Source: a virus. Taken from it: DNA of 64,000 bases. Numbering within the stretch: the stretch's first letter is position 1; the number at the start of each line of letters is the position of its first letter. The stretch covers positions 62,001 to 126,000 of the IMG/VR virus record IMGVR_UViG_3300028392_000036; one strand, 5' to 3'. The notes below the pieces were generated by a model. The model did not search any database, was not told the DNA's origin, and saw only the letters and a list, made by a program, of their open reading frames with translations. The translations under genes and the position numbers were made by a program. Positions 1 to 64,000 of the stretch are shown here, in pieces.

Positions 1-1
1 C

Positions 2-304
2 AAACGCACCACTGGGTTTCGTTGGGGCACAGTGTATTGTGAAAGCGATGAACGTCCTGATATTGATTTAGCGAATCCAGACGGTCTTGAAGTATTTGCT
101 ACTGATTATGACTTTGAACTTGATAACTTGGATGATGGACATTACTGCGATGTTGAATATCCAGACGACATGAGCGAGGAAGAACAAGAACGCATGGATG
201 AACTATGGGATGAAGATTCCTACGGTGCCTGGGAAGAAGAGGGTTGGTCAAATGATGATACAGAAACTTGGTTCAATGGCCCACTAGATTTAGAACAACA
301 GTAA
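2..304 (+). CDS. Acidic hypothetical protein, 5' end outside window
   Basis: The reading frame is open from base 2 without a stop, so the gene probably starts before the window; a GTG at 32 is the only start-like codon near the edge. The visible 100 residues are strongly acidic, with runs of Asp and Glu (DDMSEEEQERMDEL) and several Trp. I do not recognise a family. The TAA stop at 302-304 lies just before a strong promoter, so this gene closes an upstream transcription unit. Confidence 0.6.
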   Translation, partial: KRTTGFRWGTVYCESDERPDIDLANPDGLEVFATDYDFELDNLDDGHYCDVEYPDDMSEEEQERMDELWDEDSYGAWEEEGWSNDDTETWFNGPLDLEQQ

Positions 305-305
305 G

Positions 306-335
306 TTGACAACGCCACTACTTTCCTTGTATAAT
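306..335 (+). promoter_or_regulatory. Sigma70-like promoter
   Basis: TTGACA (306-311), 18-bp spacer, TATAAT (330-335). Both hexamers match the sigma70 consensus. Transcription should start near 342, giving a leader of about 190 nt before the gene at 535. Confidence 0.8.
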
Positions 336-341
336 GTACGT

Positions 342-534
342 GTGCATGAGCAAGGAGATTGGTGGCGATCTAATGGTGTGAGCGGGGTGATTGAACGCCC
401 GGGCCCGACACAACCGTGGCAGGTAGATATAATGCCCACAAGGTTGAGACACTGTCCAAGATCCGGCAACGGATCAAAACCGGCTGATACCCGGTGTATG
501 CTCAAGTTGGAAATCACAGTGAAAGGAAGTTTAA
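342..534 (+). ncRNA. Structured 5' leader or small RNA
   Basis: A region of about 190 nt between a consensus promoter and the next start codon, with no convincing gene. It holds a perfect 6-bp stem with a GCAA tetraloop (460-465/470-475), a 5-bp stem 479-483/491-495, a 4-bp pairing 416-419/436-439 and a GC-rich palindrome (397-407). Tandem hairpins, one with a GNRA loop, suggest a folded RNA: a cis-regulatory leader or a stand-alone phage RNA. It matches no tRNA or riboswitch I know. A ribosome binding site (AAAGGAAG, 522-529) follows. Confidence 0.45.
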
Positions 535-852
535 ATGTCTGTTAAAATAGAAGCCTCTGATTCCACGCTTCCGTCCCTTGACTCTCTTAAAACAACGGCT
601 TTGCCCATGCACAAATTATATTTCGAATTGTCTAGTGTGGACACATGGTATACTATCATGCGAGAAGCACGAGCACAGTTTGGCAAGAACTGGCGTAGTC
701 AGGCACACGTCAAACGGCGACTAGAACATGCCGCACTTTGGCGACTAAACGACCAAGCAGAACGTGTATGGTTTGAAGTGCCAGATCCTAAGTTTGGAAC
801 CTGGATAGCAATTAAACATGCTGTTAGACAGGTTGAACCCACCGGTAAATAA
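535..852 (+). CDS. Hypothetical protein (105 aa)
   Basis: Start ATG follows AAAGGAAG at good spacing. The product is basic in its middle (GKNWRSQAHVKRRLEH) and has no signal peptide or membrane segment. I do not recognise the family. It is the first gene of a unit reading into the membrane protein at 859 and clpX. Confidence 0.7.
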   Translation: MSVKIEASDSTLPSLDSLKTTALPMHKLYFELSSVDTWYTIMREARAQFGKNWRSQAHVKRRLEHAALWRLNDQAERVWFEVPDPKFGTWIAIKHAVRQVEPTGK

Positions 853-858
853 TACTCT

Positions 859-2415
859 ATGATATTTGGTTTTAGCATCCTGGCCACAGCAATCTTACTC
901 AGTTGCGTGGCCGCTTATTATTCTGTAGCAGGCTTAACAGCCATCTTCAGTGCGGCAACCATACCAGTTATCATCATGGGTGGCAGTCTAGAACTAGGCA
1001 AAATTGTGGCCACTGTATGGTTGCACAATAATTGGAAACGTGCTGGAATCTTGTTCAAAGCATATCTAGTGCCTGCGGTAGCGTTCCTAATGCTGTTGAC
1101 ATCAATGGGCATTTTTGGCTATCTCTCCAAGGCCCATTCAGATCAAAGCCTAGTGTCAGGTGATGCAGTAGCAAAGGTAGCAATCTACGATGAAAAGATC
1201 AAGATATCTCGTGACAATATTGAAGCCGACCGCCGGGCACTTAAACAGATGGATGAGGCTGTGGACCAAGTTATGGGCCGATCAGCAGATGAAAAAGGTG
1301 CCGACAAAGCAGTTGCAATACGAAGAGGCCAGCAACGAGAACGGTCTAGGATACTTGCTGACATCGAAGCCGAACAGAAAAAGATTACTGGTCTTAATGA
1401 AGAACGGGCGCCATTAGCGGCCGAGTTCCGCAAGGTTGAGTCAGAAGTAGGACCAATCAAGTACATTGCGGCCTTGGTGTATGGCGACAATCCTGACTCA
1501 AATGTACTAGAACGTGCTGTACGACTTGTGATCATCATGATTGTGCTGGTGTTTGACCCGCTAGCCCTTACCTTAATTCTAGCCGCCAACAAACAATTTC
1601 AATGGGCAAGAGAAGGCACCGGAGGCTTTGTACACGACGAGCCCAAGTACGATCCCGACAATGGTCCATTAACTGAGGACCAAATAGAACAAATAAAAGT
1701 GTCAGTGCCAGAACCACCCGATGATCCTATACCTTGCTACAAATGTGGTACACCATTGGTTGACGCTCCGGGCATTGGCCTGTTCTGCCCCAACAAGGAA
1801 TGTGATGTTATAGACAATGTCAACGGTGAAGAACCTGTTAAGTTTGCACCAATTGAAATTGAATACAAGTTTGTAGACGAACACCACGAATCTGATTATG
1901 CTCCAGCCCTTCACGTGTACGATGATGAACGACTGGTATCAAAGTTTGACAAGATACAGGCGATTGAGCCACCAGACGATGAACTTGACGATGATGACGA
2001 TGACGAAATCAAGATTGCTATTAAAAAATGGAAGACTGCCAACCCTGATGATACCATAAAGAATCAACGCTACAAGTTTATGCGTGGAGAAATATCCGAA
2101 TTGCCTTGGATGGGACTTGTGGCTGATAACACAGGCGGTAGAGAAAGCCGCAGTGGTTTTGGTATTAGTTTCCCCGAAACTCCCAACAAAGGTGATACCT
2201 TTGTACGAGTAGACGTTATGCCTAGTGCGGTTTACAAGTACAACGGAACAAACTGGATGGCTGTTGACAAAAACCTAAGCGACAGTTATACTTACGACTC
2301 AGCTTATATAGAACACCTGATAGATAAAATAAGTACTGGTGAATATGATCCGGACTTGTTGAGTGATAGTGAACGTCAACAAGTAGCAAATTACTTACAA
2401 ACAAAACAATCCTAA
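859..2415 (+). CDS. Large membrane protein with coiled coil and zinc ribbon
   Basis: 518 residues. Hydrophobic segments lie at about 3-25, 27-42, 70-90 and 217-243. A charged, coiled-coil-prone stretch (about 105-200) separates the third and fourth. A four-cysteine zinc ribbon (CYKCG and FCPNKEC) starts near residue 293, then an Asp-rich stretch (about 370). The C-terminal part (near VYKYNGTNWMAV) resembles a motif common at the ends of phage tail or fibre proteins. The first part resembles a membrane protein seen in marine phages, but I cannot name a function. Its stop overlaps the clpX start by one base, suggesting translational coupling. Confidence 0.75.
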   Translation: MIFGFSILATAILLSCVAAYYSVAGLTAIFSAATIPVIIMGGSLELGKIVATVWLHNNWKRAGILFKAYLVPAVAFLMLLTSMGIFGYLSKAHSDQSLVSGDAVAKVAIYDEKIKISRDNIEADRRALKQMDEAVDQVMGRSADEKGADKAVAIRRGQQRERSRILADIEAEQKKITGLNEERAPLAAEFRKVESEVGPIKYIAALVYGDNPDSNVLERAVRLVIIMIVLVFDPLALTLILAANKQFQWAREGTGGFVHDEPKYDPDNGPLTEDQIEQIKVSVPEPPDDPIPCYKCGTPLVDAPGIGLFCPNKECDVIDNVNGEEPVKFAPIEIEYKFVDEHHESDYAPALHVYDDERLVSKFDKIQAIEPPDDELDDDDDDEIKIAIKKWKTANPDDTIKNQRYKFMRGEISELPWMGLVADNTGGRESRSGFGISFPETPNKGDTFVRVDVMPSAVYKYNGTNWMAVDKNLSDSYTYDSAYIEHLIDKISTGEYDPDLLSDSERQQVANYLQTKQS

Positions 2416-3629
2416 TGAAATCTAACGAATCAATCAACACTTGTAGTTTTTGCGGTAAACACAAAGATGCGGTGGCCAAACTCATAGTGGGCGAACAAGT
2501 TGCAATCTGCAACGAATGCGTAGAGCTCTGTGAGACCTTGCTTCACGATGAAAACATAATCAAACCCACAGAGGCCGTAGATCTTGACCCAGAGTTGATT
2601 AAAGAGCATTTGGATCAATATGTGATTGGTCAGGACCGAGCCAAGCAGGTGCTAAGTGTAGCAGTGGTCAATCACTACAAACGTATTACTAATCCCAGCC
2701 CTGAAGTAGAAGTCGAGAAGTGTAATATTCTCATGCTTGGTCCAACAGGCTCGGGCAAAACATTGTTGGCCAAGACTGTGGCACGTTATCTAGATGTGCC
2801 ATTTGTTATTGCAGATGCTACCAGCTTGACCGAAGCCGGTTATGTGGGTGATGACGTAGAAAGTTTAATTTCTAGATTATTTGCGGCCGCAGGCGGCGAC
2901 ATTGCTAAAACCCAACGTGGTATTGTGTTCATTGACGAAATTGATAAAATTAGCCGTCGTAGCGAGAGTGCCAGTATCACCCGAGATGTATCCGGAGAAG
3001 GCGTCCAACAGGCCTTGCTTAAATTGGTAGAAGGTACCAAGTGCAGAGTCACTCCCACAGGAAGTCGCAAGCATCCTTCAGGGGACATGATTGAGATCGA
3101 TACCACCAACATCTTGTTTATTGCAGGCGGTGCGTTTGTTGGCTTGGACAATGTGGTTAAAAATCGTGTACAGGGAACCAGTATTGGTTTTGGTGCTAAA
3201 ATTAAAAATGACGCCATAACACATTTGGATCAAACTACCCCTGAAGATTTGATCAAGTTTGGTATGATTCCAGAGTTTGTGGGACGTTTTCCTAGTTGGG
3301 TAGCACTTAGCGAACTTAACAAAGAAGATTTAATCCGTATTTTGCTAGATGTCAAACACAGTTATATAGAACAGTATAATTGGTTGTTTGGGCAGGACAA
3401 AGTAGAACTAGAATTCTCATCCGACGCCTTGGAAATGATTGCAGATCGCACTATTCTAAACAAAACTGGCGCCCGAGGTTTGCATAGCGAACTAGAACGT
3501 GTGCTATTACCCCATATGTTCTATTTGGCCCGTTATCGTAGAGAAGGTATTAACCACGTGTTTATTGACGCAGATCAGGTAAATACTCCTACAGAATTAA
3601 AGGAAGCCAATGCAAAAGCTCAGGGGTAG
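2415..3629 (+). CDS. clpX: ATP-dependent Clp protease ATPase subunit ClpX
   Basis: Full-length ClpX (404 aa; bacterial ClpX is about 420). The N-terminal zinc-binding domain has Cys10, Cys13, Cys32 and Cys35. Walker A is GPTGSGKT (109-116), Walker B is IVFIDEID, and the sensor-2 region ([11 protein letters not shown]) is intact. The IGF tripeptide (about 257-259) that docks ClpX onto ClpP is kept, so it should work with a protease partner, either the phage ClpP at 25815 or host ClpP. In bacteria ClpX unfolds substrates and feeds them to ClpP. It overlaps the gene before it by 1 nt and the bS21 gene after it by 20 nt. Confidence 0.96.
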
Positions 3630-3834
3630 ATCAGTACTGGTTCAAGACGGCAATGTAGACAAAGCTCTACGCAAGTTCAAAAAGAAGATCCAAGAAACAG
3701 GACTGCTGAACGAACTCCGTGACCGTGAATTCTATACCAAACCCACCACAGCTCGCAAACTCAAGGCATCGGCCGCACGTAATCGTTGGCGCAAGAAACT
3801 CAACGAACAGGCTTTGCCAAAGAAACTTTACTAG
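3610..3834 (+). CDS. rpsU: Ribosomal protein bS21 homologue
   Basis: 74 residues with the bS21 signature: [14 protein letters not shown], then [12 protein letters not shown], then a Lys/Arg-rich tail ending LPKKLY. The tail resembles betaproteobacterial S21 more than the enterobacterial RRTRLY end. bS21 sits on the 30S platform near the anti-Shine-Dalgarno region and is exchangeable, so a viral copy can join host ribosomes and may favour phage mRNAs. Phage bS21 genes have been reported from aquatic large phages. The ATG overlaps the end of clpX by 20 nt, so it is probably translated from the same mRNA. Confidence 0.93.
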
Positions 3835-3855
3835 ACTAATTCTTTCGTGTATAAT
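3827..3855 (+). promoter_or_regulatory. Promoter of hsp20
   Basis: TTTACT (3827-3832), 17-bp spacer, TATAAT (3850-3855). The -35 is inside the end of the bS21 gene. The expected start is near 3862, giving a 63-nt leader. Confidence 0.7.
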
Positions 3856-3861
3856 AAATAA

Positions 3862-3924
3862 CAATGTAGTGCCGATGGTCGGGCTACACAACAAGTCATC
3901 TTGCTTATATAAAGGAGAAAACAA
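3862..3924 (+). promoter_or_regulatory. hsp20 leader with ROSE-like RNA thermometer hairpin
   Basis: The leader folds into a 5' hairpin (TGTAG 3865-3869 with CTACA 3884-3888; inner stem CCGA/TCGG, 3872-3882) and a 3' hairpin in which TTGCT (3901-3905) faces the Shine-Dalgarno AGGAG (3913-3917). That pairing (U-G, U-A, G-G mismatch, C-G, U-A) is the hallmark of ROSE thermometers, which repress translation of small heat-shock genes at low temperature. The stem is short, so this is a candidate only. Confidence 0.5.
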
Positions 3925-4377
3925 ATGACAAAAACTCTCACCCTTCGTTCTTTCGATATTCCCGCACTTCACAAATTTGGTATCGGTTTCGATAACATGT
4001 TTGATGATCTCATGCGTGTGAGTACTCAGCAGTCTACTTCAAACTACCCACCCTACAACATTGTGCAAATCAATGAAGATGAGTACATGATCAGTCTTGC
4101 TGTGGCCGGCTTTGGGCTTGATAATCTTTCAGTTACCAAGGACAAAAAGTTCTTGATCATTGAAGGCAAAGAGTATCACCCTGACAGTGAAAAGATTGAG
4201 CCAAACTACTTGCACAAAGGTATCAGCAACAGAGATTTCCGCAGAGAATTCCAACTTGCAGATCACGTGGAAATCAGTAATGCACACCTTGAACTTGGTA
4301 TCTTGAGCGTTCACTTAAAGCGTGAAGTGCCAGAAGACGCCAAACCAAAGACTATTGCTATCACCTACACAGTGTAA
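3925..4377 (+). CDS. Small heat-shock protein, Hsp20/IbpA type
   Basis: 150 residues with an alpha-crystallin domain: NIVQINEDEYMISLAVAGFG, then ITKDKKFLIIEGKE-like strands, then FRREFQLADHVEI, then LELGILSVHLKREVPE. The N-terminus (FDIPALHKFGIGFDNMFDDL) resembles IbpA. Small heat-shock proteins hold unfolding proteins in a refoldable state. A clear AAAGGAG precedes the ATG by 7 nt. Phage Hsp20 homologues are known from cyanophages. It sits between bS21 and ClpS in a protein-quality cluster with its own promoter and a possible thermosensor. Confidence 0.93.
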   Translation: MTKTLTLRSFDIPALHKFGIGFDNMFDDLMRVSTQQSTSNYPPYNIVQINEDEYMISLAVAGFGLDNLSVTKDKKFLIIEGKEYHPDSEKIEPNYLHKGISNRDFRREFQLADHVEISNAHLELGILSVHLKREVPEDAKPKTIAITYTV

Positions 4378-4383
4378 TATAAT
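4355..4383 (+). promoter_or_regulatory. Promoter of clpS
   Basis: TTGCTA (4355-4360), 17-bp spacer, TATAAT (4378-4383), overlapping the end of hsp20. The following leader has a GC-rich hairpin, GGGGC (4397-4401) with GCCCC (4407-4411), before AAGGAA and the clpS start. Confidence 0.65.
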
Positions 4384-4433
4384 AGTAAATACAGTGGGGG
4401 CGTGGTGCCCCTGCTGAACAACAAGGAACTGAA

Positions 4434-4745
4434 ATGGCGCAAAGCGATACAAGAACACGAATTAAACCTGCCGAAGACTTTAAAGAACCACCAATGTACC
4501 GTGTTGTATATCTTAATGATAATCAAACAACATACGAATTTGTGGTCGAAACGCTGATAGAGTATTTTGACTATACCGCAGACACAGCACACACTATCAC
4601 GACAGATATTCATGATGCTGGATCAGCCTGTGTGGCAGTATTACCTTATGAAATTGCCGAACAAAAAGGCATTGAAATAACCATGCAAGCCCGAGCTCAA
4701 AACTATCCATTGCAAATCAGAGTCGAGCCCGAAGGCGCAGTTTAA
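4434..4745 (+). CDS. clpS: ClpS-like N-degron adaptor
   Basis: 103 residues matching ClpS: PPMYRVVYLNDNQTTYEFVV, a helical stretch with DIHDAGSACVAVLPYEIAE, and a C-terminal strand NYPLQIRVEP. The LND...EFV and histidine motif positions correspond to the pocket that binds N-degron residues. In bacteria ClpS delivers N-degron proteins to ClpA rather than ClpX. No ClpA is in this window, so the protein may redirect host ClpAP or work with a partner elsewhere. Its end overlaps tail to tail by 4 nt with the minus-strand gene at 4742. Confidence 0.9.
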   Translation: MAQSDTRTRIKPAEDFKEPPMYRVVYLNDNQTTYEFVVETLIEYFDYTADTAHTITTDIHDAGSACVAVLPYEIAEQKGIEITMQARAQNYPLQIRVEPEGAV

Positions 4746-5533
4746 AATTCTATAACAATTCGTTGGGGATAATATACAGATCGAGAATACGGTGTATCTC
4801 CCCTGCCTCGACAGTTATTTACAAAGCGTATTCCTGATCTAGTTTGGTCTATTGAGCCGTGATAGTGACCAAAGCACCAGGTGTGTAGTTTGTTTTCGAT
4901 GTCGGCTGCCATGGCCTGCATCATGACTCTGTTGCCCATAACGTTAAATCTCATGGTACCGTCCAGTTCAATGTCGTGTGCAATTAGCGCAGGATCGGGC
5001 ACAGTATGAGTAATCATTACAATCTTTTTAACATCTTTATGAGTTTGCAATTTGGCCACACTAGAGATCATATAAGTGGCATCGGTGTTGCTCATTCGAG
5101 CAATACCTTTGGTAGCACTCTCGCTTAGGTGATATTTTTCTCTACACCATTGTGCAGCCTGTTCGGGATCAATCCCAAGGTCAAAGTCAAATCCCCACCA
5201 GCCGTTGGTACCCAAAATAGCCACACCGTCCACAATGACCACGTTGTCTTGGAGGTAAACAACATTGGGAATACGACGCAGGCGTTGAGCAAGATCGGTA
5301 TAACTGTATCCTAAATCCTCCAATTGTCCAAAGTGTTCATCGTTGCCGTCGATGTAAAACACCGCTTGGTAACACTTGCCCAGATGTTTAAGGGTTTGAA
5401 CCACAAGATCTCGATCACGGCAGATATCTCCTGCTACCACGCATACAGGACTGGTGGCCTGGTATCCCCAGTCAAACTCCCCTGCCCAGGTTTCGAGATG
5501 TAAATCAGAAATTAAATCAAATGCTAAACTCAT
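4742..5533 (-). CDS. Calcineurin-like metallophosphoesterase
   Basis: 263 residues with the metallophosphoesterase blocks in order: ISDLHLE (Asp-x-His), VAGDIC, DGNDEHF (a variant of GNHE), MITHTVP and GHYHG. These are the metal-binding motifs of the calcineurin-like fold, which hydrolyses phosphodiesters or monoesters. The substrate cannot be read from sequence. A second member of the fold is at 38738 and a third, plcP-like, at 13567. No signal peptide, so cytoplasmic. Confidence 0.85.
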   Translation of the reverse strand: MSLAFDLISDLHLETWAGEFDWGYQATSPVCVVAGDICRDRDLVVQTLKHLGKCYQAVFYIDGNDEHFGQLEDLGYSYTDLAQRLRRIPNVVYLQDNVVIVDGVAILGTNGWWGFDFDLGIDPEQAAQWCREKYHLSESATKGIARMSNTDATYMISSVAKLQTHKDVKKIVMITHTVPDPALIAHDIELDGTMRFNVMGNRVMMQAMAADIENKLHTWCFGHYHGSIDQTRSGIRFVNNCRGRGDTPYSRSVYYPQRIVIEF

Positions 5534-5557
5534 GATACATATTTAAAAGGAAATGCA

Positions 5558-5914
5558 ATGAACATAATATTTGGCGACTCTCTCAATCTCATACCTGATC
5601 AATATACCGTTCTAGAATTAGATACGTTTCGTTCTACAGGACAAGTTGAAACAAAAACAGCATATTGTCTAGTCGAAAAAGTGGCAGTAGACGAATTTGT
5701 TACTATGGAGTCTTACAAACAGATTCATGCTGATGTTATCAAGTACTATAAACAGCGTCACTGGAATTATTGTGAACAAGCAATACAAGGACTTATGGGA
5801 AGATGGGGCGGAGAATTAGATAGTTTTTACACAGACTTACTTGGGCGTGTGGCTAGTTATAAATTAAAAGAACCCCCTGATGATTGGGACGGTGTAAGAA
5901 TTAAAATTGATTAA
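5558..5914 (+). CDS. Hypothetical protein (118 aa)
   Basis: ATG preceded by AAAGGAA. It begins MNIIFGDSLNLIPDQYTVLE and ends with EPPDDWDGVRIKID. It resembles a small conserved protein of marine phages, but I cannot assign a function. It is divergent from the phosphoesterase and overlaps the end of the minus-strand gene at 5901 by 14 nt. Confidence 0.7.
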   Translation: MNIIFGDSLNLIPDQYTVLELDTFRSTGQVETKTAYCLVEKVAVDEFVTMESYKQIHADVIKYYKQRHWNYCEQAIQGLMGRWGGELDSFYTDLLGRVASYKLKEPPDDWDGVRIKID

Positions 5915-7127
5915 TTATTAGTGTATGTCGCTGGGTCAACTGTTCCATTGCTAATTTAAAATTTTCTCGGTATTCATTGATGATCGAACTTTGCCATTCA
6001 GTTGAAAAAAACAATTCTTGATTGTAGCGAGCAATCTCTCGCAGGTCAGCATAGAGTTTTTGTTTTTCTGTTGAGCCTAAACTAGCAATGCGTTGCAATT
6101 CAGTAACCACTGCACATAATCGGTCTGCAGGATCTAGGATTGTGTCATATGTCTCGATTATGATCGGATCAAATGTTTTAAATCCATACTGACGAAGGTA
6201 CTCAAGACTACCCATAGTAGATACCAATATAAACGGATGTCCGCAGGCGATAGGTCTTAGTATTTTTTCAGTCAATTGCAGTCGATCGTCATCAAATAAT
6301 GTTTCTAAAACAACTTCTAGTTCGGTACTCTGGTAGTCAATTGAGTTGTAATTTGCACTGGCTGAACTAGGGGTATCATTGTAAAAAAAGTATTTCTCAA
6401 GATCTTGACGTTGTATCTGTAAAGCAGGATTTTGAAATCGATGTTGTCGATAGTCGCCCGAATCATCACTATTAAACCCCATGATACAATGCTCAGACAA
6501 TTGATTGTCCACTAGTAATTCAGCAAATTTCAAACGATATTCCCTGGTGCCGCTCCAGGCACGATTGTATATCAAAAAGTCTTTTTTTGGTGCACGATTT
6601 TTTAACAAACAATCGTGTTCGGCATATCTAAACCAATCTCTTGCAATTATAGCATGGCACCACCAGTACACTCCAATAAAGTCTATATTTTCGTATCTTT
6701 GTAAATTTCGTGAACGTTGCTCAGAGTGTACCAATAGTACCGGTATTTTCCACAAGTCATCGCGCATCTCTACTACTTTAATGTTTAACTCTGGCATTTG
6801 TAACATTAACAAACTTTTGTACATCTCTATTAGGTATTCATCGGATAAGCCAACACGATTCTGTTGAACCAATTGATCAACAAACTCAACAGTTGAATAC
6901 AAGTCAAAATTTAACGGCTCTTGATCGTGCATAAACACGTATTTTTTATTCACGACATCTTTGACTGGAGTTGTCCAGTTTTCTAATTGCACACGAGCAG
7001 AAGGCACTAGTTTTCTAAGATCTGTGATTTTTTTTGACCCATGTGGGAAAAACCGATAAATTATTAGATCATCACGACTTGCAATGTCTTGCAAAAAATT
7101 GTATAATCTATCTAAAGGAACACTCAT
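5901..7127 (-). CDS. Glycosyltransferase-like protein of large phages
   Basis: 408 residues from the ATG at 7127 (start chosen there since an upstream extension to 7199 would run deep into the divergent dehydrogenase gene). The C-terminal third has a block KILRPIACGHPFILVSTMGS followed by a GFKTFD motif, which resembles the nucleotide-sugar-binding half of fucosyltransferase-like GT-B enzymes. Middle motifs include FMHDQEPLNFD and VLVHSEQRS. Function is inferred only weakly. It sits next to a UDP-sugar dehydrogenase, consistent with sugar chemistry. Confidence 0.65.
   Translation of the reverse strand: MSVPLDRLYNFLQDIASRDDLIIYRFFPHGSKKITDLRKLVPSARVQLENWTTPVKDVVNKKYVFMHDQEPLNFDLYSTVEFVDQLVQQNRVGLSDEYLIEMYKSLLMLQMPELNIKVVEMRDDLWKIPVLLVHSEQRSRNLQRYENIDFIGVYWWCHAIIARDWFRYAEHDCLLKNRAPKKDFLIYNRAWSGTREYRLKFAELLVDNQLSEHCIMGFNSDDSGDYRQHRFQNPALQIQRQDLEKYFFYNDTPSSASANYNSIDYQSTELEVVLETLFDDDRLQLTEKILRPIACGHPFILVSTMGSLEYLRQYGFKTFDPIIIETYDTILDPADRLCAVVTELQRIASLGSTEKQKLYADLREIARYNQELFFSTEWQSSIINEYRENFKLAMEQLTQRHTLIINQF
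7079..7107 (+). promoter_or_regulatory. Promoter of nucleotide-sugar dehydrogenase
   Basis: TTGCAA (7079-7084), 17-bp spacer, TATAAT (7102-7107), located inside the start of the divergent minus gene. It leaves a short leader with AAAGGAA before the ATG at 7128. Confidence 0.7.
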
Positions 7128-8366
7128 ATGAAAAAAATTGGATTTATTGGTATCGGCAAACTGGGACTTGATTGTGCCGAAGTTATGGCAGAGAAGCATG
7201 AAGTCAGAGGCTACGATATTTACCCACGAGTCAGCGACTCAGTAAAAGTTTGCGATATTGACGAATTGGTCAATGAAAGCGAATGGATTTTTATTGCAGT
7301 ACCCACCCCACACGCAGAAGGCTACGATGGCTCAGTGCCAAGCTCGCATATGGAACCTCGAGACTTTGGCCACGATGCTGTGATTGATGCCATTAACAAA
7401 GTTAATCAACATGCCAAGAGTCCTAAAAAGGTTGTGTTAATCTCTACAGTGCTTCCTGGTACCACACGTACCAAGTTTGTTCCTCTACTAGACAAGCAAC
7501 ATCAGTTTTTGTACAATCCTTACCTGATCGCCATGGGCTCAGTCAAGTGGGATATGGCCAATCCTGAAATGGTTATTATTGGTACAGAAGACGGTGAGCT
7601 CACAGGTATTGCAGGCGAATTGATTGAATTGTACAAAACAATAATGAACAACGATCCACGATATGAAATTGGCACCTGGGACGAATGTGAAGCTATCAAG
7701 ATTTTCTACAACACATACATCAGTGCCAAAGTTGGTATTGTTAATATGATCCAAGATTTTGCCATGAAGATTGGCAATATCAATGTTGATGTTGTTACCA
7801 ATGCATTGGCTCGCTCAACAATGAGATTGCAAGGTCCCAAGTATATGACAGCAGGTATGGGCGATGCTGGCGCTTGCCACCCGCGTGACAATATTGCACT
7901 GCGTTGGTTGGCAGAACGCTATGAAATAGGCTATGATTTGTTTGACACAATTATGCATGCTCGTGAAATCCAAGCTAAAAACTTGGCCCTGTTCCTTGTA
8001 GAACAAGCCAAACAAAATGGTATGAGTGTTGTGATTCACGGCAAAGCATACAAACCTGATGTAGAATACTGTATTGGTTCATACAGCACCTTGGTAGGAC
8101 ACTATGTTAAAGAAGCAGGATTTGGTGTAAGGTATATTGACCCAATAGCAGATGATTCTACTGAAGTTGTTTCGGAAATAGTTGGGCCAGCAGTCATACT
8201 ATGGGCACACAATCGCAAAATCACTTACGAATACACAGGCGAACAAAAAGATACTCAGGCCTATTGTGAAATCCCAAAAGGTAGTATTATCGTTGATCCA
8301 TGGCGCAAACTTCCACAGATTGAGAATTTGACTGTGGTACATTATGGCAACACCAGAAATTCTTAA
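7128..8366 (+). CDS. UDP-glucose/GDP-mannose dehydrogenase family protein
   Basis: 412 residues. An N-terminal Rossmann motif (IGFIGIGKLG) binds NAD. The catalytic cysteine lies in DAGACHPRDN, matching the GGSCFPKD block of the family. A C-terminal UDP-binding domain follows (VVIHGKAYKPDVEY, then VILWAHN). Such enzymes oxidise a nucleotide sugar twice to the uronic acid, a precursor of capsule or glycolipid. The ATG abuts the divergent gene's ATG (7127/7128) and has a good AAAGGAA site. UDP-glucuronate could also be a donor for the glycosyltransferase at 14312, which is my inference. Confidence 0.88.
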   Translation: MKKIGFIGIGKLGLDCAEVMAEKHEVRGYDIYPRVSDSVKVCDIDELVNESEWIFIAVPTPHAEGYDGSVPSSHMEPRDFGHDAVIDAINKVNQHAKSPKKVVLISTVLPGTTRTKFVPLLDKQHQFLYNPYLIAMGSVKWDMANPEMVIIGTEDGELTGIAGELIELYKTIMNNDPRYEIGTWDECEAIKIFYNTYISAKVGIVNMIQDFAMKIGNINVDVVTNALARSTMRLQGPKYMTAGMGDAGACHPRDNIALRWLAERYEIGYDLFDTIMHAREIQAKNLALFLVEQAKQNGMSVVIHGKAYKPDVEYCIGSYSTLVGHYVKEAGFGVRYIDPIADDSTEVVSEIVGPAVILWAHNRKITYEYTGEQKDTQAYCEIPKGSIIVDPWRKLPQIENLTVVHYGNTRNS

Positions 8367-8862
8367 ATATCATATTCCAAAGTTTTGGGATGATGAGTTT
8401 AAGAACCTTGTGTACGTAAATGAACAGTTCAATGACACAGTGAGTCTTGAACGTTGGGTTGCACAAGGCTATGCTAATAAGTTTACTGGGGACATGTGCG
8501 ACATGCGTAGCCCACAGCCCAGTTGGAATGAACGTTTTGTCAACATCTACACTGAACTAGGGTGGAAAGACATTGGCACCAGTTACTATAGAATGGGCAC
8601 TGGTACCATACTTCCCACACATGGCGACTTGTATCTTCGCTATGTTGACTTGTTCAACCTTCAAGGACAAGAACAACGCATACGCAGAGCCATTGTGTTT
8701 TTGGAAGACTGGAAACCTGGACATTATTTTGAAGGTAACAATGTTGCCAAGGTCAATTGGCGAGCAGGCGATGTTGTTGAATGGTGCTATGACGCACCAC
8801 ACTTGGCAGCCAACATGGGACTTGAGCCAAGATACACATTACAAATTACAGGATGGATATGA
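8344..8862 (+). CDS. Probable 2-oxoglutarate/Fe(II) oxygenase-like protein
   Basis: 172 residues. An HxD motif (PTHGDLYLRYVDL) and a distal histidine (DAPHLAANMG) could form the iron-binding facial triad of a cupin-fold hydroxylase; the order and the strand pattern (RRAIVFLEDWKPGHYF, WRAGDVVEW) fit. Such genes are common in marine phages. It overlaps the dehydrogenase by 23 nt and the amidinotransferase by 10 nt, suggesting one co-translated pathway. Confidence 0.7.
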   Translation: MATPEILKYHIPKFWDDEFKNLVYVNEQFNDTVSLERWVAQGYANKFTGDMCDMRSPQPSWNERFVNIYTELGWKDIGTSYYRMGTGTILPTHGDLYLRYVDLFNLQGQEQRIRRAIVFLEDWKPGHYFEGNNVAKVNWRAGDVVEWCYDAPHLAANMGLEPRYTLQITGWI

Positions 8863-9776
8863 TCAGTAGTTACGATGAGTGGAGTCCACTCAAAAAGATT
8901 GTGGTAGGAACAGCTACCAATGCCAATTGGCCAGTAAATGATCCGGTGTTCTCTAAAGAGAGTGAAAAAACTACCTGGAAAGAAACACCTGTTCCGAGTG
9001 GACCTGTGCCCCAGTGGATAATTGATGAAGCCAACCAAGACCTAGATGGCCTAGCAACGACCCTGATGAGCCTAGGCGTAGAAGTAGTGCGCCCAGATCC
9101 ACTCAACTTTCAAGCCCACGATGGCATGTATAATTATTGCCCACGCGACAGATTGCTGGTGCTTGGTAACACTATTGTAGATCCTGCCATGATGTACCCT
9201 TGTAGAGATATGGAACTACAGTGCTACCAGGACATAGTAGACAGTGCTGATCACTATTTGTTTATGCCACGAAATGAAGGACTAGTACTTGATGCTGCCA
9301 ACATACTACGCCTTGGTCCTAACAAACTGCTGTACCTAGAAAGTGCCAGTGGGAATAAAGAGGCATACTATTGGTTGTTGGCAAATCTGCCAACCAACAC
9401 TAGTATTGAACTATGCAATTTTTATTCAGGAGTGCATATTGATTCGACCATTGTGCCTTTGCGAGAAGGCCTGGTCATGCTCAATGCTAGTCGTGTAAAG
9501 TTTGATAATGTACCCCAGGTATTTGATGGCTGGCACAAGATCTGGGTAAACGATGTTGTTGCCCAAGATTTTTATCAGTACCCGTATGCATCAAAGTGGA
9601 TAGCAATGAATATGTTGGTGGTGGATCCACACACGGTCATATGCGACCGAAATCAACCCGAACTGATCAAAACACTCCAATCATATAAATTTGAAGTGAT
9701 TCCGCTAGAGTTGCGCCACAGCCGAACACTGGGCGGAGGATTTCATTGTGTTACACTGGATCTAGTGCGCGAATAG
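8853..9776 (+). CDS. Amidinotransferase-family protein
   Basis: 307 residues. The N-terminus YDEWSPLKKIVVG, the block CPRDRLLVLGN, the histidine motif SGVHIDSTIVPL and the terminal cysteine motif TLGGGFHCVTLD match glycine and inosamine amidinotransferases, with an Asp-His-Cys catalytic set. These move an amidino group from arginine to an amine. Starts at 8853 and 8859 are both possible. With the dehydrogenase and hydroxylase it may modify a sugar or small metabolite; the product is unknown. Confidence 0.85.
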   Translation: MDMISSYDEWSPLKKIVVGTATNANWPVNDPVFSKESEKTTWKETPVPSGPVPQWIIDEANQDLDGLATTLMSLGVEVVRPDPLNFQAHDGMYNYCPRDRLLVLGNTIVDPAMMYPCRDMELQCYQDIVDSADHYLFMPRNEGLVLDAANILRLGPNKLLYLESASGNKEAYYWLLANLPTNTSIELCNFYSGVHIDSTIVPLREGLVMLNASRVKFDNVPQVFDGWHKIWVNDVVAQDFYQYPYASKWIAMNMLVVDPHTVICDRNQPELIKTLQSYKFEVIPLELRHSRTLGGGFHCVTLDLVRE

Positions 9777-9784
9777 AATTTGCG

Positions 9785-10192
9785 TTAGGTTGGAAATGGA
9801 ATGGTATTTGTTTCTTTAACCAGGCTAACAAATGTACCATCATCTTCTATTTCGACTATTTTAACATGGTACACACCTGGGTATCTAGGATTGTCTCCAT
9901 TGACAATCAACTCATAAAACTCATTCACCGCCTCAAGAGTGTTGAATGTAAAGGTACCTACAGCATAACGCAAGTCCGGGCTGCCGTTAATCTCCGCCGG
10001 ATAGACTGAATCCAATGGGCCCCAATAGCGATCAAATCCACCATTATCGATTACTTTTCGTCGAAATTCGTTATAAGCATTCCAATCGGGACGCTCTACG
10101 TCACGATCCTCGCCTATTCTAGTGCCCCAGTTCCAGCCCGCAGGTCCTGGAACAATTTCTGTATTTTCGGTTACTATAATTTGGTATTTCAT
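9785..10192 (-). CDS. Hypothetical protein (135 aa)
   Basis: I choose the ATG at 10192 (MKYQIIVTENTEIVPG) since a longer start at 10225 would overlap the uvsE promoter. No signal or membrane segment. It contains YWGPLDSVYPAEINGS and strands such as VYHVKIVEIEDDG. Family not recognised. Confidence 0.55.
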   Translation of the reverse strand: MKYQIIVTENTEIVPGPAGWNWGTRIGEDRDVERPDWNAYNEFRRKVIDNGGFDRYWGPLDSVYPAEINGSPDLRYAVGTFTFNTLEAVNEFYELIVNGDNPRYPGVYHVKIVEIEDDGTFVSLVKETNTIPFPT

Positions 10193-10218
10193 GCAAGTAT
10201 TTATCTCTGACAATAGAT

Positions 10219-10247
10219 TTGACATAAAATAGCAGATCGTTTATAAT
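10219..10247 (+). promoter_or_regulatory. Consensus promoter of uvsE, leaderless
   Basis: TTGACA (10219-10224), 17-bp spacer, TATAAT (10242-10247): a perfect sigma70 consensus. The uvsE ATG begins 6 nt after the -10, where transcription itself should start, so the mRNA is predicted to lack a leader. Confidence 0.85.
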
Positions 10248-10253
10248 AAACAC

Positions 10254-11285
10254 ATGACTACACCCCAAATTGGCTTTTGTTGCAAATGGCTCAATGACCC
10301 CGCAGAATGTGGGGGCATGAAAGTCAATGCAAAGGACCGTGACTTAACCGGCAGATCAACCACCATGCGTTGGCTTCGCGAGCACAAGAGCGAAGCTGAA
10401 CAGCGGCAATGGGATATTATGAACCACAATGCCTCGGCCGCTGTACGACTGATCGAGCGTGTGGCCACACTGCCCCAAGGCCGTAGAATGGTACGCCTGG
10501 GCAGTGAAATGCTACAAGGCTACACTGAGAAAGATTGGATCGACTGGTGGCAACGCCGTGAAATACAAGATCACTGTGAAAAGATATTTGCCCCTGTAGG
10601 TGAAACTGCTCGCAGGCTTGGTGTTAGACTCAGTTTCCACCCCGGACAGTTCTGTGTGCTTGCAAGCGAGTCGGATGAAATTGTAGAACGTAGCATACTA
10701 GAATTTGAATACCATGCGGACATGGCTCGTTGGATGGGCTATGGCTCAACGTGGCATGATCATGGATTTAAGATTAACGTGCATTTATCGGGCAAAGGTG
10801 GTCCCGCTAAATTCCTGAAGACCCTGGGTCGCCTCACTCCCGAGGCCAGGAACTTGATAACCATCGAAAATGACGAGATGACAAATGGACTTGACACTAC
10901 TTTGGCTGTGGCTGATCATGTGGCTCTTGTGTTGGATGTACACCACCACTGGATCAACACCGGCGAATACATCGCGCCCACGGACGTTCGTACAACTAGG
11001 GTTATTGACTCTTGGCGTGGCGTTCGTCCTGCAATGCATTTTAGTACTAGCCGCGAGGACGTTTTGGTCGACCATGTTCGAACAGTTCGACCAGACCTTG
11101 CTGAACTTCTTGCTAGAGGTTATAAGAAACAGAAACTCCGAGCACACAGCGACTTCTGTTGGAATACGTCTGTGAATTCATGGGTACTGGGTTTTGCTGA
11201 CCAGTTTGATATACAGGTAGAAGCCAAGGGCAAAAACTTAGCAAGTGAACAACTTTATGAACAATATATTTCTCAACATCTTTGA
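10254..11285 (+). CDS. uvsE: UV DNA damage endonuclease UvsE
   Basis: 343 residues of the UVDE family (TIM barrel, metal-dependent). Visible blocks: IGFCCKWLN, SFHPGQFCVL, HDHGFKINVHLSGKGG, LITIENDEM, LVLDVHHHWIN, MHFSTSRED, LRAHSDFCWN and QVEAKGKNLASEQL. These hold the His, Glu and Asp ligands. The enzyme nicks 5' of pyrimidine dimers and other lesions, giving light-independent repair and suiting a phage exposed to sunlight. The start is set by the perfect promoter 6 nt upstream. Confidence 0.93.
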   Translation: MTTPQIGFCCKWLNDPAECGGMKVNAKDRDLTGRSTTMRWLREHKSEAEQRQWDIMNHNASAAVRLIERVATLPQGRRMVRLGSEMLQGYTEKDWIDWWQRREIQDHCEKIFAPVGETARRLGVRLSFHPGQFCVLASESDEIVERSILEFEYHADMARWMGYGSTWHDHGFKINVHLSGKGGPAKFLKTLGRLTPEARNLITIENDEMTNGLDTTLAVADHVALVLDVHHHWINTGEYIAPTDVRTTRVIDSWRGVRPAMHFSTSREDVLVDHVRTVRPDLAELLARGYKKQKLRAHSDFCWNTSVNSWVLGFADQFDIQVEAKGKNLASEQLYEQYISQHL

Positions 11286-11544
11286 TTGGATACGCAGTGA
11301 TTACAAAACTAACCCACTTAGGTTCGTCGTGGAAGTACTGGCTTGGGCTGTGTCTATTGGGTGCAGTATTACGATGGCTGCCACTGTACCTAATCCCCCT
11401 CTTGTGGTACTTTACCCTATATGGATTAGTGGTTGTGCTATGTATGCTTGGGCTAGTTGGACTCGTAAATCGTTTGGTATGTTGGCCAACTACTGCCTAC
11501 TAGTCAGCATTGATACTGTGGGTTTGCTACGTATGATTTTGTAA
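11245..11544 (+). CDS. Small membrane protein of marine-phage type
   Basis: 99 residues (or 95 from the ATG at 11257), overlapping the end of uvsE. Two or three hydrophobic segments surround PNPPLVVLYPIWISGCAMY. It resembles a conserved small membrane protein of marine phages and bacteria that I cannot name. This frame is preferred over another hydrophobic frame (11282-11503) as it ends at the Pho box and has the conserved NPP and RKSFGMLANY features. Confidence 0.65.
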   Translation: MNNFMNNIFLNIFDWIRSDYKTNPLRFVVEVLAWAVSIGCSITMAATVPNPPLVVLYPIWISGCAMYAWASWTRKSFGMLANYCLLVSIDTVGLLRMIL

Positions 11545-11573
11545 CAAAATTGTAACACAAATTAGCCTAAATA
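11539..11573 (+). promoter_or_regulatory. Pho box and -10 of pstS
   Basis: Two direct 7-mers TTGTAAC (11539-11545 and 11550-11556) with a 4-bp gap give the 11-bp periodicity of a PhoB box. A -10-like TAAATA (11568-11573) follows after 11 bp, as in Pho promoters where the box replaces the -35. An almost identical arrangement lies at 13528-13562. Confidence 0.75.
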
Positions 11574-11596
11574 ATTGTCTAACAAGGAGACTTTGA

Positions 11597-12601
11597 GTGA
11601 AACAATTATTTGCAATCTTACTAGCGTCAATATCAATCTCAGCATCAGCACAGACTATAACAGGTGCTGGCGCAACATTCCCATACCCCATCTATAGCAA
11701 GTGGTCAGAACTTTACAACAAAGAAACTGGCGTAGCACTCAATTACCAATCAATTGGTTCCAGTGGCGGCATTCGTCAAATTGATGCCAAAACAGTGACC
11801 TTTGGTGCAACTGATGCACCTGTAGCCGGGGACAAACTAGACAAAAATAGTCAAGTACAGTTTCCCGCTATCATTGGCGGAACAGTTCCTATTGTTAACT
11901 TGGATGGCTTCAAGCCCGGAGAACTACGTATTACAGGTCCTGTAATGGCAGAAGTGTTCTTGGGTGAAATCTCCAAATGGAATGATCCAAAGTTGGCGGC
12001 ACTTAACCCAGGTAAAAAATTACCTGACTTAGAAATTACTATTGTGCATCGTGCAGATGGTTCGGGTACTACATTTAACTGGACAGATTATTTGTCATCT
12101 ACCAGCGCCAAGTGGGCCGACAAGGTTGGCAAAGGTGCCGCAGTCAAGTGGCCAGCCGCAAGTTCAGTAGGTGGCAAGGGCAACGAAGGTGTTGCCGCTA
12201 ATGTACATCGTGTTAAAGGCTCCATTGGCTATGTTGAATATGCTTATGTTAAAAAGAACAATTTGACTTTCTTGCAATTACAAAACAAGTCAGGCAAATA
12301 TGTCAGCCCAGATGATCTAACATTTGCTGCCGCGGCAGCCGGTGCTGATTGGTTCTCAGTTCCTGGTATGGGTGTGAGCATTGTAGATCAGCGTGGTGAT
12401 ACAGTATGGCCTGTAAGCACAGCCAGTTTCATCATCATGTACAAAGACCCCACAGACAAGAAAGCCAGCCAAGACACATTGAAGTTCTTTGATTGGGCAT
12501 TCAAGAACGGTAAGAAAGCCGCAGAGGAATTAGACTATGTGGCATTACCAGACATTCTAACAAAACAAATTCGCGAGCGTGTGTGGAGTCAGATCAAGTA
12601 A
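11597..12601 (+). CDS. pstS: Phosphate ABC transporter substrate-binding protein PstS
   Basis: 334 residues starting at GTG after AAGGAG. A Sec signal peptide ends near SASAQ. The mature N-terminus TITGAGATFPYPIYSKW is the PstS signature, and phosphate-binding blocks are visible (IGSSGGIRQ, ADGSGTTF, ATDAPV). It binds phosphate in the periplasm for the host Pst importer. Phage pstS under PhoB control is known from cyanophages. The Pho box is directly upstream and a strong terminator follows, so it is a single-gene unit. Confidence 0.95.
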   Translation: MKQLFAILLASISISASAQTITGAGATFPYPIYSKWSELYNKETGVALNYQSIGSSGGIRQIDAKTVTFGATDAPVAGDKLDKNSQVQFPAIIGGTVPIVNLDGFKPGELRITGPVMAEVFLGEISKWNDPKLAALNPGKKLPDLEITIVHRADGSGTTFNWTDYLSSTSAKWADKVGKGAAVKWPAASSVGGKGNEGVAANVHRVKGSIGYVEYAYVKKNNLTFLQLQNKSGKYVSPDDLTFAAAAAGADWFSVPGMGVSIVDQRGDTVWPVSTASFIIMYKDPTDKKASQDTLKFFDWAFKNGKKAAEELDYVALPDILTKQIRERVWSQIK

Positions 12602-12649
12602 TTAAACCGACCACAACGATAGAGTGGCGCTGGAACTCGTAACCAGCAG

Positions 12650-12677
12650 ATACCCCAAATTTTTGGGGTATTTTTTT
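12650..12677 (+). terminator. Rho-independent terminator after pstS
   Basis: Inverted repeat ATACCCCAAA/TTTGGGGTAT with a short loop, followed by a run of seven T. Confidence 0.9.
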
Positions 12678-12717
12678 GTCCGTGTTTAATGATTTGATCG
12701 CAGAGTTAAATATCTAT

Positions 12718-12882
12718 ATGAGTTGGTTTAAGCGAATTCCACACAGATACCCTCCACAAACGCCTGCCTCTGCACCACATAGAACTAGCCCTGCCACTGA
12801 TCGAGCACTAGAAGAGTCTAAATTGCTGGGTCCAAAATCCCGTAAAAAAACTGTCAAAAAGCCCCCACTAAATACTGAATGA
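12718..12882 (+). CDS. Small basic conserved phage protein (54 aa)
   Basis: Starts MSWFKRIPHRYPP, contains HRTSPATDRALEES and ends with a Lys-rich tail. The pattern matches a tiny protein common in T4-like cyanophages and other marine phages, function unknown. A longer start at a TTG inside the terminator is unlikely. Its stop overlaps the next start (ATGA). Confidence 0.7.
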   Translation: MSWFKRIPHRYPPQTPASAPHRTSPATDRALEESKLLGPKSRKKTVKKPPLNTE

Positions 12883-13541
12883 AACCCACCATAGCCCTAT
12901 TTTTGCACGACCCCAAATGTAGTGTACAAAGTGGCAATGGGCTCATGCGAGCCCTAGGCGATCATTACAAGTTCAAAATATTTGGTAAAAACAAACTAGA
13001 AGATGTGTTCTTTGACGACGTAGACATGATTGCTGTACCCGGTGGCTTTGGCGATGCTGATTCATTTGACGGACTGTTCAAACACAATGCTGAACGTGTG
13101 CAACAATTTCTAGAACGTGGCGGTCGATACTTGGGTATTTGCATGGGTGCATACTGGGCCGGCAGCGAATATCTCAACATCTTGGATGGTGTGGATGCTG
13201 TGCAGTATATCCGTCGCCCTGGCACAGACACACATAGACCACATGCTAAAAACCTGCCTGTGTTGTGGCAAGATCGTTGGGGCAATATTGAGCCCTGGAA
13301 AATGTTCTTTTACGATGGCTGTGCATTGGTAGGGGACAAAACCAAGTTTCGAACCATGGCCACATATATGAATGGAGACGCCATGGCAATTATACAAAAC
13401 AATATTGGACTGATAGGTTGTCATCCTGAAAGCGAGCAGTTCTGGTATGACAGTTACTCCTGGATGCGGGGTCGATATCATAGAGGTCAACATCATACAT
13501 TGTTGTTAGACTTTGTGGATCAAATGTTTGTAACAAAATAG
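12879..13541 (+). CDS. Class I glutamine amidotransferase-like protein (BPL_N type)
   Basis: 220 residues. A nucleophile-elbow motif LGICMGAYWAG (Cys88) and a later GCHPESEQFW give the Cys-His pair of the class I amidotransferase fold. The N-terminus (IALFLHDPKCSVQSGNG) resembles the N-terminal domain of biotin-protein-ligase-like proteins. The substrate is unknown. Its last codons form part of the second Pho box. It lies between the two phosphate-regulated units. Confidence 0.7.
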   Translation: MKPTIALFLHDPKCSVQSGNGLMRALGDHYKFKIFGKNKLEDVFFDDVDMIAVPGGFGDADSFDGLFKHNAERVQQFLERGGRYLGICMGAYWAGSEYLNILDGVDAVQYIRRPGTDTHRPHAKNLPVLWQDRWGNIEPWKMFFYDGCALVGDKTKFRTMATYMNGDAMAIIQNNIGLIGCHPESEQFWYDSYSWMRGRYHRGQHHTLLLDFVDQMFVTK

Positions 13542-13562
13542 TAACACAGATCCGCCTAAATA
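13528..13562 (+). promoter_or_regulatory. Pho box and -10 of plcP-agt unit
   Basis: TTGTAAC (13528-13534), AAAA, TAGTAAC (13539-13545), 11 bp, TAAATA (13557-13562). Compared with the pstS box the two repeats, the gap, the following ACACA and the GCCTAAATA are nearly the same. The plcP ATG is only 4 nt after the -10, so the message has little or no leader. Confidence 0.75.
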
Positions 13563-13566
13563 TTAG

Positions 13567-14361
13567 ATGCAGAAAACGTATCGCAGTATTTTTATCAGTG
13601 ATGTACACCTGGGCACAAGAGACTGCAAGGCAGAAGAACTAAACAATTTCCTAAAGCACAACTCCTGCAATACTTTATATCTTGTGGGGGACATTATTGA
13701 TGCTTGGAAAATGCAACAAAACAAATTGCGATGGAAACAAAGTCATACCAACGTTGTCCGTAGGGTTCTTGGTCACGCTAAACGTGGCACTAGGGTTGTA
13801 TACGTGGCTGGAAATCATGACGAATTCCTGCGTCCGATGATACCGTATGCTGCCACATTTGGTACTGTGGAAATATGTAATCAATGCGAACATGTGGGTG
13901 CAGACGGCAAACATTATCTTGTGGTGCATGGCGACCTGTTTGATGGTATCACCCGACTGGCACCATGGTTGAGTTTTTTGGGAGACAAAGCATATGATTT
14001 TATCCTGGGGCTTAATAGTAGATTTAATTGGATCCGCCATCGTATGGGTTTTGGTTATTGGAGTCTTAGCCAGTTTCTTAAGCATAGGGTCAAAAAAGCC
14101 ATTGACTTCATGTTTCACTTTGAAAGAAACCTTGCGGCCTACTGCAAAAAAAGAGGATTTGATGGCGTGGTCTGCGGTCACATACACCACGCAGAAATAA
14201 AAGAAATAAACGGTGTAGTATATATGAATGACGGCGACTGGGTTGAAAGTTGTACTGCACTTGTAGAACATCATGACGGGCGTTGGGAAATCGTAACATG
14301 GACACAAAAAAATGACCAAGAAGATATTGATAATAACAGACAACTTGCCGGATCAAATTAA
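13567..14361 (+). CDS. plcP: PlcP-like phospholipase C (UDP-diacylglucosamine hydrolase family)
   Basis: 264 residues of the calcineurin-like fold: FISDVHLGTRDCK, LVGDIIDAW, VAGNHDEFL, LVVHGDLFD, CGHIHHAEIK. The ending MNDGDWVESCTALVEHHDG and the YWSLSQFLKHRVKKAIDF block are typical of the PlcP branch rather than LpxH. PlcP splits phosphatidyl lipids to diacylglycerol during phosphate starvation; the adjacent glycosyltransferase then makes glycolipids. Here both the Pho box and the downstream glycosyltransferase are present, the same arrangement as in bacterial lipid renovation. Annotation pipelines may name it LpxH. Confidence 0.85.
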   Translation: MQKTYRSIFISDVHLGTRDCKAEELNNFLKHNSCNTLYLVGDIIDAWKMQQNKLRWKQSHTNVVRRVLGHAKRGTRVVYVAGNHDEFLRPMIPYAATFGTVEICNQCEHVGADGKHYLVVHGDLFDGITRLAPWLSFLGDKAYDFILGLNSRFNWIRHRMGFGYWSLSQFLKHRVKKAIDFMFHFERNLAAYCKKRGFDGVVCGHIHHAEIKEINGVVYMNDGDWVESCTALVEHHDGRWEIVTWTQKNDQEDIDNNRQLAGSN

Positions 14362-15325
14362 TGGCGTGGTTACCACTTACAAGAACATTGAGGCTTGTGC
14401 GGTACTGGATGGTTATCATGTTGATTATATTGATCCCGGGCGGTTCCGCTACATTAATTGCCCTCGCTACCACGAAGTCAAGATTGCCTATCCCCGGAAT
14501 CTGGGCGCGAAGATTGAGGAGATTGCTCCGGATTATATCCACATCGCCACCGAGGGTCCTCTTGGTTTGTGGGCTCGAGCATATCTTTCACTGGGCAATA
14601 TTCGTCACAATACCGCTTATCATACTAAGTTTCCAGAGGGACTTAAGAAACTATTTGGGATTCCTGAATTCGTAACCTGGCGGTTTGTACGCTGGTTTCA
14701 CAAACACTCAGGCAAGGTACTAACCACGACAGATTCAATGGTTCGAGAATTGCAAGCACATGGATTCAATGGCGAAGTGATTCCGTGGACACGTGGTGTT
14801 GACCGTGAGATATTCCACCCTGGCTATCGTGATCGAGAAGATGACCACAAAATATTATTATGCGTTGCCCGTGTGAGTAAAGAAAAGAACTTGGAAGACT
14901 TTTTTGAATTACAATATCCCAAGAGTCGCAAAATCATGGTAGGTGATGGCCCTATGCTAGAGAAATATCGAAAGCAGTATCCTGATGTGGAGTTTGTAGG
15001 ATTTAAGACAGGCACAGAACTAGCAGAATATTATGCCAATGCTGATGTGTTTGTGTTTCCAAGTCAGTGGGAAACATTTGGCATTGTGATGATTGAAGCC
15101 ATGGCCTGTGGTACCCCTGTAGCCGCATATCCATGCCAAGGTCCCGAAGATGTTGTGGAACCAGGTGTGACTGGTTATTTAGAACAAGATCTAGCCACTG
15201 CGGTGCATCGTTGTATCGGGCTCAACAGGGACCAAGTATTAGAGGGCAGCCAACGCTGGAGTTGGGAACGAGCCTGGCACATATTCCGAGACAATCTCAC
15301 TCCCAACCACTTGTGGACCAAATAA
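14312..15325 (+). CDS. GT4 glycosyltransferase, Agt-like (diacylglycerol glycosylation)
   Basis: 337 residues. The N-terminal domain has TDNLPDQINGVVTTYKN and PCPRYHEVKIAYP, and the C-terminal domain has LLCVARVSKEKNLEDF and the donor motif FVFPSQWETFGIVMIEAMACG. This matches GT4 enzymes of the SqdX/Agt type that act on diacylglycerol with UDP-glucose or UDP-glucuronate. It overlaps plcP by 50 nt in another frame. Role inferred: conversion of diacylglycerol left by PlcP into a non-phosphorus glycolipid. Confidence 0.85.
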   Translation: MTKKILIITDNLPDQINGVVTTYKNIEACAVLDGYHVDYIDPGRFRYINCPRYHEVKIAYPRNLGAKIEEIAPDYIHIATEGPLGLWARAYLSLGNIRHNTAYHTKFPEGLKKLFGIPEFVTWRFVRWFHKHSGKVLTTTDSMVRELQAHGFNGEVIPWTRGVDREIFHPGYRDREDDHKILLCVARVSKEKNLEDFFELQYPKSRKIMVGDGPMLEKYRKQYPDVEFVGFKTGTELAEYYANADVFVFPSQWETFGIVMIEAMACGTPVAAYPCQGPEDVVEPGVTGYLEQDLATAVHRCIGLNRDQVLEGSQRWSWERAWHIFRDNLTPNHLWTK

Positions 15326-15343
15326 ATTAATCAAAGGAAAAAC

Positions 15344-15952
15344 ATGAAAGAAATACTACAAACACTTCGCGAGCAACGTTGGGACGATCATCGTTACTAT
15401 CATCACAGTAGAATCAATCAATTTTTACACTTAATCTCAGCCTTAAGTTTCTTGATTGCCTATGTTTATCTGTTTATTGATCCTGTTGTGAGTGCATGGA
15501 TTGCTTGGTTGATTGCCATGACTACTCGTCAAGCCGGGCACTTTTTCTTTGAACCACACGGCTACGATGAATACAACAAGGCCACATTTGAACACAAAGA
15601 AAAAATCAAAATTGGTTTTAACTTAAAACGCAAACGGGTGTTGCTCACATGCTGGGTCGCAGTGCCTGCCCTGGCGTTCTTTGATGCTGAACTAATGAAT
15701 CTGTTAATACCCAACAACGACCCAATGACATTTGTAAACCGTGTGGGTATGGGATGGTTATGGCTGGGTGCGGCTGGTGTGTTGTTTAGAATGATCCAAT
15801 TGACCGCACTACAGAGCAGACGGGTTGCGTTAGTTTGGTGCTTGAAGATCTTGACTGATCCATTTCACGATGTATGGATCTATCGCAAGAGTCCCATATA
15901 CTTGATGCAAGGACAGTTGATTGACCCTGATTTACGTCAAGATTACTCTTGA
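15344..15952 (+). CDS. Membrane protein with histidine motifs, Mpo1/DUF962-like
   Basis: 202 residues, preceded by AAAGGAA. YYHHSRINQFLHL and RQAGHFFFEPHG hold conserved-looking histidines between hydrophobic segments (about 27-60, 92-115 and 130-150). This recalls small iron-dependent lipid hydroxylase membrane proteins (DUF962/Mpo1), but the match is loose. Its place right after plcP-agt and beside a desaturase suggests lipid metabolism. The C-terminus overlaps tail to tail with the desaturase gene by 10 nt. Confidence 0.55.
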   Translation: MKEILQTLREQRWDDHRYYHHSRINQFLHLISALSFLIAYVYLFIDPVVSAWIAWLIAMTTRQAGHFFFEPHGYDEYNKATFEHKEKIKIGFNLKRKRVLLTCWVAVPALAFFDAELMNLLIPNNDPMTFVNRVGMGWLWLGAAGVLFRMIQLTALQSRRVALVWCLKILTDPFHDVWIYRKSPIYLMQGQLIDPDLRQDYS

Positions 15953-16653
15953 TTGCGAAGTCTAGCAAGTCCTAGTATTCTAAACAGGCTGAGCCACATC
16001 CAGCCTATATCGAATTCCCACCAAGTCTTAGAGAGGCGGGCACTCGCTGGTGCCAGGTGGTGGTTGTTGTGCAGTTCTTCGCCGCCAATAACAATGCCCC
16101 AAGGACTAATATTACGACTACGATCTTTAGTTTCGCCATTTCTATATCCTATCCAATGTCCAATGCCGTTTATGACTCCAGCCGCCCAGAATGGAATCCA
16201 TATCATTTGTATACCCCATATAACCGGACCCCACCAACCAAACACTAGGGTGTTGAGCACAAGGAGAATGCCAATGCCAAGTCTACTGTGAGGCTGGTAT
16301 ATGTGAAGCTCCATCCAATCAGCAGGAGTACCAACACCGTATGCGTCAACCATGACACGATCTTTTGATGCTTCATGATACAGTACCGCTCCTTTAAAGA
16401 AAACTCTCTTGATTCCGTACACGTGAGGTGAGTGCGGATCACCTTCTGCATCACTGAATCTGTGATGCTTGCGGTGTATGGCCACCCATTGCTTGGTTAC
16501 CATGCCTGTGGTCAACCATAACCAGGCTCTCATGAAGTGTTCAAGCACAGGATGAAATTCTATACCTCGGTGTGCTTGGCCACGATGTAGGTACAACGTG
16601 ACACAGATGATAGTAATGTGTGTCATTACCAGTGTTGCGATTAGTTCTGTCAT
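15943..16653 (-). CDS. Fatty acid desaturase (delta-9 type)
   Basis: 236 residues with the three His boxes of membrane di-iron desaturases: H23-x4-H28, H60-x2-H63-H64 (IHRKHHRFSD) and HNNHH near residue 195, plus several hydrophobic stretches. Slightly short for the family but all boxes are intact. It would introduce a double bond into acyl chains of host membrane lipids. Next to the plcP-agt unit it could adjust the fluidity of the remodelled membrane, which is inference. Confidence 0.88.
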   Translation of the reverse strand: MTELIATLVMTHITIICVTLYLHRGQAHRGIEFHPVLEHFMRAWLWLTTGMVTKQWVAIHRKHHRFSDAEGDPHSPHVYGIKRVFFKGAVLYHEASKDRVMVDAYGVGTPADWMELHIYQPHSRLGIGILLVLNTLVFGWWGPVIWGIQMIWIPFWAAGVINGIGHWIGYRNGETKDRSRNISPWGIVIGGEELHNNHHLAPASARLSKTWWEFDIGWMWLSLFRILGLARLRNQE

Positions 16654-16712
16654 AGTTTATTTACTCATATGTAGGTGCTTTTATTTTAAGCGATTGTTTT
16701 TAAATATATGCT

Positions 16713-16853
16713 ATGAGTAGTATTTTTGAAGAAATAAACGATCTAATGACAGAGAATTCAATTAGCAAAGTATTGGGTATCACTTTGTTGATCCTTGTAT
16801 TTTCTGGAGCAGTTGCTCTTGGGTTTGCCTATTGGATAACCCACAGGCATTGA
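16713..16853 (+). CDS. Small single-span membrane protein (46 aa)
   Basis: Reads MSSIFEEINDLMTENSISKV, then a hydrophobic segment (about 21-41, LGITLLILVFSGAVALGF) and a short polar tail. The ATG is divergent from the desaturase. No clear Shine-Dalgarno is visible. Family unknown. Confidence 0.5.
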   Translation: MSSIFEEINDLMTENSISKVLGITLLILVFSGAVALGFAYWITHRH

Positions 16854-16854
16854 G

Positions 16855-17631
16855 TTATCTTCCTAAATATTTTTTAGGTTCGGCTTCTAGTTGGCGTTGA
16901 CGTTCAGACTTTGGAACCCAATCAGTACCCAGTTGAGGATACTTTTTGATTCTATCTTGTATCACAAAAGCCATCATTAGCCCAATCGACAATGCAATAA
17001 CAATACCCATCACTCCCCATATGGCATTGGCCCAAATAGCATCCATACGTCGACGTCTCCTAACAGCACGAATGTGATCTTGTCGCATTTGTTTAGCAAT
17101 AAGAATCTTTTGTTGCTTGCCCATGACCAGCATCATGTCTTCTACTTCAGTATGCAATGCACCCAGTTCAGGAGGTGATTGGTACACCATTATCTCACGC
17201 AATTCTGTGCCCATCTGTTCCAGTTGCTTACGCATCAGCACACGTTGTAAGGCACGTTTACCTAGACTAGCATCACCTTCGTATATCTCGTGCTGACTAT
17301 GTTTTTCTTCTTCTTCAAAGATGGCCATACACTTGTAGTAGTTGTCGTAGTAGGTACCCAGATGCTCGCCGAGTTCAGTGTAGATGCCTGTGGTTTCGCC
17401 GTCACGTTTGTTTAGTTCAATGATGCGATTTTTTTCTTTTACAAATTGATTACGTGCTTCTAAACTGGCTGGTTTTTCTGGAGGATGCAACTTGGCAAAC
17501 TGTTCGTCGAGATCCTTGAGAACGTCCTTGACTTCGCCTGCCGCACCTTTGATATCTTTGTAGAGTTTACAACCGGCCTTGACAGCAGACACCGCCCCAT
17601 TGGCCAAGGCAAAGAGGGTTATGGGATCCAT
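16855..17631 (-). CDS. Hypothetical protein with coiled coil and C-terminal membrane segment
   Basis: 258 residues: a helical N-terminus (ALANGAVSAVKAGCKLYKDI), long charged helices, then one hydrophobic segment (about 205-225) after a basic RRRRR stretch. The type is common in marine phages, function unknown. It is coupled to the upstream gene (start and stop meet at 17631). Confidence 0.7.
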   Translation of the reverse strand: MDPITLFALANGAVSAVKAGCKLYKDIKGAAGEVKDVLKDLDEQFAKLHPPEKPASLEARNQFVKEKNRIIELNKRDGETTGIYTELGEHLGTYYDNYYKCMAIFEEEEKHSQHEIYEGDASLGKRALQRVLMRKQLEQMGTELREIMVYQSPPELGALHTEVEDMMLVMGKQQKILIAKQMRQDHIRAVRRRRRMDAIWANAIWGVMGIVIALSIGLMMAFVIQDRIKKYPQLGTDWVPKSERQRQLEAEPKKYLGR

Positions 17632-17882
17632 TACTTGCCATCCTTCTTAACCGTACGCCATTCGACACAGATCACAGTTCTATTGTTGACGTCGCCGATC
17701 CAGGCAGTTCTGACACATTCAGCTGTGCCTGTTGCTAGTTGTACTTGTTTAGGCGTGAATTCACGGGCAACACTGGGCCGATCGCCACCGTACATGGGCG
17801 AACTTGAAACCATCGCAGAACCGCACAGTATTAGCAATAATACTAGGATTACAGTTCTGTAGATGGCTCCATATTTTTTCAT
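17631..17882 (-). CDS. Small secreted protein (83 aa)
   Basis: N-terminal signal sequence (YRTVILVLLLILCGSAMVS); the LILC-G could be a lipobox or a Sec cleavage region. Two further cysteines (TAECVRT, TVICVEW) could form a disulphide in the periplasm. Family unknown. Confidence 0.6.
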   Translation of the reverse strand: MKKYGAIYRTVILVLLLILCGSAMVSSSPMYGGDRPSVAREFTPKQVQLATGTAECVRTAWIGDVNNRTVICVEWRTVKKDGK

Positions 17883-17951
17883 CGTACTCCGTGTCCTTGT
17901 TATTCAGGACTTAGAGTATTTACAGGATCCTTGCGCTAGATTAAACTGGGT

Positions 17952-18497
17952 TTAAAACAATGTGGGAATCCAGAGCCAGATGGCCTGACTCATCAGCAAC
18001 ATTGCAATACCGCCTACATATAAACTGGCGGTGTACAGTCGATTGTTCACTGCCAATATACTAGCCGATAATAGCACAATGGCAATCTGGAATAGACTTC
18101 CAGCAAACGTGTACCAAGGGCTACGTTGTTTTGCCACAGCACGATCTGCTTCTAAACCACGTGCCTTGGCCATGAGTTCTTTCTTGCCCTCACCTGTAGC
18201 AGGATCCGATTCATAACGTGCAATCTTCTTGCTGAGTGCGGCAACCTTGTTCACATCCTTGCGAGCCATGGCATCATCTAAGGCCATCTCGGCCAAGGTG
18301 CCTTTGATTGATTTGGCTTGATAAAATGCCCAAGTATTATTGGCCTCAATGGTGTCGTTTAGTATTCGGCCTGAGTTGCCGTTGCCCATATATGTGTTGA
18401 TAGCCAAGAATGCGGCAAATACAACGATTACCCATCCTGCTTTGTCTTTGATTAGTGCTTCACGCTCTGAGCGTGATAATTGTTTTTGTTCTGCCAT
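17952..18497 (-). CDS. DUF4337-like membrane protein
   Basis: 181 residues with an N-terminal hydrophobic segment, the NTWAFYQAKSIKGTL motif typical of DUF4337, a helical soluble part, and two C-terminal hydrophobic segments. The ATG is preceded on the minus strand by AAAGGAG. Function of the family is unknown. Confidence 0.75.
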   Translation of the reverse strand: MAEQKQLSRSEREALIKDKAGWVIVVFAAFLAINTYMGNGNSGRILNDTIEANNTWAFYQAKSIKGTLAEMALDDAMARKDVNKVAALSKKIARYESDPATGEGKKELMAKARGLEADRAVAKQRSPWYTFAGSLFQIAIVLLSASILAVNNRLYTASLYVGGIAMLLMSQAIWLWIPTLF

Positions 18498-18531
18498 GTT
18501 TAGCTCCTTTGTGTATTATTTATTGGTCAAT

Positions 18532-18553
18532 AAAAAAGCCCCTTGCGGGGCTT
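18532..18553 (-). terminator. Terminator after the gene at 18556
   Basis: AAGCCCC/GGGGCTT stem; read on the minus strand it has a GCAA tetraloop and a following run of T. Confidence 0.85.
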
Positions 18554-18555
18554 GA

Positions 18556-18804
18556 TTAGTTTGCTGGGGTCTTCCGTGCTCGGGGCTTTCGGGCTGCCAC
18601 TGCTGGTTTAACAGCAGGTGGTGCCTTGGGCTTGGCCGGTGCTTTTTTAGCAGGAGTAGTTGCTACTGCTGGAGCAGGTTCCGGGGCAATTTCACTTGCC
18701 TTGGGAAACGGCCAATCACTAGCAGGTGCCTCAACTTTGTAAGGCGCCTCAGGTGCCGGTGCGGCAGGCTTGCCGAGAAAGAATTCCTTGATTTTGTTTA
18801 ACAT
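18556..18804 (-). CDS. Ala/Pro/Lys-rich small protein
   Basis: 82 residues: MLNKIKEFFLGKP, APYKVEAPASDWPF, then a disordered Ala-Pro-Lys tail like that of DNA-binding or structural tails. Similar short proteins occur in marine phages; function unknown. Confidence 0.65.
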   Translation of the reverse strand: MLNKIKEFFLGKPAAPAPEAPYKVEAPASDWPFPKASEIAPEPAPAVATTPAKKAPAKPKAPPAVKPAVAARKPRARKTPAN

Positions 18805-18824
18805 AACGATCTCCTATAGAGTAT

Positions 18825-19445
18825 TTAACCCTGATCGGTGTTGCCCAAACGCTTCTTCATGAAGTTCAAAAGCAAGCCGTATGCTGGCAAGAACACAACA
18901 AAGCCAACTAAAATCTTCAATAGACTTTGGCTCAGGGCAATCTCGGGCCAGTTAGCGGCCATGTACTCGTCAGCACCACCCGAGAAGGCAATACTGAAGA
19001 ACACATAACTGTCGATGAAGTTGGCAACAACCATGCTGAGTGCAGGAGCCGCCCACCATTGCTGTGTGAACTTTTCGCGAACATATTGGAACACGTATAC
19101 ATCTAACAAGCAACCAATTAGGTATGCTGTGGCTGATCCAAAACCAATACGTAAGGCAACTGATTGTGGTGCGCCTTCTAAGAGAACAACAGCAATACTA
19201 CCAATGATGGCAAGTGGATAGGCAGCCGCAATAGTGGCTCGAGCAATACCTTTACCAATCAATCGTACTGTCAAGTCTGTAGCCAAAATTACCAAGGGAT
19301 AGGTAAATGCGGCCCATGTCAATTTCACACCCATGATCTCAACTGGAATTGAAACTAGAGCATTGCTGATTACGATCACGAAGATATGTAATGCAACCAA
19401 TTTGGCCATCATGACCCGATCTACGCCTTTGAAAATATCAAACAT
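18825..19445 (-). CDS. yhhQ: Queuosine precursor transporter family (YhhQ/VUT)
   Basis: 206 residues, about six hydrophobic segments, with ISNALVSIPVEIMG, FTYPLVILATDLTVRLIG and NFIDSYVFFSIAF, which fit the VUT/YhhQ family. Family members import preQ0 or preQ1. For a phage the import could support queuosine in host tRNAs or 7-deazaguanine marks in phage DNA. No biosynthetic gene for either is visible in this window. AAAGGAG precedes the start. Confidence 0.88.
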   Translation of the reverse strand: MFDIFKGVDRVMMAKLVALHIFVIVISNALVSIPVEIMGVKLTWAAFTYPLVILATDLTVRLIGKGIARATIAAAYPLAIIGSIAVVLLEGAPQSVALRIGFGSATAYLIGCLLDVYVFQYVREKFTQQWWAAPALSMVVANFIDSYVFFSIAFSGGADEYMAANWPEIALSQSLLKILVGFVVFLPAYGLLLNFMKKRLGNTDQG

Positions 19446-19600
19446 CTGTGTCTCCTTTGTATGTTGATCTAGTAGTTATGTTTCTAGTGACAGCTCACTA
19501 GAGAAATCGCTTGATTTCTGGTGTTTTTTTCATATATAATACTACATAGGACGCTGGATAGGCCGGGTCCTATAGTAAACTCGCTTTATAGGAGAACCAT
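19446..19600. other. Divergent intergenic region with hairpins
   Basis: 155 bp between divergent genes. It holds a perfect palindrome CTAGTGA-CAGC-TCACTAG (19484-19501) that could be an operator or a hairpin, and a leader stem TAGGAC/GTCCTA (about 19548-19573) before a ribosome binding site (AGGAG). Confidence 0.5.
19511..19540 (+). promoter_or_regulatory. Promoter of phasin-like gene
   Basis: TTGATT (19511-19516), 18-bp spacer, TATAAT (19535-19540). Confidence 0.65.
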
Positions 19601-19876
19601 ATGTTTACAGCAGACGCAATCATCGACACCGTTCAAACCGGTAAAAAAACTTTAGTTAACACATTCGTTACCAACGAAACAGCCAAAGAATCAATGATCA
19701 AGTTCATTGACGCACAAGCAGACTATACCAAACGAGCCGCCAAGGTTGGAATGGACACAGCAACTACATTGACCAGTGAAATGATCAAACAAGTGGAAGC
19801 AGTGGCAAAGTATGACTATGCCAAAGCAGGTCAAGACTTCCTAAAGGCATTCCAGCCCACAACTAGTAAAAAGTAA
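19601..19876 (+). CDS. Phasin-like helical protein
   Basis: 91 residues, all helical by appearance, without cysteines. IKFIDAQADYTKRAAKVGMD and EMIKQVEAVAKYDYAKAGQ recall phasins, which coat polyhydroxyalkanoate granules. The match is by pattern only; a nucleoid or scaffold role is possible. It has its own promoter and a terminator. Confidence 0.5.
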   Translation: MFTADAIIDTVQTGKKTLVNTFVTNETAKESMIKFIDAQADYTKRAAKVGMDTATTLTSEMIKQVEAVAKYDYAKAGQDFLKAFQPTTSKK

Positions 19877-19890
19877 TACCTTAGTATTAC
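19873..19890. repeat. Palindromic repeat GTAATAC-N4-GTATTAC, copy 1
   Basis: Perfect 7-bp arms, loop CTTA; the left arm contains the TAA stop of the phasin-like gene. Related copies at 29423, 43462 and 46960, each shortly before a promoter. Confidence 0.7.
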
Positions 19891-19898
19891 CTTTCTGA

Positions 19899-19922
19899 AA
19901 GGCCCCAATTTTTGGGGCTTTC
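19899..19922 (+). terminator. Terminator after phasin-like gene
   Basis: AAGGCCCCAA/TTGGGGCTTT stem followed by TCT-rich tail, directly before the next promoter. Confidence 0.8.
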
Positions 19923-19924
19923 TC

Positions 19925-19953
19925 TTGACCAATAAATGTCAAAGTGCTATAAT
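19925..19953 (+). promoter_or_regulatory. TTGACC-type promoter, leaderless
   Basis: TTGACC (19925-19930), 17-bp spacer with extended TGC, TATAAT (19948-19953). The ATG at 19960 is 6 nt downstream. Confidence 0.85.
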
Positions 19954-19959
19954 ACGGTT

Positions 19960-20379
19960 ATGAATACAAAACTTTACTTTGGCTACGGCATGAACACCAA
20001 TCTCAATGAGATGGCGTATCGGTGTCCTCGGGCACGAAGTCTTGGCCACGCACGACTATTAAATAGTGCGTTTCGCTTTGCTACTCACGCTGACGTGGTA
20101 GTGGTACCTGATTGCTATGTGGACGGAGTACTATGGTCTATCACTGAAGAATGTTTACAGAAACTGGATGCACTAGAAGGCTTCCCGCATTATTACAATC
20201 GCATTGAGATGGCTGTGGAACATGACGGTGAAATAAAAGATGCCATTGTTTACTTTATGAACCCTGGTCAGGCAGATGGCTTGCCCAGTCAAGGCTATTT
20301 TGATCTCCTGATGGAAGGCTACACCCAACATGGTGTGCCAACAGAACAATTACACAACGCATTGGAACTGTGGGTATGA
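19960..20379 (+). CDS. Gamma-glutamylcyclotransferase-like protein
   Basis: 139 residues. YFGYGMNTNLNEM is a variant of the YGSN loop; the expected catalytic Glu lies in LEGFPHYYNR. The fold handles gamma-glutamyl peptides, releasing 5-oxoproline, for example in glutathione turnover. The start is fixed by the promoter 6 nt upstream; a longer start at 19936 would cover the promoter. Confidence 0.8.
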   Translation: MNTKLYFGYGMNTNLNEMAYRCPRARSLGHARLLNSAFRFATHADVVVVPDCYVDGVLWSITEECLQKLDALEGFPHYYNRIEMAVEHDGEIKDAIVYFMNPGQADGLPSQGYFDLLMEGYTQHGVPTEQLHNALELWV

Positions 20380-20621
20380 TCCGTCGACTGTTACCTGTAC
20401 TATTGTTGACTGGTTGTGCATCAACTGTGAGCTATGTACCACCACCCAGTGTCAATGCCATGCCTAATGATTGTGCAAATCAAACAGCAATGATCAATTG
20501 GTTAGAATCACAAGCTCGTATCCCGCGTCACTCAATGGAAAGGCAAGAAGACTATGAAATCAGCCGTGCATCGTTTCGCCATCGTATTTGGCACGTGCGT
20601 TATATGTGCCGTCCTGTCTAG
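20376..20621 (+). CDS. Small lipoprotein
   Basis: 81 residues. Lipobox LLTGC follows a short signal (MIRRLLPVLLLTGC). The start ATG overlaps the preceding stop (ATGA). Two more cysteines (NDCANQ, YMCRPV). Family unknown. Confidence 0.7.
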   Translation: MIRRLLPVLLLTGCASTVSYVPPPSVNAMPNDCANQTAMINWLESQARIPRHSMERQEDYEISRASFRHRIWHVRYMCRPV

Positions 20622-20883
20622 TGGATGTGCAACACAGATCAATCCCAATCGTGTGCCTATGCATACTGTGGATCTTAACACTTATCAGATCAACTGTAGA
20701 CTAAAAGACCAACAGGTGGTATTTTTACAAAGTATGAGACAGTCACGTGAAGAACAGTTTGCCGCAAGGATGCGAAGCACTTTCCAACCGTTTAGTTGGA
20801 CACACGACCACGATATTTCATACAACAACCCCAACAAGTTTATTGATTATCACCTTAACCAACTGAGCTATTGCATACAATGA
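20554..20883 (+). CDS. Lipoprotein (109 aa)
   Basis: Signal and lipobox LSSGC near residue 25, then a polar domain with two cysteines (INCRLK, LSYCIQ). It overlaps the previous lipoprotein gene by 68 nt in another frame and the next by 4 nt. Possibly related in layout to its neighbours; function unknown. Confidence 0.7.
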   Translation: MKSAVHRFAIVFGTCVICAVLSSGCATQINPNRVPMHTVDLNTYQINCRLKDQQVVFLQSMRQSREEQFAARMRSTFQPFSWTHDHDISYNNPNKFIDYHLNQLSYCIQ

Positions 20884-21440
20884 AACGACTCTTGCTTGCT
20901 GTTCTAATCCCTGTGCTGGCGCAGGCCGAGTGTGTGATGACTGATCGTGTGACAACCGCGGCCACAGTTCGAATTGAAGAACGCAGTGATGTTCGAAAGG
21001 ACATTGTGCCTAGCCCCACAGCAGGTTATCGCAGATGCCAGGTCAGTTACAAAGCCCGTATTGGTGCTCAATGGTACTTGGCTATGGGTGTGTATGATTG
21101 GCCAGGTAATGCCCCAGATGCAGAAGCCTGTGCAGTGGCCATGAGTCGAGCAGATGCTAGTGTACGAACACACGTGGCTCCAGTAGGAGTTCGTGGAGAA
21201 AGCACAATGGTCTGTACCGATCGTCCCAATATGGATACCCTGAGAAAAACAGCAGTGGGCACACAAGGACGCCTGCACCAATTTAGGCCACATCCAGATT
21301 ATCCCCGAGAGTTTTGGCACAATGGTACTCGGTGCCGTTGGTTCTTGGATACCGAATGGGCCCAAACCGATGTACAAACACGCCAAGGCATTATCTGCAG
21401 ATTGGAAACGGATCAGTGGGTAGTGGTTGACAAAATATAA
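20880..21440 (+). CDS. Secreted hypothetical protein
   Basis: 186 residues from the ATG overlapping the preceding stop. Sec signal MKRLLLAVLIPVLAQA, mature protein with several cysteines (ECVMTD, RRCQVSY, EACAVAM, VCTDRP, TRCRWF, IICRLE), likely disulphide-bonded in the periplasm. No family recognised. Confidence 0.7.
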   Translation: MKRLLLAVLIPVLAQAECVMTDRVTTAATVRIEERSDVRKDIVPSPTAGYRRCQVSYKARIGAQWYLAMGVYDWPGNAPDAEACAVAMSRADASVRTHVAPVGVRGESTMVCTDRPNMDTLRKTAVGTQGRLHQFRPHPDYPREFWHNGTRCRWFLDTEWAQTDVQTRQGIICRLETDQWVVVDKI

Positions 21441-21455
21441 TCAATCCTGTATAAT
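21427..21455 (+). promoter_or_regulatory. Consensus promoter of LPP20-like lipoprotein
   Basis: TTGACA (21427-21432), 17-bp spacer, TATAAT (21450-21455). The leader ends with AAAGG before the ATG. Confidence 0.8.
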
Positions 21456-21488
21456 TGAACTATCGTTAAACTAACCTGAAAGGTATGT

Positions 21489-22289
21489 ATGTTAATCAAG
21501 CATTTATCAATCGTGGCTGTGGCAGTGAGTCTTGTGGCCTGTGCCAGCGCACAAAAAGCAGAGATTCCTGCCACAGCACCTACTGCTCGAGTGGTTGAAA
21601 TTGCGCCACCAGCACATCCTTACGCCTTGCCCCAGACACAGGCTCGAGTAGTACCTCAAGCACCTGCTTGGTATGTGCGTATGCCAGAAGATACGCCAGA
21701 CATGGTGTTTTCAGTAGGTACCGCAACATCAACAGATGAGCAGATGGCCTATGACAAAGCACGTATGGCCGCAGAGCGTAAACTGGTCGAACAGATGTAC
21801 AGTCGGATCACAACACAGACCAACAGTTACAAAGCTGATCGTGGATCAGCCACAATTGAAAATTATCAACAAGTTACTCGTAAAAATGCACGTGGCGAGC
21901 TCAGTGGCGCACAACGAGTTGATAGTCAGGCCACATTTGATGGTCAGTTCTACAAGGTCTACGTGTTATTGCGTTTGCCAACAGGTGCCAACAACACAAT
22001 GCAAACACGTCGTGATCAAGGCCGTTTGCAACGTGAAGCAGATATCCGTGGTCGTGCCGCAGAGCGTGACATGGATGCCAACGAGTCACGTGAGCAAAAG
22101 CAAGAACAGGAAAAAGAACAAGCACTTGAGCGAAGTTTAACTCCACAAAGCAAGGTTACTCCTGTAACTGTGCCCACAACATCAGGTGAAATCAAATTAC
22201 TTGACGTGGACAACGCTGAATACAAGCAAAAACGGGACGAAGCACTGGCCAAACCTAATGCAGTGATTGGTCAAACTGTCGTAAGATAA
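21489..22289 (+). CDS. Lipoprotein with LPP20-like domain
   Basis: 266 residues. Lipobox LVAC (near residue 18), a Pro/Ala-rich linker, then PAWYVRMPEDTPDMVFSVG and a helix-strand domain similar to LPP20-type outer membrane lipoproteins, then a long charged helix (KQEQEKEQALERS). Probably in the host envelope. It closes with a terminator. Confidence 0.75.
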   Translation: MLIKHLSIVAVAVSLVACASAQKAEIPATAPTARVVEIAPPAHPYALPQTQARVVPQAPAWYVRMPEDTPDMVFSVGTATSTDEQMAYDKARMAAERKLVEQMYSRITTQTNSYKADRGSATIENYQQVTRKNARGELSGAQRVDSQATFDGQFYKVYVLLRLPTGANNTMQTRRDQGRLQREADIRGRAAERDMDANESREQKQEQEKEQALERSLTPQSKVTPVTVPTTSGEIKLLDVDNAEYKQKRDEALAKPNAVIGQTVVR

Positions 22290-22304
22290 ACGGCGTATAA
22301 ATAG

Positions 22305-22332
22305 AAGCGGTGCCAAAAACACCGCTTTTTCT
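22305..22332 (+). terminator. Terminator
   Basis: AAGCGGTG/CACCGCTT stem (22305-22312/22320-22327) and a T-rich tail. Confidence 0.88.
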
Positions 22333-22337
22333 CTTTT

Positions 22338-22919
22338 ATGATCATGCCAATAATTGAAACTACCCAAACTGAACAAACTCACACTCAAGCACTTGCTGAC
22401 ACTGGCATGTATGTTTTTATGGGAGACGTGGATGATGAAAGTATCAAGCCAGTTGTGGAATGGATGCTGTATGAAAACTATGTGAGCAAGAAAAAGAAAA
22501 AAGAATTGTTACTCATGATTTGCTCCAATGGTGGAGACATGGGTGCGGCCTTTGCCCTAATTGATGTAATGATGAGCAGCCAAATTCCAGTAAAAACTGT
22601 GGGCCTGGGAACCATTGCATCAGCAGGCTTGTTGATCTTTATCTCTGGCACTCACGGACGACGAGTTCTTACACCTAATACTTCAATTCTAAGCCATCAG
22701 TTCTCCTGGTACAACGAAGGCAAAGCACATGAGTTGTTTGCTACCATGCGTGAGTTTGAACTCACACAGGCTAGAATGATTGCACACTATGAATTGTGTA
22801 CAGGCCTGGGCCGGGAAGAAATACGCACGAACTTGTTGCCACCACAAGACGTTTGGTTATCAGCATCAGAAGCCCTGGCTCTGGGCATCTGCGATGACAT
22901 CAGTGTGGTCAAGAGTTAA
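22338..22919 (+). CDS. ClpP-family serine protease (second copy)
   Basis: 193 residues. Catalytic Ser in TIASAGLLIFISG, His in ILSHQFSW, Asp in PPQDVWLSASEALALG; the handle region is shorter and more divergent than in the ClpP at 25815. Possibly a regulatory or self-processing partner of a mixed ClpP ring. The ATG (22338 or 22344) lies just after a terminator and has no obvious Shine-Dalgarno site. Confidence 0.85.
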   Translation: MIMPIIETTQTEQTHTQALADTGMYVFMGDVDDESIKPVVEWMLYENYVSKKKKKELLLMICSNGGDMGAAFALIDVMMSSQIPVKTVGLGTIASAGLLIFISGTHGRRVLTPNTSILSHQFSWYNEGKAHELFATMREFELTQARMIAHYELCTGLGREEIRTNLLPPQDVWLSASEALALGICDDISVVKS

Positions 22920-22953
22920 ATAGGTCTTAACCACCACGTGCGCTACGGTCTTG

Positions 22954-24027
22954 TTATTTTTTGTTTTGCTTCAGGTATTCCGCATAACTCATAGCCCTCT
23001 GTCCTGTTGCAATATCACGTGGTTGTTTTAGCCAGGCATCCACAGTATCGAGTTTTGTTGGTGCAGGTAATGCTTGTGCGGGTGCAGTTGTTGGCAATTG
23101 CTCTGGTTTGTTGTCTGTGTCAACTTGATTTATTTTATCCAATGCCTTTTTACCTAGTCCTGCTAGTCGTGCAATATCTCCTGGAGAGGTGGTGTTATTT
23201 GGATCAATACCAGCGTCCCACATTTTATACATTTTCTCGCGTACCTGGTCCGGGCTTAGAGCATTTGATAATTTGCTTGGATCGATATATTTCTCGCTGT
23301 CTATCTTTACAGGTTTACCACCGCTAGTGGCTGTGAATTTCGTATATTTGTGAAAACGACTACCCGAAGGCGAACCATCACTTCTTATTATACTTTTGAG
23401 TTCTTCAACTGGGTCAGTTTCACGATTATCTCTAACATAGGTGTCCCCAATATTTCCATCAAAGTCGGTTTTGTAAATTACAATTTTGTTTTCTTCTGGT
23501 GTATTACTAGCATAATAATCATAAGGTTCACTGTCGTCTGGTTCCTTTAGTTTATTTTGATAACGCCAGTCGCTCGGGTCATCGGCTCTTGACCTGAATG
23601 ATGATTTTACTTTTGCAGGATTGATAGCGACACTTTGAAGATGTTTGATCAGTTGGGCAGCCGCCAGTTCGGGATTTTGTCGATACAAATCTAGTAAATC
23701 AAACATTTGATCTGTAGCAGATATGTCATCCCCCCTATCCTCATCGTCATAGTCAGGCTCTATATCTTCAAAACCCAAGGCGCCGGCCATGTCTTCCTGG
23801 GCATCAAACAGATCATCGTCGTCCTCTGCGTCCCATTGATCGAGATGATCTTGAATGCCTTTTAACAATGCAATTCCGGCTGGGATAGGCATAGCGGCAA
23901 CACCTGCTGGTGTTGACAGCAGTTTAACTACAGGTGCAGGCACAGCCGCACTAGCCGCAAAACTTGCTAGACTTTTAAGGAACCCTCTACGAGTTGATTC
24001 GTTGATGTATTCTTTTAGGGTTTTCAT
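22954..24027 (-). CDS. Probable head-packaged protein with capsid-targeting N-terminus and Tat-like motif
   Basis: 357 residues from the ATG at 24027. The first residues MKTLKEYINES resemble the capsid-targeting peptide of T4 internal proteins (MKTYQEFIAEA), with an I-N-E cleavage-type site at 8-10. Then comes TRRGFLKSLASFAASAA, a textbook twin-arginine export motif followed by a hydrophobic segment. The rest is acidic and disordered in part (DAEDDDDLFDAQED), with a C-terminal AMSYAEYLKQ. It may be packaged, injected, and act at the membrane. Paired with the minus gene at 24032. Confidence 0.65.
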   Translation of the reverse strand: MKTLKEYINESTRRGFLKSLASFAASAAVPAPVVKLLSTPAGVAAMPIPAGIALLKGIQDHLDQWDAEDDDDLFDAQEDMAGALGFEDIEPDYDDEDRGDDISATDQMFDLLDLYRQNPELAAAQLIKHLQSVAINPAKVKSSFRSRADDPSDWRYQNKLKEPDDSEPYDYYASNTPEENKIVIYKTDFDGNIGDTYVRDNRETDPVEELKSIIRSDGSPSGSRFHKYTKFTATSGGKPVKIDSEKYIDPSKLSNALSPDQVREKMYKMWDAGIDPNNTTSPGDIARLAGLGKKALDKINQVDTDNKPEQLPTTAPAQALPAPTKLDTVDAWLKQPRDIATGQRAMSYAEYLKQNKK

Positions 24028-24031
24028 TTTA

Positions 24032-25762
24032 TTATCCTTTTTTCTTGCGCCCTGTAGTCTTTTCATCAAAGTCGGCATCCTGAGCCTGTCTGGCTGCCTT
24101 GGCTCCCGGCCCAGTTAGTCTAGGTGCTTGTCCCACTTGATTGAGCTTTTCAATGTCCCCAATATCACTAGCATCTGCTGATGCTTCTTTAGAATCGCTA
24201 GGCTTGTTGGTTTTCTTTTTCTTCTTGCCCACGTCACCTGCATTGGGCGGCACTATCATGAAGCCCGGACGATTGTTACCTGCTATGTGGCTGGGTGCGT
24301 GATAGTCAAATTCAAAGTCCAAGTTACCAAACGGCTTGCTGGTAATAACCAGTTGTCCTTCATTGTCAATGTCCACGTGACCCAGCTGGCAATTCAACTG
24401 TTTGATCATGTCGTTCATGATATCTTTGTATTGCTGTTGGTTAGGTCCACGGCGAATCATATACTCTATGCCCTTGCCTAAACTGTAGGCGATAATGTTG
24501 GCAGCACCATCCACATGATCATTGTCGTAACTGTATTTTCCTGCAATACCGGGTTTGGGCTTGTTGGCAGTGAGTCCCAGATAATAGTTTGAATCTTGTG
24601 GCATACCCACATTGCTACCCCATTGGCCGGCCTGTGTGGCAGGAAGTATCATTTGTAAAAATCCCTTGTAATCTAATTTTTCAACCAAGGGTTTTAATAG
24701 TTTTTTTAGTTCTGCCCAACTGTTGAATTCGCCGCCCAAGATGTCCACATAGCTGATATATTCGGGAGTTTGATTTCGATTGGCAGCCAAACAGATACGG
24801 TCAGTGACTGATCCTTCTTTTTTGGTGCTGGCCCAGATCTTGATAGCATCACGAAACATTTTTTGTTTGCCTTCGTCGGTCAAGGTCTGGTCGTATTCTT
24901 CTAGTAGGCTACCCAGACTGTTCATGCTGGTTCCTGAGCCGCCCAGCGCCTTGACACTGTAGCGTGTGTTGCCGCCCACAGTGACGTCGATCAACTTTTC
25001 GTTTCCCACTGGAAAACTAATTTCTTCGCTTTCGTTGGCTAATGCGATCGGAGCCAAGATCTCACCAAAGTCTTGACTGATCATGCCCAGGAATGGTTTT
25101 ACATATTCTAGGCTTTCGGGACTCAATTGTCCAGAGCCACGATTTTCAGCCAGCTCGACTAGCTCGGTCAGCGCCTTGGCCAAGTTTTCATTTTTGATTT
25201 TTGATTTGATAGCTTCTTTAGTGGCAGTGGCTAATTCTTTTCGGTCTGAGTACTCTCCGGCCAGGCCCAACTTGACTGGGGTAAGATCTTTGCGGTTCAA
25301 CACTAGATCAACAGCGGCACCGGCATAGCTGGCAGCAGTCTTGACTCCACGTAGAACAAAGGTAAAAGTCTTGCCTTGACCGGTGTAACTGTAAATACTA
25401 AATTGTCCACTAGATATGGCCTGATGGTCAGTTACAGGTGCTGAAACCAGCCCTAGCCCTTCTGCAGATTGCTCCAGTTGTGCTGGTGTTACGTCGCTGA
25501 TACGCAGTACTGGTAATCGTCCAGATTTTTTGCTGTATTCTATTTTGTTTTTGGCATTTTCAACTCCGGCCTGCTCTAACCATTCTGACAATGCTGGAAT
25601 CATACTTTCGTAATCTGCTTTTTCGGCATAAACGGGCTGGGCAGGTTCTGCACCTGGGGGCTGTGCCGCAACTGCGGCATCTAATTCAGCTTCAAGTATC
25701 ATCATCTGTACCTTTGGTCCTTTGTCTGTAATTGATTCGAATAATTTTAGAGTATCGTGCAT
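24032..25762 (-). CDS. Large hypothetical protein, possibly head-packaged and nuclease-like
   Basis: 576 residues. It starts [15 protein letters not shown] with an L-F-E site at 7-9, like other putative packaged proteins here. A middle block [16 protein letters not shown] and an upstream conserved-looking Asp/Glu-rich part recall restriction-endonuclease-fold proteins, but the resemblance is weak. The end is a Lys-rich low-complexity tail. Most likely a virion or injected protein; function unknown. Confidence 0.6.
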
Positions 25763-25791
25763 TTGCTTTTTTCCAAGAATAATGTTATACT
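25763..25791 (+). promoter_or_regulatory. Promoter of clpP
   Basis: TTGCTT (25763-25768), 17-bp spacer, TATACT (25786-25791). Confidence 0.65.
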
Positions 25792-25814
25792 TATCACATC
25801 AACAAGGAGACCCC

Positions 25815-26405
25815 ATGCCAAACTTAGTACCTATTGTACTTGAACAAACAGCCAAAGGCGAACGCAGTTACGACATCTATAGCCGATTGCTAAAAGACCG
25901 TGTGATCATGCTGGACACAGAAGTGTCGGAACACACAGCCAGTTTACTGGTGGCACAGATGCTGTTTTTAGAAAGCGAAAATCCCGACAAGGATATCTCC
26001 CTATATATCAACTCGCCGGGCGGATCAGTAACAGCCGGTATGGCCATCTATGATACCATGCAGTTTATCCGGTGTGATGTGCAGACCATTGTGATGGGAC
26101 AGGCCTGCTCCATGGGAAGTCTGCTAAGTACAGCAGGAGCCGCGGGCAAGCGTATGATTTTGCCCAATGCCCGACACATGATTCACCAACCATCAGGTGG
26201 TGCTCATGGACAAGCCACAGACATCCAAATCCAAGCAAGAGAAATTCAAAAGATGAAAGAGTATCTTACCAACATCTATGTCAAGCATAATTCAGCAGGT
26301 AAAACCTTTGGGCAGTTATCAGCAGATATGGAACGTGATTTCTTTATGTCAGCACAAGAAGCCTTGGACTATGGATTGGTAGACAAGATACTCGATAAAC
26401 GTTAA
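25815..26405 (+). CDS. clpP: ATP-dependent Clp protease proteolytic subunit ClpP
   Basis: 196 residues, the usual length. [39 protein letters not shown], catalytic Ser in QACSMGSLL, His in [10 protein letters not shown], Asp in [21 protein letters not shown] sits 7 nt before the ATG. With the phage ClpX (IGF loop intact) it could make a phage-coded ClpXP. It overlaps the next gene by 1 nt. Confidence 0.95.
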
Positions 26406-27670
26406 TGAGCCTAAAAGATAATTTTTGCCCAAGTCCTTGGTTCCATATGCGTATTACCAATAATGGTGGTATGACCTATTGCCGTTGGGCAGACAAAAAT
26501 GCAACAGAAGCCAACATTCGAGATGTTGATCCTCAAAGTTTTTTCCAACAACACATGGCCGGTGTACGCAAAAAAATATTGCAAGGCGAACCAGTTGATG
26601 GATGTAAGAGTTGTTATCTCATGGAATGCCACAACAAGGTCAGTGGTAGACAAAAACAACTGCTCAAAATTGGTGTGCGTGTTGAACAGTTCGAAAAGAC
26701 TCTGGCTTCGAGTCCTTGGGTTGATACATTTGCATCGCAGGAATTCTCACAGTCGCCACAAGATTGGCAAATAGACCTTGGCAATCACTGTAACAGTGCT
26801 TGTATTTTTTGTCACCCAAATGCCAGTTCAAGATTGGCCACGGAGTGGCAACGTATAGGTTTTATTGATCAACTGCCAGCACCAAATTGGACCGATGATC
26901 CAGCTCTAGTTGATCAATTTATTACCATGCTTGAAGCAAGCCCGCACATTCAATACTTACACTTTATTGGTGGAGAGACCTTGATCACTCCGGCATTTCA
27001 AACCATACTAGAAGCATTGATCAGGTCAGGATTAAATCACACAGCCACAATAGGATTTACTACCAATCTTATCACTTGGAATCAGCAGGTAGTTGATTTG
27101 CTATCACAATTTGCCGGCGTTAATCTTGGCATGAGTATTGAATCATTTGACTCTGTAAACGATTATGTACGTTGGCCTGCTACGGTATCAAGGACACACA
27201 AAACTCTAGACCAATGGATTGCCATAGCACAAGATCACAATTGGTTAATGCAGTTCCGTACCACTCCCACGGCACTGACCATTGACTCTTTATTGAGTGT
27301 GTACCGGTATGCCTGGGATCGATCAATAGCGATCGAAAGTTGTAATTTTTTAGATCAACCTGAGTGCATGCGTCCATCGGTGTTGCCCTTGAGTTATCGT
27401 CAATCCATAATTGATCGCATGGAATCTTGGATTGCCGAACATGGTACTGATGCTGATATCATTGTAAATACTCGAGATCCAAATGTGGCCCAACAGCAGA
27501 TATTACAAGATCTGCAGAGCTATGTAAACTACTTGAAACATGCGCCTGATGAAAGTTTTAGATTACCTGAATTAGTAGCATATCTAAAACGCATTGAATC
27601 CAGCCGTGGCAATAGTATATTGACCTATCTACCCCAATATGAAGAACTTTTCAGAACTGCTGGCTACTGA
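26405..27670 (+). CDS. Radical SAM protein with twitch (SPASM-like) region
   Basis: 421 residues. The CNSACIFC cluster (C-x3-C-x2-C) binds the 4Fe-4S that cleaves S-adenosylmethionine; IGGETLITPAF is the GGE motif. An N-terminal Cys-rich part (FCPSPWFHM, YCRWAD, CKSCYLMEC) probably binds an auxiliary cluster. The target is unknown; similar proteins recur in large aquatic phages. It overlaps the following small gene by 32 nt. Confidence 0.85.
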   Translation: MSLKDNFCPSPWFHMRITNNGGMTYCRWADKNATEANIRDVDPQSFFQQHMAGVRKKILQGEPVDGCKSCYLMECHNKVSGRQKQLLKIGVRVEQFEKTLASSPWVDTFASQEFSQSPQDWQIDLGNHCNSACIFCHPNASSRLATEWQRIGFIDQLPAPNWTDDPALVDQFITMLEASPHIQYLHFIGGETLITPAFQTILEALIRSGLNHTATIGFTTNLITWNQQVVDLLSQFAGVNLGMSIESFDSVNDYVRWPATVSRTHKTLDQWIAIAQDHNWLMQFRTTPTALTIDSLLSVYRYAWDRSIAIESCNFLDQPECMRPSVLPLSYRQSIIDRMESWIAEHGTDADIIVNTRDPNVAQQQILQDLQSYVNYLKHAPDESFRLPELVAYLKRIESSRGNSILTYLPQYEELFRTAGY

Positions 27671-27893
27671 GTTAAAACTAAATGTTGTTGTAAATGGTGT
27701 TGCAACCACGGCCAATTTGCATGACCGAATGATTTTTAATGCAGACGATATTGTTGCAGTTGATACTATTAAGGTATTACCACAATATCGTTATTTGGCC
27801 ACTGACGGACAGTTGACTATCGACGAGCCATTCTATAATTGGTATCACAGAATTTCAGGGCAGGGGTGGCTATTAACGCCGCATCAAGGATGA
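27639..27893 (+). CDS. Small partner-like protein after radical SAM gene
   Basis: 84 residues, overlapping the radical SAM gene by 32 nt. LKLNVVVNGVATTANLHDRM and EPFYNWYHRISGQGWLLTP are distinctive and recall a small conserved phage protein. It could be a substrate or helper of the radical SAM enzyme because of the tight coupling, but there is no direct evidence. Confidence 0.65.
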   Translation: MKNFSELLATELKLNVVVNGVATTANLHDRMIFNADDIVAVDTIKVLPQYRYLATDGQLTIDEPFYNWYHRISGQGWLLTPHQG

Positions 27894-27946
27894 ACTTCCC
27901 CGCCTTCACGAGCCCAGCGAAACAATGTTACGAGAGCGTCAATCAT
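27884..27946 (-). CDS. Tiny ORF (20 aa), fourth of minus-strand mini-cluster
   Basis: MIDALVTLFRWAREGGEVHP. It follows the 29-residue membrane peptide gene by 5 nt. Its end overlaps the plus gene at 27639-27893. Existence is uncertain given its size. Confidence 0.3.
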   Translation of the reverse strand: MIDALVTLFRWAREGGEVHP

Positions 27947-27951
27947 TGATG

Positions 27952-28041
27952 TTATCCTGCAATTACCAAATAAACAATCATGGCCGCGATGGCACAGGCT
28001 GTGAATAAAGTGTTATCAGAAACAGGCGGTTTATCGAACAT
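27952..28041 (-). CDS. Tiny membrane peptide (29 aa)
   Basis: Starts MFDKPPVSDNTLF and then has one hydrophobic segment (TACAIAAMIVYLVIAG). Follows the previous tiny ORF closely. It looks like a one-span small membrane protein. Confidence 0.4.
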   Translation of the reverse strand: MFDKPPVSDNTLFTACAIAAMIVYLVIAG

Positions 28042-28044
28042 GTT

Positions 28045-28134
28045 TTACATCCATCCATATTTGATGCGATTGCTTGCTCGCATTTGTCCGTATGCCTCTA
28101 GGTATCGCCAAATGGCTTTTAAAACTTGTTTCAT
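28045..28134 (-). CDS. Tiny ORF (29 aa), second of minus-strand mini-cluster
   Basis: MKQVLKAIWRYLEAYGQMRA followed by a short tail. Its ATG overlaps the preceding TGA, as in a coupled operon. It resembles short helical proteins (LEAFGRARAA type) found next to DUF3563-like genes in proteobacteria. Confidence 0.45.
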   Translation of the reverse strand: MKQVLKAIWRYLEAYGQMRASNRIKYGWM

Positions 28135-28301
28135 ACAAAATTCCTATCTGAATTTTTATCATACTGGCGTGACCAGTATTCCACATCTGATGCGCTGGTT
28201 ATGCATTTTGTGCTTAAATACTGTTCCAAGCGTGATTGATAACCTTGCTTGGGGAACATCTCAGCAAGACGTTCGATAAATTGAATAAACATTTGTGACA
28301 T
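28131..28301 (-). CDS. DUF3563-like small protein (56 aa)
   Basis: MSQMFIQFIERLAEMFPKQG, then SRLEQYLSTKCITSASDVEYW. The ATG has a strong AAAGGAG 8 nt upstream, the best translation signal in this region. The E-Q-Y-L-S...D-x-E pattern fits the DUF3563 family. It leads a run of four tiny genes that fills the apparent gap 27894-28352; the 99-codon frame on the other strand is not convincing. Confidence 0.6.
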   Translation of the reverse strand: MSQMFIQFIERLAEMFPKQGYQSRLEQYLSTKCITSASDVEYWSRQYDKNSDRNFV

Positions 28302-28352
28302 TTACTTTTCTCCTTTGCAGTATTTACCACTAAGTAGAAACCATTATATATT

Positions 28353-29426
28353 ATGAAAATCAGACTAATTGGGCACAGAAATAACCTGGGAATAGGCGTA
28401 CATTATAAAAATTTCGCCGATGCGCTAAAACGCATGAGTTACCTGGGTGATCTAGTGGAAGAAGTCAACTGTGACAATCAAGATGATGTGTGGGACGCGG
28501 CCAAACGTAGTCGGCCTGAAGACGTCAACATAAGTTTTGTAAGCATGCCCATACACGGGCATTATCAAGGTGCTAATATACAATGGGTAGTTTTTGAAAG
28601 TACTCGAGTACCGCCCACAATAATGAGCACAATGCTAGCCGCTGACCAAGTGTGGGTTCCTAGCGAGTGGGGCAGAAAAGTCTTGATTGACAACGGTGCT
28701 GAAGCTGATCGATGCTGGATCATGCCCGAGGGTGTTGATGCACACAAGTACCATCCTTACAACCCGCGAGTTGAATCCTCTGTCATGAGCTATCTCATTA
28801 CCGGCAAATACGAACTGAGAAAAAGCATTATAGAAACAATAGTTGCCTGGGTTCAAGAATTTGGCAACGACCCTGGAGTGGAACTGATTGTCAAAAGCAA
28901 TCATTTTGCCAACCAAGTAGAAAAGTACAACGAACTCTCCAACTGGTTGGGGTCTACAGGCATCAACAATGTTCGTGTGTTATGGGGTGCGATCCCCGAA
29001 GCTGACTTGGTGGACCTGTATCAACAGAGTCATGTGTTTGTTCTACCCAGCAAAGGTGAAGGTTGGGGCTTGCCCTTGATCGAAGCCGCCGCAGTGGGAC
29101 TGCCCATTATCACAACCATGTACAGTGCCCAAACAGAATTTCTACAACATATTACTTCAAGTGTGATCGCCGTGGAATATGATCCGATTCCTATTGCCTG
29201 TGCAGAATATCAATACTTCTATCCCACCGAGGATGGCAACTGGGGGCAGTGGGTGCAACCCAGAGTTGACAGCATACGAACCGCTTTGAGAACTGTCCGC
29301 GACAACTACAGCATACTCAGTGAACAGGCTCGGATCAACAGCGAAATCATACGCAGGGATTTTAGTTGGGACCAATGTGCATTTCGTGTTGTGCAAACAC
29401 TACACAAACAGGGCTTGATAAAGTAA
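28353..29426 (+). CDS. GT4-type glycosyltransferase
   Basis: 357 residues. IQWVVFESTRVP, VWVPSEWGRKVL, IMPEGVDAHKYHP and the C-terminal donor motif VLPSKGEGWGLPLIEAAAVG are typical of GT-B retaining glycosyltransferases. Acceptor unknown; it may modify phage DNA, the virion or host surface sugar. Its stop codon lies in palindromic repeat copy 2. Confidence 0.88.
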   Translation: MKIRLIGHRNNLGIGVHYKNFADALKRMSYLGDLVEEVNCDNQDDVWDAAKRSRPEDVNISFVSMPIHGHYQGANIQWVVFESTRVPPTIMSTMLAADQVWVPSEWGRKVLIDNGAEADRCWIMPEGVDAHKYHPYNPRVESSVMSYLITGKYELRKSIIETIVAWVQEFGNDPGVELIVKSNHFANQVEKYNELSNWLGSTGINNVRVLWGAIPEADLVDLYQQSHVFVLPSKGEGWGLPLIEAAAVGLPIITTMYSAQTEFLQHITSSVIAVEYDPIPIACAEYQYFYPTEDGNWGQWVQPRVDSIRTALRTVRDNYSILSEQARINSEIIRRDFSWDQCAFRVVQTLHKQGLIK

Positions 29427-29440
29427 TACTCAAGTATTAC
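29423..29440. repeat. Palindromic repeat, copy 2
   Basis: GTAATACT-CA-AGTATTAC, overlapping the glycosyltransferase stop. An A/T-rich second palindrome, AAAAAGTA-C-TACTTTTT (29443-29459), follows before the promoter. Confidence 0.7.
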
Positions 29441-29464
29441 ATAAAAAGTACTACTTTTTGCTGG

Positions 29465-29493
29465 TTGACCAGAAATGCCCATTTTGCTATAAT
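29465..29493 (+). promoter_or_regulatory. TTGACC-type promoter
   Basis: TTGACC (29465-29470), 17-bp spacer with TGC, TATAAT (29488-29493). The leader ends in an ACAAAACAGGAG ribosome site and closely matches that at 47554-47590. Confidence 0.85.
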
Positions 29494-29525
29494 ATAGACA
29501 TAGAGTAACAAAACAGGAGTCCCAA

Positions 29526-29777
29526 ATGCGCCACGTAGCAGGATTTAGTAACAGCACCAAAATTCGTTTTATTGTCAACGGTTTTGGCATGTACGGCACC
29601 ATCAATGACATCTACACAAAAACAGCCACAGCGAGCCATGGTGCGGCTCTGCGATTGGCCATCCAAAAACTGGCTTACGATCGTCGCCACAGTAGTTTTA
29701 CTGGTGACGGCCGCCCAGTGGGTGTCGGCATCACCCACGAGGGACATGACGTTCAAATCACCTTGATGGCCAATTGA
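29526..29777 (+). CDS. Hypothetical protein (83 aa)
   Basis: Begins MRHVAGFSNSTKIRFIVNGF. No membrane segment. Preceded by AGGAG. Single-gene unit between two strong promoters; family unknown. Confidence 0.7.
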   Translation: MRHVAGFSNSTKIRFIVNGFGMYGTINDIYTKTATASHGAALRLAIQKLAYDRRHSSFTGDGRPVGVGITHEGHDVQITLMAN

Positions 29778-29783
29778 TTTTGG

Positions 29784-29812
29784 TTGACCAATATTTCCCG
29801 ATCGGTTATAAT
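29784..29812 (+). promoter_or_regulatory. TTGACC-type promoter
   Basis: TTGACC (29784-29789), 17-bp spacer, TATAAT (29807-29812). From the -10 onward the leader is the same as that at 47035 for about 25 bases. Confidence 0.85.
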
Positions 29813-29841
29813 ACTTGTATAGAAACTAAAAGGAGCCCAAA

Positions 29842-30126
29842 ATGAGTCACAGTTATTATGTCGTCAGCAAAGGTTCAGGTCTTATTGTCAACGACGGTCC
29901 TAACAAAACTCGTGCATACAAAACTTTCGGTGCCGCAATGGCCACCCGTACTCGTCTTTGCCGCAAGTCAGGTTGGAACATATCTGAACTTGCTATCATA
30001 GATACCAAAAGTTACAAACCCCGGATGGTTACCCGCACTAACATAATGACTGGCCAGGAATATCAAGAGGACGTGAATACTCCTAGATCTTGCTCGCCTA
30101 GTTCAGAACTTTTTTGGACAATGTAA
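29842..30126 (+). CDS. Hypothetical protein (94 aa)
   Basis: Begins MSHSYYVVSKGSGLIVNDGP and has basic middle helices (MATRTRLCRKSG). The ribosome site is AAAAGGAG. Family unknown. Its last base pair overlaps the next gene's ATG. Confidence 0.7.
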   Translation: MSHSYYVVSKGSGLIVNDGPNKTRAYKTFGAAMATRTRLCRKSGWNISELAIIDTKSYKPRMVTRTNIMTGQEYQEDVNTPRSCSPSSELFWTM

Positions 30127-30275
30127 TGGTAGATCCCAAGGACTACTGGTTTAAAATGTCGTGGACACAGCCCTATCTGGGCTGGCCCGAACCCAAACAA
30201 AAAGAAACTCCGGAACCCGAGATTACAGATCTTGCTCAGGCCCGCAAAGTGTTGGCAAGGATTATGTCACTATGA
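30126..30275 (+). CDS. Small hypothetical protein (49 aa)
   Basis: MVDPKDYWFKMSWTQPYLGW, then a Pro/Glu/Lys-rich part and a helix (LAQARKVLARIM). Its start overlaps the previous stop and its stop overlaps the next ATG (ATGA), which fixes this frame. Family unknown. Confidence 0.6.
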   Translation: MVDPKDYWFKMSWTQPYLGWPEPKQKETPEPEITDLAQARKVLARIMSL

Positions 30276-30619
30276 AATGGTTTGCCGAAACTACTGATTA
30301 CAAAGATAACACACCTAATGGTGTGTACTTGTTGGATGATGGCAAGAGCAAGATGTATGCGTTCCGACCATTCGGCACAGGCACAATCAAAGTGTTCAAG
30401 AACCCAATCCGCATTGATCTGCGTGGTCGTAAGTTTGCCATTAACTCTGTTCAATTCAAGACTGAGTTAACAGAACCTGAACCTGAAGGCCGTGTGTTTA
30501 CTGTGACCGGATCTAAAGGTGACACATATACAGTAAACGAGGTGCGTGGCTCATGGTCTTGCACCTGTTCAGGATTTCGATTTAGAGGTGAGTGTAAACA
30601 TATTCGGGAGTTGTCATGA
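30272..30619 (+). CDS. SWIM zinc-finger protein
   Basis: 115 residues. The C-terminus WSCTCSGFRFRGECKHIREL is a SWIM motif (C-x-C-x7-C-x-H). SWIM domains bind DNA or protein. The start is set by the ATGA overlap with the 49-residue gene; a longer frame from 30161 would swallow that gene. Confidence 0.78.
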   Translation: MKWFAETTDYKDNTPNGVYLLDDGKSKMYAFRPFGTGTIKVFKNPIRIDLRGRKFAINSVQFKTELTEPEPEGRVFTVTGSKGDTYTVNEVRGSWSCTCSGFRFRGECKHIRELS

Positions 30620-30924
30620 AATCTATTTTGGCCATTGCATTGTTAGCACTGAGTGGCTGTGCTACCAGTCAAACACCCAATCCTGCTTACAATATTCAAT
30701 TTGAAGCACAACCCAACCTGCCGGAAAAAAGCATACGCTGGGTGGTGATAGAAGACGTCAGTAGATTTTGTCAGGCCAAAATGCCCTTGCTAGGCAACCA
30801 ACGGGTGTTGGCCTGTTCAGAATACAACAACCGTTCCTGTACAATATACACCGGACGTGTCACTGACATGGCCATCGTGGGACACGAAATACGGCATTGC
30901 TTTGAAGGTGCGTGGCACCGATAA
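30616..30924 (+). CDS. Lipoprotein with HExxH-like motif
   Basis: 102 residues; the ATG overlaps the preceding stop. Lipobox LSGC near residue 15. GHEIRHCFEG near the C-terminus resembles a zinc-peptidase HExxH helix (His-Glu-Ile-Arg-His). It could be a small envelope metallopeptidase; a third ligand is not certain. Confidence 0.7.
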   Translation: MKSILAIALLALSGCATSQTPNPAYNIQFEAQPNLPEKSIRWVVIEDVSRFCQAKMPLLGNQRVLACSEYNNRSCTIYTGRVTDMAIVGHEIRHCFEGAWHR

Positions 30925-30925
30925 T

Positions 30926-32215
30926 TTAGAAAACTTGTTTCCAGCCGTCAACAGTTTTAGTCCACACTTTGTTGACTGTGGTCCATGTGTTTGCGGAGGT
31001 TTTGATTTTGATACTTTGAACTGGACTCCAGGTATTGCTTGCTGTTTTGACTCGTAAACCTGCAGTTGTAACTGCTTGATAGGTTTGTACACCATTGGCT
31101 TGTGATCCAAGCCCGGTTACAGGATCCCAGCCTGCGGTAGCGGCGTATCCATCCGGAATTTCATACGCATTATTACCATAAATTATATCATAAAAAGAAC
31201 TGTAATTAGAATAAAATATTTTGGCTAGTGAGTTAGGGGGTGGTCGACGACCCCCATTTTTTGATATAAATCTAGCCATCATACCAGCCATAATGGGCGT
31301 AGCCGCACTGGTTCCTGCTATTCCAGACACTACAGCACCATTAAGATAAAATGCATATGATTGATATGGAGCGGCTATGTCAGGAATTCCGCGCCTAGGT
31401 AGTGCGGTTACTGGGCCAGTTATCCCAGTTGAACTATTATATGTTTGATATTTTTTTCCTATTTGTTGAGAAGGTATATTGATAATAGAACTTATGCCAC
31501 CTCCAGACGGTGCGGCAGCCACCTCCGGATTAATTCTTGCATTATACTGATTTACATTTAATATTGTTCCGCCTACTGCTATCACATTGGCATTTGATGA
31601 TGGGTAGTTTACACCTTCAACATTAGTAAATTTTTGTTTTGACCCAGCATCACCAGTTGAGTTAAACACAGATATTCCTTGGGCGACTGCATTGGCTATT
31701 GGTACTGAAAGAAAGTCGCCAAGTCCTCCGTAGTTCTCATTGACTGACCAACTTTGGGTTATTACATCGCACCCGTCTGCTATAGCCGCATTGTAAATAT
31801 TTGCCCACCTGTTTGCGAACTCGGAGTATGTTGATGCACTCAGCGGAGTTCCTATATAGATGTTTATAGTAGCATTTGGTACCATACCTGCTATACAGAA
31901 AATATCTAAAGTATTTTCTGTACTAGCACCATCATTTGGATCAAAATTATTAGTTGCACCATTAACTGATTTAAAATTAATAGTAGGCGCGGTAATTCCT
32001 AAATCGGCCATTGATTTGTTTATGTCACTTTGTAGAAAACCGCCACCTAGACTCAGTATGCCAATCTTAACCCCTGCACCAGTGCTTGTGGGTATGTTGT
32101 ATGCTGTAGCAATCTGAGAAGGAATAAAATTCCCTGGCGCCGGAAGACTAGTTACATCAGGATCATATGATCCAAACTCCGTAATGTCTGGCTTAGGTAA
32201 AAATTCTAATTCCAT
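30926..32215 (-). CDS. S53 sedolisin-type serine-carboxyl peptidase, tail-linked
   Basis: 429 residues. The S53 set is visible: Glu and Asp in GASTENTLDIF, the oxyanion Asp in NSTGDAGS, the nucleophile in IAGTSAATPIM, and the calcium site in DIIYGNN...GWDPVTGLGS. There is no signal peptide and only a short pro-part. The C-terminus has repeated units ending in NTWSPVQSIKIKT, NTWTTVNKVWTKT and DGWKQVF, like the ends of phage tail proteins. It starts 2 nt after the fibre gene's stop, so it is probably a virion protease for host surface proteins. Confidence 0.85.
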   Translation of the reverse strand: MELEFLPKPDITEFGSYDPDVTSLPAPGNFIPSQIATAYNIPTSTGAGVKIGILSLGGGFLQSDINKSMADLGITAPTINFKSVNGATNNFDPNDGASTENTLDIFCIAGMVPNATINIYIGTPLSASTYSEFANRWANIYNAAIADGCDVITQSWSVNENYGGLGDFLSVPIANAVAQGISVFNSTGDAGSKQKFTNVEGVNYPSSNANVIAVGGTILNVNQYNARINPEVAAAPSGGGISSIINIPSQQIGKKYQTYNSSTGITGPVTALPRRGIPDIAAPYQSYAFYLNGAVVSGIAGTSAATPIMAGMMARFISKNGGRRPPPNSLAKIFYSNYSSFYDIIYGNNAYEIPDGYAATAGWDPVTGLGSQANGVQTYQAVTTAGLRVKTASNTWSPVQSIKIKTSANTWTTVNKVWTKTVDGWKQVF

Positions 32216-32217
32216 AA

Positions 32218-33171
32218 TCAGAACGTCTGATACCAGATATCACCAATGTTACCTTGATTATCAAGTGGCGCCGCACTTGCTACCCAAATTTGCCTAGCAA
32301 CATTGCTCATTACTGCTTTATTGGTTCCAGTTTGAAATTGACTCGCGGTCATTGCACCCAACGCAGACACAGTGCTCGAAGTTACAATGTTACCAGTGAC
32401 ATTTAAATTTCCACCTGTGGTTATGTTGTTGGCAGTTACTAGAGCGGCAAATACAGTACCAGTAGTGCTAAAATTTCCACCTGACACATTGCCTCCAACA
32501 CTAACTGTATTAGGTGTAAAGGTACCTGATATTGATAAATTTTGTGCGGCTATATTACCGCCTGCCGATATTGATCCAGCAGTCCGCAAGTTGCCACCTG
32601 AAACATTTCCGGTAACTGAAGCATTACTACCCACATTCAAATTAGTAGTTACTATTGAATTACCTTGTACAGTACCCGACGTTAAAATTGTGCCAGTTGT
32701 AGTAATATTACCCGCGGTTATATTGCCTGATGCGGTAATAGTTGATGGAGATAAGACGCCAGTATAAGTTGGCAAGTAAGCCGCAACATTAGAGTTGGTA
32801 TAAGAACTACCAGCACTGATACCAGTCAGTTGTGAGCCATTGCCAAAAAAGTAGGTGCCCGTAACTGTTCCTGCTGATGATATTAGTCCTCTAGAAATTA
32901 AGTTACCACCAGTGACATTTCCAGTGGTTGAAACAACTGAAGGAGTATAACTTCCCCCGTTTATGTTACCACCAACTGTTATGTTGCCTGAAGCACTGAT
33001 ATTTTGGATTGTTAGGTTTCTACTTCCAACTATGTTTCCGCCCGAAGTGAAAGATTGGGTAGCAGTGATATTTCCACCATATACTTCCGCTCCTGACACA
33101 TAAGTTCGAGCACTAACGAATGTAGCGGCAGTAACAGAGCTTTGGGATTGTACATTGGGAAATGATGACAT
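32218..33171 (-). CDS. Tail fibre-like repeat protein
   Basis: 317 residues from the ATG at 33171. Most of it is a repeat of the type GNI-T/S-GGN-L/I-x-T-x-G-x-I-S-A, giving a beta-solenoid shaft. It ends GNIGDIWYQTF, a typical fibre end. It shares this repeat with the fibre at 55484. It heads the unit fibre-sedolisin on the minus strand. Confidence 0.85.
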   Translation of the reverse strand: MSSFPNVQSQSSVTAATFVSARTYVSGAEVYGGNITATQSFTSGGNIVGSRNLTIQNISASGNITVGGNINGGSYTPSVVSTTGNVTGGNLISRGLISSAGTVTGTYFFGNGSQLTGISAGSSYTNSNVAAYLPTYTGVLSPSTITASGNITAGNITTTGTILTSGTVQGNSIVTTNLNVGSNASVTGNVSGGNLRTAGSISAGGNIAAQNLSISGTFTPNTVSVGGNVSGGNFSTTGTVFAALVTANNITTGGNLNVTGNIVTSSTVSALGAMTASQFQTGTNKAVMSNVARQIWVASAAPLDNQGNIGDIWYQTF

Positions 33172-33204
33172 ACGCGGTCCTTTATTATATTTATGCGGCC
33201 ACAA

Positions 33205-33226
33205 GAAAGCCCCTTTCGGGGCTTTC
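33205..33226 (-). terminator. Terminator-like hairpin
   Basis: GAAAGCCCC/GGGGCTTTC stem; on the minus strand it has a GAAA tetraloop and follows the stop of the gene at 33232. The T-run after it on that strand is short; the opposite strand has a longer T-run. Confidence 0.65.
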
Positions 33227-33231
33227 ATTTT

Positions 33232-33459
33232 TTACGCTTGGTCTACAAACTTTTTGAGTTCTTCGGCCTTGCTCACAATGTCCGTGCTAGTGGGAAAACT
33301 AGGCATGGTCGGGTAAGGTAGCGTACCGCGATTGGCATCGTTCAGCTTGGAATGATATTCGTCGCTTAGTGCTACTCGGGTTTGGTGTACTGGCGTAACT
33401 AGAATTTCGTTAGCCATTTTGAGAAGTTCGAGACGGATCTCGTAAGGTGTTTTGCTCAT
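33232..33459 (-). CDS. Small conserved phage protein (75 aa)
   Basis: MSKTPYEIRLELLKMANEIL at the start, then LPTMPSFPTSTDIVSKAEEL-like text. Ribosome site AGGAG before the ATG. The pattern is common in T4-like marine phages, function unknown. Confidence 0.72.
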   Translation of the reverse strand: MSKTPYEIRLELLKMANEILVTPVHQTRVALSDEYHSKLNDANRGTLPYPTMPSFPTSTDIVSKAEELKKFVDQA

Positions 33460-33530
33460 GTTTTTCTCCTGTGTATGTGTGTGTCGTTCAAGTCCCGCCC
33501 TATGCAGGACAAGATTGCTACACGAGCGTA

Positions 33531-33962
33531 TTACTTATAGATGTAGTTGACAGTATCAGAATTTTCGCGGTAGATGCCGGCACCATTTTTCAAATGGAAA
33601 CGCTTGGCCATCTCGGTCTTGGGACTGAGTGTAACGTAGGTATCAATGTCCGGAAATTCCGCTTTGATTGATTCTTGAGCCCGAACAATCAGTTCGCGCC
33701 CTGCGCCTGCGGCATATGACCAAATGGTGTAGAATACCGCGGTTTTGGCACTGCCCACCAACTCCACCAAGTCGTCCACAGCCGCTGGAATCCCATCCAA
33801 AAACTTCACACAAGTGATTGCTCGGGTTTGGTCACCGTCTTTGAGCATGTATATTCGGCTGTTGGAGTTGACTCTTTGGTCAGCAGGTATCTCAGGGCGC
33901 ACTGGGTCGTCCTTTAGGAGATTAACAATTTCGTCAGTAATACTTGTGATGGTGTGTAACAT
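33531..33962 (-). CDS. GNAT-like acetyltransferase
   Basis: 143 residues from the ATG at 33962 (MLHTITSITDEIV). GAGRELIVRAQESI and SPKTEMAKRFHLKNGAGIYR match the acetyl-CoA and C-terminal regions of GNAT-like proteins found in phages. Substrate unknown. Confidence 0.6.
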   Translation of the reverse strand: MLHTITSITDEIVNLLKDDPVRPEIPADQRVNSNSRIYMLKDGDQTRAITCVKFLDGIPAAVDDLVELVGSAKTAVFYTIWSYAAGAGRELIVRAQESIKAEFPDIDTYVTLSPKTEMAKRFHLKNGAGIYRENSDTVNYIYK

Positions 33963-34030
33963 ATCTACGCTCTTTATATGCTGGCAACGATGTTGCAAAC
34001 CTATTTATCAAAACTGCGTAGAAAATAAAA

Positions 34031-34372
34031 TTAGGCGTGTATCGCTCGGTACCGTGCCATGGCTCTGGCTCGGGCCACTGCCAATCTCACCTGAATATAC
34101 TCAGACAACTCATCATCGGGTTGGTCGGTCGGTGGCGCCACCCGGGGTCTTCGGGGGGTACTACTACAAAGAAATTCATCATCGGGTGCATCATAAGGAT
34201 CAGTTCCTTGCAACCGAATGGTAGTAAACCTATATGGATTGCTTCTCAACAGTTTGACTTTTGGCACCCGCGGTCCATGTGCTCGTAATACTGTGTGGTC
34301 AGGTGCCACAACAGGTACGTGAGCCCAGACGCCCGTGGCAACCAAAGCCACAATGATTAAAAAATATCGCAT
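34031..34372 (-). CDS. Secreted protein with signal peptide
   Basis: 113 residues. Sec signal MRYFLIIVALVATGVWA, then a Pro/Arg-rich mature part and a C-terminal helix rich in Ala and Arg. Family unknown. Confidence 0.6.
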   Translation of the reverse strand: MRYFLIIVALVATGVWAHVPVVAPDHTVLRAHGPRVPKVKLLRSNPYRFTTIRLQGTDPYDAPDDEFLCSSTPRRPRVAPPTDQPDDELSEYIQVRLAVARARAMARYRAIHA

Positions 34373-34436
34373 ACTAGTATATAACGCCTTAGTCCTGCAA
34401 AAGGTTGACTTAGTCTGGGAATGTTGCCAAAATGTG

Positions 34437-34465
34437 TTGCGATTGTGTTACAGTTGTACTATAAT
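34437..34465 (+). promoter_or_regulatory. Promoter of winged-helix gene
   Basis: TTGCGA (34437-34442), 17-bp spacer, TATAAT (34460-34465), with an AAAGG site before the ATG at 34512. Confidence 0.65.
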
Positions 34466-34511
34466 ACTTAGATGCTGTACGCAACGGCTACACTTAAGAA
34501 AGGTAAAAATT

Positions 34512-34778
34512 ATGCGTTTTAATGAAGACACCAAGACTTACAAAGTCTTTTCCGCACTGCAATCTGGCGAGACATTGACTCCTGCCCAAGCTCAACACCG
34601 TTTTGGTGTTAAGAACCTCAGCGCCGAGGTCAGCCGCGTTCGCCAGGCTGGTTTCTGTGTTTATGCCAACAGCCGTGTTGCTGGTAATGGCGTGAAAGTT
34701 ACCGAGTATCAAATCGGCAAACCATCACGTAAACTTATTGCCGCAGGCTATCGCGCAATGGCACTTGGTTTGGTTTAA
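34512..34778 (+). CDS. Winged-helix DNA-binding protein
   Basis: 88 residues. ETLTPAQAQHRFGVKNLSAE is a helix-turn-helix followed by VSRVRQAGFCVYAN and a wing strand (VKVTEYQIG). It resembles small phage HTH proteins that read the frame of gene-regulatory sites. A candidate regulator of phage promoters. Confidence 0.7.
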   Translation: MRFNEDTKTYKVFSALQSGETLTPAQAQHRFGVKNLSAEVSRVRQAGFCVYANSRVAGNGVKVTEYQIGKPSRKLIAAGYRAMALGLV

Positions 34779-34819
34779 TCCCGACTCGCTGTCCTAATCC
34801 CAAAGGACACTACACAAAA

Positions 34820-34844
34820 AACCCTGCTCACGGCAGGGTTTTTT
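34820..34844 (+). terminator. Terminator after winged-helix gene
   Basis: AACCCTGC/GCAGGGTT stem with 5-nt loop and T-run. The stop of the minus-strand gene (34828-34830) lies in its loop, so the two convergent genes share this DNA. Confidence 0.88.
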
Positions 34845-35436
34845 CTATCAAGTACTGTTTCAATTCCACGTTTGGATGCAAGCGATAGTAGAATATCTTT
34901 TGTGTCACATCCGACTCTACTCTAAACACCAAGGGGGTGTACAATGATTTCTCCTGTGCTTGTACTCGCCGAGCAGTGTGCAAGTCTTTGGTGTCACGCA
35001 CAAATTGTTTGATGATGTTGTCCACAGGCTGTTGATAAAACTGCTCAATTTTGCCATCTTGTATCAAGGCCTGATAGTTCCAGTACTGGCTCAAAAACTC
35101 ACTATCATGGTGGCTCAACTGATACTGCTGGGCCAACTCATGTGTGAACTCTAGTCCACAATCGCCCAGGATCGGCAAGCGACCAGCAAAATTTGCCAAC
35201 CAAAGTGAATTTATCTTGCTGTCGTTGATCAACAGGTACACCTGGTCCACACCCAGATTCCGATACATCTCGCTCCAGACGTTTAGATTTCTGATATAAA
35301 CCGGCAAGAACGAGCTGTTGAATCTTGTGACGGAACAGATCAAAACACGGCGGTTTTGTGTTAGACTTTGCCAGGTAAAGGAATCAAAGCAATCCTTTTG
35401 ATACAACAAGAATTGCTTTGTGGGAGCGACTGTCAA
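34828..35436 (-). CDS. Thioredoxin-fold or redoxin-like protein (tentative)
   Basis: 202 residues from a TTG at 35436, 8 nt after the stop of the TRAP-like gene. RRVLICSVTRFNSSFLPVYI and VDQVYLLINDS resemble the core strands of peroxiredoxin-like proteins, but no clear CxxC is present. It may instead be an unrelated phage protein. Confidence 0.45.
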   Translation of the reverse strand: MTVAPTKQFLLYQKDCFDSFTWQSLTQNRRVLICSVTRFNSSFLPVYIRNLNVWSEMYRNLGVDQVYLLINDSKINSLWLANFAGRLPILGDCGLEFTHELAQQYQLSHHDSEFLSQYWNYQALIQDGKIEQFYQQPVDNIIKQFVRDTKDLHTARRVQAQEKSLYTPLVFRVESDVTQKIFYYRLHPNVELKQYLIEKTLP

Positions 35437-35444
35437 CTGGGTAG

Positions 35445-36395
35445 TTAGGCCTTGATCATATCGTCAACCAACTGTGGGCTGAAGATATCACGATACTTGT
35501 CGTATAGTGGTTGAGTCTTTTGTTTGAGCTTGGCAATTTCTGCTTCGGCAAAACGGTGATAGCTGATGCCTTTGCGCTCATGCAAATCAGTGTCAGCTTC
35601 AATTTGGTCAGCTTCGTTCACAGTCCATGAACGCTCTAGTTTGGCCACGTGAGCCGACGCCTGAGTCATGGCCTGTTGTTGTTCTGGAGTCAAACTGTTG
35701 AAGAAGTCATTGTTGATCAAAATAGTTGTGAGGAACATGCTGTGATCAGTTCTGGCAATGTGTGTGAGACCTTGCTTGTAGGCTTCGACATCGTAGCGTG
35801 GCAGGGTGGTTTCCACAGTGCCTTTGGCCTTGACCAAGTTGTTGCGATCATCACTCATTGCGGCTGTGGCAGGAACAACTGTGCAACCTAATGCACGAGC
35901 AGTGTCCACACGCACAGGATTCAGAGTTGATACGCAGGTCAGTTTCACAAAGTCTTCACTGGTGGTAACTTCTTGATCCGAAGCAAACACACGGAAGCCA
36001 CCTGAGTAGGTGAATGCCAGACCGCGTACTGCAGATGTTTCTTGTATCTTGCTCAGCAACTTCTTGCCAATTGCGCCATCCAATACTCTGGAGGCGTGAT
36101 CATGATCTTTGAACAGGTAAGGCAGTTCAAGAGCAAAGAAATCTGGATTGTACCAAGAACCCACCCAGCGTGTTTCAACTTGGGTAACTTCGGCATCGCC
36201 AGCATTGATCATGGTCAACGGGTGTACTTTGGCAGTTGAAAACTTCTTGGAATACTCTTCCGAAGTGTAAATTTCAACTTGGATCGAGTCCTGTGTCAAT
36301 TCACGAATCTTTTGGTTAAATGCCTGGGCTGTGCGAATAAAAAGCTCAACAGGTTCGTGATCTACTATCCAACGGATTGTGCGGGTTTGGCTCAT
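35445..36395 (-). CDS. TRAP-type solute-binding protein (DctP family) without signal peptide
   Basis: 316 residues from the ATG at 36395, which has a strong AGGAG. VDHEPVELFIRTAQAFNQKI, YNPDFFALELPYLFKDHDHA, GLAFTYSGGFRVFAS and INNDFFNSLTPEQQQAM follow the DctP fold. DctP proteins normally carry a Sec signal; here residue 1 leads straight into the fold. Either it stays in the cytoplasm or it has another role. Confidence 0.82.
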   Translation of the reverse strand: MSQTRTIRWIVDHEPVELFIRTAQAFNQKIRELTQDSIQVEIYTSEEYSKKFSTAKVHPLTMINAGDAEVTQVETRWVGSWYNPDFFALELPYLFKDHDHASRVLDGAIGKKLLSKIQETSAVRGLAFTYSGGFRVFASDQEVTTSEDFVKLTCVSTLNPVRVDTARALGCTVVPATAAMSDDRNNLVKAKGTVETTLPRYDVEAYKQGLTHIARTDHSMFLTTILINNDFFNSLTPEQQQAMTQASAHVAKLERSWTVNEADQIEADTDLHERKGISYHRFAEAEIAKLKQKTQPLYDKYRDIFSPQLVDDMIKA

Positions 36396-36465
36396 ATGGT
36401 TCTCCTGAGTTTGTGATATGATGTACACTTTATTTATGTTCGCAAGCAGATCACCCGTATTTCGC

Positions 36466-36494
36466 TTGACCAATAATTCCCAATTTGCTATAAT
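36466..36494 (+). promoter_or_regulatory. TTGACC-type promoter, leaderless
   Basis: TTGACC (36466-36471), 17-bp spacer with TGC, TATAAT (36489-36494). The ATG at 36501 is 6 nt downstream. Confidence 0.85.
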
Positions 36495-36500
36495 TAGGGC

Positions 36501-37634
36501 ATGAAACACATACTTGCACTGATTAGTACTTTGGTTTTAACTGCCTGCGGCGGCGGAGGTGGCGGAGGTGGCGGCGAGCCCAGTAGCGCCACAACAGTTA
36601 AGACGCAACCGTTTTCTTGTGTCGCTCCGCAATCGCAAAGCAATAGATATCGAGCGGCAACGTTTGATGTGCGTAGGGATGATATTGGCCGAACCGCAGA
36701 AGGTCACAATATCACCAGTTTTGCCGCAGTCAAACTCATGATAGATCGTGCCAAGTGTGTGGGTTTTGACACAGCAATTTTTGAAACCAATATCCCTATT
36801 GATATTACAACGGGTCTGGTAAGAACCGATCAACCTATCCCGGTTGATTTTTGGCGATATGTTTCCTATGCCAAAAGTATAGGACTACGTGTGGCAGTAC
36901 GGCCCATTCCTGTGAACTATGTTGATGACAACACTCTCACTGGTGATACAGTTGGGTTATCAGTTTCGCAGGCACTAAACAGTGTCAAAATCTTTGAACA
37001 AAATCTAGCGGTGCAGGCCCAAAATGCCGGCGTGGACATTTTCTACGTGGGGATTTTGAACTACGGAATTGATAATGCCACCTACAATACCGAATGGCAG
37101 GCAATTGTGGATGCAGTAAAATCTGTTTATACCGGCAAGTTAGCCTACACAACCTGTTTGCTTTGTACTGACACAGTTGTTTGGGGCAAAGTGGACATGG
37201 TAGGGATAGAAACCTCAACAGGTAATACTGTGGTCAGTGCCGCCGCTGTACCAAAAATACAAGCCCTGGCCCGCAGTTACAACAAACCTATTATGATAGA
37301 TAATGTGTACATTTATGCAACACCACCATCATATGCCAGTAACTCACTGTGGAACTCAGTAAACTCAGGTAGTGTCAGTAGTTTTCTACCAGATTATGTT
37401 GAACAGGCAAGAAAGTTCAACGAATTTTTTAGTTATATGACCTTGTTGAAATCTGATATTCAAGGCTTTGCGATCGGGCAATACATGCCATGGCTACAGA
37501 ATGCCAACATCCAATCACCGGTCACAAACATAGAAACTCAGTTCAAAATATTTGACACCATAGGCTTTTCGCTGTATAATAACATTCAAGCTCAAACTAC
37601 CATTCAATCATATTTGAGCAAACCGTGGAATTGA
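36501..37634 (+). CDS. Lipoprotein with TIM-barrel glycosidase-like domain
   Basis: 377 residues. Lipobox LTAC followed by a run of nine Gly (codons 36549-36575) as a flexible linker. The domain has strands such as FDTAIFETNIP, LRVAVRPIPVN, DIFYVGILNYG and KPIMIDNVYI, suggesting a (beta/alpha)8 barrel with acidic residues at strand ends, like glycoside hydrolases. Catalytic residues are not certain. Probably outer-membrane anchored, so it may alter the host surface. Confidence 0.65.
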   Translation: MKHILALISTLVLTACGGGGGGGGGEPSSATTVKTQPFSCVAPQSQSNRYRAATFDVRRDDIGRTAEGHNITSFAAVKLMIDRAKCVGFDTAIFETNIPIDITTGLVRTDQPIPVDFWRYVSYAKSIGLRVAVRPIPVNYVDDNTLTGDTVGLSVSQALNSVKIFEQNLAVQAQNAGVDIFYVGILNYGIDNATYNTEWQAIVDAVKSVYTGKLAYTTCLLCTDTVVWGKVDMVGIETSTGNTVVSAAAVPKIQALARSYNKPIMIDNVYIYATPPSYASNSLWNSVNSGSVSSFLPDYVEQARKFNEFFSYMTLLKSDIQGFAIGQYMPWLQNANIQSPVTNIETQFKIFDTIGFSLYNNIQAQTTIQSYLSKPWN

Positions 37635-37635
37635 T

Positions 37636-38088
37636 ATGCTACTTAAACTGCTAGAGCGTTGGGGTCGTAAACGTATTGTTTATGATCGAGTTGAAAACGA
37701 ACCTTACCTAGAACGCTACTATTTGTTTCTCAAAGACCGAGAACGTTTTCCGTTTAACATATTCCTTCATAAGTTTTTAAAATCAGACCCGGATGATGTA
37801 CATGATCACCCCTGGCCCTACTTTACAATTATCTTGAAGGGTGGATACTGGGAATGGATTCCGCATTTTGATTTGCGAGGTCAAAAGATTTGCGAAATAC
37901 AAAAATGGCGAGGCCCGGGACATTTCCGTTTTAATCGAGCCACCAGTTATCATCGCATTGAACTAGATCCCAAAGTCACTGCCTGGACCTTGTTCTGCCC
38001 TGGACCCAAGCAACGTGATTGGGGTTTCTTGGTCCGGAATAAGTGGATACAGTGGGAACAATATTTGAAACAAAGGAAAACAGTATGA
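37636..38088 (+). CDS. Cupin-fold protein
   Basis: 150 residues. DPDDVHDHPWPYFTIILKGG and FRFNRATSYHRIEL give two cupin motifs with His ligands. Such proteins are common in marine phages; substrate unknown. It follows the lipoprotein gene by 1 nt. Confidence 0.78.
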   Translation: MLLKLLERWGRKRIVYDRVENEPYLERYYLFLKDRERFPFNIFLHKFLKSDPDDVHDHPWPYFTIILKGGYWEWIPHFDLRGQKICEIQKWRGPGHFRFNRATSYHRIELDPKVTAWTLFCPGPKQRDWGFLVRNKWIQWEQYLKQRKTV

Positions 38089-38381
38089 AGTGGTTAAAAC
38101 GTTGGTTGGCCCGAGCAGTGGTGGAAGGCCATAATGACGCAGAACGTGTAGAACGTATATACGCAACTGCTGGGCCCAAGTTATCCGCTGGAAGAGACGT
38201 TGAAAGCGATGATGGACTCAATATCACAGTACGCAAGGCCATTGGTGGTAAAATTGTGACGTTTAGGCACTATGATCCCAAATCTGACCGCCACAGTCAC
38301 CGGCTGTATGTGATTCCAGACGAACTAGATTTTGAGCGAGAGTTAGGCAAGATGATCACTCTAGAATCAATGAGAGGCTGA
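38085..38381 (+). CDS. Hypothetical protein (98 aa)
   Basis: Start ATG overlaps the previous stop (ATGA). MKWLKRWLARAVVEGHNDAE, then strands KIVTFRHYDPK and HRLYVIPDELDFE. Resembles a conserved marine-phage protein; function unknown. Confidence 0.7.
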   Translation: MKWLKRWLARAVVEGHNDAERVERIYATAGPKLSAGRDVESDDGLNITVRKAIGGKIVTFRHYDPKSDRHSHRLYVIPDELDFERELGKMITLESMRG

Positions 38382-38394
38382 AAGTAAATACATT

Positions 38395-38772
38395 ATGCAT
38401 ACCTTAATTGATTTTGTAAGTTTTGTAGTCAACAGTATACTTGTTGGCGCCCTGGTATGGTTTGTTTTTACCTGGGCAGTGAGTCGTTATTTGGAACGCC
38501 AAATTGGTTCGGTGGTACGAGACCTTGATCAGGAACGCCTGATCCCACTCACAATAGAGGTTGACTTAGATCAGTATTTCTGCTATAATAGCATTACCAA
38601 AGCATTTGTATGCCAAGGTCGCAATTTGAAGGAAATTGTGGAACGTTTTAAACAACGCTATCCGGACAAGTCTGCCGCTATCTATGATGGTGATGAGACT
38701 GCGGTGCGTACTCTTAAAAGTCAATTGAAAGAACTCGGTGAAAATTTCTCTAGTATCAGACGTGCATCTTGA
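38395..38772 (+). CDS. Membrane-anchored hypothetical protein (125 aa)
   Basis: One N-terminal hydrophobic segment (about 5-28), then a soluble domain with VDLDQYFCYNSITKAFVCQG and a helix. Overlaps the phosphoesterase gene by 35 nt. Confidence 0.7.
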   Translation: MHTLIDFVSFVVNSILVGALVWFVFTWAVSRYLERQIGSVVRDLDQERLIPLTIEVDLDQYFCYNSITKAFVCQGRNLKEIVERFKQRYPDKSAAIYDGDETAVRTLKSQLKELGENFSSIRRAS

Positions 38773-39592
38773 ATTTGGAGACCTTGATTTTGAAAATGAT
38801 CAAGGTGCCGAAGTCTTGATTCTTGGCGGCGACATCTGTGTTGCTCACGACATTGCCCAACGTGATCCATATGGCGTTATGGGTCCAGAGTATCGTAGCA
38901 ATCGCTTTCACGATTTCTTCCAACGCTGTCATGATCGTTTTCCACACGTGATCTACATTGTGGGCAATCACGAATACTACAATGGTGACTTTGCCACTAG
39001 TTTTGCACACCTAAAGGATGTGCTGGGCTATTTGCCCAATTTGCACATTCTAGAAAAAGAGTCAATCATGATTGGTGACACCACATTCTTGTGTGGTACG
39101 CTATGGACCGACATGAATCGCGAAGATCCAGATACCTTGTATCGCATTCGCAGTTACATGAATGATTTTAAAATCATCCGGGACAGTCGTTATCCTGTGC
39201 ATTACAAAGACTCGGAAGGCAAACGACACACACGTGAGGGCCGATTCAGTCCTGAAGCCAGTGTGGAAGAGCACCGTGCCATGTTGAAATTTGTTGAAGA
39301 GTCAATTGCGTCCAATCCCACTGCTAAGTATGTGGTAGTTGGTCATCACTCGCCCAGCAGATCAAGTACTCACCCGCAGTATGCAGATCAAACCATGGTG
39401 AATGGTGCTTACAGTAGCAACTTGGATGAATTTATAATGGATCGTCCACAGATTAAACTTTGGACACATGGACATACTCACCATGAGTTTGACTACATGA
39501 TTGGCTCGTGCCGCGTGATGTGTAACCCACGCGGCTACGACGGATACGAGGAACAGGCAAGACAATGGAAACTGAAAACAGTAGATATTTGA
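38738..39592 (+). CDS. Calcineurin-like metallophosphoesterase
   Basis: 284 residues from a GTG. VSDVHLEFGD, ILGGDICV, VGNHEYYNG, VVGHHSPS and THGHTHHEFD are the five metal-binding blocks, all intact. Resembles the gene at 4742 in overall plan. Substrate unknown; likely cytoplasmic. Confidence 0.88.
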   Translation: MKISLVSDVHLEFGDLDFENDQGAEVLILGGDICVAHDIAQRDPYGVMGPEYRSNRFHDFFQRCHDRFPHVIYIVGNHEYYNGDFATSFAHLKDVLGYLPNLHILEKESIMIGDTTFLCGTLWTDMNREDPDTLYRIRSYMNDFKIIRDSRYPVHYKDSEGKRHTREGRFSPEASVEEHRAMLKFVEESIASNPTAKYVVVGHHSPSRSSTHPQYADQTMVNGAYSSNLDEFIMDRPQIKLWTHGHTHHEFDYMIGSCRVMCNPRGYDGYEEQARQWKLKTVDI

Positions 39593-39771
39593 ATTGGTTC
39601 CGGTACAGTGGGATCAGTGTTATTTTTACACTGAACCCACTGCATTGGCGCTTGGTACCCGGTGCTAGACGTGAGCCCAACGATGGATGGCCCAGTCCCA
39701 ATGAACGCACTTGGAGCGTGAGTTGGTTGTTCTTGACCATACGTGGATGGATTGACAATGGAGATTGGTAA
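39565..39771 (+). CDS. Small conserved phage protein (68 aa)
   Basis: YLNWFRYSGISVIFTLNPLHW and TWSVSWLFLTIRGWIDNG match a short protein frequent in marine phages. Overlaps the phosphoesterase by 28 nt. Trp-rich beta pattern; function unknown. Confidence 0.7.
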   Translation: METENSRYLNWFRYSGISVIFTLNPLHWRLVPGARREPNDGWPSPNERTWSVSWLFLTIRGWIDNGDW

Positions 39772-39923
39772 TGCGAGAGTATGCAGAGTTGATCATACTT
39801 GCGGTGCTGATTGCATTGGCTGTGATCAACAACTGTGTAATGGGCCAAGACGGTGAACGTGCGGCACTGGATCAAATACGCAATTCAAGTGGATACTTAA
39901 TACGATATGGACAAACAAACTAA
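39771..39923 (+). CDS. Small membrane protein (50 aa)
   Basis: ATG overlaps the previous stop by one base. MREYAELIILAVLIALAVIN is a single membrane segment, then a short polar tail. Overlaps the next gene by 17 nt. Confidence 0.55.
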   Translation: MREYAELIILAVLIALAVINNCVMGQDGERAALDQIRNSSGYLIRYGQTN

Positions 39924-40179
39924 ACAACTAGCCGAACAAGCAGGTTTTGTACTGGATGAATTACCAGATACAGTATTACTTCCATTGGAGGAATTTGCCA
40001 AATTGTTACGAGGTGCTAATACTCGTGAAGTGATTGCATTGTGTGCCAACACAATCAACCGCAACCTCAATGAACAAAAACAAAAAACAAAACAACGTTG
40101 GGATATGGTAGAAGCCGCGGTAATAGTAACAGCATTAGTAGTCTGGGGTGCCTGGTGGTACACTCGGTTGCATAATTAA
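39907..40179 (+). CDS. Hypothetical protein with C-terminal membrane anchor
   Basis: 90 residues: a helical soluble part (ELPDTVLLPLEEFAKLLRG, TREVIALCANTINRN) and one C-terminal hydrophobic segment (AAVIVTALVVWGAWWY). Family unknown. Confidence 0.65.
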   Translation: MDKQTKQLAEQAGFVLDELPDTVLLPLEEFAKLLRGANTREVIALCANTINRNLNEQKQKTKQRWDMVEAAVIVTALVVWGAWWYTRLHN

Positions 40180-40189
40180 AGGGTCGGAC

Positions 40190-40903
40190 ATGAAAGTTTA
40201 TATTTCGAAATATCGAGATCACTGGATCTCACCTTACACTATATTGGACTATGTGTTCTTTTGGACTGACTGGTCCAAGTGCAGTCGAGACAAACGTATT
40301 CGCAGTCTTGAAGAAGAACGCACGTATGTAGAACATCCGGCCTGGGTAGAACGCTGGAGCGACCGCCTGGAACCCATTAGTCGTGCTATTCAATGGATAT
40401 TAGATCGTGTGCATCCAGCCATCAACCTTGTGAAAATTGATCGTTGGGATACCTGGAGCATGGACCATACCTTGAGTCCCATCATCTTGCCCATGCTCAA
40501 GCAACTGAAAACAACTCAGCACGGTGCAGGGTTTGTAGACGATGACGATGTACCAGAGGAACTAAAATCAACATCAGCCCCGCCAAAAGAGAACGAATGG
40601 GACACTGATGCCAATCACTTTGCTCGTTGGGAATATGTGCTGGATGAAATGATCTTTGCATTTGAGTGCAAAACAGATGACTCTTGGCAGGATGAGTTCT
40701 GTTCAGGCGAGATTGACATGCTATGGGTTCCTGTGGACAAAGACGGCAACGAAGTGCCCAAAGGTGAACACCGATACCATCAAATGAAAGACGGCCCCAA
40801 CAACACCTACAAATGCGATTATGAAGGTATGAAAGTGGTAGAAACACGTATACAAAACGGCTTCCGCTTGTTCGGTAGATACTACCAAAATCTTTGGGAT
40901 TGA
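40190..40903 (+). CDS. Conserved phage protein (237 aa)
   Basis: The ATG at 40190 is chosen over a longer start. KVYISKYRDHWISPYTILDY, then ANHFARWEYVLDEMIFAFEC and ETRIQNGFRLFGRYYQNLW. This is a recurrent marine-phage protein of unknown function; it looks globular and soluble. Confidence 0.75.
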   Translation: MKVYISKYRDHWISPYTILDYVFFWTDWSKCSRDKRIRSLEEERTYVEHPAWVERWSDRLEPISRAIQWILDRVHPAINLVKIDRWDTWSMDHTLSPIILPMLKQLKTTQHGAGFVDDDDVPEELKSTSAPPKENEWDTDANHFARWEYVLDEMIFAFECKTDDSWQDEFCSGEIDMLWVPVDKDGNEVPKGEHRYHQMKDGPNNTYKCDYEGMKVVETRIQNGFRLFGRYYQNLWD

Positions 40904-40904
40904 T

Positions 40905-41159
40905 ATGTCATTTAAACATCTGGTTAGAGACATGATGACCTACTCTGAAAACTTAGGCGTAGAATTTACTCCCAACTCAATACCCAGGAGCGACTACGAT
41001 GAGTGGCGAAAACAATACACCTGGGACGCTCTCCATGATCTACGCTATGGACAAAGTTTCTGCAACTACTTTGGCATCACAGATCAACGAATCTTCTTTG
41101 AGCGAAACTGGTTGGTTTGCGACACAGTAATTCAGCGAGAGTGGCTTGCAAGATCCTAA
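40905..41159 (+). CDS. Hypothetical small protein (84 aa)
   Basis: ATG one base after the preceding stop. SDYDEWRKQYTWDALHDLRY and NYFGITDQRIFFERNW give an alpha/beta pattern. Known type in marine phages, function unknown. Confidence 0.7.
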   Translation: MSFKHLVRDMMTYSENLGVEFTPNSIPRSDYDEWRKQYTWDALHDLRYGQSFCNYFGITDQRIFFERNWLVCDTVIQREWLARS

Positions 41160-41388
41160 ATTTCCACATGGTGCATGTATTGACTGGGGGTATCGTATGG
41201 ACACCCAGTCGCAATGGGATGATGTGGCCATGTGGGGATTTGAAACATTTGGTCTCCCTGGTGAACGATATGTGACTGACATAAACATACACGACATGAC
41301 CTGGTGGTTTCGTAGTGAACAGGATCGCTTGGTGTTTGTACTACGCAATGGCCTGGCTCGATGTATACAGTTAGAGTTGACAACATAG
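41146..41388 (+). CDS. Small Trp-rich phage protein (80 aa)
   Basis: TTG start at 41146 overlapping the previous gene; an internal ATG at 41197 is the alternative. DMTWWFRSEQDRLVFVLRNG near the end matches the ending pattern of several neighbours (41361, 42389, 49329). Confidence 0.6.
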   Translation: MQDPKFPHGACIDWGYRMDTQSQWDDVAMWGFETFGLPGERYVTDINIHDMTWWFRSEQDRLVFVLRNGLARCIQLELTT

Positions 41389-41579
41389 AAGTTTTTGATG
41401 CTCTTGATCTAAAGAATCGATTGATCCAGGATGGCCTGGTTGCAGACCGAGATTTTGAGTGGGCTTGGATCACTGCCGAATATGATCAATTCACCGGATG
41501 GACCAGACAAAAACATGCTGAATTTCGATTTACGGATCCATCCTTGGCCACCTTCTATCAGTTGAAATGGTTGAGATAA
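41361..41579 (+). CDS. Small Trp-rich phage protein (72 aa)
   Basis: Overlaps the previous gene. RDFEWAWITAEYDQFTGW, then AEFRFTDPSLATFYQLKWL. It shares the F-x-F...F-x-L-x-W ending with neighbours, so probably a paralogue. Confidence 0.6.
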   Translation: MYTVRVDNIEVFDALDLKNRLIQDGLVADRDFEWAWITAEYDQFTGWTRQKHAEFRFTDPSLATFYQLKWLR

Positions 41580-41588
41580 GTATTCTTG

Positions 41589-42386
41589 ATGTTCAAGAAA
41601 ATACTAATCACAATTGCATTGTGTGTGACTGTATCAGCCTATGCCGATAGTGTGTTGCTGTACAACCTAAGCCAAGATCGAACAGTGATGAGTCGTGATG
41701 CTGATCGAGTACGTAGTATTGCATCAATAACCAAGATCATGACTGCCATGGTTGCATTGGATTATGACAAGGATCTCAGTCGACGACTGATGTTGAGCAA
41801 AGTAGTTCGTGGCCATTTGCCCCAACAGGCGTACACCCGTGAACAACTGCTGAAAGCCATGCTGATCAATTCCGACAATGCGGCTGCCGAAACCATTGCT
41901 GAAGATTATCCCGGTGGTCGTAGTGCCTTTGTAGCCAGAATGAATATACAGGCTGATATATGGGGTATGAAAGATACCAACTTTGTTGATCCAAGTGGTC
42001 TGGGAGTATTCAATGTTAGCACGGTTCGGGACGTGGCCAACATGATGTCTACTGCCGCAGGCTACTGGTTTATTACCGAAGTTAGCAGTCAAAAACACAC
42101 GGCCATCGAAACCAGATACAAGAAGAAAATTAGAACCATACGTTTGCCGCATACATCAGGTCAATTGTTGTTTACATTTGATTCAGTGCTGGTCAGCAAA
42201 ACTGGACTAACTTCGTCAGCTGGTTGGTGTGTGGGTATGGTAGTGGAACAAAACAACCAAAAGTATGTAGTGGTCGTTCTAGGCAGCCGTGACAAACGCG
42301 AGCGATTGGAAACAGTCAAGAACATACGCTACAACCATATTGATGATGCAAATTTAAAGCACATACGATTTTCAACTAATTATTAG
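41589..42386 (+). CDS. D-alanyl-D-alanine carboxypeptidase (S11 family)
   Basis: 265 residues from the ATG at 41589. Sec signal FKKILITIALCVTVSAYA, then SITKIMTAM (S-x-x-K), LINSDNAAAE (S-x-N) and VLVSKTGLTS (K-T-G): all three penicillin-binding motifs are present. It trims the terminal D-Ala from peptidoglycan stems in the periplasm. It lacks the usual C-terminal membrane anchor, so it may be soluble. Confidence 0.92.
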   Translation: MFKKILITIALCVTVSAYADSVLLYNLSQDRTVMSRDADRVRSIASITKIMTAMVALDYDKDLSRRLMLSKVVRGHLPQQAYTREQLLKAMLINSDNAAAETIAEDYPGGRSAFVARMNIQADIWGMKDTNFVDPSGLGVFNVSTVRDVANMMSTAAGYWFITEVSSQKHTAIETRYKKKIRTIRLPHTSGQLLFTFDSVLVSKTGLTSSAGWCVGMVVEQNNQKYVVVVLGSRDKRERLETVKNIRYNHIDDANLKHIRFSTNY

Positions 42387-42388
42387 TA

Positions 42389-42628
42389 ATGAAGCACACT
42401 CTTGATACGCCGTTTGAAATCCGACTGGGTGATAGTTTTAACTTTGCCCGAGAGATACACAAACCTTTTGGCGAATTAGATCGGGTACTGGCTTGGTGTA
42501 AGACCGAGCTGGTAGGCGAGTGGCGTTGGCAACTGGTAGATGTCAGCACAGACAAGCGTCCTGGCCGCTATATTTTCTACTTTGATTCAGAACGTGACTA
42601 CTTTGCTTTCACGCTGTATTGGCAGTAA
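42389..42628 (+). CDS. Small Trp-rich phage protein (79 aa)
   Basis: ATG 3 nt after the carboxypeptidase stop. FGELDRVLAWCKTELVGEW and YIFYFDSERDYFAFTLYW share the pattern of the genes at 41146, 41361, 49329 and 53700. Confidence 0.65.
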   Translation: MKHTLDTPFEIRLGDSFNFAREIHKPFGELDRVLAWCKTELVGEWRWQLVDVSTDKRPGRYIFYFDSERDYFAFTLYWQ

Positions 42629-42632
42629 TTTG

Positions 42633-43448
42633 TTATCGAACAGCGCCAGCGATGTCGGCTTTGCTGATGTTCCTAGCACCCATAACATCGTTGCCATATT
42701 CCGTCCAGTCCACTGCCTGCCAAGGTGCTAGATCACCCCGAACAAAAAAGAAACTGTTGGGATTGGCCAGTTCAAATCCTTGTGTGATGATTTGCCCAGC
42801 ACGTCGGCCCTTCATCCTGAATGCAAAGTCGGCATCAGCAGGATCACGCACAAACTCATATCGGCCACTGGGCTTGGGCGGCTGAATTTGAGGTCGCTTT
42901 ACTTCGGTCCTGCGCCAAATTTGTGCCACTGCCGGAACATCGTATCCGCGTCGTGGGCCCTCACTGGGCAGGTAAAAACTATTGCGTGGTAGCACGTATT
43001 CGTCCATGAGTTCAAAGTCGTCGTCCAATCTATTTTGTATGCTGGGTCTGCGAAATGTGCGCGGAACAATTTGTGCAATGAAATCTGCAAAGGTTGAGGC
43101 CTTGTTGAAGAACCGGATGGCCAGATCTGATCCACGACCAAACGGAGGATTTTGTATGACCATGAGCCCTGGTTGACGTTGGTGTTGTGCTGTGAAGAAG
43201 TCTTGTCGAGTAATCTTGGGACTCTTGGGATCCAAATCATACATTTCAATACCAGGAAAATAACGTGCCAGATCTTGATTGCCTGCGGCTGGTTCAATCA
43301 TGCGTGACACTGGCAAGCGGTGACTTTTGACCCAGTTGGCAAATTGTTCTGCCGCTTGCGGACGAGTAAAGAACTGATCGTGCTCTACACCAGCAGATTG
43401 TTTACGCTGTGCTTGGGTTTTTTCCGGGATAAATTCGTTGAAACGCAT
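42633..43448 (-). CDS. DNA methyltransferase-like protein with capsid-targeting-like N-terminus
   Basis: 271 residues from the ATG at 43448. After MRFNEFIPEKTQ (I-P-E at 7-9, like T4 capsid-targeting peptides) comes DQFFTRPQAAEQFANW, MIEPAAGNQDLARYF (SAM-binding) and VIQNPPFGRG, the NPPF motif of N6-adenine methyltransferases. The rest is a compact domain. A virion-packaged methyltransferase would modify incoming DNA or act at once in the host; that is inference. Confidence 0.75.
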   Translation of the reverse strand: MRFNEFIPEKTQAQRKQSAGVEHDQFFTRPQAAEQFANWVKSHRLPVSRMIEPAAGNQDLARYFPGIEMYDLDPKSPKITRQDFFTAQHQRQPGLMVIQNPPFGRGSDLAIRFFNKASTFADFIAQIVPRTFRRPSIQNRLDDDFELMDEYVLPRNSFYLPSEGPRRGYDVPAVAQIWRRTEVKRPQIQPPKPSGRYEFVRDPADADFAFRMKGRRAGQIITQGFELANPNSFFFVRGDLAPWQAVDWTEYGNDVMGARNISKADIAGAVR

Positions 43449-43461
43449 AGAGTATTTATTT

Positions 43462-43479
43462 GTAATACTTGAGTAGTAC
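43462..43479. repeat. Palindromic repeat, copy 3
   Basis: GTAATAC-TTGA-GTAGTAC (one G-U pair), ending exactly at the -35 TTGACA. Confidence 0.65.
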
Positions 43480-43508
43480 TTGACAAAAATACCCAATACC
43501 TGTATAAT
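43480..43508 (+). promoter_or_regulatory. Promoter
   Basis: TTGACA (43480-43485), 17-bp spacer, TATAAT (43503-43508); the palindrome abuts the -35. Confidence 0.85.
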
Positions 43509-43539
43509 GCAAGCATAGCAACTTTTAATAGGTGTCACT

Positions 43540-43776
43540 TTGAGCATAGAAATAAAAAATCTAACCCCCGAGCAAGTAGAAATGCTGGATGCTATGTGGG
43601 CCTGTGAATCAGCAGAAGAATACCTGGCATGGTATCACTTGCTGGACGCTGAAGATCAAGAACAGGCAGATCTACTGCAACGCATGATCATTCTTGAAAC
43701 CATGGATGAGATGTTGGAAGAAGTGAGTGATGGCTATGCTGAAATTAAAACCTATTTAAAAAAGTTTATGCTATGA
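43540..43776 (+). CDS. Small conserved phage protein (78 aa)
   Basis: TTG start after AGGTG. NLTPEQVEMLDAMWACESAE, then a helical body of acidic residues. This pattern is widespread in T4-like and cyanophages; function unknown. Overlaps the next gene by 4 nt. Confidence 0.72.
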   Translation: MSIEIKNLTPEQVEMLDAMWACESAEEYLAWYHLLDAEDQEQADLLQRMIILETMDEMLEEVSDGYAEIKTYLKKFML

Positions 43777-44105
43777 ACCATCACTTTGTTGTTGTGTGGG
43801 ATAACACTGGCCTAGAGTACATAGGTGACATTACTGCTGACGAAACGAATCGCAGTTGGTCGGCATTGCAAGGCAAACCTGTCGGTAGCGCCTTGCCAAA
43901 CCTCAATCACATGATACTTCGTGCTAGATACAATCCACAGCGCCACTATGAGATCTATCAGGTGGAAGCCACAGATGGTATCACTGCTGATGACATACGA
44001 GAAATGTTTACAGCCAGTCCACAAACAGCCGCGGACACAATCCGCAGACTCGGTCACTGCTACTTTAGTGACAGGGTCCAAGAAGACCGCGTGGTAATAC
44101 GTTGA
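43773..44105 (+). CDS. Hypothetical protein (110 aa)
   Basis: HHFVVVWDNTGLEYIGDITA and NLNHMILRARYNPQRHYEIY are recognisably phage-type; the end is a small domain (REMFTASPQTAADTIRRLG). Function unknown. ATG overlaps the previous stop; stop overlaps the next ATG. Confidence 0.7.
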   Translation: MNHHFVVVWDNTGLEYIGDITADETNRSWSALQGKPVGSALPNLNHMILRARYNPQRHYEIYQVEATDGITADDIREMFTASPQTAADTIRRLGHCYFSDRVQEDRVVIR

Positions 44106-44254
44106 TGGACGAACTTAAAATACGGTTTGACGAGGATGAATGTAAGTACTATGTGTATTTCAACGGACCTTGGGGACAATGTGCCTATCAAAGCGATCCG
44201 TTTGACACACTAGAAGAAGCTGAAGCCTTCAAACAAGAACAGGAAAAACAATGA
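44105..44254 (+). CDS. Small hypothetical protein (49 aa)
   Basis: MDELKIRFDEDECKYYVYFN then an acidic helix (TLEEAEAFKQEQEK). Start overlaps the previous stop by one base and its stop overlaps the methyltransferase ATG by 4 nt. Confidence 0.6.
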   Translation: MDELKIRFDEDECKYYVYFNGPWGQCAYQSDPFDTLEEAEAFKQEQEKQ

Positions 44255-45189
44255 TTACAACAATTAATGGCGATATGTTAGAGGTAGCGGATCAAATTAC
44301 AGACGGATCCATTGACCTACTGCTGACAGATCCACCTTACAACATCAGTGAGGACGGAGCCCAGCCAGTGTGGATTGACAAGGCCACTGGCAAAAACAAA
44401 ACAAACATACACAATCAAAAATTCAGCGAGAGTTTTGACCAGAACTGGGATGAAGTGGGACACGATGAGTTCTTGCAACAGATCAATGGCTGGGCTGAGG
44501 TTTGGTTCAAGAAAATCCGCAAAGGTGGAAGTTTTGCCATCTTTATCAGCGACCAGTATGTGAGCTATCTCTGGACTGCCATGGAGAACGCAGGATTTGA
44601 ACCCAAGCGTGTGTGGACCTGGAAGAAGCCAGCGGCAGTACCGTTCAACCGTCAGGTCAATCCTGTGAGTGCCTGTGAGTATGTGCTTTTTGGCATCAAG
44701 CCCAAGGGCCCTAGAACTTTTAATGCAAATGCCACCAAGGGTTCAATTGTGGAACGCTATGCATCAGCAGACAAGGTCAGTAGTATTGTTTACAAAATGG
44801 TCAAGGATGCCGACAGTCTCGATAACCTTGACAAGATCTTTGATGAGGCCAAGAAAGAAGCCAAACGTATGTTGGCTGATCGCAAGACTGAAGAAGGTTT
44901 AATACAATGTGTGATTCCAAACACCATCACCTACAGTGGTGGTCTGGGCAAGGGCAAGATACATCCTACACAAAAGCCCACTGAGATCTTGGAGTACTTT
45001 ATTGAGTTGTTGAGCAACCCAGGCAACACAGTACTAGATACATTTGCAGGCAGTGGCTCCACTGGTATCGCGTGTGAGAACCGAAATAGAAACTGTATTT
45101 TGATTGAACGTGATCCGGGTATGTTTGCAAAGATGCAAGCTCGAGTTGATGAAAAAACCGCACAATCCAACATAGTTGAGTTCATTTGA
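44251..45189 (+). CDS. DNA methyltransferase (N4/N6 type, DPPY motif)
   Basis: 312 residues. DLLLTDPPYNIS is the catalytic motif; HPTQKPTEILEYF and LDTFAGSGSTGIAC form the SAM site, in the N-terminal-catalytic order of beta-class enzymes. It methylates the exocyclic amine of adenine or cytosine. No matching restriction enzyme is adjacent, so it is more likely protective or regulatory. Confidence 0.92.
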   Translation: MITTINGDMLEVADQITDGSIDLLLTDPPYNISEDGAQPVWIDKATGKNKTNIHNQKFSESFDQNWDEVGHDEFLQQINGWAEVWFKKIRKGGSFAIFISDQYVSYLWTAMENAGFEPKRVWTWKKPAAVPFNRQVNPVSACEYVLFGIKPKGPRTFNANATKGSIVERYASADKVSSIVYKMVKDADSLDNLDKIFDEAKKEAKRMLADRKTEEGLIQCVIPNTITYSGGLGKGKIHPTQKPTEILEYFIELLSNPGNTVLDTFAGSGSTGIACENRNRNCILIERDPGMFAKMQARVDEKTAQSNIVEFI

Positions 45190-45214
45190 CCTAATTCAAT
45201 AAATTTGTTATAAT
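45186..45214 (+). promoter_or_regulatory. TTGACC-type promoter
   Basis: TTGACC (45186-45191), 17-bp spacer, TATAAT (45209-45214). The -35 contains the methyltransferase stop. Confidence 0.75.
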
Positions 45215-45243
45215 ACACTTATGTTTAATTTTTGGAGTACCGT

Positions 45244-46377
45244 ATGACCAAGGCTGTGACATCTAACCTAGTAGTAAATCCCTTTGCGCCACCACCTAAG
45301 ATTGTGCAAACCCCGTTGGTGTCAACTGGGAATATCTATGATCCATTGGTTCCCCGTGCAATGGCCATTGCCAATGAAGATGTGGTTCAAGAGGCTATAG
45401 ATGCTTTGCGTACCCGACTTCAAGGAACTCCATACCGTCAAGAACATTTTGGACGGCTTGAAGAGTTAGAATCCAATTTGATCGATATCAATATTGATAT
45501 TCAACGTCTATTAGAAACGCCACATATTGCAAAAAATATTATTGAGCTGTTTGATCCTCGAATCATGCAACCACTCAATGTTATTTTTATTAAAGAAACC
45601 GGACGCTACAGTGCCTGGGAGGGCCAACAAAGTGGCACAGCCTTTGCATTGATGATGCATTTTGGATTGATTACTCCTGACACCTTAATTCAATGTAAAG
45701 TGGTAGATGATGATCTTGTGGTACCTGGCTCAGACTTGGCTGGTGAGGCTGTGGGCAATTACGGATTTCGTTGTATCAATTACAAAGGGCGCAAGGAACC
45801 TGATTTATTTTGGATCTTTAGAAGTATGGTCAATGGTGTTCGGCTCTATAAAAGTACACTGACGGAAGATTTACAGGCCAACGAAATTCAAAATATGTTG
45901 CAAACTCACAGTATGTTTTCAGCACCCGGACTTGAAGCTCGCGGGCAAAAAGCCAAACCGGGTATGGTCACTCACATCAGCAGTATGTTAAACATAGCCG
46001 GACACGGTACCGAGTCAGAAAAATTTGATATAACCAAAGCAGATTTAGATTGGGTGCTAGGTTGGCACAATCGCTACTACGCCAGCGAAAAGGGTGTGAA
46101 CGGTGGTTATTTAATTACATTCGGACGTTTTGCCGCATTGTGTCGTGAGCAAGATATAGCAATTACCAAAGAACACGAGCTTGAGTTTTTCCAGCATATG
46201 AAACGCTACGGATCGCCAAAAGCATTCCACGATGATTGCAAGCAACGATACAAAAAAGTATATGGTGGATGGTCAGACGCTTGCCTATTACCAATCTGGC
46301 AGAAAGATTATATGAAACGTGGCGGCACCTTGCCATTACCAACTATCAAGAATTACAATGAATACAAATCTCTCTGA
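45244..46377 (+). CDS. Conserved phage protein, possible ParB/Srx-like part
   Basis: 377 residues from the ATG with GGAG upstream. NVIFIKETGRYSAWEGQQSG resembles the I-D-G-Q-H loop of ParB/sulfiredoxin-like domains, but only loosely. The remainder is a helical domain (DWVLGWHNRYYASEKGVNGG, KRYGSPKAFHDDCKQRYK). Function unknown. Confidence 0.6.
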   Translation: MTKAVTSNLVVNPFAPPPKIVQTPLVSTGNIYDPLVPRAMAIANEDVVQEAIDALRTRLQGTPYRQEHFGRLEELESNLIDINIDIQRLLETPHIAKNIIELFDPRIMQPLNVIFIKETGRYSAWEGQQSGTAFALMMHFGLITPDTLIQCKVVDDDLVVPGSDLAGEAVGNYGFRCINYKGRKEPDLFWIFRSMVNGVRLYKSTLTEDLQANEIQNMLQTHSMFSAPGLEARGQKAKPGMVTHISSMLNIAGHGTESEKFDITKADLDWVLGWHNRYYASEKGVNGGYLITFGRFAALCREQDIAITKEHELEFFQHMKRYGSPKAFHDDCKQRYKKVYGGWSDACLLPIWQKDYMKRGGTLPLPTIKNYNEYKSL

Positions 46378-46720
46378 TTCATATCACTTTTATCTTTGGC
46401 GTCATCGCTACATAGATGACGATACTGAGGCCACAGTGACTCGAACTTGTTTTGGAATAACCTCCAATCTTGACAAGAGACAAAACGGATATGAAGGGCA
46501 CGTGGGACATCCTATCCGCTGGGCAGCCGTTTGGCAAGGCCCTGAAAGACAGATACGTGAATTAGAGCATCGTCTCAAAGCCGCTTTTAGAGACTATCTA
46601 TTTGCCGGCCACAATGACTTTGTTTACGAGTGGGTGGACGAGACTGTACCTTACGAAAGTGTAAGAAATTGGGTAGAATGGGAAGTTGAAAATACATTTG
46701 CTGATATAGGAAAACTATGA
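46358..46720 (+). CDS. GIY-YIG nuclease-superfamily-like protein
   Basis: 120 residues from the ATG at 46358. FYLWRHRYI, RTCFGITSNLDKRQNGYEGH and a helix (RELEHRLKAAFRDY) follow the GIY-YIG layout; the first motif is degenerate. Similar phage proteins occur. Overlaps both neighbours by a few bases. Confidence 0.6.
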   Translation: MNTNLSDSYHFYLWRHRYIDDDTEATVTRTCFGITSNLDKRQNGYEGHVGHPIRWAAVWQGPERQIRELEHRLKAAFRDYLFAGHNDFVYEWVDETVPYESVRNWVEWEVENTFADIGKL

Positions 46721-46971
46721 GCGTTTTACATTTCAAAGCCAGACCATGGACGGTGTTTGATCCTGCCAACAAAGAACACCGGCGTTGGTATAACCAGTTT
46801 GTAACACACGGTGGATGGGGGCAATGTCCTTACAGATTTATTGTGCCCGAAGACCACGGCGATTTGATTACCATGTGCCAACGCAGTCTAGTGCGGTTTT
46901 ATGTGGAGCACGAGTTTAAAATTGTTGTAAAAAAGCCACAAAAAAGAGCCCGGAAAAAAGTAATACGTTAG
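46717..46971 (+). CDS. Small conserved phage protein (84 aa)
   Basis: ATG overlaps the previous stop. LHFKARPWTVFDPANKEHRR and YRFIVPEDHGDLITMCQRS are characteristic; the C-terminus is Lys/Arg-rich. Function unknown. Confidence 0.7.
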   Translation: MSVLHFKARPWTVFDPANKEHRRWYNQFVTHGGWGQCPYRFIVPEDHGDLITMCQRSLVRFYVEHEFKIVVKKPQKRARKKVIR

Positions 46972-46977
46972 TACTAC
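46960..46977. repeat. Palindromic repeat, copy 4
   Basis: GTAATAC-GTTA-GTACTAC with one mismatch, covering the stop of the previous gene and abutting the terminator. Confidence 0.6.
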
Positions 46978-47004
46978 AAAAGCCCTACTAACACTAGGGC
47001 TTTT
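46978..47004 (+). terminator. Terminator
   Basis: AAAAGCCCTA/TAGGGCTTTT stem with 7-nt loop, followed by T. The next promoter starts 8 nt later. Confidence 0.9.
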
Positions 47005-47011
47005 CTTTTGG

Positions 47012-47040
47012 TTGACCGAATATTCTCTTTTTGCTATAAT
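47012..47040 (+). promoter_or_regulatory. TTGACC-type promoter
   Basis: TTGACC (47012-47017), 17-bp spacer with TGC, TATAAT (47035-47040). The leader copies that at 29807. Confidence 0.85.
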
Positions 47041-47070
47041 ACTTGTATAGAAACTAAAAAGGGGTTTGAA

Positions 47071-47541
47071 ATGGGTACACGTAGTCGCATCGCAGTAATG
47101 CACGGAGAAGTTTGCAAATCAGTTTACTGTCATTGGGATGGCTATCTTGAGCATAACGGTGCCATTTTGTTGGAACATTATGACTCCTCCAAAGCCAATC
47201 AATTGGTTGCACTAGGTGACTTGTCAAGCCTGCGCCCTGAGATTGGTATCAAGCATCCTTTCAGTTGTTTGGATCCTGAGGCTGGTAGCGACTACGAACA
47301 ACGCTATGGCAACATGTGTACCTTTTACGATCGCGATCGCGGTGAGACAGAATGCACTTGGTCGGTAGATCACACGTTTGAAGACTTCCTGGACCGTGCC
47401 AAAGGTTGTGCCGCTGAGTTTTACTATGTGATGAAAGATGGTACATGGTATGTAGGCGACACTTACGGCTCAACGGCATTAAGTAATAAGTTAACACTTC
47501 TTGCAGAGGCCTTGCAGGCTGTAGAAACGGTTGACCAATAA
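47071..47541 (+). CDS. Conserved phage protein (156 aa)
   Basis: The ATG at 47071 has AAGGGG upstream. MGTRSRIAVMHGEVCKSVYC, then HWDGYLEHNGAILLEHYDSS and LVALGDLSSL: the pattern of a protein widespread in large phages, function unknown. Single-gene unit. Confidence 0.8.
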   Translation: MGTRSRIAVMHGEVCKSVYCHWDGYLEHNGAILLEHYDSSKANQLVALGDLSSLRPEIGIKHPFSCLDPEAGSDYEQRYGNMCTFYDRDRGETECTWSVDHTFEDFLDRAKGCAAEFYYVMKDGTWYVGDTYGSTALSNKLTLLAEALQAVETVDQ

Positions 47542-47559
47542 TCGCCAAACTGCTATAAT
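47531..47559 (+). promoter_or_regulatory. TTGACC-type promoter
   Basis: TTGACC (47531-47536), 17-bp spacer with TGC, TATAAT (47554-47559), inside the end of the previous gene. The ribosome site CAGGAG follows. Confidence 0.85.
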
Positions 47560-47590
47560 ATACACATAGATTAACAAAACAGGAGCCAGT

Positions 47591-48367
47591 ATGCCAGGAT
47601 TTGTAGACGTATCAAATATGACAGCCCGTGAAATTCGCATGATGGACCATGCGGCTGACGCTGACGAATCATATCAGCCACGCCAAACTTGGAAACCCAA
47701 GGCCCGGCCTGCAAGTGTTGCTCACTCTGTGGACAATGTTTGGGGCGCGGCAGTGGCGTCACAACGCATCAATGGCTCTTATGTTAAAGAGACTACTTAT
47801 ATCTTGGACACGGACCAGAACGTCAGTGTGGTAGACAAACGTCGCAACCGCGATATCATTGCAGACATTCTCGCCAACCCTGCTCAACTCACTGTGGAAG
47901 ATATTGCACAGGGCCAGGAGTGCCGCAAGTTCCTGCAAAACGACATTACCTTCCGTGCGCTCAAAGGTCGACTCACAGAGTTTGACAGTGCCATAAGCAA
48001 GGTGATTGCTGTGACTGAAGAGTTTGATACTGTGAAACACAAATACGAATTGGCTGTGGTTGCGTGTCTGCCACAAAGCCATACTCGTGCCTTGGAGCGT
48101 CAGACCGTGCAAGATCGAGTGCGCCAAACATCAGGCGAGTTCGTAGGTAATCCAGGCGACAAGGTTCAACTAGACGTTGAGATTATCAAATCAAATTTCA
48201 GTCAGCAGTGGAACACTTGGTATTCCACTGCCGTTACTCAAGACAATAGTGCTGTGTTTTTTGCCTATCGCCAGCAATTGTCTGTGGGTTCCAAACACAC
48301 TATCGCAGGAACCGTCAAGGCTCACAGAGACGGCTCCACTCAACTCAACCGTGTGAGCATTATCTAA
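47591..48367 (+). CDS. Hypothetical protein, possible OB-fold-like C-terminus
   Basis: 258 residues. A disordered start, a helical middle (CRKFLQNDITFRALKGRLT), and a strand-rich end (NPGDKVQLDVEIIKSNFSQQ to GSTQLNRVSII) that may be OB-like. Could be a DNA-handling protein; not certain. Confidence 0.6.
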   Translation: MPGFVDVSNMTAREIRMMDHAADADESYQPRQTWKPKARPASVAHSVDNVWGAAVASQRINGSYVKETTYILDTDQNVSVVDKRRNRDIIADILANPAQLTVEDIAQGQECRKFLQNDITFRALKGRLTEFDSAISKVIAVTEEFDTVKHKYELAVVACLPQSHTRALERQTVQDRVRQTSGEFVGNPGDKVQLDVEIIKSNFSQQWNTWYSTAVTQDNSAVFFAYRQQLSVGSKHTIAGTVKAHRDGSTQLNRVSII

Positions 48368-48376
48368 GGACACATC

Positions 48377-48505
48377 ATGAGCAAACTCATAATTGGATTC
48401 ATTTTAGGTTTGGTGGTCAGTGCTGTTGGATTTTCGGGCATTGCTCGAATGTTTGACAAAGGCGTACAGACCATCCAAACCCAAAGCAAGGAACTGGCCC
48501 AGTAA
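48377..48505 (+). CDS. Small membrane protein (42 aa)
   Basis: MSKLIIGFILGLVVSAVGFS is one hydrophobic segment, followed by a polar helix (GVQTIQTQSKELAQ). AAGGA precedes the start. Confidence 0.55.
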   Translation: MSKLIIGFILGLVVSAVGFSGIARMFDKGVQTIQTQSKELAQ

Positions 48506-48541
48506 AACGGGCAAATCGAATCAAAATTATTGCAAAAGTGG

Positions 48542-48570
48542 TTGACCAATATACTATCTTTTGCTATAAT
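48542..48570 (+). promoter_or_regulatory. TTGACC-type promoter
   Basis: TTGACC (48542-48547), 17-bp spacer with TGC, TATAAT (48565-48570). Confidence 0.85.
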
Positions 48571-48638
48571 ATTGATATGTTGAGCAGTAATGCAAAACAT
48601 TTTTTAAACTTTAGGCAACTTTGAAAGGCAACTTTATT

Positions 48639-49001
48639 ATGTCAGCAGACAAAATGTTTACAGTAGCAGGTACCGCTACAAATCCCGATGGTACTACTAA
48701 GGCTCGCTTTGCGAACGACTTGGTAGCCCGCATCAAGATCCTTAACAAGGCTAAATGCACCAACATCAACCTGGTAGAATTGCCTCGTGCAATGACCAAG
48801 TTAGAAGCCCTCCAGTTCTTGACTGAGAATGGCATCACCGACGGCGACGCTGGCTATGCTATAGCCAACAAGCTGGCAGAGAAGACCAAGGTCGCCAAGA
48901 AAGGCGAAGTCAAGGTTGCTGGCAAAGGCGTCAAAGCCACAGCACCTAAGACCGCCAAGGCTACCGTGACTGCCGAGGCAGTTGCAAGCACTAACTCCTA
49001 A
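48639..49001 (+). CDS. Basic small phage protein (120 aa)
   Basis: MFTVAGTATNPDGTTKARFA, NDLVARIKILNKAK, LVELPRAMTKLEALQFL, then an Ala/Lys-rich tail typical of nucleic-acid-binding proteins. Recurrent in cyanophage-type genomes; function unknown. The ATG at 48639 is chosen over a TTG at 48621. Confidence 0.72.
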   Translation: MSADKMFTVAGTATNPDGTTKARFANDLVARIKILNKAKCTNINLVELPRAMTKLEALQFLTENGITDGDAGYAIANKLAEKTKVAKKGEVKVAGKGVKATAPKTAKATVTAEAVASTNS

Positions 49002-49019
49002 TCAGAGTCAGAGTGCCAA

Positions 49020-49043
49020 AAAGGCGGCTTTAGGGCCGCTTTT
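49020..49043 (+). terminator. Terminator
   Basis: AAAGGCGGC/GCCGCTTTT stem with a TTTAGG loop and T-run. Confidence 0.8.
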
Positions 49044-49077
49044 CTACGACTTTTTGGTTTGGTACATAATTAATACT

Positions 49078-49329
49078 ATGCTCAAACCAGATGAATACTT
49101 ACACGAGCGCATCCAAAGTGTTATGCTTGAGGTCATGGGTGTGCTATATGGCAACAACATTACCTTGGTACATATGGGTGCCATGATGAGATTGTTGGGA
49201 GTGCCAGATCACAAGGCCGCCGAGCATGATGACGAGATGCTAGAGCTAGATGAAAAGTTTGGCGCTATGCTACTGGAATTAAATAAAAGCACACCAAAAC
49301 AAGTCCCTAAGGACGCTACTATCCATTAA
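49078..49329 (+). CDS. Hypothetical protein (83 aa)
   Basis: MLKPDEYLHERIQSVMLEVM, then helical text (MGAMMRLLGVPDHKAAEHDD). Its stop overlaps the next ATG by one base. Function unknown. Confidence 0.65.
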   Translation: MLKPDEYLHERIQSVMLEVMGVLYGNNITLVHMGAMMRLLGVPDHKAAEHDDEMLELDEKFGAMLLELNKSTPKQVPKDATIH

Positions 49330-49574
49330 TGACCATACCTAACTATCGTGCAGTGGAACCTCTGTACATTGTGATCTTGCGTAATACCAATCAAGCCGAA
49401 TCGTTATTTCGAACCTGGATCAAAGAGAATCGAATCGAACACGCTAACATCAACGGCAATCGCATGATGCTTCACGACCAACGTGCATTCGAACAGTTCC
49501 GTGTGACTTGGACACATTCTTGGGACGCTATTTCAGTGTGGGACACCTGGCTCAAGAGACCTGTTTATCTTTGA
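49329..49574 (+). CDS. Small Trp-rich phage protein (81 aa)
   Basis: YIVILRNTNQAESLFRTWIK, then MLHDQRAFEQFRVTWTHSW. A paralogue-like ending as in 41361 and 42389. Confidence 0.65.
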   Translation: MTIPNYRAVEPLYIVILRNTNQAESLFRTWIKENRIEHANINGNRMMLHDQRAFEQFRVTWTHSWDAISVWDTWLKRPVYL

Positions 49575-49575
49575 T

Positions 49576-50196
49576 ATGGATCCTGTAGTGGTTGCTTACC
49601 CGCCGGGATCGTGTGGTACACGATTAACCAAAAAACTAGCCAATAGTGAGTCTTGGAATCGATACCCAAAACAACACCAACACTTTAGTACTTTACCCAC
49701 AATAAAATATAATGGGTATAACAAATATCCAGAGTCAAAAAATATAGATAATTTGTTACCAATTGAAATCGAACAACCGATAATTGCAGTACATTCCTTG
49801 CACGGCCAAACAATTTCTAAAGTGTTTCCAGGGCGACAAATCGTCAAGGTGCAGGCAAGTTTTTACAAATCCTTGCGACGATGGTGGTATGTATATGGTA
49901 ATCAGTGGTATCAAAAACGGTCGCCGCCCCTGGACCTTTTTTTTCGGCCGTTGCAAAGACATCTAACACCGTGTCAACAAGTCATTGCATATCATGCAAC
50001 CTACTACGAAACTAATGTAGATACTGTTGCTGATCAATGTTGGAAAATTGAACCAGGACAATCGGATTTTGCTGACTTTGTACTGGAAGAATTTGAATTC
50101 CCACATGATTCAGAATTTGATGATGCTTGGAATTACATCAAAGAGATTGCTGATTTTACTGCAATGAAATCAGATCAATTGATCTGTTCAAAATAA
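49576..50196 (+). CDS. Hypothetical protein, P-loop-like start
   Basis: 206 residues. VVVAYPPGSCGTRLTKKLAN resembles the phosphate-binding loop of sulfotransferases or kinases, and a later FPGRQIVKVQASFYKSLRRW may match a second nucleotide motif. The fit is weak. It follows its neighbour by 1 nt. Confidence 0.55.
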   Translation: MDPVVVAYPPGSCGTRLTKKLANSESWNRYPKQHQHFSTLPTIKYNGYNKYPESKNIDNLLPIEIEQPIIAVHSLHGQTISKVFPGRQIVKVQASFYKSLRRWWYVYGNQWYQKRSPPLDLFFRPLQRHLTPCQQVIAYHATYYETNVDTVADQCWKIEPGQSDFADFVLEEFEFPHDSEFDDAWNYIKEIADFTAMKSDQLICSK

Positions 50197-50225
50197 TTGC
50201 ATCCAGTGCAACTAATGTGTATAAT
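50197..50225 (+). promoter_or_regulatory. Promoter of histone-like gene
   Basis: TTGCAT (50197-50202), 17-bp spacer, TATAAT (50220-50225). A GTGC/GCAC hairpin (50232-50244) lies in the leader, then AAAGGAA. Confidence 0.7.
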
Positions 50226-50263
50226 TAACTGGTGCGAAATGCACTTATTATAAAGGAAATACT

Positions 50264-50449
50264 ATGACACAACACGAACAAATCGTGGCCGCTTATGAAA
50301 CTTACTTGGCCGAGAATGCCAAGTTCGCCGACAAGGGCGTTAAAGCCAGCGCCGCTCGTGCTAGAAAAGCTCTGCAAGAAATGAGCAAGGGCATTAAAGA
50401 GCGTCGCAAAGAGATCACTACAGAAAAAGAAGCCTTGGCCGCCAAATAA
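50264..50449 (+). CDS. Histone H1-like (Hc1-type) small basic protein
   Basis: 61 residues. EQIVAAYETYLAENAKFADK and ASAARARKALQEMSKG, Lys/Arg-rich helices resembling bacterial Hc1-like proteins. It probably binds DNA and may compact it. Confidence 0.65.
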   Translation: MTQHEQIVAAYETYLAENAKFADKGVKASAARARKALQEMSKGIKERRKEITTEKEALAAK

Positions 50450-50646
50450 TGCCAATTGTTCAAGTAGTAGAAGATCCAGATAATCCAGGAGAACTACTGT
50501 TGGATTTGGGTCTTGAACTGTGTGCTGAAATCGGATTGAAAGTAGGCGACACAGTAGAATGGATAGATCAAAAGGACGGCTCATGGCTGTTACAGAAATC
50601 AAAGACCTCAGCGAGTTGCTCGACCAACTCAACACAAAATCTTTAG
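50449..50646 (+). CDS. AbrB-like small phage protein (65 aa)
   Basis: VVEDPDNPGELLLDLGLELC and KVGDTVEWIDQKDGSWLLQK resemble short SpoVT/AbrB-type proteins common in phages. Its stop codon lies inside the next gene, which starts 64 nt earlier. Confidence 0.6.
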   Translation: MPIVQVVEDPDNPGELLLDLGLELCAEIGLKVGDTVEWIDQKDGSWLLQKSKTSASCSTNSTQNL

Positions 50647-51110
50647 AAGACACGCACTTCAAGTGGACTGCCGATACTATTGAGCCACAGACAACTTACA
50701 GTATATCTAGTGGTGGGACATTTAGTCCCTCATATGGTGCTGTGCCTAATGTGGCTATTAGTGGTAGCACTATGAGTGCCACCGGTATCAATGTTACCAG
50801 TCCTGTTTGGACAACTAACACCACTGCTGGCAGTTACAGTTTTACTGGCCTGAACGTTCAACCCAACAACACAGTCCATATCAAAGGTGAAGACGCTGAT
50901 CTCTTGATCAACGACAAGAGTCTCAAGACCTGGATGGAAAAGGTAGAAGAGCGGCTCAACATCTTGACACCCAATCCTGAACTTGAGAAAGAGTGGGATG
51001 ATTTGCGTAGACTAGGCGAGCGTTATCGCAAACTAGAGAAGAAATGTCGAGAAAAAGCAGACGTGTGGAAGAAATTAAAAAGTATGCCTAAACCCAATAT
51101 TAACATATGA
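50583..51110 (+). CDS. Structural-type conserved phage protein (175 aa)
   Basis: The ATG at 50583 is chosen (MAVTEIKDLSELLDQLN). Middle strands with Ser/Thr/Gly-rich text (SATGINVTSPVW), then VHIKGEDADLLINDKSLKTW and a coiled coil (EWDDLRRLGERYRKLEKK). The type recurs in marine phages. Its stop overlaps nadE. Confidence 0.7.
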   Translation: MAVTEIKDLSELLDQLNTKSLEDTHFKWTADTIEPQTTYSISSGGTFSPSYGAVPNVAISGSTMSATGINVTSPVWTTNTTAGSYSFTGLNVQPNNTVHIKGEDADLLINDKSLKTWMEKVEERLNILTPNPELEKEWDDLRRLGERYRKLEKKCREKADVWKKLKSMPKPNINI

Positions 51111-51883
51111 ATAGTAAACAAAGAATCAAACACATAACCAAGTGGATCAAGTCCTATGCCCGGAGTGCCAAAATTGACACTTTGGTAGTGGGAATTTCAG
51201 GCGGCATTGACTCCAGTGTGGTATCCACGCTGTGCGCTGAAACAGGACTCAAAACCATTGTGGTCCAAATGCCCATCCGTCAGAATCGAAAACTGGACAA
51301 TCGCAGTAGTATGCAGGCTGGGTGGTTGCTGGAACGCTACAAAAATGTCACACACGTGAGCATGGATCTAACTTCAGTGTTCACAGCATTTGAAAAGAAA
51401 CTTGAACCAGTGTGCCGAGACAGCAATGACATAACGCTGGCATTTGCCAACAGCCGTGCTAGACTACGCATGATGACCTTGTACCAAATTGCACAAAGTT
51501 ATAGTGGTATTGTTGTGGGCACAGGCAATCGGGTTGAAGACTTTGGCGTGGGCTTTTTTACCAAGTACGGTGACGGCGGGGTTGACATCAGCCCCATTGG
51601 CGACTGCATGAAAACTGCTGTTTGGGACATGGGCAGAGAGTTTGGATTGCCCCAAGAAATCATTGATGCCGAACCTACTGACGGACTCTGGGACGATGAC
51701 CGCACCGACGAAGGACAACTGGGCATGACCTACCCCGAGTTAGAAACGGCTATGGTCCAAGCAGAAACAAATTCTGGTGTGGACAACAAAACTGAAAAAG
51801 ATAATCTCAAGAAGTATCGAGCAATTCGAGCCAGAAACCTGCACAAGATGGAACCAATTCCTGTGTGCCAAATCTCTGAATAA
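51107..51883 (+). CDS. nadE: NAD synthetase (ammonia-dependent NadE)
   Basis: 258 residues. SGGIDSSVVSTL is the ATP-pyrophosphatase loop; GTGNRVEDFGVGFFTKYGDG and DISPIGDCMKT are the NadE-specific blocks. No glutaminase domain, so it uses ammonia. It makes NAD from nicotinate adenine dinucleotide in the cytoplasm, which would keep NAD available during infection. ATG overlaps the previous stop by 4 nt. Confidence 0.94.
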   Translation: MNSKQRIKHITKWIKSYARSAKIDTLVVGISGGIDSSVVSTLCAETGLKTIVVQMPIRQNRKLDNRSSMQAGWLLERYKNVTHVSMDLTSVFTAFEKKLEPVCRDSNDITLAFANSRARLRMMTLYQIAQSYSGIVVGTGNRVEDFGVGFFTKYGDGGVDISPIGDCMKTAVWDMGREFGLPQEIIDAEPTDGLWDDDRTDEGQLGMTYPELETAMVQAETNSGVDNKTEKDNLKKYRAIRARNLHKMEPIPVCQISE

Positions 51884-51888
51884 AGTAA

Positions 51889-51915
51889 GCCGTTTACTCC
51901 AAAACGGCACCTTTT
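51889..51915 (+). terminator. Terminator after nadE
   Basis: GCCGTTT/AAACGGC stem with 6-nt loop, then a T-run. Confidence 0.8.
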
Positions 51916-51965
51916 TCACCCGGTCTGAGCCCGGTTCTGCAATCAACTGAGTAAGTAAAACTACC

Positions 51966-52541
51966 ATGAAAGCACAAGTAAACTACATCAGCGATCAACT
52001 CGCAATTTGGAGTTCAAGAGCCTTCCGAGTCGCAGGACTTTGGATTGTTGCCCTAGCTGTGATCGCTGTATGCAATCACAAGTTAAATGATCTCCGTGCA
52101 GGCATTGAATCAATGCCTGCTGGTTATGTGTCAGCTACAGAAAAAATTCGATCCTTGGATTGTTTGACACGCAACATCTACTGGGAAGCCGCATCAGAGC
52201 CTTTTGAAGGCAAAGTTGCTGTGGCCCAAGTCACAATGAATAGACTAGCATCAGGACGCTTTGGCGACAGTGTCTGCGGTGTAATCTATCAGAAAAACGT
52301 ATTCTACGAACGAGTAATCTGCCAGTTTAGTTGGGTGTGTGAAAGCACTCACAAAACTCGGCCAGTGCATCAACCCTTGTGGGCAGAGTCAGAATTGGTA
52401 GCCAAAAAAGTGCTACTGGAAAACTTTAGACTGCCCAGTTTAAAAGGCGCACTTTATTATCACGCAGACTATGTTAGCCCGGGTTGGCAAAAACCCAAAA
52501 TTGATAAAATCGGTCGTCACATCTTTTACGGAGAGCGTTAA
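51966..52541 (+). CDS. SleB-type cell wall hydrolase (endolysin)
   Basis: 191 residues. An N-terminal hydrophobic segment (about 24-42) acts as a signal anchor, then LDCLTRNIYWEAASEPFEGK, AVAQVTMNRLASGRFG and CQFSWVCE, the hydrolase_2 family blocks with the catalytic Glu. It cuts peptidoglycan. The next gene starts at its stop codon and looks like a holin. Confidence 0.9.
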   Translation: MKAQVNYISDQLAIWSSRAFRVAGLWIVALAVIAVCNHKLNDLRAGIESMPAGYVSATEKIRSLDCLTRNIYWEAASEPFEGKVAVAQVTMNRLASGRFGDSVCGVIYQKNVFYERVICQFSWVCESTHKTRPVHQPLWAESELVAKKVLLENFRLPSLKGALYYHADYVSPGWQKPKIDKIGRHIFYGER

Positions 52542-52855
52542 TGCCTTTCAATCTTCCTGTTGCAATCATTGCTGTTCGTGATTACATTACTAACAGCCTG
52601 GCACGACTTTCGGCAGATACACTGGGCTGGTTGGCGGCCATCGTATTACATTGTGCAACCCTGCCCAGTTTCCTGGCCTTGATGACCGGGCTTTCGGACA
52701 AGACCCCGAGTTTGGACATCATCCTGTTTCTCTGGGGCGGTTTGATCCTGTTGTTCTTGCGGGCGGTAGTACTGAAAGATATGCTAAACATTGTGACCAT
52801 TGGCGTTGGGTTTATGCTACAGGCTGGATTCTTGGCCTTGATCCTGTTTAAGTAA
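52541..52855 (+). CDS. Probable holin-like membrane protein
   Basis: 104 residues with three hydrophobic segments (about 30-50, 58-77 and 83-102) and short charged loops (LSDKTPSLD). It starts at the endolysin stop (one-base overlap), the usual lysis-cassette layout. No family is certain. Confidence 0.7.
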   Translation: MPFNLPVAIIAVRDYITNSLARLSADTLGWLAAIVLHCATLPSFLALMTGLSDKTPSLDIILFLWGGLILLFLRAVVLKDMLNIVTIGVGFMLQAGFLALILFK

Positions 52856-52865
52856 AAAGTATTAC

Positions 52866-52894
52866 TTGACCACAAACTCTGAATATGCTATAAT
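52866..52894 (+). promoter_or_regulatory. TTGACC-type promoter, leaderless
   Basis: TTGACC (52866-52871), 17-bp spacer with TGC, TATAAT (52889-52894). GTATTAC, the right arm of the palindromic repeat (52859-52865), abuts the -35. The ATG at 52901 is 6 nt after the -10. Confidence 0.85.
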
Positions 52895-52900
52895 ATAGGC

Positions 52901-53140
52901 ATGTTTAAGACAGCCAAACACACTTACCGAACGCTCAAGCAAAGTGATCCTAACTTTAGTTTCAGCCCTGACGGCATTACTCTGGTGCCACGTGCCGGTT
53001 TTGAGATTTCGTCTGGGTGCCCCGGCAACTATGCAGACATCATTCGTGAGTGTATCAACCACGGTTGGCTCAAACCGGTTGCCCATATGCGTGACGAAGA
53101 ACTAACTTGGGAATTATTGAAATATGAAACTCTGCCCTAA
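52901..53140 (+). CDS. Hypothetical protein (79 aa)
   Basis: MFKTAKHTYRTLKQSDPNFS, VPRAGFEISSGCPGNYADII, then an acidic end. Leaderless. Recurring phage protein of unknown function. Confidence 0.7.
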   Translation: MFKTAKHTYRTLKQSDPNFSFSPDGITLVPRAGFEISSGCPGNYADIIRECINHGWLKPVAHMRDEELTWELLKYETLP

Positions 53141-53345
53141 ATGCGATGATCGAGCCCTGTGCTGTGATCACTGTGCCTACTTCAACTTCAACGGAGATGC
53201 AGACGGTGCCTACACTGGCGACGGTTGGTGCCGCTTGCACAAGCGAGCAGAAGACCCCGGCAGTCTCTGTGACGAGTACGTTTGTTTTGAACTCTTAGCA
53301 AAGGACGCACCCAATGTCGATGCATCTACACCATCCCAGTCTTAG
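53124..53345 (+). CDS. Cysteine-rich zinc-binding-like protein (73 aa)
   Basis: MKLCPKCDDRALCCDHCAYF, GWCRLHKRAED and LCDEYVCFELL: eight cysteines in pairs suggest one or two zinc sites. Function unknown. Confidence 0.7.
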   Translation: MKLCPKCDDRALCCDHCAYFNFNGDADGAYTGDGWCRLHKRAEDPGSLCDEYVCFELLAKDAPNVDASTPSQS

Positions 53346-53703
53346 TCTCAACGGTCGTAAAAAAGGCAAGGTCAAGTTTCGTAATGCAGACGAGGCTCGC
53401 AAGGCACGTGAATTAGATACCTCGTGGAAAGAATTAAAAAAGAAGTGGGACGTGGATGCTGAAGAAAAGCGTCGTAATCGTGCCTTGAAGGCCGAACCGC
53501 TTGATTATAAACTGACCACTCCTGCTGGTCGTAGCACCGCGCATATACCCAGTCTGTCAACTCCTGGTGGATCTACAGCACCTGTTTACAAAGTTTATAC
53601 AGGTACCAAGGTCAAAGGTATTGCTACCATGCACAAGTCAAATGCTGTGCCTGTGTTCTCAAACGAAGAGGCTGTGGAGATTTCCAGAATGCGACGTGGA
53701 TGA
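53314..53703 (+). CDS. Basic conserved phage protein (129 aa)
   Basis: KGKVKFRNADEARKARELDT, then TSWKELKKKWDVDAEEKRR and GTKVKGIATMHKSNAVPVFS. Lys-rich, probably nucleic-acid or head associated; recurrent in marine phages. Confidence 0.7.
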   Translation: MSMHLHHPSLSLNGRKKGKVKFRNADEARKARELDTSWKELKKKWDVDAEEKRRNRALKAEPLDYKLTTPAGRSTAHIPSLSTPGGSTAPVYKVYTGTKVKGIATMHKSNAVPVFSNEEAVEISRMRRG

Positions 53704-53960
53704 AAGATCTGTATTCCACACCCGAAGCCAGACTGGACACTATACTGGGCGAGGTTAGTTTCTGGGCACAGATGCAACGATGCAGACTATCTGAAGAGGG
53801 TGAGAAGAATTGTCGCACAGGCGCAGACACAATCACATGGTTTAGAGACACTTGGGGCATACAACTGTTACCCTCAGATGATACCATATTTGGATTTCAG
53901 CGTGGAGTCAACATTGTGGATGAGCAAAAGTACATGATATTTTTATTGAAGTGGTCATGA
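53700..53960 (+). CDS. Small Trp-rich phage protein (86 aa)
   Basis: DTILGEVSFWAQMQRCRLSE, then GFQRGVNIVDEQKYMIFLLK and a final Trp. Shares the terminal pattern of the Trp-rich group. Confidence 0.6.
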   Translation: MKDLYSTPEARLDTILGEVSFWAQMQRCRLSEEGEKNCRTGADTITWFRDTWGIQLLPSDDTIFGFQRGVNIVDEQKYMIFLLKWS

Positions 53961-53998
53961 TTAAAAAACGTTTATTAACCTATAAGGGAGATTTTGTA

Positions 53999-54382
53999 AT
54001 GGGTGGTATGTGGGAAAAAGATGAAGTGGTGCGCCTGCTCAAAGGCGTGCCGGGCACACAATATCAAGAAGCAGACGATCAAGTCAAAGAACAGATGCGT
54101 GAGTGGATCCGTGGTCTGTTACAGAACAGCGCAATCAATGTAACATTCACCAAAGCCGACGGAACCGATCGTGACATGCTGTGTACTCTAGATCACAGTA
54201 GGATTCCGGTTAGCATAGCAAAACCAGTGCAGTCAGTAGATGGTATTGTGCGTGAAAGTCGGAAGCCTCGCAAAGAACCTGACCCACATAGTATTCGGGT
54301 GTTTGATTTGCAAAAACAAGAGTGGCGCAGTTTCCGTTTTGACAGACTCCGAAAGGTCACAGCCACCTTGGATTTCCAATAA
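53999..54382 (+). CDS. DUF2693-like small beta-barrel protein
   Basis: 127 residues; the ATG at 53999 follows AGGGAG. NVTFTKADGTDRDMLCTL, then a basic linker (ESRKPRKEPDP) and SIRVFDLQKQEWRSFRFDR, an SH3-like barrel pattern. Likely nucleic-acid related. Function unknown. Confidence 0.65.
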   Translation: MGGMWEKDEVVRLLKGVPGTQYQEADDQVKEQMREWIRGLLQNSAINVTFTKADGTDRDMLCTLDHSRIPVSIAKPVQSVDGIVRESRKPRKEPDPHSIRVFDLQKQEWRSFRFDRLRKVTATLDFQ

Positions 54383-54392
54383 GTAATACTCA

Positions 54393-54611
54393 ATGGCAAA
54401 AGAAGATATTATAAACATGGAGGGTCGAGTAGAAGAAGTACTACCAGCCGCCATGTTCCGGGTAAAAATAGACAACATCAACAACGTGGTACTAGCACAC
54501 TTATCCGGGCGTATGCGCAAGAACAACATCAAAGTCCTCTTGGGAGATCGGGTAGAAATGGAATTTAGCCCATATGATCTTACCAAGGGACGTATTACTC
54601 GTCGCAAATAA
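54393..54611 (+). CDS. infA: Translation initiation factor IF-1
   Basis: 72 residues, the exact size of bacterial IF-1. [40 protein letters not shown] and [14 protein letters not shown] match the S1/OB-fold of InfA. IF-1 binds the 30S A site during initiation. A phage copy beside bS21 (3610) suggests direct control of host ribosome initiation. A left arm of the palindromic repeat (GTAATAC, 54383-54389) lies just upstream. Confidence 0.93.
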
Positions 54612-54618
54612 ATACAAG

Positions 54619-55167
54619 ATGGAATTACGCAACCACATCAATCTTGTAGAAGCAAGCACCCGTCCAGCAAAACTGGAAACTACCCCTCTCCCTTACGGTG
54701 TCAAAGACCTTGAGCCTGTGATGAGCAGAGCCACTATCGACTATCATTTTGAACACCTAGCCAAAGGCTATGCAAAGCGTTACAACGCAGGAGAAGGCAA
54801 TGCGGATTTTAATCGTGCTGGCAGTTTTCTACACAATAAATTTTTCCCTCAGCTTCGGGCTCCCAAGGGCGCAAACAAGCCCCGCGGTGCAGTACTCGCG
54901 CTGATAGAAGAAAACTTCAAGACTTGGGAAGATTTCAAGGAGCAGTTTAAAGAAACTGCAATGAAGATCCAGGGGTCTGGTTGGGTTTACTTGAGCACTG
55001 GTGGTACAATCAAAACAATCCCCAATCATCAAGTTCGCACTGATATCTGCTGTTTAGTAGACTGGTGGGAACACGCCTGGAGTTTAGACTACCAGTGGGA
55101 CAAAGAAAAATACCTAGACAATATCTGGAAGATTATTGACTGGGACGTTTGTAACGAAAGACTATAA
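54619..55167 (+). CDS. Fe/Mn superoxide dismutase with extra N-terminal peptide
   Basis: 182 residues from the ATG at 54619. [39 protein letters not shown] and [15 protein letters not shown] hold the His, His, Asp, His metal ligands. Before the SOD fold is an extra N-terminal stretch beginning [13 protein letters not shown] with an L-V-E site at 9-11, like capsid-targeting peptides. It would detoxify superoxide; packaging in the head is an inference. Confidence 0.92.
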
Positions 55168-55487
55168 TGATATTAGAAACTGGTGCTGTGGCTAAATTAC
55201 GTGACCTAGTTGCTGAAGAGGGCAATCCTGGACTCATGTTACGAGTGTTTGTTCAAGGTGGAGGATGCTCAGGAATGAGCTATGGTTTCACATTTGAAGA
55301 AGTGCAAAACGAGGACGACTTTGACTTTGCGTATGAAGATGTACGGGTTGTAGTAGATAGCATGAGCATGCAATATCTACAAGGTGCCTCAATTGACTAC
55401 AAAGAAGATTTGATGGGTGCCAGTTTTGTGATCAACAATCCACAGGCGCAAACCACTTGTGGTTGCGGAAGCAGTTTCTCAATTTAA
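55167..55487 (+). CDS. ErpA/IscA-type Fe-S assembly protein
   Basis: 106 residues. [20 protein letters not shown] supplies the first Cys and [11 protein letters not shown] the CGCG pair, the three-cysteine set of A-type carriers. It hands 4Fe-4S clusters to target enzymes, possibly including the phage radical SAM protein. It overlaps the SOD gene by one base and the fibre gene by 4 nt tail to tail. Confidence 0.92.
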
Positions 55488-56587
55488 CTGTAGTAAGCGA
55501 TTGTAAAGTCTCTCCAACTACCGCTTTGATAAACCTGCGGTAAATTACTAGTAGTATTGTAAACCATATCCCCATTGCTTGGAGACAACGCATCAATTTG
55601 AGATTGTGTTAAGTTAGGCAATCTAAATGCACTAGTAGTTCCGGTGCTAATCACAGTGTTAGCAATCACCACATCAGCAATAATAGTGTTAGATGTAGTA
55701 ATATTACCAGTAGCAGATATACTGCCAGTGGACGAAATATTGCCACCACTCACATTACCAGTTGTTGAAACAGGACTACCAGCAGGAATAGTTACATTAC
55801 CAACAAAGTTTGCCCCGTAAACATTACCAATTGCACTTACTGTTCCACTGGTTAAAAGATTGCCCCCGGTGATATTGCCGGTGGTGCTCATTGCGCCACC
55901 TGCTGGTGGGATCACATTGCCAACAAAGTTTGCACCATATACATTGCCACCTGCGGACAATATTCCTGTGGTTACTACATTACCAACAACATTACCAACA
56001 ATATTACCAACAACATTACCAACAAAGTTTATGCCGGTGATGTTGCCACCTGCTGATATTGTGCCGACACTGGTAATATTACCTCCTGTAATATTACCCC
56101 CTGACGTGACCGATCCACCAGCACTTACTATACCAGCTGTGAGTAAATTACCGCCGGTGATGTTGCCAACTGAAACAATTGAATTGGAACCTCCCAGTTG
56201 ATTTAGAACAAATGCTGTGGTAGCAATTTGAGTTGTAGAAGTGCCATTTGCGGCAGTGGGTGCTGTGGGTGTACCAGTAAATGCAGGACTGGCTTTTTGT
56301 GCCTGAACATAATCTTGACTGGCCAATGCTGACCAGGCATTGGCGCTGTTGTATGCAGAAAGAACGTCTGTGGAACTGTTGTACCAAAGTTGTCCTAGAA
56401 TTGGTTGCAATGGTGCAGTTGAGTTGGCAAAATTTTCCAACAAATACACGTAGTTTTCGTTTTCGTAGGTACCGTAATCTGTTACTGCCCGGCCTACTAG
56501 GGCCAAGTCTGTGGCGGTGGTGTTAACAGTACCGTCTGCAACGATTGCAATTACATTTCCACGGCTGTTGTTGATAATATATGACAT
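55484..56587 (-). CDS. Tail fibre protein with GN-x-GGN repeats
   Basis: 367 residues from the ATG at 56587. The N-terminus has [20 protein letters not shown] and [20 protein letters not shown], then the phage fibre motif [18 protein letters not shown], a long [16 protein letters not shown] repeat shaft, and a C-terminus with [20 protein letters not shown]. It binds host surface structures. A DNA-level tandem repeat lies inside it (55977-56024). Confidence 0.88.
55977..56024. repeat. 12-bp tandem repeat, four copies
   Basis: Unit ACATTACCAACA, four near-identical copies (one with ATATTACC), encoding repeated Gly-Asn-Val/Ile-Val in the fibre shaft. Could expand or contract by slippage. Confidence 0.85.
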
Positions 56588-56678
56588 TGATAGCTCCGAA
56601 TGCTTGTATTTAGCGATAGATTGGGTTCGCAAGCCTGTGTACAAAGTTTGGTAAATACAGCACTAGGACTGCAAATTT

Positions 56679-56957
56679 ATGACACAGCAAATAATCAATG
56701 TAGGAAACGTGGCCAACGATGGACAAGGTACTCCGCTACGCACAGCGTTTCAGTATATAAACAGCAACTTTACTGAACTTTATAATAGTGTATCCACACC
56801 AACAGCATTAGCCAATTTAACTGCTGTAGCAGGTGCTCGTGCATTTGTTAACAATGGTAATTTAGTAGCAACAGGTAATTTTGGAGCTCAAATTGGCAGT
56901 GGTGGTTCAAATGTTGTACCTGTGTGGAGCAACGGCACCAACTGGTACGTGGGATAA
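56679..56957 (+). CDS. Small fibre or neck-type structural protein (92 aa)
   Basis: MTQQIINVGNVANDGQGTPL, RTAFQYINSNFTELYN is a motif of phage structural proteins at the fibre base; the end SNGTNWYVG fits a fibre tip. First of three structural genes. Confidence 0.8.
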   Translation: MTQQIINVGNVANDGQGTPLRTAFQYINSNFTELYNSVSTPTALANLTAVAGARAFVNNGNLVATGNFGAQIGSGGSNVVPVWSNGTNWYVG

Positions 56958-56960
56958 TCG

Positions 56961-59900
56961 ATGAGTCAACCAGTTTGGATTACCCCTGTAGGTAGTTTGG
57001 GAACCATACCCGAAGGTATATTTTATCAAAATACACTGTTGGTAGTTGCGGGCGCACTGCCCAACACCCCTACCTGTACGGCTACCACAGCAGGCACCAA
57101 CATCATCACCTGTACCAGTACTGAAGGGCTGTATCCAGACCTCAATGTTGTGTTTAGCGGCAATGTATTTGGTGGTGTTGATCCTGCCATAAGATATTTT
57201 GTATTAGATGTGATCAGCGACACAGAGTTTAGAATCACCGACACAGAGTTTAGTGCTATTCCTGTTGCATTAACAACTGACACTGGCACAATGACCGCAG
57301 AATTCAGACAGCACGTTTACTACACCCTGATTGCTGGTAATTTACCACCGGGTATCCAAGTTTCAGACAATGGATTGATTGTGGGTGTTCCTAGTGCATT
57401 GGCAAGTATACAAGGCGTACCGTTTGATGTCAATAGAGATGTAACCAGCAAATTTACCATTAGAGCGTACACACAAACTGCCACTGGCACAGTTGATCGC
57501 ATTAGAGATCGAACATTCACACTCACTGTAATCAACACCAATGCGCCAGTGTTTACTTCCCCCGGTGACCTTGGAACATATTATGATGGTGACAGATTAG
57601 ATATTCAACTTGGCATTACCAACGTTGGACCAAACAATCCTGCTGTGGTCAGTTTGATAGGCGGTCAATTGCCAGGTGGAGTTTATCTTAGTCCCACAGG
57701 ATTAATATCGGGCTACATTCAACCGTTTGCCAACGTCGATCGACCGCCCGGTTACGATCTCACTCCCGAAGATGTATATCCGTATGACTTTGTTACCAGT
57801 GCTATAAACAAAAACTATCAGTTTACTCTGCAAGTTACAGATGGCACCTCAACTGATATAAAAACATTTAGCTTTTTTGTATATGACCGTTCTACACTCA
57901 ATGCCAGTACCACACAAATCACAGCAGACAATAGTGTGATCACAGCCGACGAAGGTGAAGAACGCAAACCGTTTATTGTAAATTCATTACCATCAAACTT
58001 GGGTACTGTGCGTAGTGACAACTACTATGCACATCAGTTTATTGCCAATGACTACGACACTCCTGATCTCAAATTTGCCATCAGTGTGAACGTGGGATCA
58101 GGACTTCCTCCGGGACTAGGAATTGATCCCAATTCAGGTTGGTACTATGGTTATATCCCCGATCAAGGTGTGACTGAAGTTGAATACAGTTTCAATATTG
58201 TTACCTACCAGGCTGACTTTGTAGGAACACCGATTACTTGTACCGCTACTGCATTCAATACCAATATTATTACCTGCGATAGCACATCACAGATCAATCC
58301 AGGGCAACCGATTGTGTTCACTGGCACCAGCTTTGGAGGTATCACTGCTTCACCAACGCAGGTGTATTATGTTCTCTCAGTAGAAAGCGACACAGAGTTT
58401 ACTATAACCAACAACCTTGGTAGCAATAGTGCGGTAACATTAACAACATCAACTGGTTCCTTGGCAGCCAACTTGATCGTTGCAAGTAGCCCATATCCAT
58501 TTACGCTAACAGTTAATGGGGCCGTCAATGCCGAAGTAATTTGGTCTACACCTGCTGATCTCGGGTACATCGAAAACGGTGCCACAAGTATGTTGGTAAT
58601 ACAGGCAGAGAACACAGGAGGCCGTGCTCTAAAGTATCGTCTCAAGCCAGGGGCCGGTCCTGCACAATTACCATATCCCTATGTGCCTGGAGTATACAAT
58701 CTACTACCACAAGGGCTGAAATTATTAGACTCTGGAGAAATATCTGGGCGAGTAACCTTTAATACCTTTGCCATTGACCTAGGGTCAACAACATTTGATG
58801 CCACGCAATCTGTAGTAAGAAATATTTCTATTCAAGAAACCACATTTGATAGTACTTTTACATTTACCGTGAATGCCTACGCAGAAGATTCTCAACAGGT
58901 ACTTTACAAAGTAAATTCAGTTGAGGTGCTTGATGGCGGATCAGGATACAGTGCAGTAACCACTCCAGTGTTGACATTTAACACACCAATAGGAGCAACA
59001 GCAATTCAGGCACAAGCAGGCACTGTCACTGTGAGTGGTGGTAAGATAACTGCTGTAGCAGTCGAAAATGGTGGTAATGGATACACTAGTCCTGCTATCT
59101 TGACAGTCACTGAAGGGTTCGGCGGATCAGGGGCAGTACTACAATCCATAATGAAACCTACCGGTACCCGAGACGTTGTGAGTGTGGACAAAACATTTAC
59201 CGTACAGGTTCGACGTGTTTACAACAAGCCTTATCAGAACCTGTTGATTGAAGCCATGCCACCGGCTAATGATCGTGCCACAATAACAGAGTTGTTGAAC
59301 AACCAAGAAATCTTTGTGCCAGATTATATCTACAGAATAGATGATCCATACTTTGGCAAGAGTGAACGAGTGATATACCAACACGCATTTGGTCTTGCCC
59401 CCGATACGTTAGAAACTTATGTACTCAGTTTGTATGAAAATCACTACTGGAAAAATCTTGTGTTGGGCGAAATTGATACTGCTCAGGCTATAGATCCTAT
59501 CACAGGCGAAGTGGTATATGAAGTTGTATACAGCAAAATCATAGATGACCTTGTGAATGCATCGGGGGTCAGCGTGAGCAAGATTGTAAATCTTCCTTAT
59601 TCCATCACGGATCCAGGTGATGGCAGCACACAACTCACACAGGTGTATCCTAATAGCCTAGTTGACATGAGAGATCAAGTGATTGACGTGGTTGGACAAA
59701 TATCAACCAAACTTCCACTGTGGATGACTTCAAAACAAACCAATGGAAGAGTGTTAGGCTTTACTCCAGCCTGGGTCATGTGTTACACCAAACCTGGAAG
59801 AAGCCGACAAATTGCTTACTATGTACAAACACAATTCCAAGGACAATTAAACACAGTAGACTTCAAGGTTGATCGATATATTCTAGATCATACACTAAGT

Positions 59901-61127
59901 CGTAACTGGGATACTGTAACTCAAAACTGGACACCAAAACCTAGTTTGACCACATTTGATAGATACGGATCAGGATTACTTCCATTCATTGGATATGTTG
60001 ATATAGCCACACGTTTGGCCTACTCTGATGTTAATCAACAGACATTGGATTATATTACTAGCCTTGGCGGACTTGATGGAATACTATCTAACATCAACGG
60101 AAACACTTTAATCTTTACCAAGCAGGAATACTACACTGACTACGCCACTGCCGATGATGCTTGGCAAGACTATACTACTCTTTATGACGGTGGATTATAT
60201 GATCAAGGTGATGCAACAGATCCATCTGCACCGCCACCACAAAATATCGACTACCCTGTTGAGTCATTTGACGACAGTTATACTATTCCAGGTGGATACA
60301 CTTATGACTGTACTAACACTTATACCAGCACTGATTATATCAAAGCTTCAACTACTGCGGGTATGCAGGTAAATGATCCTGTGTGGTTTACTGGTAGCAC
60401 CTTTGGTGGAATACTTACTACCAATGCCGCTAATGGACTGACTCAAATATACTATATTACCGAAGTGGTCAAAACTACTTGTACTATTACTGCGGCAGGA
60501 ACAAACTTAATAACTTGTGCTAGTGCCACATATTTAAATACCAATGATGTGGTGTGGTTTACCGGTACTACATTTGGAGGTGTAGAAGCATTGACCGCAA
60601 GCAACACTATTCAACAATATTACGTGACCAAAATATCATCTACAACATTCAAGATTTCACTAACACAAGGTGGAGGATTTGTTACTTTATCAAATGCAAC
60701 AGGATCAATGAATGTAAACACGTCATACTTTACTGTAAGCGAAACACAAGGTGGTACTAATACCACCTTGACCACAGCATCGGGTGGTATGCTTGTGAAC
60801 TTTGGCAACACAAGAATGGCCGTCTACACCATATCGGTGGACCCTGTGACTACACTTGTGACTCTTACTCCCACAACACTTACTGCACAAACCCAATATG
60901 TACAAATCACTCGCGGACGCAGATATAAAGGCGCTCAATTGTATTACCCGACAAGCCCGGCACAAGGATATACATTGATCAACTGGCTCCCAGTACCAGA
61001 ATCTAGCTCAAGTGAAACCACATTTGACGCGGCAAGCATGGCGTTTGAACAACCAGTTGATATGTACGATCCCACCGATCGGGATGATAAATATCTGGTA
61101 TTTCCCAAAGCCAATATATTGGTATAA
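56961..61127 (+). CDS. Large virion adhesin with Ig-like (He_PIG) domains
   Basis: 1388 residues, starting 3 nt after the previous stop. It contains repeated Ig-like units with Y-x-L-x-x-G-x-LPPG and G-x-I-x-G-x-P (for example LIAGNLPPGIQVSDNGLIVG and SLIGGQLPGGVYLSPTGLIS) and about four copies of a unit beginning CTAT...NIITC and ending in TDTEF and G-T-M/L. Cadherin-like adhesins of this type sit on virions and contact the host. No signal peptide. Confidence 0.88.
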   Translation: MSQPVWITPVGSLGTIPEGIFYQNTLLVVAGALPNTPTCTATTAGTNIITCTSTEGLYPDLNVVFSGNVFGGVDPAIRYFVLDVISDTEFRITDTEFSAIPVALTTDTGTMTAEFRQHVYYTLIAGNLPPGIQVSDNGLIVGVPSALASIQGVPFDVNRDVTSKFTIRAYTQTATGTVDRIRDRTFTLTVINTNAPVFTSPGDLGTYYDGDRLDIQLGITNVGPNNPAVVSLIGGQLPGGVYLSPTGLISGYIQPFANVDRPPGYDLTPEDVYPYDFVTSAINKNYQFTLQVTDGTSTDIKTFSFFVYDRSTLNASTTQITADNSVITADEGEERKPFIVNSLPSNLGTVRSDNYYAHQFIANDYDTPDLKFAISVNVGSGLPPGLGIDPNSGWYYGYIPDQGVTEVEYSFNIVTYQADFVGTPITCTATAFNTNIITCDSTSQINPGQPIVFTGTSFGGITASPTQVYYVLSVESDTEFTITNNLGSNSAVTLTTSTGSLAANLIVASSPYPFTLTVNGAVNAEVIWSTPADLGYIENGATSMLVIQAENTGGRALKYRLKPGAGPAQLPYPYVPGVYNLLPQGLKLLDSGEISGRVTFNTFAIDLGSTTFDATQSVVRNISIQETTFDSTFTFTVNAYAEDSQQVLYKVNSVEVLDGGSGYSAVTTPVLTFNTPIGATAIQAQAGTVTVSGGKITAVAVENGGNGYTSPAILTVTEGFGGSGAVLQSIMKPTGTRDVVSVDKTFTVQVRRVYNKPYQNLLIEAMPPANDRATITELLNNQEIFVPDYIYRIDDPYFGKSERVIYQHAFGLAPDTLETYVLSLYENHYWKNLVLGEIDTAQAIDPITGEVVYEVVYSKIIDDLVNASGVSVSKIVNLPYSITDPGDGSTQLTQVYPNSLVDMRDQVIDVVGQISTKLPLWMTSKQTNGRVLGFTPAWVMCYTKPGRSRQIAYYVQTQFQGQLNTVDFKVDRYILDHTLSRNWDTVTQNWTPKPSLTTFDRYGSGLLPFIGYVDIATRLAYSDVNQQTLDYITSLGGLDGILSNINGNTLIFTKQEYYTDYATADDAWQDYTTLYDGGLYDQGDATDPSAPPPQNIDYPVESFDDSYTIPGGYTYDCTNTYTSTDYIKASTTAGMQVNDPVWFTGSTFGGILTTNAANGLTQIYYITEVVKTTCTITAAGTNLITCASATYLNTNDVVWFTGTTFGGVEALTASNTIQQYYVTKISSTTFKISLTQGGGFVTLSNATGSMNVNTSYFTVSETQGGTNTTLTTASGGMLVNFGNTRMAVYTISVDPVTTLVTLTPTTLTAQTQYVQITRGRRYKGAQLYYPTSPAQGYTLINWLPVPESSSSETTFDAASMAFEQPVDMYDPTDRDDKYLVFPKANILV

Positions 61128-61142
61128 CTAGGACAAAAAAGA

Positions 61143-62054
61143 ATGGCAAGTCAAATTAACCCAAACGACATCGACGGAGCATATCCGGTTGCTGGACAAG
61201 ACAATAACTCACAAGGTTTTCGTGATAATTTCACCAACACCAAAACAAATTTTACTTTTGCGGCAAACGAAATTACCGACTTGCAAAATAACGCAGTATT
61301 AAAGTCTGCACTAAACGGAACCACGCTGGACAACAACATGGGTGGAAGTTTGCTATATGATGCTACTATACAGGACTTTGGGGCCACACGAGTAGCATTA
61401 GGCTCAGTATCTGGATCAACTACCGTTAACTACGCTTCTGGACATTATCAAACGCTCACAACTGGTGGCAATGTAACGTTGACATTCAGCAACTTCCCTG
61501 CATCGGGAATACAGGCCTGGGTAATTGTAAGAGTTACTGTGGCAAGTGTTGCCCACATATTAACATTGTCTTCGGCAGTGGGCACAGGTGCTAGTTCTGC
61601 TTCAGTTTTGGGTATTCAAGGTATCAGCAGTAATGTTATTACCTTTAACGAAACAGGCACATACGAATTCCAGTTCCATACAGAAGACGGTGGAACCACA
61701 ATCTATCTTAGCGAACTAACTCGTCCAAGAAACAGATTTACTAATCCATTGCTTTTAACCGGAAGTGAAGACCTGGCTGCCAGTGGCGCCGCTAGTCTTG
61801 CACTTACAACCAGCTACTTCACAACCGCCGCCGCAGAAACAGCCACCTTGGCTGCAGGCACAACCGGACAAATCAAGGTGTTCAGTGCCGTAAGTATTGC
61901 CGCAGGCAACATGGTCATCACAGTGACCAATGCTGGATGGAAGAGTTCAGGTACAGGCACTATTACGTTTGGTACAATCGGTGCAGGTTGTACTTTACAG
62001 TACACCAACAGCAAATGGTTCTGCATTGGCAACAACGGTTGCACCTTCGGCTAA
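61143..62054 (+). CDS. Tail fibre or baseplate structural protein
   Basis: 303 residues. MASQINPNDIDGAYPVAGQD, NNSQGFRDNFTNTKTNFTFA is a common fibre N-terminal motif; strand-rich middle; the end YTNSKWFCIGNNGCTFG is a tip-like ending. Follows the adhesin gene in the same unit. Confidence 0.85.
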   Translation: MASQINPNDIDGAYPVAGQDNNSQGFRDNFTNTKTNFTFAANEITDLQNNAVLKSALNGTTLDNNMGGSLLYDATIQDFGATRVALGSVSGSTTVNYASGHYQTLTTGGNVTLTFSNFPASGIQAWVIVRVTVASVAHILTLSSAVGTGASSASVLGIQGISSNVITFNETGTYEFQFHTEDGGTTIYLSELTRPRNRFTNPLLLTGSEDLAASGAASLALTTSYFTTAAAETATLAAGTTGQIKVFSAVSIAAGNMVITVTNAGWKSSGTGTITFGTIGAGCTLQYTNSKWFCIGNNGCTFG

Positions 62055-62061
62055 CAAACAC

Positions 62062-62090
62062 TTGACAACCCAGTTGTTCTAGTGTAAACT
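62062..62090 (+). promoter_or_regulatory. Promoter, leaderless
   Basis: TTGACA (62062-62067), 17-bp spacer, TAAACT (62085-62090). The ATG at 62097 is 6 nt after the -10. Confidence 0.75.
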
Positions 62091-62096
62091 AACAAC

Positions 62097-62339
62097 ATGG
62101 AACATCCTTTAATCGGCGACATAAATGACTTGACCATTGATGAACTCAGTGCCCGGGTCAGCGAACTTTCCAACAAACTCAATATAGCCGCAGGAACGGG
62201 TAATGCCCATTTATGCGATCAAATTAGAATGGCTCTGGAAACTTTTCGAAACAAGTACCAAGATAAATTAAGAGATTCTTACAAGAAACAAGAAGAAATC
62301 AACCACATCAACTTTGACGACAAAATCAATATCAAATGA
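62097..62339 (+). CDS. Small coiled-coil phage protein (80 aa)
   Basis: MEHPLIGDINDLTIDELSAR, VSELSNKLNIAAGTGNAHLC, DQIRMALETFRNKY: a pattern of a short T4-like phage protein. Function unknown. Its stop overlaps the next ATG. Confidence 0.75.
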   Translation: MEHPLIGDINDLTIDELSARVSELSNKLNIAAGTGNAHLCDQIRMALETFRNKYQDKLRDSYKKQEEINHINFDDKINIK

Positions 62340-62935
62340 ACGTTAGACTACAATACGATTTAGAATTTCTTGCAGGTGTCTACTACGAAGATCAACTGCA
62401 AATGAACAGTTACACAGTGAGCCTCAACTTGCTGACCAAGACCAAAGATTCTGCCAGCACCAATATTGCCCTGGATCGAGCCAAGGCATTTGTGCATGGT
62501 GCATTAGAAAGTTCGGTCTTTATAAATCAAGATAATATGGAACGTGCCGAGTTCATGCAAATGATAGGCATCAATGTTACCACGTTGCCTGAAGAACCAG
62601 TTGACCAAATCATTGGAATGATGTTATACTACAAACTTAATGCTGTGATGGAAGGGCGCATGATTGTAACTGGATTAGATATTTCTAGCACACTAGGTGA
62701 CTCAGTTTGGTATCAACACGACGAGGATGATGCGGCTGGACCGTTTACTGCCGATGGTTGGTGGAACCGCGCCAGTATGCAACACGAAACAATAGAGCGC
62801 GATCCTGAACCGGGCAATATTGTCAAAGTAATGTCAACAGGTTGGTATGAATTGAATCTAGAGTGGCCCGAGAACACCGCAACAGTCAGTGACAACACGG
62901 TAGTATTTGCAAACTTTCCAAAAAATGAGAAGTAA
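62336..62935 (+). CDS. Conserved phage protein (199 aa)
   Basis: NVRLQYDLEFLAGVYYEDQL, then DRAKAFVHGALESSVFIN and DSVWYQHDEDDAAGPFTADG. Recurrent in marine phages, function unknown. Overlaps the next gene by 11 nt. Confidence 0.7.
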   Translation: MNVRLQYDLEFLAGVYYEDQLQMNSYTVSLNLLTKTKDSASTNIALDRAKAFVHGALESSVFINQDNMERAEFMQMIGINVTTLPEEPVDQIIGMMLYYKLNAVMEGRMIVTGLDISSTLGDSVWYQHDEDDAAGPFTADGWWNRASMQHETIERDPEPGNIVKVMSTGWYELNLEWPENTATVSDNTVVFANFPKNEK

Positions 62936-63443
62936 CCAGTACGGAGAAATAGTACTTGACGAAACTGATCTTTGTGATTTAATCATGCAAGGTCGCGATC
63001 TCTCACAAATGAAATGTGTAGTTGATTCAAATGTAGATATAGAATCAGCAATTCAGTTGTTGGAAGATCCAGGACAATTAGTGTTATGGACATTCCCATA
63101 CAACAGCGATATTAGTGTGCCTGACTGGGATCACATACAACAACGCAACTGGCACATGCCCGATGAATACAAACAACTGGATGTGGCTGAACACGTGGTT
63201 GGGTTATGTGACACACCCGAAAAACTGCAACGTGTGGGGCACGAATTATTATTGTATCAAGAGCGTGGTCTGTTTGATTTACTGCGTTACTTGAAGTATC
63301 TAGTGGATGTCATGCGAGACAATCATGTGATTTGGGGTGTAGGCCGTGGATCTAGTGTGGCCAGTTATGTGCTATACCTGTTGGGTGTACACAGAATAGA
63401 TTCGATGTATTACGATTTAGACGCAGAAGAGTTTTTGCGTTAA
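62925..63443 (+). CDS. Stand-alone DNA polymerase III alpha-like fragment
   Basis: 172 residues from the ATG at 62925. VIWGVGRGSSVASYVLYLLG followed by HRIDSMYYDLDAEEFLR corresponds to the GRGSAAGS palm motif and its downstream block in DnaE. The upstream part (DEYKQLDVAEHVVGLCDTPE) aligns with the region before it. No PHP or exonuclease part is present. It could be a relic, a split subunit or an interaction module. Confidence 0.7.
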   Translation: MRSNQYGEIVLDETDLCDLIMQGRDLSQMKCVVDSNVDIESAIQLLEDPGQLVLWTFPYNSDISVPDWDHIQQRNWHMPDEYKQLDVAEHVVGLCDTPEKLQRVGHELLLYQERGLFDLLRYLKYLVDVMRDNHVIWGVGRGSSVASYVLYLLGVHRIDSMYYDLDAEEFLR

Positions 63444-63464
63444 ATATTATTTTAGGAGATAGCA

Positions 63465-63689
63465 ATGACAAATGAAGTATATAAATCAGCTGGTGGTAAA
63501 ACTGTAGATATGGGTGCATTACGTTTACAAAACGAAAAAGTTCGTGCTGTGGGCAATATGCGTGTGAACGCTCGCGGTGATGAAATCAACGACAACAACG
63601 AAGTAATTCGCACAAGAAACGAGCAAGTTAACAAACAGTACAAGGCACAAACTCGTATGCCACTTCCTAGCTCAAAGGATACACAATGA
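63465..63689 (+). CDS. Small conserved phage protein (74 aa)
   Basis: AGGAGATAGCA precedes the ATG. YKSAGGKTVDMGALRLQNEK, VRAVGNMRVNARGDEIN: typical of a T4-like virion-associated small protein. Stop overlaps the next ATG by 4 nt. Confidence 0.8.
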   Translation: MTNEVYKSAGGKTVDMGALRLQNEKVRAVGNMRVNARGDEINDNNEVIRTRNEQVNKQYKAQTRMPLPSSKDTQ

Positions 63690-64000
63690 CCAAACTTGCT
63701 TTTGAAGCACATAGGTTCAACCGTGATCAACTGAAACCACTCAACGATGTGGTTATTGTAGGCGAGATGACTTTTACCGAACGCTTTACCAATACTGGTA
63801 TTGTGTTGCTCAGTGACAATGGCAAAACTGCAGGTATTCGACCACGTTGGGGGCAGGTATATGCTGTGGGTCCAGATCAAAAGGATGTGCAGGTGGGCGA
63901 GTGGGTTTGTATTGCACACGGGCGTTGGACACGTGGGATTGATATCGAAGACGAAAACGGCAAACAAACTCTGCGCCGGGTTGATCCCAAAGACATCTTG
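63686..64000 (+). CDS. Co-chaperonin GroES-like protein, 3' end outside window
   Basis: 105 residues are visible and the frame is open to the edge. RFNRDQLKPLNDVVIVGEMT, TNTGIVLLSDNGKTAGIRPR, WGQVYAVGPDQKDVQVGEWV follow the GroES/T4 gp31 fold; the mobile loop and roof differ from bacterial GroES. It would cap host GroEL for folding of a large capsid protein. Confidence 0.88.
   Translation, partial: MTKLAFEAHRFNRDQLKPLNDVVIVGEMTFTERFTNTGIVLLSDNGKTAGIRPRWGQVYAVGPDQKDVQVGEWVCIAHGRWTRGIDIEDENGKQTLRRVDPKDIL

Follow-up and report, generated by a model that had tools for sequence, protein, structure and literature searches.

The window, a 64-kb stretch comprising bases 62001 to 126000 of a 142.9-kb IMG/VR record, contained on its plus strand the phosphate-binding protein gene pstS (11597-12601), matched by PBP_like_2 (1.9e-29) and by a PHROG phosphate transporter subunit (5e-62); plcP (13567-14361), encoding a PlcP-type metallophosphoesterase and predicted phospholipase C; and a gene for an Agt-like GT4 glycosyltransferase (14312-15325) that shares a 50-bp overlap with plcP. 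A Pho-box-like direct repeat preceded both pstS and plcP, and a structured RNA element followed by an intrinsic terminator lay after pstS. The features named in a preliminary description of this DNA were all present at the coordinates given there. That description had placed a phage pstS alongside the plcP-GT4 pair, and the gene was indeed there, preceded by the best box in the window. The same description had grouped with the pair a fatty acid desaturase and a membrane protein with lipid-hydroxylase-like histidines. The desaturase was present (15943-16653; DesA family by NF049918, at 388 bits, below the DesA cutoff of 400), although on the minus strand, opposite to the pair, and a desaturase recurred near plcP in related phages. 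The membrane protein (15344-15952, plus strand) gave a weak Mpo1-like Pfam match (21.2 bits, below the cutoff of 24) and was 54 to 61% identical to proteins near plcP on Comamonadaceae/Burkholderiales contigs. A UDP-glucose dehydrogenase gene (7128-8366, plus strand; PHROG 9148, 5e-85; Pfam) could supply UDP-glucuronate.

Elsewhere in the record were genes for a terminase large subunit, helicases, a ribonucleotide reductase, and a DNA ligase, and the terminase was 52% identical to those of PA5oct-like Pseudomonas jumbo phages; this gene content marks the record as a genome fragment from a genuine tailed phage of jumbo-like type. Identical proteins were also encoded on a second contig, L001.

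In bacteria, the phosphorus-stress arrangement consists of plcP plus a glycosyltransferase (PMC4796936), and 59 of 80 bacterial plcP loci had a GT4 gene nearby on the same strand, nearly always just downstream, which bears out the earlier claim that the phage carries the same pair in the same order. When whole bacterial genomes were searched, the top match of the phage GT4 was usually the plcP neighbor, with E values mostly between about 1e-60 and 1e-80, and the remaining GT4s of those genomes matched much more weakly. Phage GT4s formed one clade (100/100) nested within the bacterial plcP-linked (Agt/GTcp) clade, on long branches and with Pelagibacteraceae sequences nearest; the row L243 in this tree is the window itself, labeled bacterial in error. 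Codon changes indicated purifying selection on this gene also.

The description of the GT4 as Agt-like and overlapping plcP thus stood as to the overlap and the clade, but its catalytic residues differed. Equivalents of the donor-site residues His104, Arg190, Lys195, Phe-Gly, and Glu264 of GTcp, the SAR11 enzyme that makes DAG glycolipids (PMC8231724), were kept in the phage GT4, as were Thr162/Arg163. The catalytic Asp256 (FPSxTDTFG) was replaced by Glu and the preceding Thr by Trp (FPSxWETFG), a combination shared by almost every phage copy but by hardly any bacterial Agt. Because the D256E substitution in GTcp abolished more than 90% of activity (PMC8231724), the sugar donor or the product of the phage enzyme may differ, and its exact glycolipid is uncertain. 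On these residues, the protein is classed as a divergent Agt-clade GT4 (EX7E, not DX7E) and not as a proven GTcp-type enzyme. It is even conceivable that the GT4 uses some other donor or acceptor and makes no glycosyl-diacylglycerol, with PlcP alone freeing phosphorus and diacylglycerol. The near-universal catalytic changes favor such a scheme, as does the frequent lack of an adjacent GT4 beside plcP; we nevertheless regard it as rather unlikely, given that the other donor-site equivalents are kept, that EX7E is the usual GT4 motif, and that the gene has remained linked to plcP and under selection.

A total of 207 relatives of the phage PlcP and 351 of the GT4 were found in IMG/VR. Among the best 80 plcP loci, many had a GT4 gene directly downstream and others had none near plcP; where both were present, the genes overlapped as in the window or lay about 130 bp or about 1 kb apart. 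The pair is therefore widespread in IMG/VR and not a one-off. PHROGs held little on plcP or the GT4, both families being poorly represented there. The only named cultured phages with the phosphoesterase were Pelagibacter phage Mosig (48%) and Synechococcus phage S-SRM01 (36%).

The repeat before pstS (TTGTAAC-AAAA-TTGTAAC, 11539-11556, plus strand) and that before plcP (TTGTAAC-AAAA-TAGTAAC, 13528-13545, plus strand) were each followed after 10 bp by a CTAAATA promoter element (11567-11573 and 13556-13562, respectively, both on the plus strand), the second ending 4 bp before the plcP ATG. The plcP box overlaps the final codons of an open reading frame at 12879-13541. For scoring, a matrix was built from 24 plcP-upstream boxes of other phages, with the window's own box and all pstS boxes outside the training set. 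In a scan of both strands of the window, the pstS site scored highest (25.7 bits) and the plcP site second (20.2 bits), the third-best site reaching 13.8 bits; in simulated sequence, the number of sites at that score level was 0.0. As a motif, the Pho box of two 7-mers with a 4-bp gap that had been described at the plcP position was therefore recovered by an independently trained matrix. Only these two sites in the entire 142.9-kb record came within one mismatch of the consensus.

The plcP box was kept in related phages, whose plcP upstream regions mostly had the form NTGTAA[CT]-N4-NTGTAA[CT] followed by NTAAATA just before the ATG. After dereplication, the phage loci (1.79 Mb) contained 86 strong boxes, of which 64 preceded plcP (some of these having been used in training), 9 preceded pstS (all outside training), and 13 preceded other features, in several cases the RNA element. 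In spacing statistics from 77 dereplicated upstream regions, the distance from the end of the box to NTAAATA was 10 bp in 18 of 54 cases and 20 to 21 bp in 34 of 54. These two spacings lie about one helical turn apart. TAAATA occurred upstream of 14 of 86 open reading frames in the window, compared with 1 of 86 controls, and is a general promoter-like element of the phage. In many phages its end lay 4 to 6 bp from the plcP ATG, and since the RNA element begins at a similar distance past TAAATA, transcription would start at or near the plcP ATG and the plcP mRNA is probably leaderless.

The pair might serve not for phosphorus supply but to alter the host membrane or surface for other ends, such as superinfection exclusion, receptor masking, or stabilization of the infected-cell membrane, with phosphorus release as a by-product. 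The usual interpretation of glycosyltransferases in large aquatic phages is surface modification; a survey of pelagimyophages reported phage desaturases and many glycosyltransferases, the latter interpreted in this way, but did not report the PlcP-Agt pair (PMC7029224). The departure of the GT4 active site from that of Agt and the recurrence of the desaturase nearby would fit the same purpose. On the other side, a single box type at both pstS and plcP and the co-occurrence of the pair with pstS point to phosphorus, and the GT4 is an ortholog of the phosphorus-stress Agt rather than of lipopolysaccharide enzymes. A surface function as the main purpose is accordingly judged unlikely.

As to the regulator, no OmpR/PhoB-type DNA-binding domain was found in the record, which points to a regulator supplied by the host. 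The canonical CTGTCAT-N4-CTGTCAT was absent within 2 mismatches. Several bacterial pstS genes carried NTGTCA[CT]-N4-NTGTCA[CT], from which the phage box differs mainly by a C-to-A change at a single base of each half-site; the bacterial form, GTGTCACAGAATTGTCAT, was kept in some phages (L007/L107). The systematic C-to-A departure, together with the position of the box next to the phage-type TAAATA element, could instead indicate a site for a phage-specific activator, comparable to a MotA-like middle-promoter element. Such an activator seems quite improbable, however: the 142.9-kb record has only two strong sites, each of them at a phosphate gene, which is not the pattern of a general phage promoter; the 7+4+7 register is that of Pho boxes; and the retention of the bacterial form in some relatives, like the missing PhoB-like domain, argues for host PhoB. 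Predicted Pho boxes in a cyanophage have proved unreliable without EMSA (PMC10976474), and here the best reading of the boxes is as predicted sites for host PhoB.

The plcP product matched Metallophos (5e-12) and scored far below the cutoffs of the LpxH models (48 bits against a cutoff of 134 and 35 bits against 190). In a tree of 92 proteins, phage PlcPs and 59 bacterial PlcPs were separated at 100/100 from all 12 LpxHs, which comprised E. coli LpxH and LpxHs from genomes also holding PlcP, and the main phage PlcP group was a clade with 97/94 support. The name PlcP for the bacterial clade rests on its Pelagibacteraceae and other members and on the published plcP-agt synteny of SAR11 and rhizobia (PMC4796936, PMC8231724), not on a characterized PlcP in the tree. 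Phage and bacterial PlcPs shared GNHD (156 of 157), GHIH (157 of 157), and GDWVE motifs, whereas 12 of 12 LpxHs had GNRD and GHTH; the metal-binding motifs D-x-H, GDxxD, GNHD, and GHIH were all present in the phage protein, in invariant columns. Comparison with L004 showed 61 synonymous and 3 nonsynonymous codon changes in plcP, indicative of purifying selection. By tree and motifs, the open reading frame groups with bacterial PlcP and not with LpxH; a grouping with LpxH would have overturned the preliminary description. An LpxH-type lipid A enzyme, suggested by weak similarity to the LpxH models and to PDB LpxH and by the GenBank annotation of the Mosig and S-SRM01 homologs as UDP-2,3-diacylglucosamine hydrolase/diphosphatase, is highly improbable and was dropped: the tree split, the motifs, and the model scores oppose it, as does the fact that many PlcP-bearing bacterial genomes, including host-type genomes, carry a separate, true LpxH beside the low-scoring PlcP. 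LpxH and PlcP share the metallophosphoesterase superfamily.

The RNA element (12604-12652, plus strand), a conserved feature that the preliminary description had missed, begins two bases past the pstS stop and forms two hairpins (12611-12627 and 12629-12647) within 49 bases of the pstS 3' untranslated region. It is followed directly by an intrinsic terminator (12648-12678, plus strand), recognized by fold and sequence, whose hairpin (12648-12673) and U tract end the pstS-RNA transcript. Covariation was evident in 24 two-sided cells, compared with 4.9 +/- 2.1 in shuffled alignments, and slid controls failed; the minimum-energy fold was identical to the covariation structure, with a z score of -4.1 when the terminator was included. 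No Rfam 15 family scored above its gathering score for 12604-12652, the top low-score matches being chance ones. A model of the element, R1, which gave 73.6 bits in the window, had 40 matches across 84 phage sources. Among the 39 copies inspected, 17 had a box of their own upstream, 13 of these at -35 to -40; other copies followed pstS or the GT4 gene, and one (L139) followed a Porin_4 gene. Searching with an RNA pattern alone yielded an independent set of 21 copies, 14 of which stood at the end of pstS, and two relatives (L302 and L309) had a contiguous pstS-RNA-plcP-GT4 order. The RNA may act as a riboregulator or as a 3'-end element or stabilizer. A kissing interaction of the two loops was considered and dropped, as variation in loop 1 is not accompanied by compensating changes in loop 2, and matches of 18 to 23 bits in 274 genomes of the Methylotenera class were taken as chance.

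The preliminary description had proposed comparison with PlcP and Agt of alphaproteobacteria; the donor or host signal was Burkholderiales-like rather than alphaproteobacterial. Over its full length, the phage pstS was 76% identical to that of a single genome from the Methylotenera class, and over a 43-residue end fragment it was 79% identical to that of Hydrogenophaga, with at most 58% outside such genomes. A betaproteobacterial-type tmRNA was found in two relatives and a Porin_4 porin in one. Searches of the whole record for tRNAs and tmRNAs, as host clues, found none, and plasmid searches with pstS and the Mpo1-like protein revealed no close named donor. On sequence evidence, a Burkholderiales-like host is likely. 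A 'Hyphomonas' plcP (L162, 58%) was set aside as host evidence; it lies on a 3.7-kb contig of a metagenome-assembled genome and groups with phage sequences.

Taken together, the locus is probably a phage Pho regulon that mines lipid phosphorus. When the host is starved of phosphate, its activated PhoB would bind the boxes preceding the promoters of phage pstS and plcP and aid RNA polymerase in starting at the neighboring TAAATA element. The phage PstS would raise phosphate capture, while PlcP would split phosphatidylethanolamine or phosphatidylglycerol into diacylglycerol and a phosphorylated head group, the phosphorus of which could be reused in phage nucleotides. The downstream GT4 would then glycosylate the diacylglycerol to a phosphorus-free glycolipid, leaving the membrane intact until lysis. 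The structured RNA would derive from the same regulon, as the 3' end of the pstS mRNA here and, in some relatives, from a separate promoter that has a box. In its fuller form, the proposal is that lake jumbo phages place their own genes in a complete Pho regulon driven by the host PhoB signal. Such a regulon would capture phosphate, strip phospholipids, replace them with glycolipid, and include a dedicated structured small RNA by which gene expression is reshaped during phosphate stress; this fuller form is possible but tentative, and we would rate it somewhat short of an even chance.

The membrane of a small cell contains, by rough arithmetic, about ten million lipid phosphates, similar to the phosphate content of about fifteen 300-kb genomes. 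As this approximates the phosphate in a burst of that size, the membrane could be a source that matters. If the scheme is correct, it would be the first virus-encoded pathway for mining lipid phosphorus and would include the first Pho-driven phage RNA; viruses would then go beyond phosphate import, drawing phosphorus from the host membrane and substituting a phosphorus-free lipid. In surveys, the genes have probably gone unnoticed behind the LpxH label, and the wide occurrence of the module in IMG/VR makes direct tests possible. A phage-encoded PlcP-Agt pair was not found in text searches of open-access papers, in agreement with the initial impression that the pair was undescribed in phages. 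Control of phage genes by host PhoB has been described before, as has the bacterial PlcP-Agt pathway; what appears to be new is the RNA, the divergence of the phage GT4, and the combination of these known parts in phages.

Among known phages, Pelagibacter phage Mosig (EXVC030M) carries a 48% identical plcP homolog (Mosig_00120) that adjoins a phage pstS divergently, with the repeat TTTAACA-AAAA-CTTAACA between them; repeats of that kind occur in Mosig at about 3.6 per kb, near background, so that this one is only suggestive. Mosig has no adjacent GT4 and belongs to a different phage family (Kyanoviridae). In cyanophages, host PhoBR controls pstS and some further genes (PMC10976474 and references therein). 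These too are phage phosphate genes switched by host PhoB, as is proposed here, but through a different motif, PyTTAAPyPy, and with no plcP-agt pair or conserved RNA reported there. The PlcP-Agt remodeling of SAR11, roseobacters, rhizobia, and Pseudomonas (PMC4796936, PMC8231724, PMC8528852) shares with the present locus the two gene families, their order and strand, and the proposed Pho-box-type control. The motifs of PlcP are common to both, and so are most of the donor-site residues of Agt. The phage version differs in being virus encoded, with overlapping genes in the window, EX7E and Trp in the GT4 where bacteria have DX7E and Thr, A-type boxes beside a TAAATA element, a plcP mRNA that is probably leaderless, and an association with a phage pstS and a new RNA.

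Immediately 3' of pstS, a two-hairpin RNA followed by a terminator (12604-12678) was conserved and covarying, and Rfam contained no family for it. Phages carrying this RNA linked it to Pho-type boxes, pstS, and the GT4 glycosyltransferase gene. In the related sequence L139, a phage-encoded Porin_4 outer-membrane porin (8931-10082) lay between the boxed pstS and the RNA.

Two weaker, mutually overlapping boxes, at 34447 (13.7 bits) and 34436 (13.8 bits) by matrix score, were located on the minus strand upstream of a small open reading frame with an exported-looking product (34031-34372; region with boxes, 34031-34464). In L042, another related phage contig, a relative of this frame was followed by a boxed copy of the RNA. 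The frame and its boxes possibly constitute a third regulon member.

At 13557-13566, 4 bp separate the end of the promoter-like TAAATA element from the downstream start codon of plcP, which suggests that the plcP mRNA is leaderless; this spacing was kept among relatives.

Elsewhere, 2415-3629 encodes a ClpX-like AAA ATPase with a zf-C4_ClpX zinc finger, and the tmRNA genes of related phage contigs (L105, 7997-8350; L042, 3847-4214) matched betaproteobacterial and permuted tmRNA families.

The 3.7-kb, plcP-containing contig L162 (JARFRJ010000437.1) was binned as Hyphomonas sp., its plcP clustered with phage copies, and the contig itself probably derives from a phage and was wrongly assigned to a metagenome-assembled genome. 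PlcP-type proteins of the cultured phages Mosig (MT647606.1, 94129-94866) and S-SRM01 (MW015081.1, 210536-211240) were both annotated as lipid A enzymes, probably wrongly.
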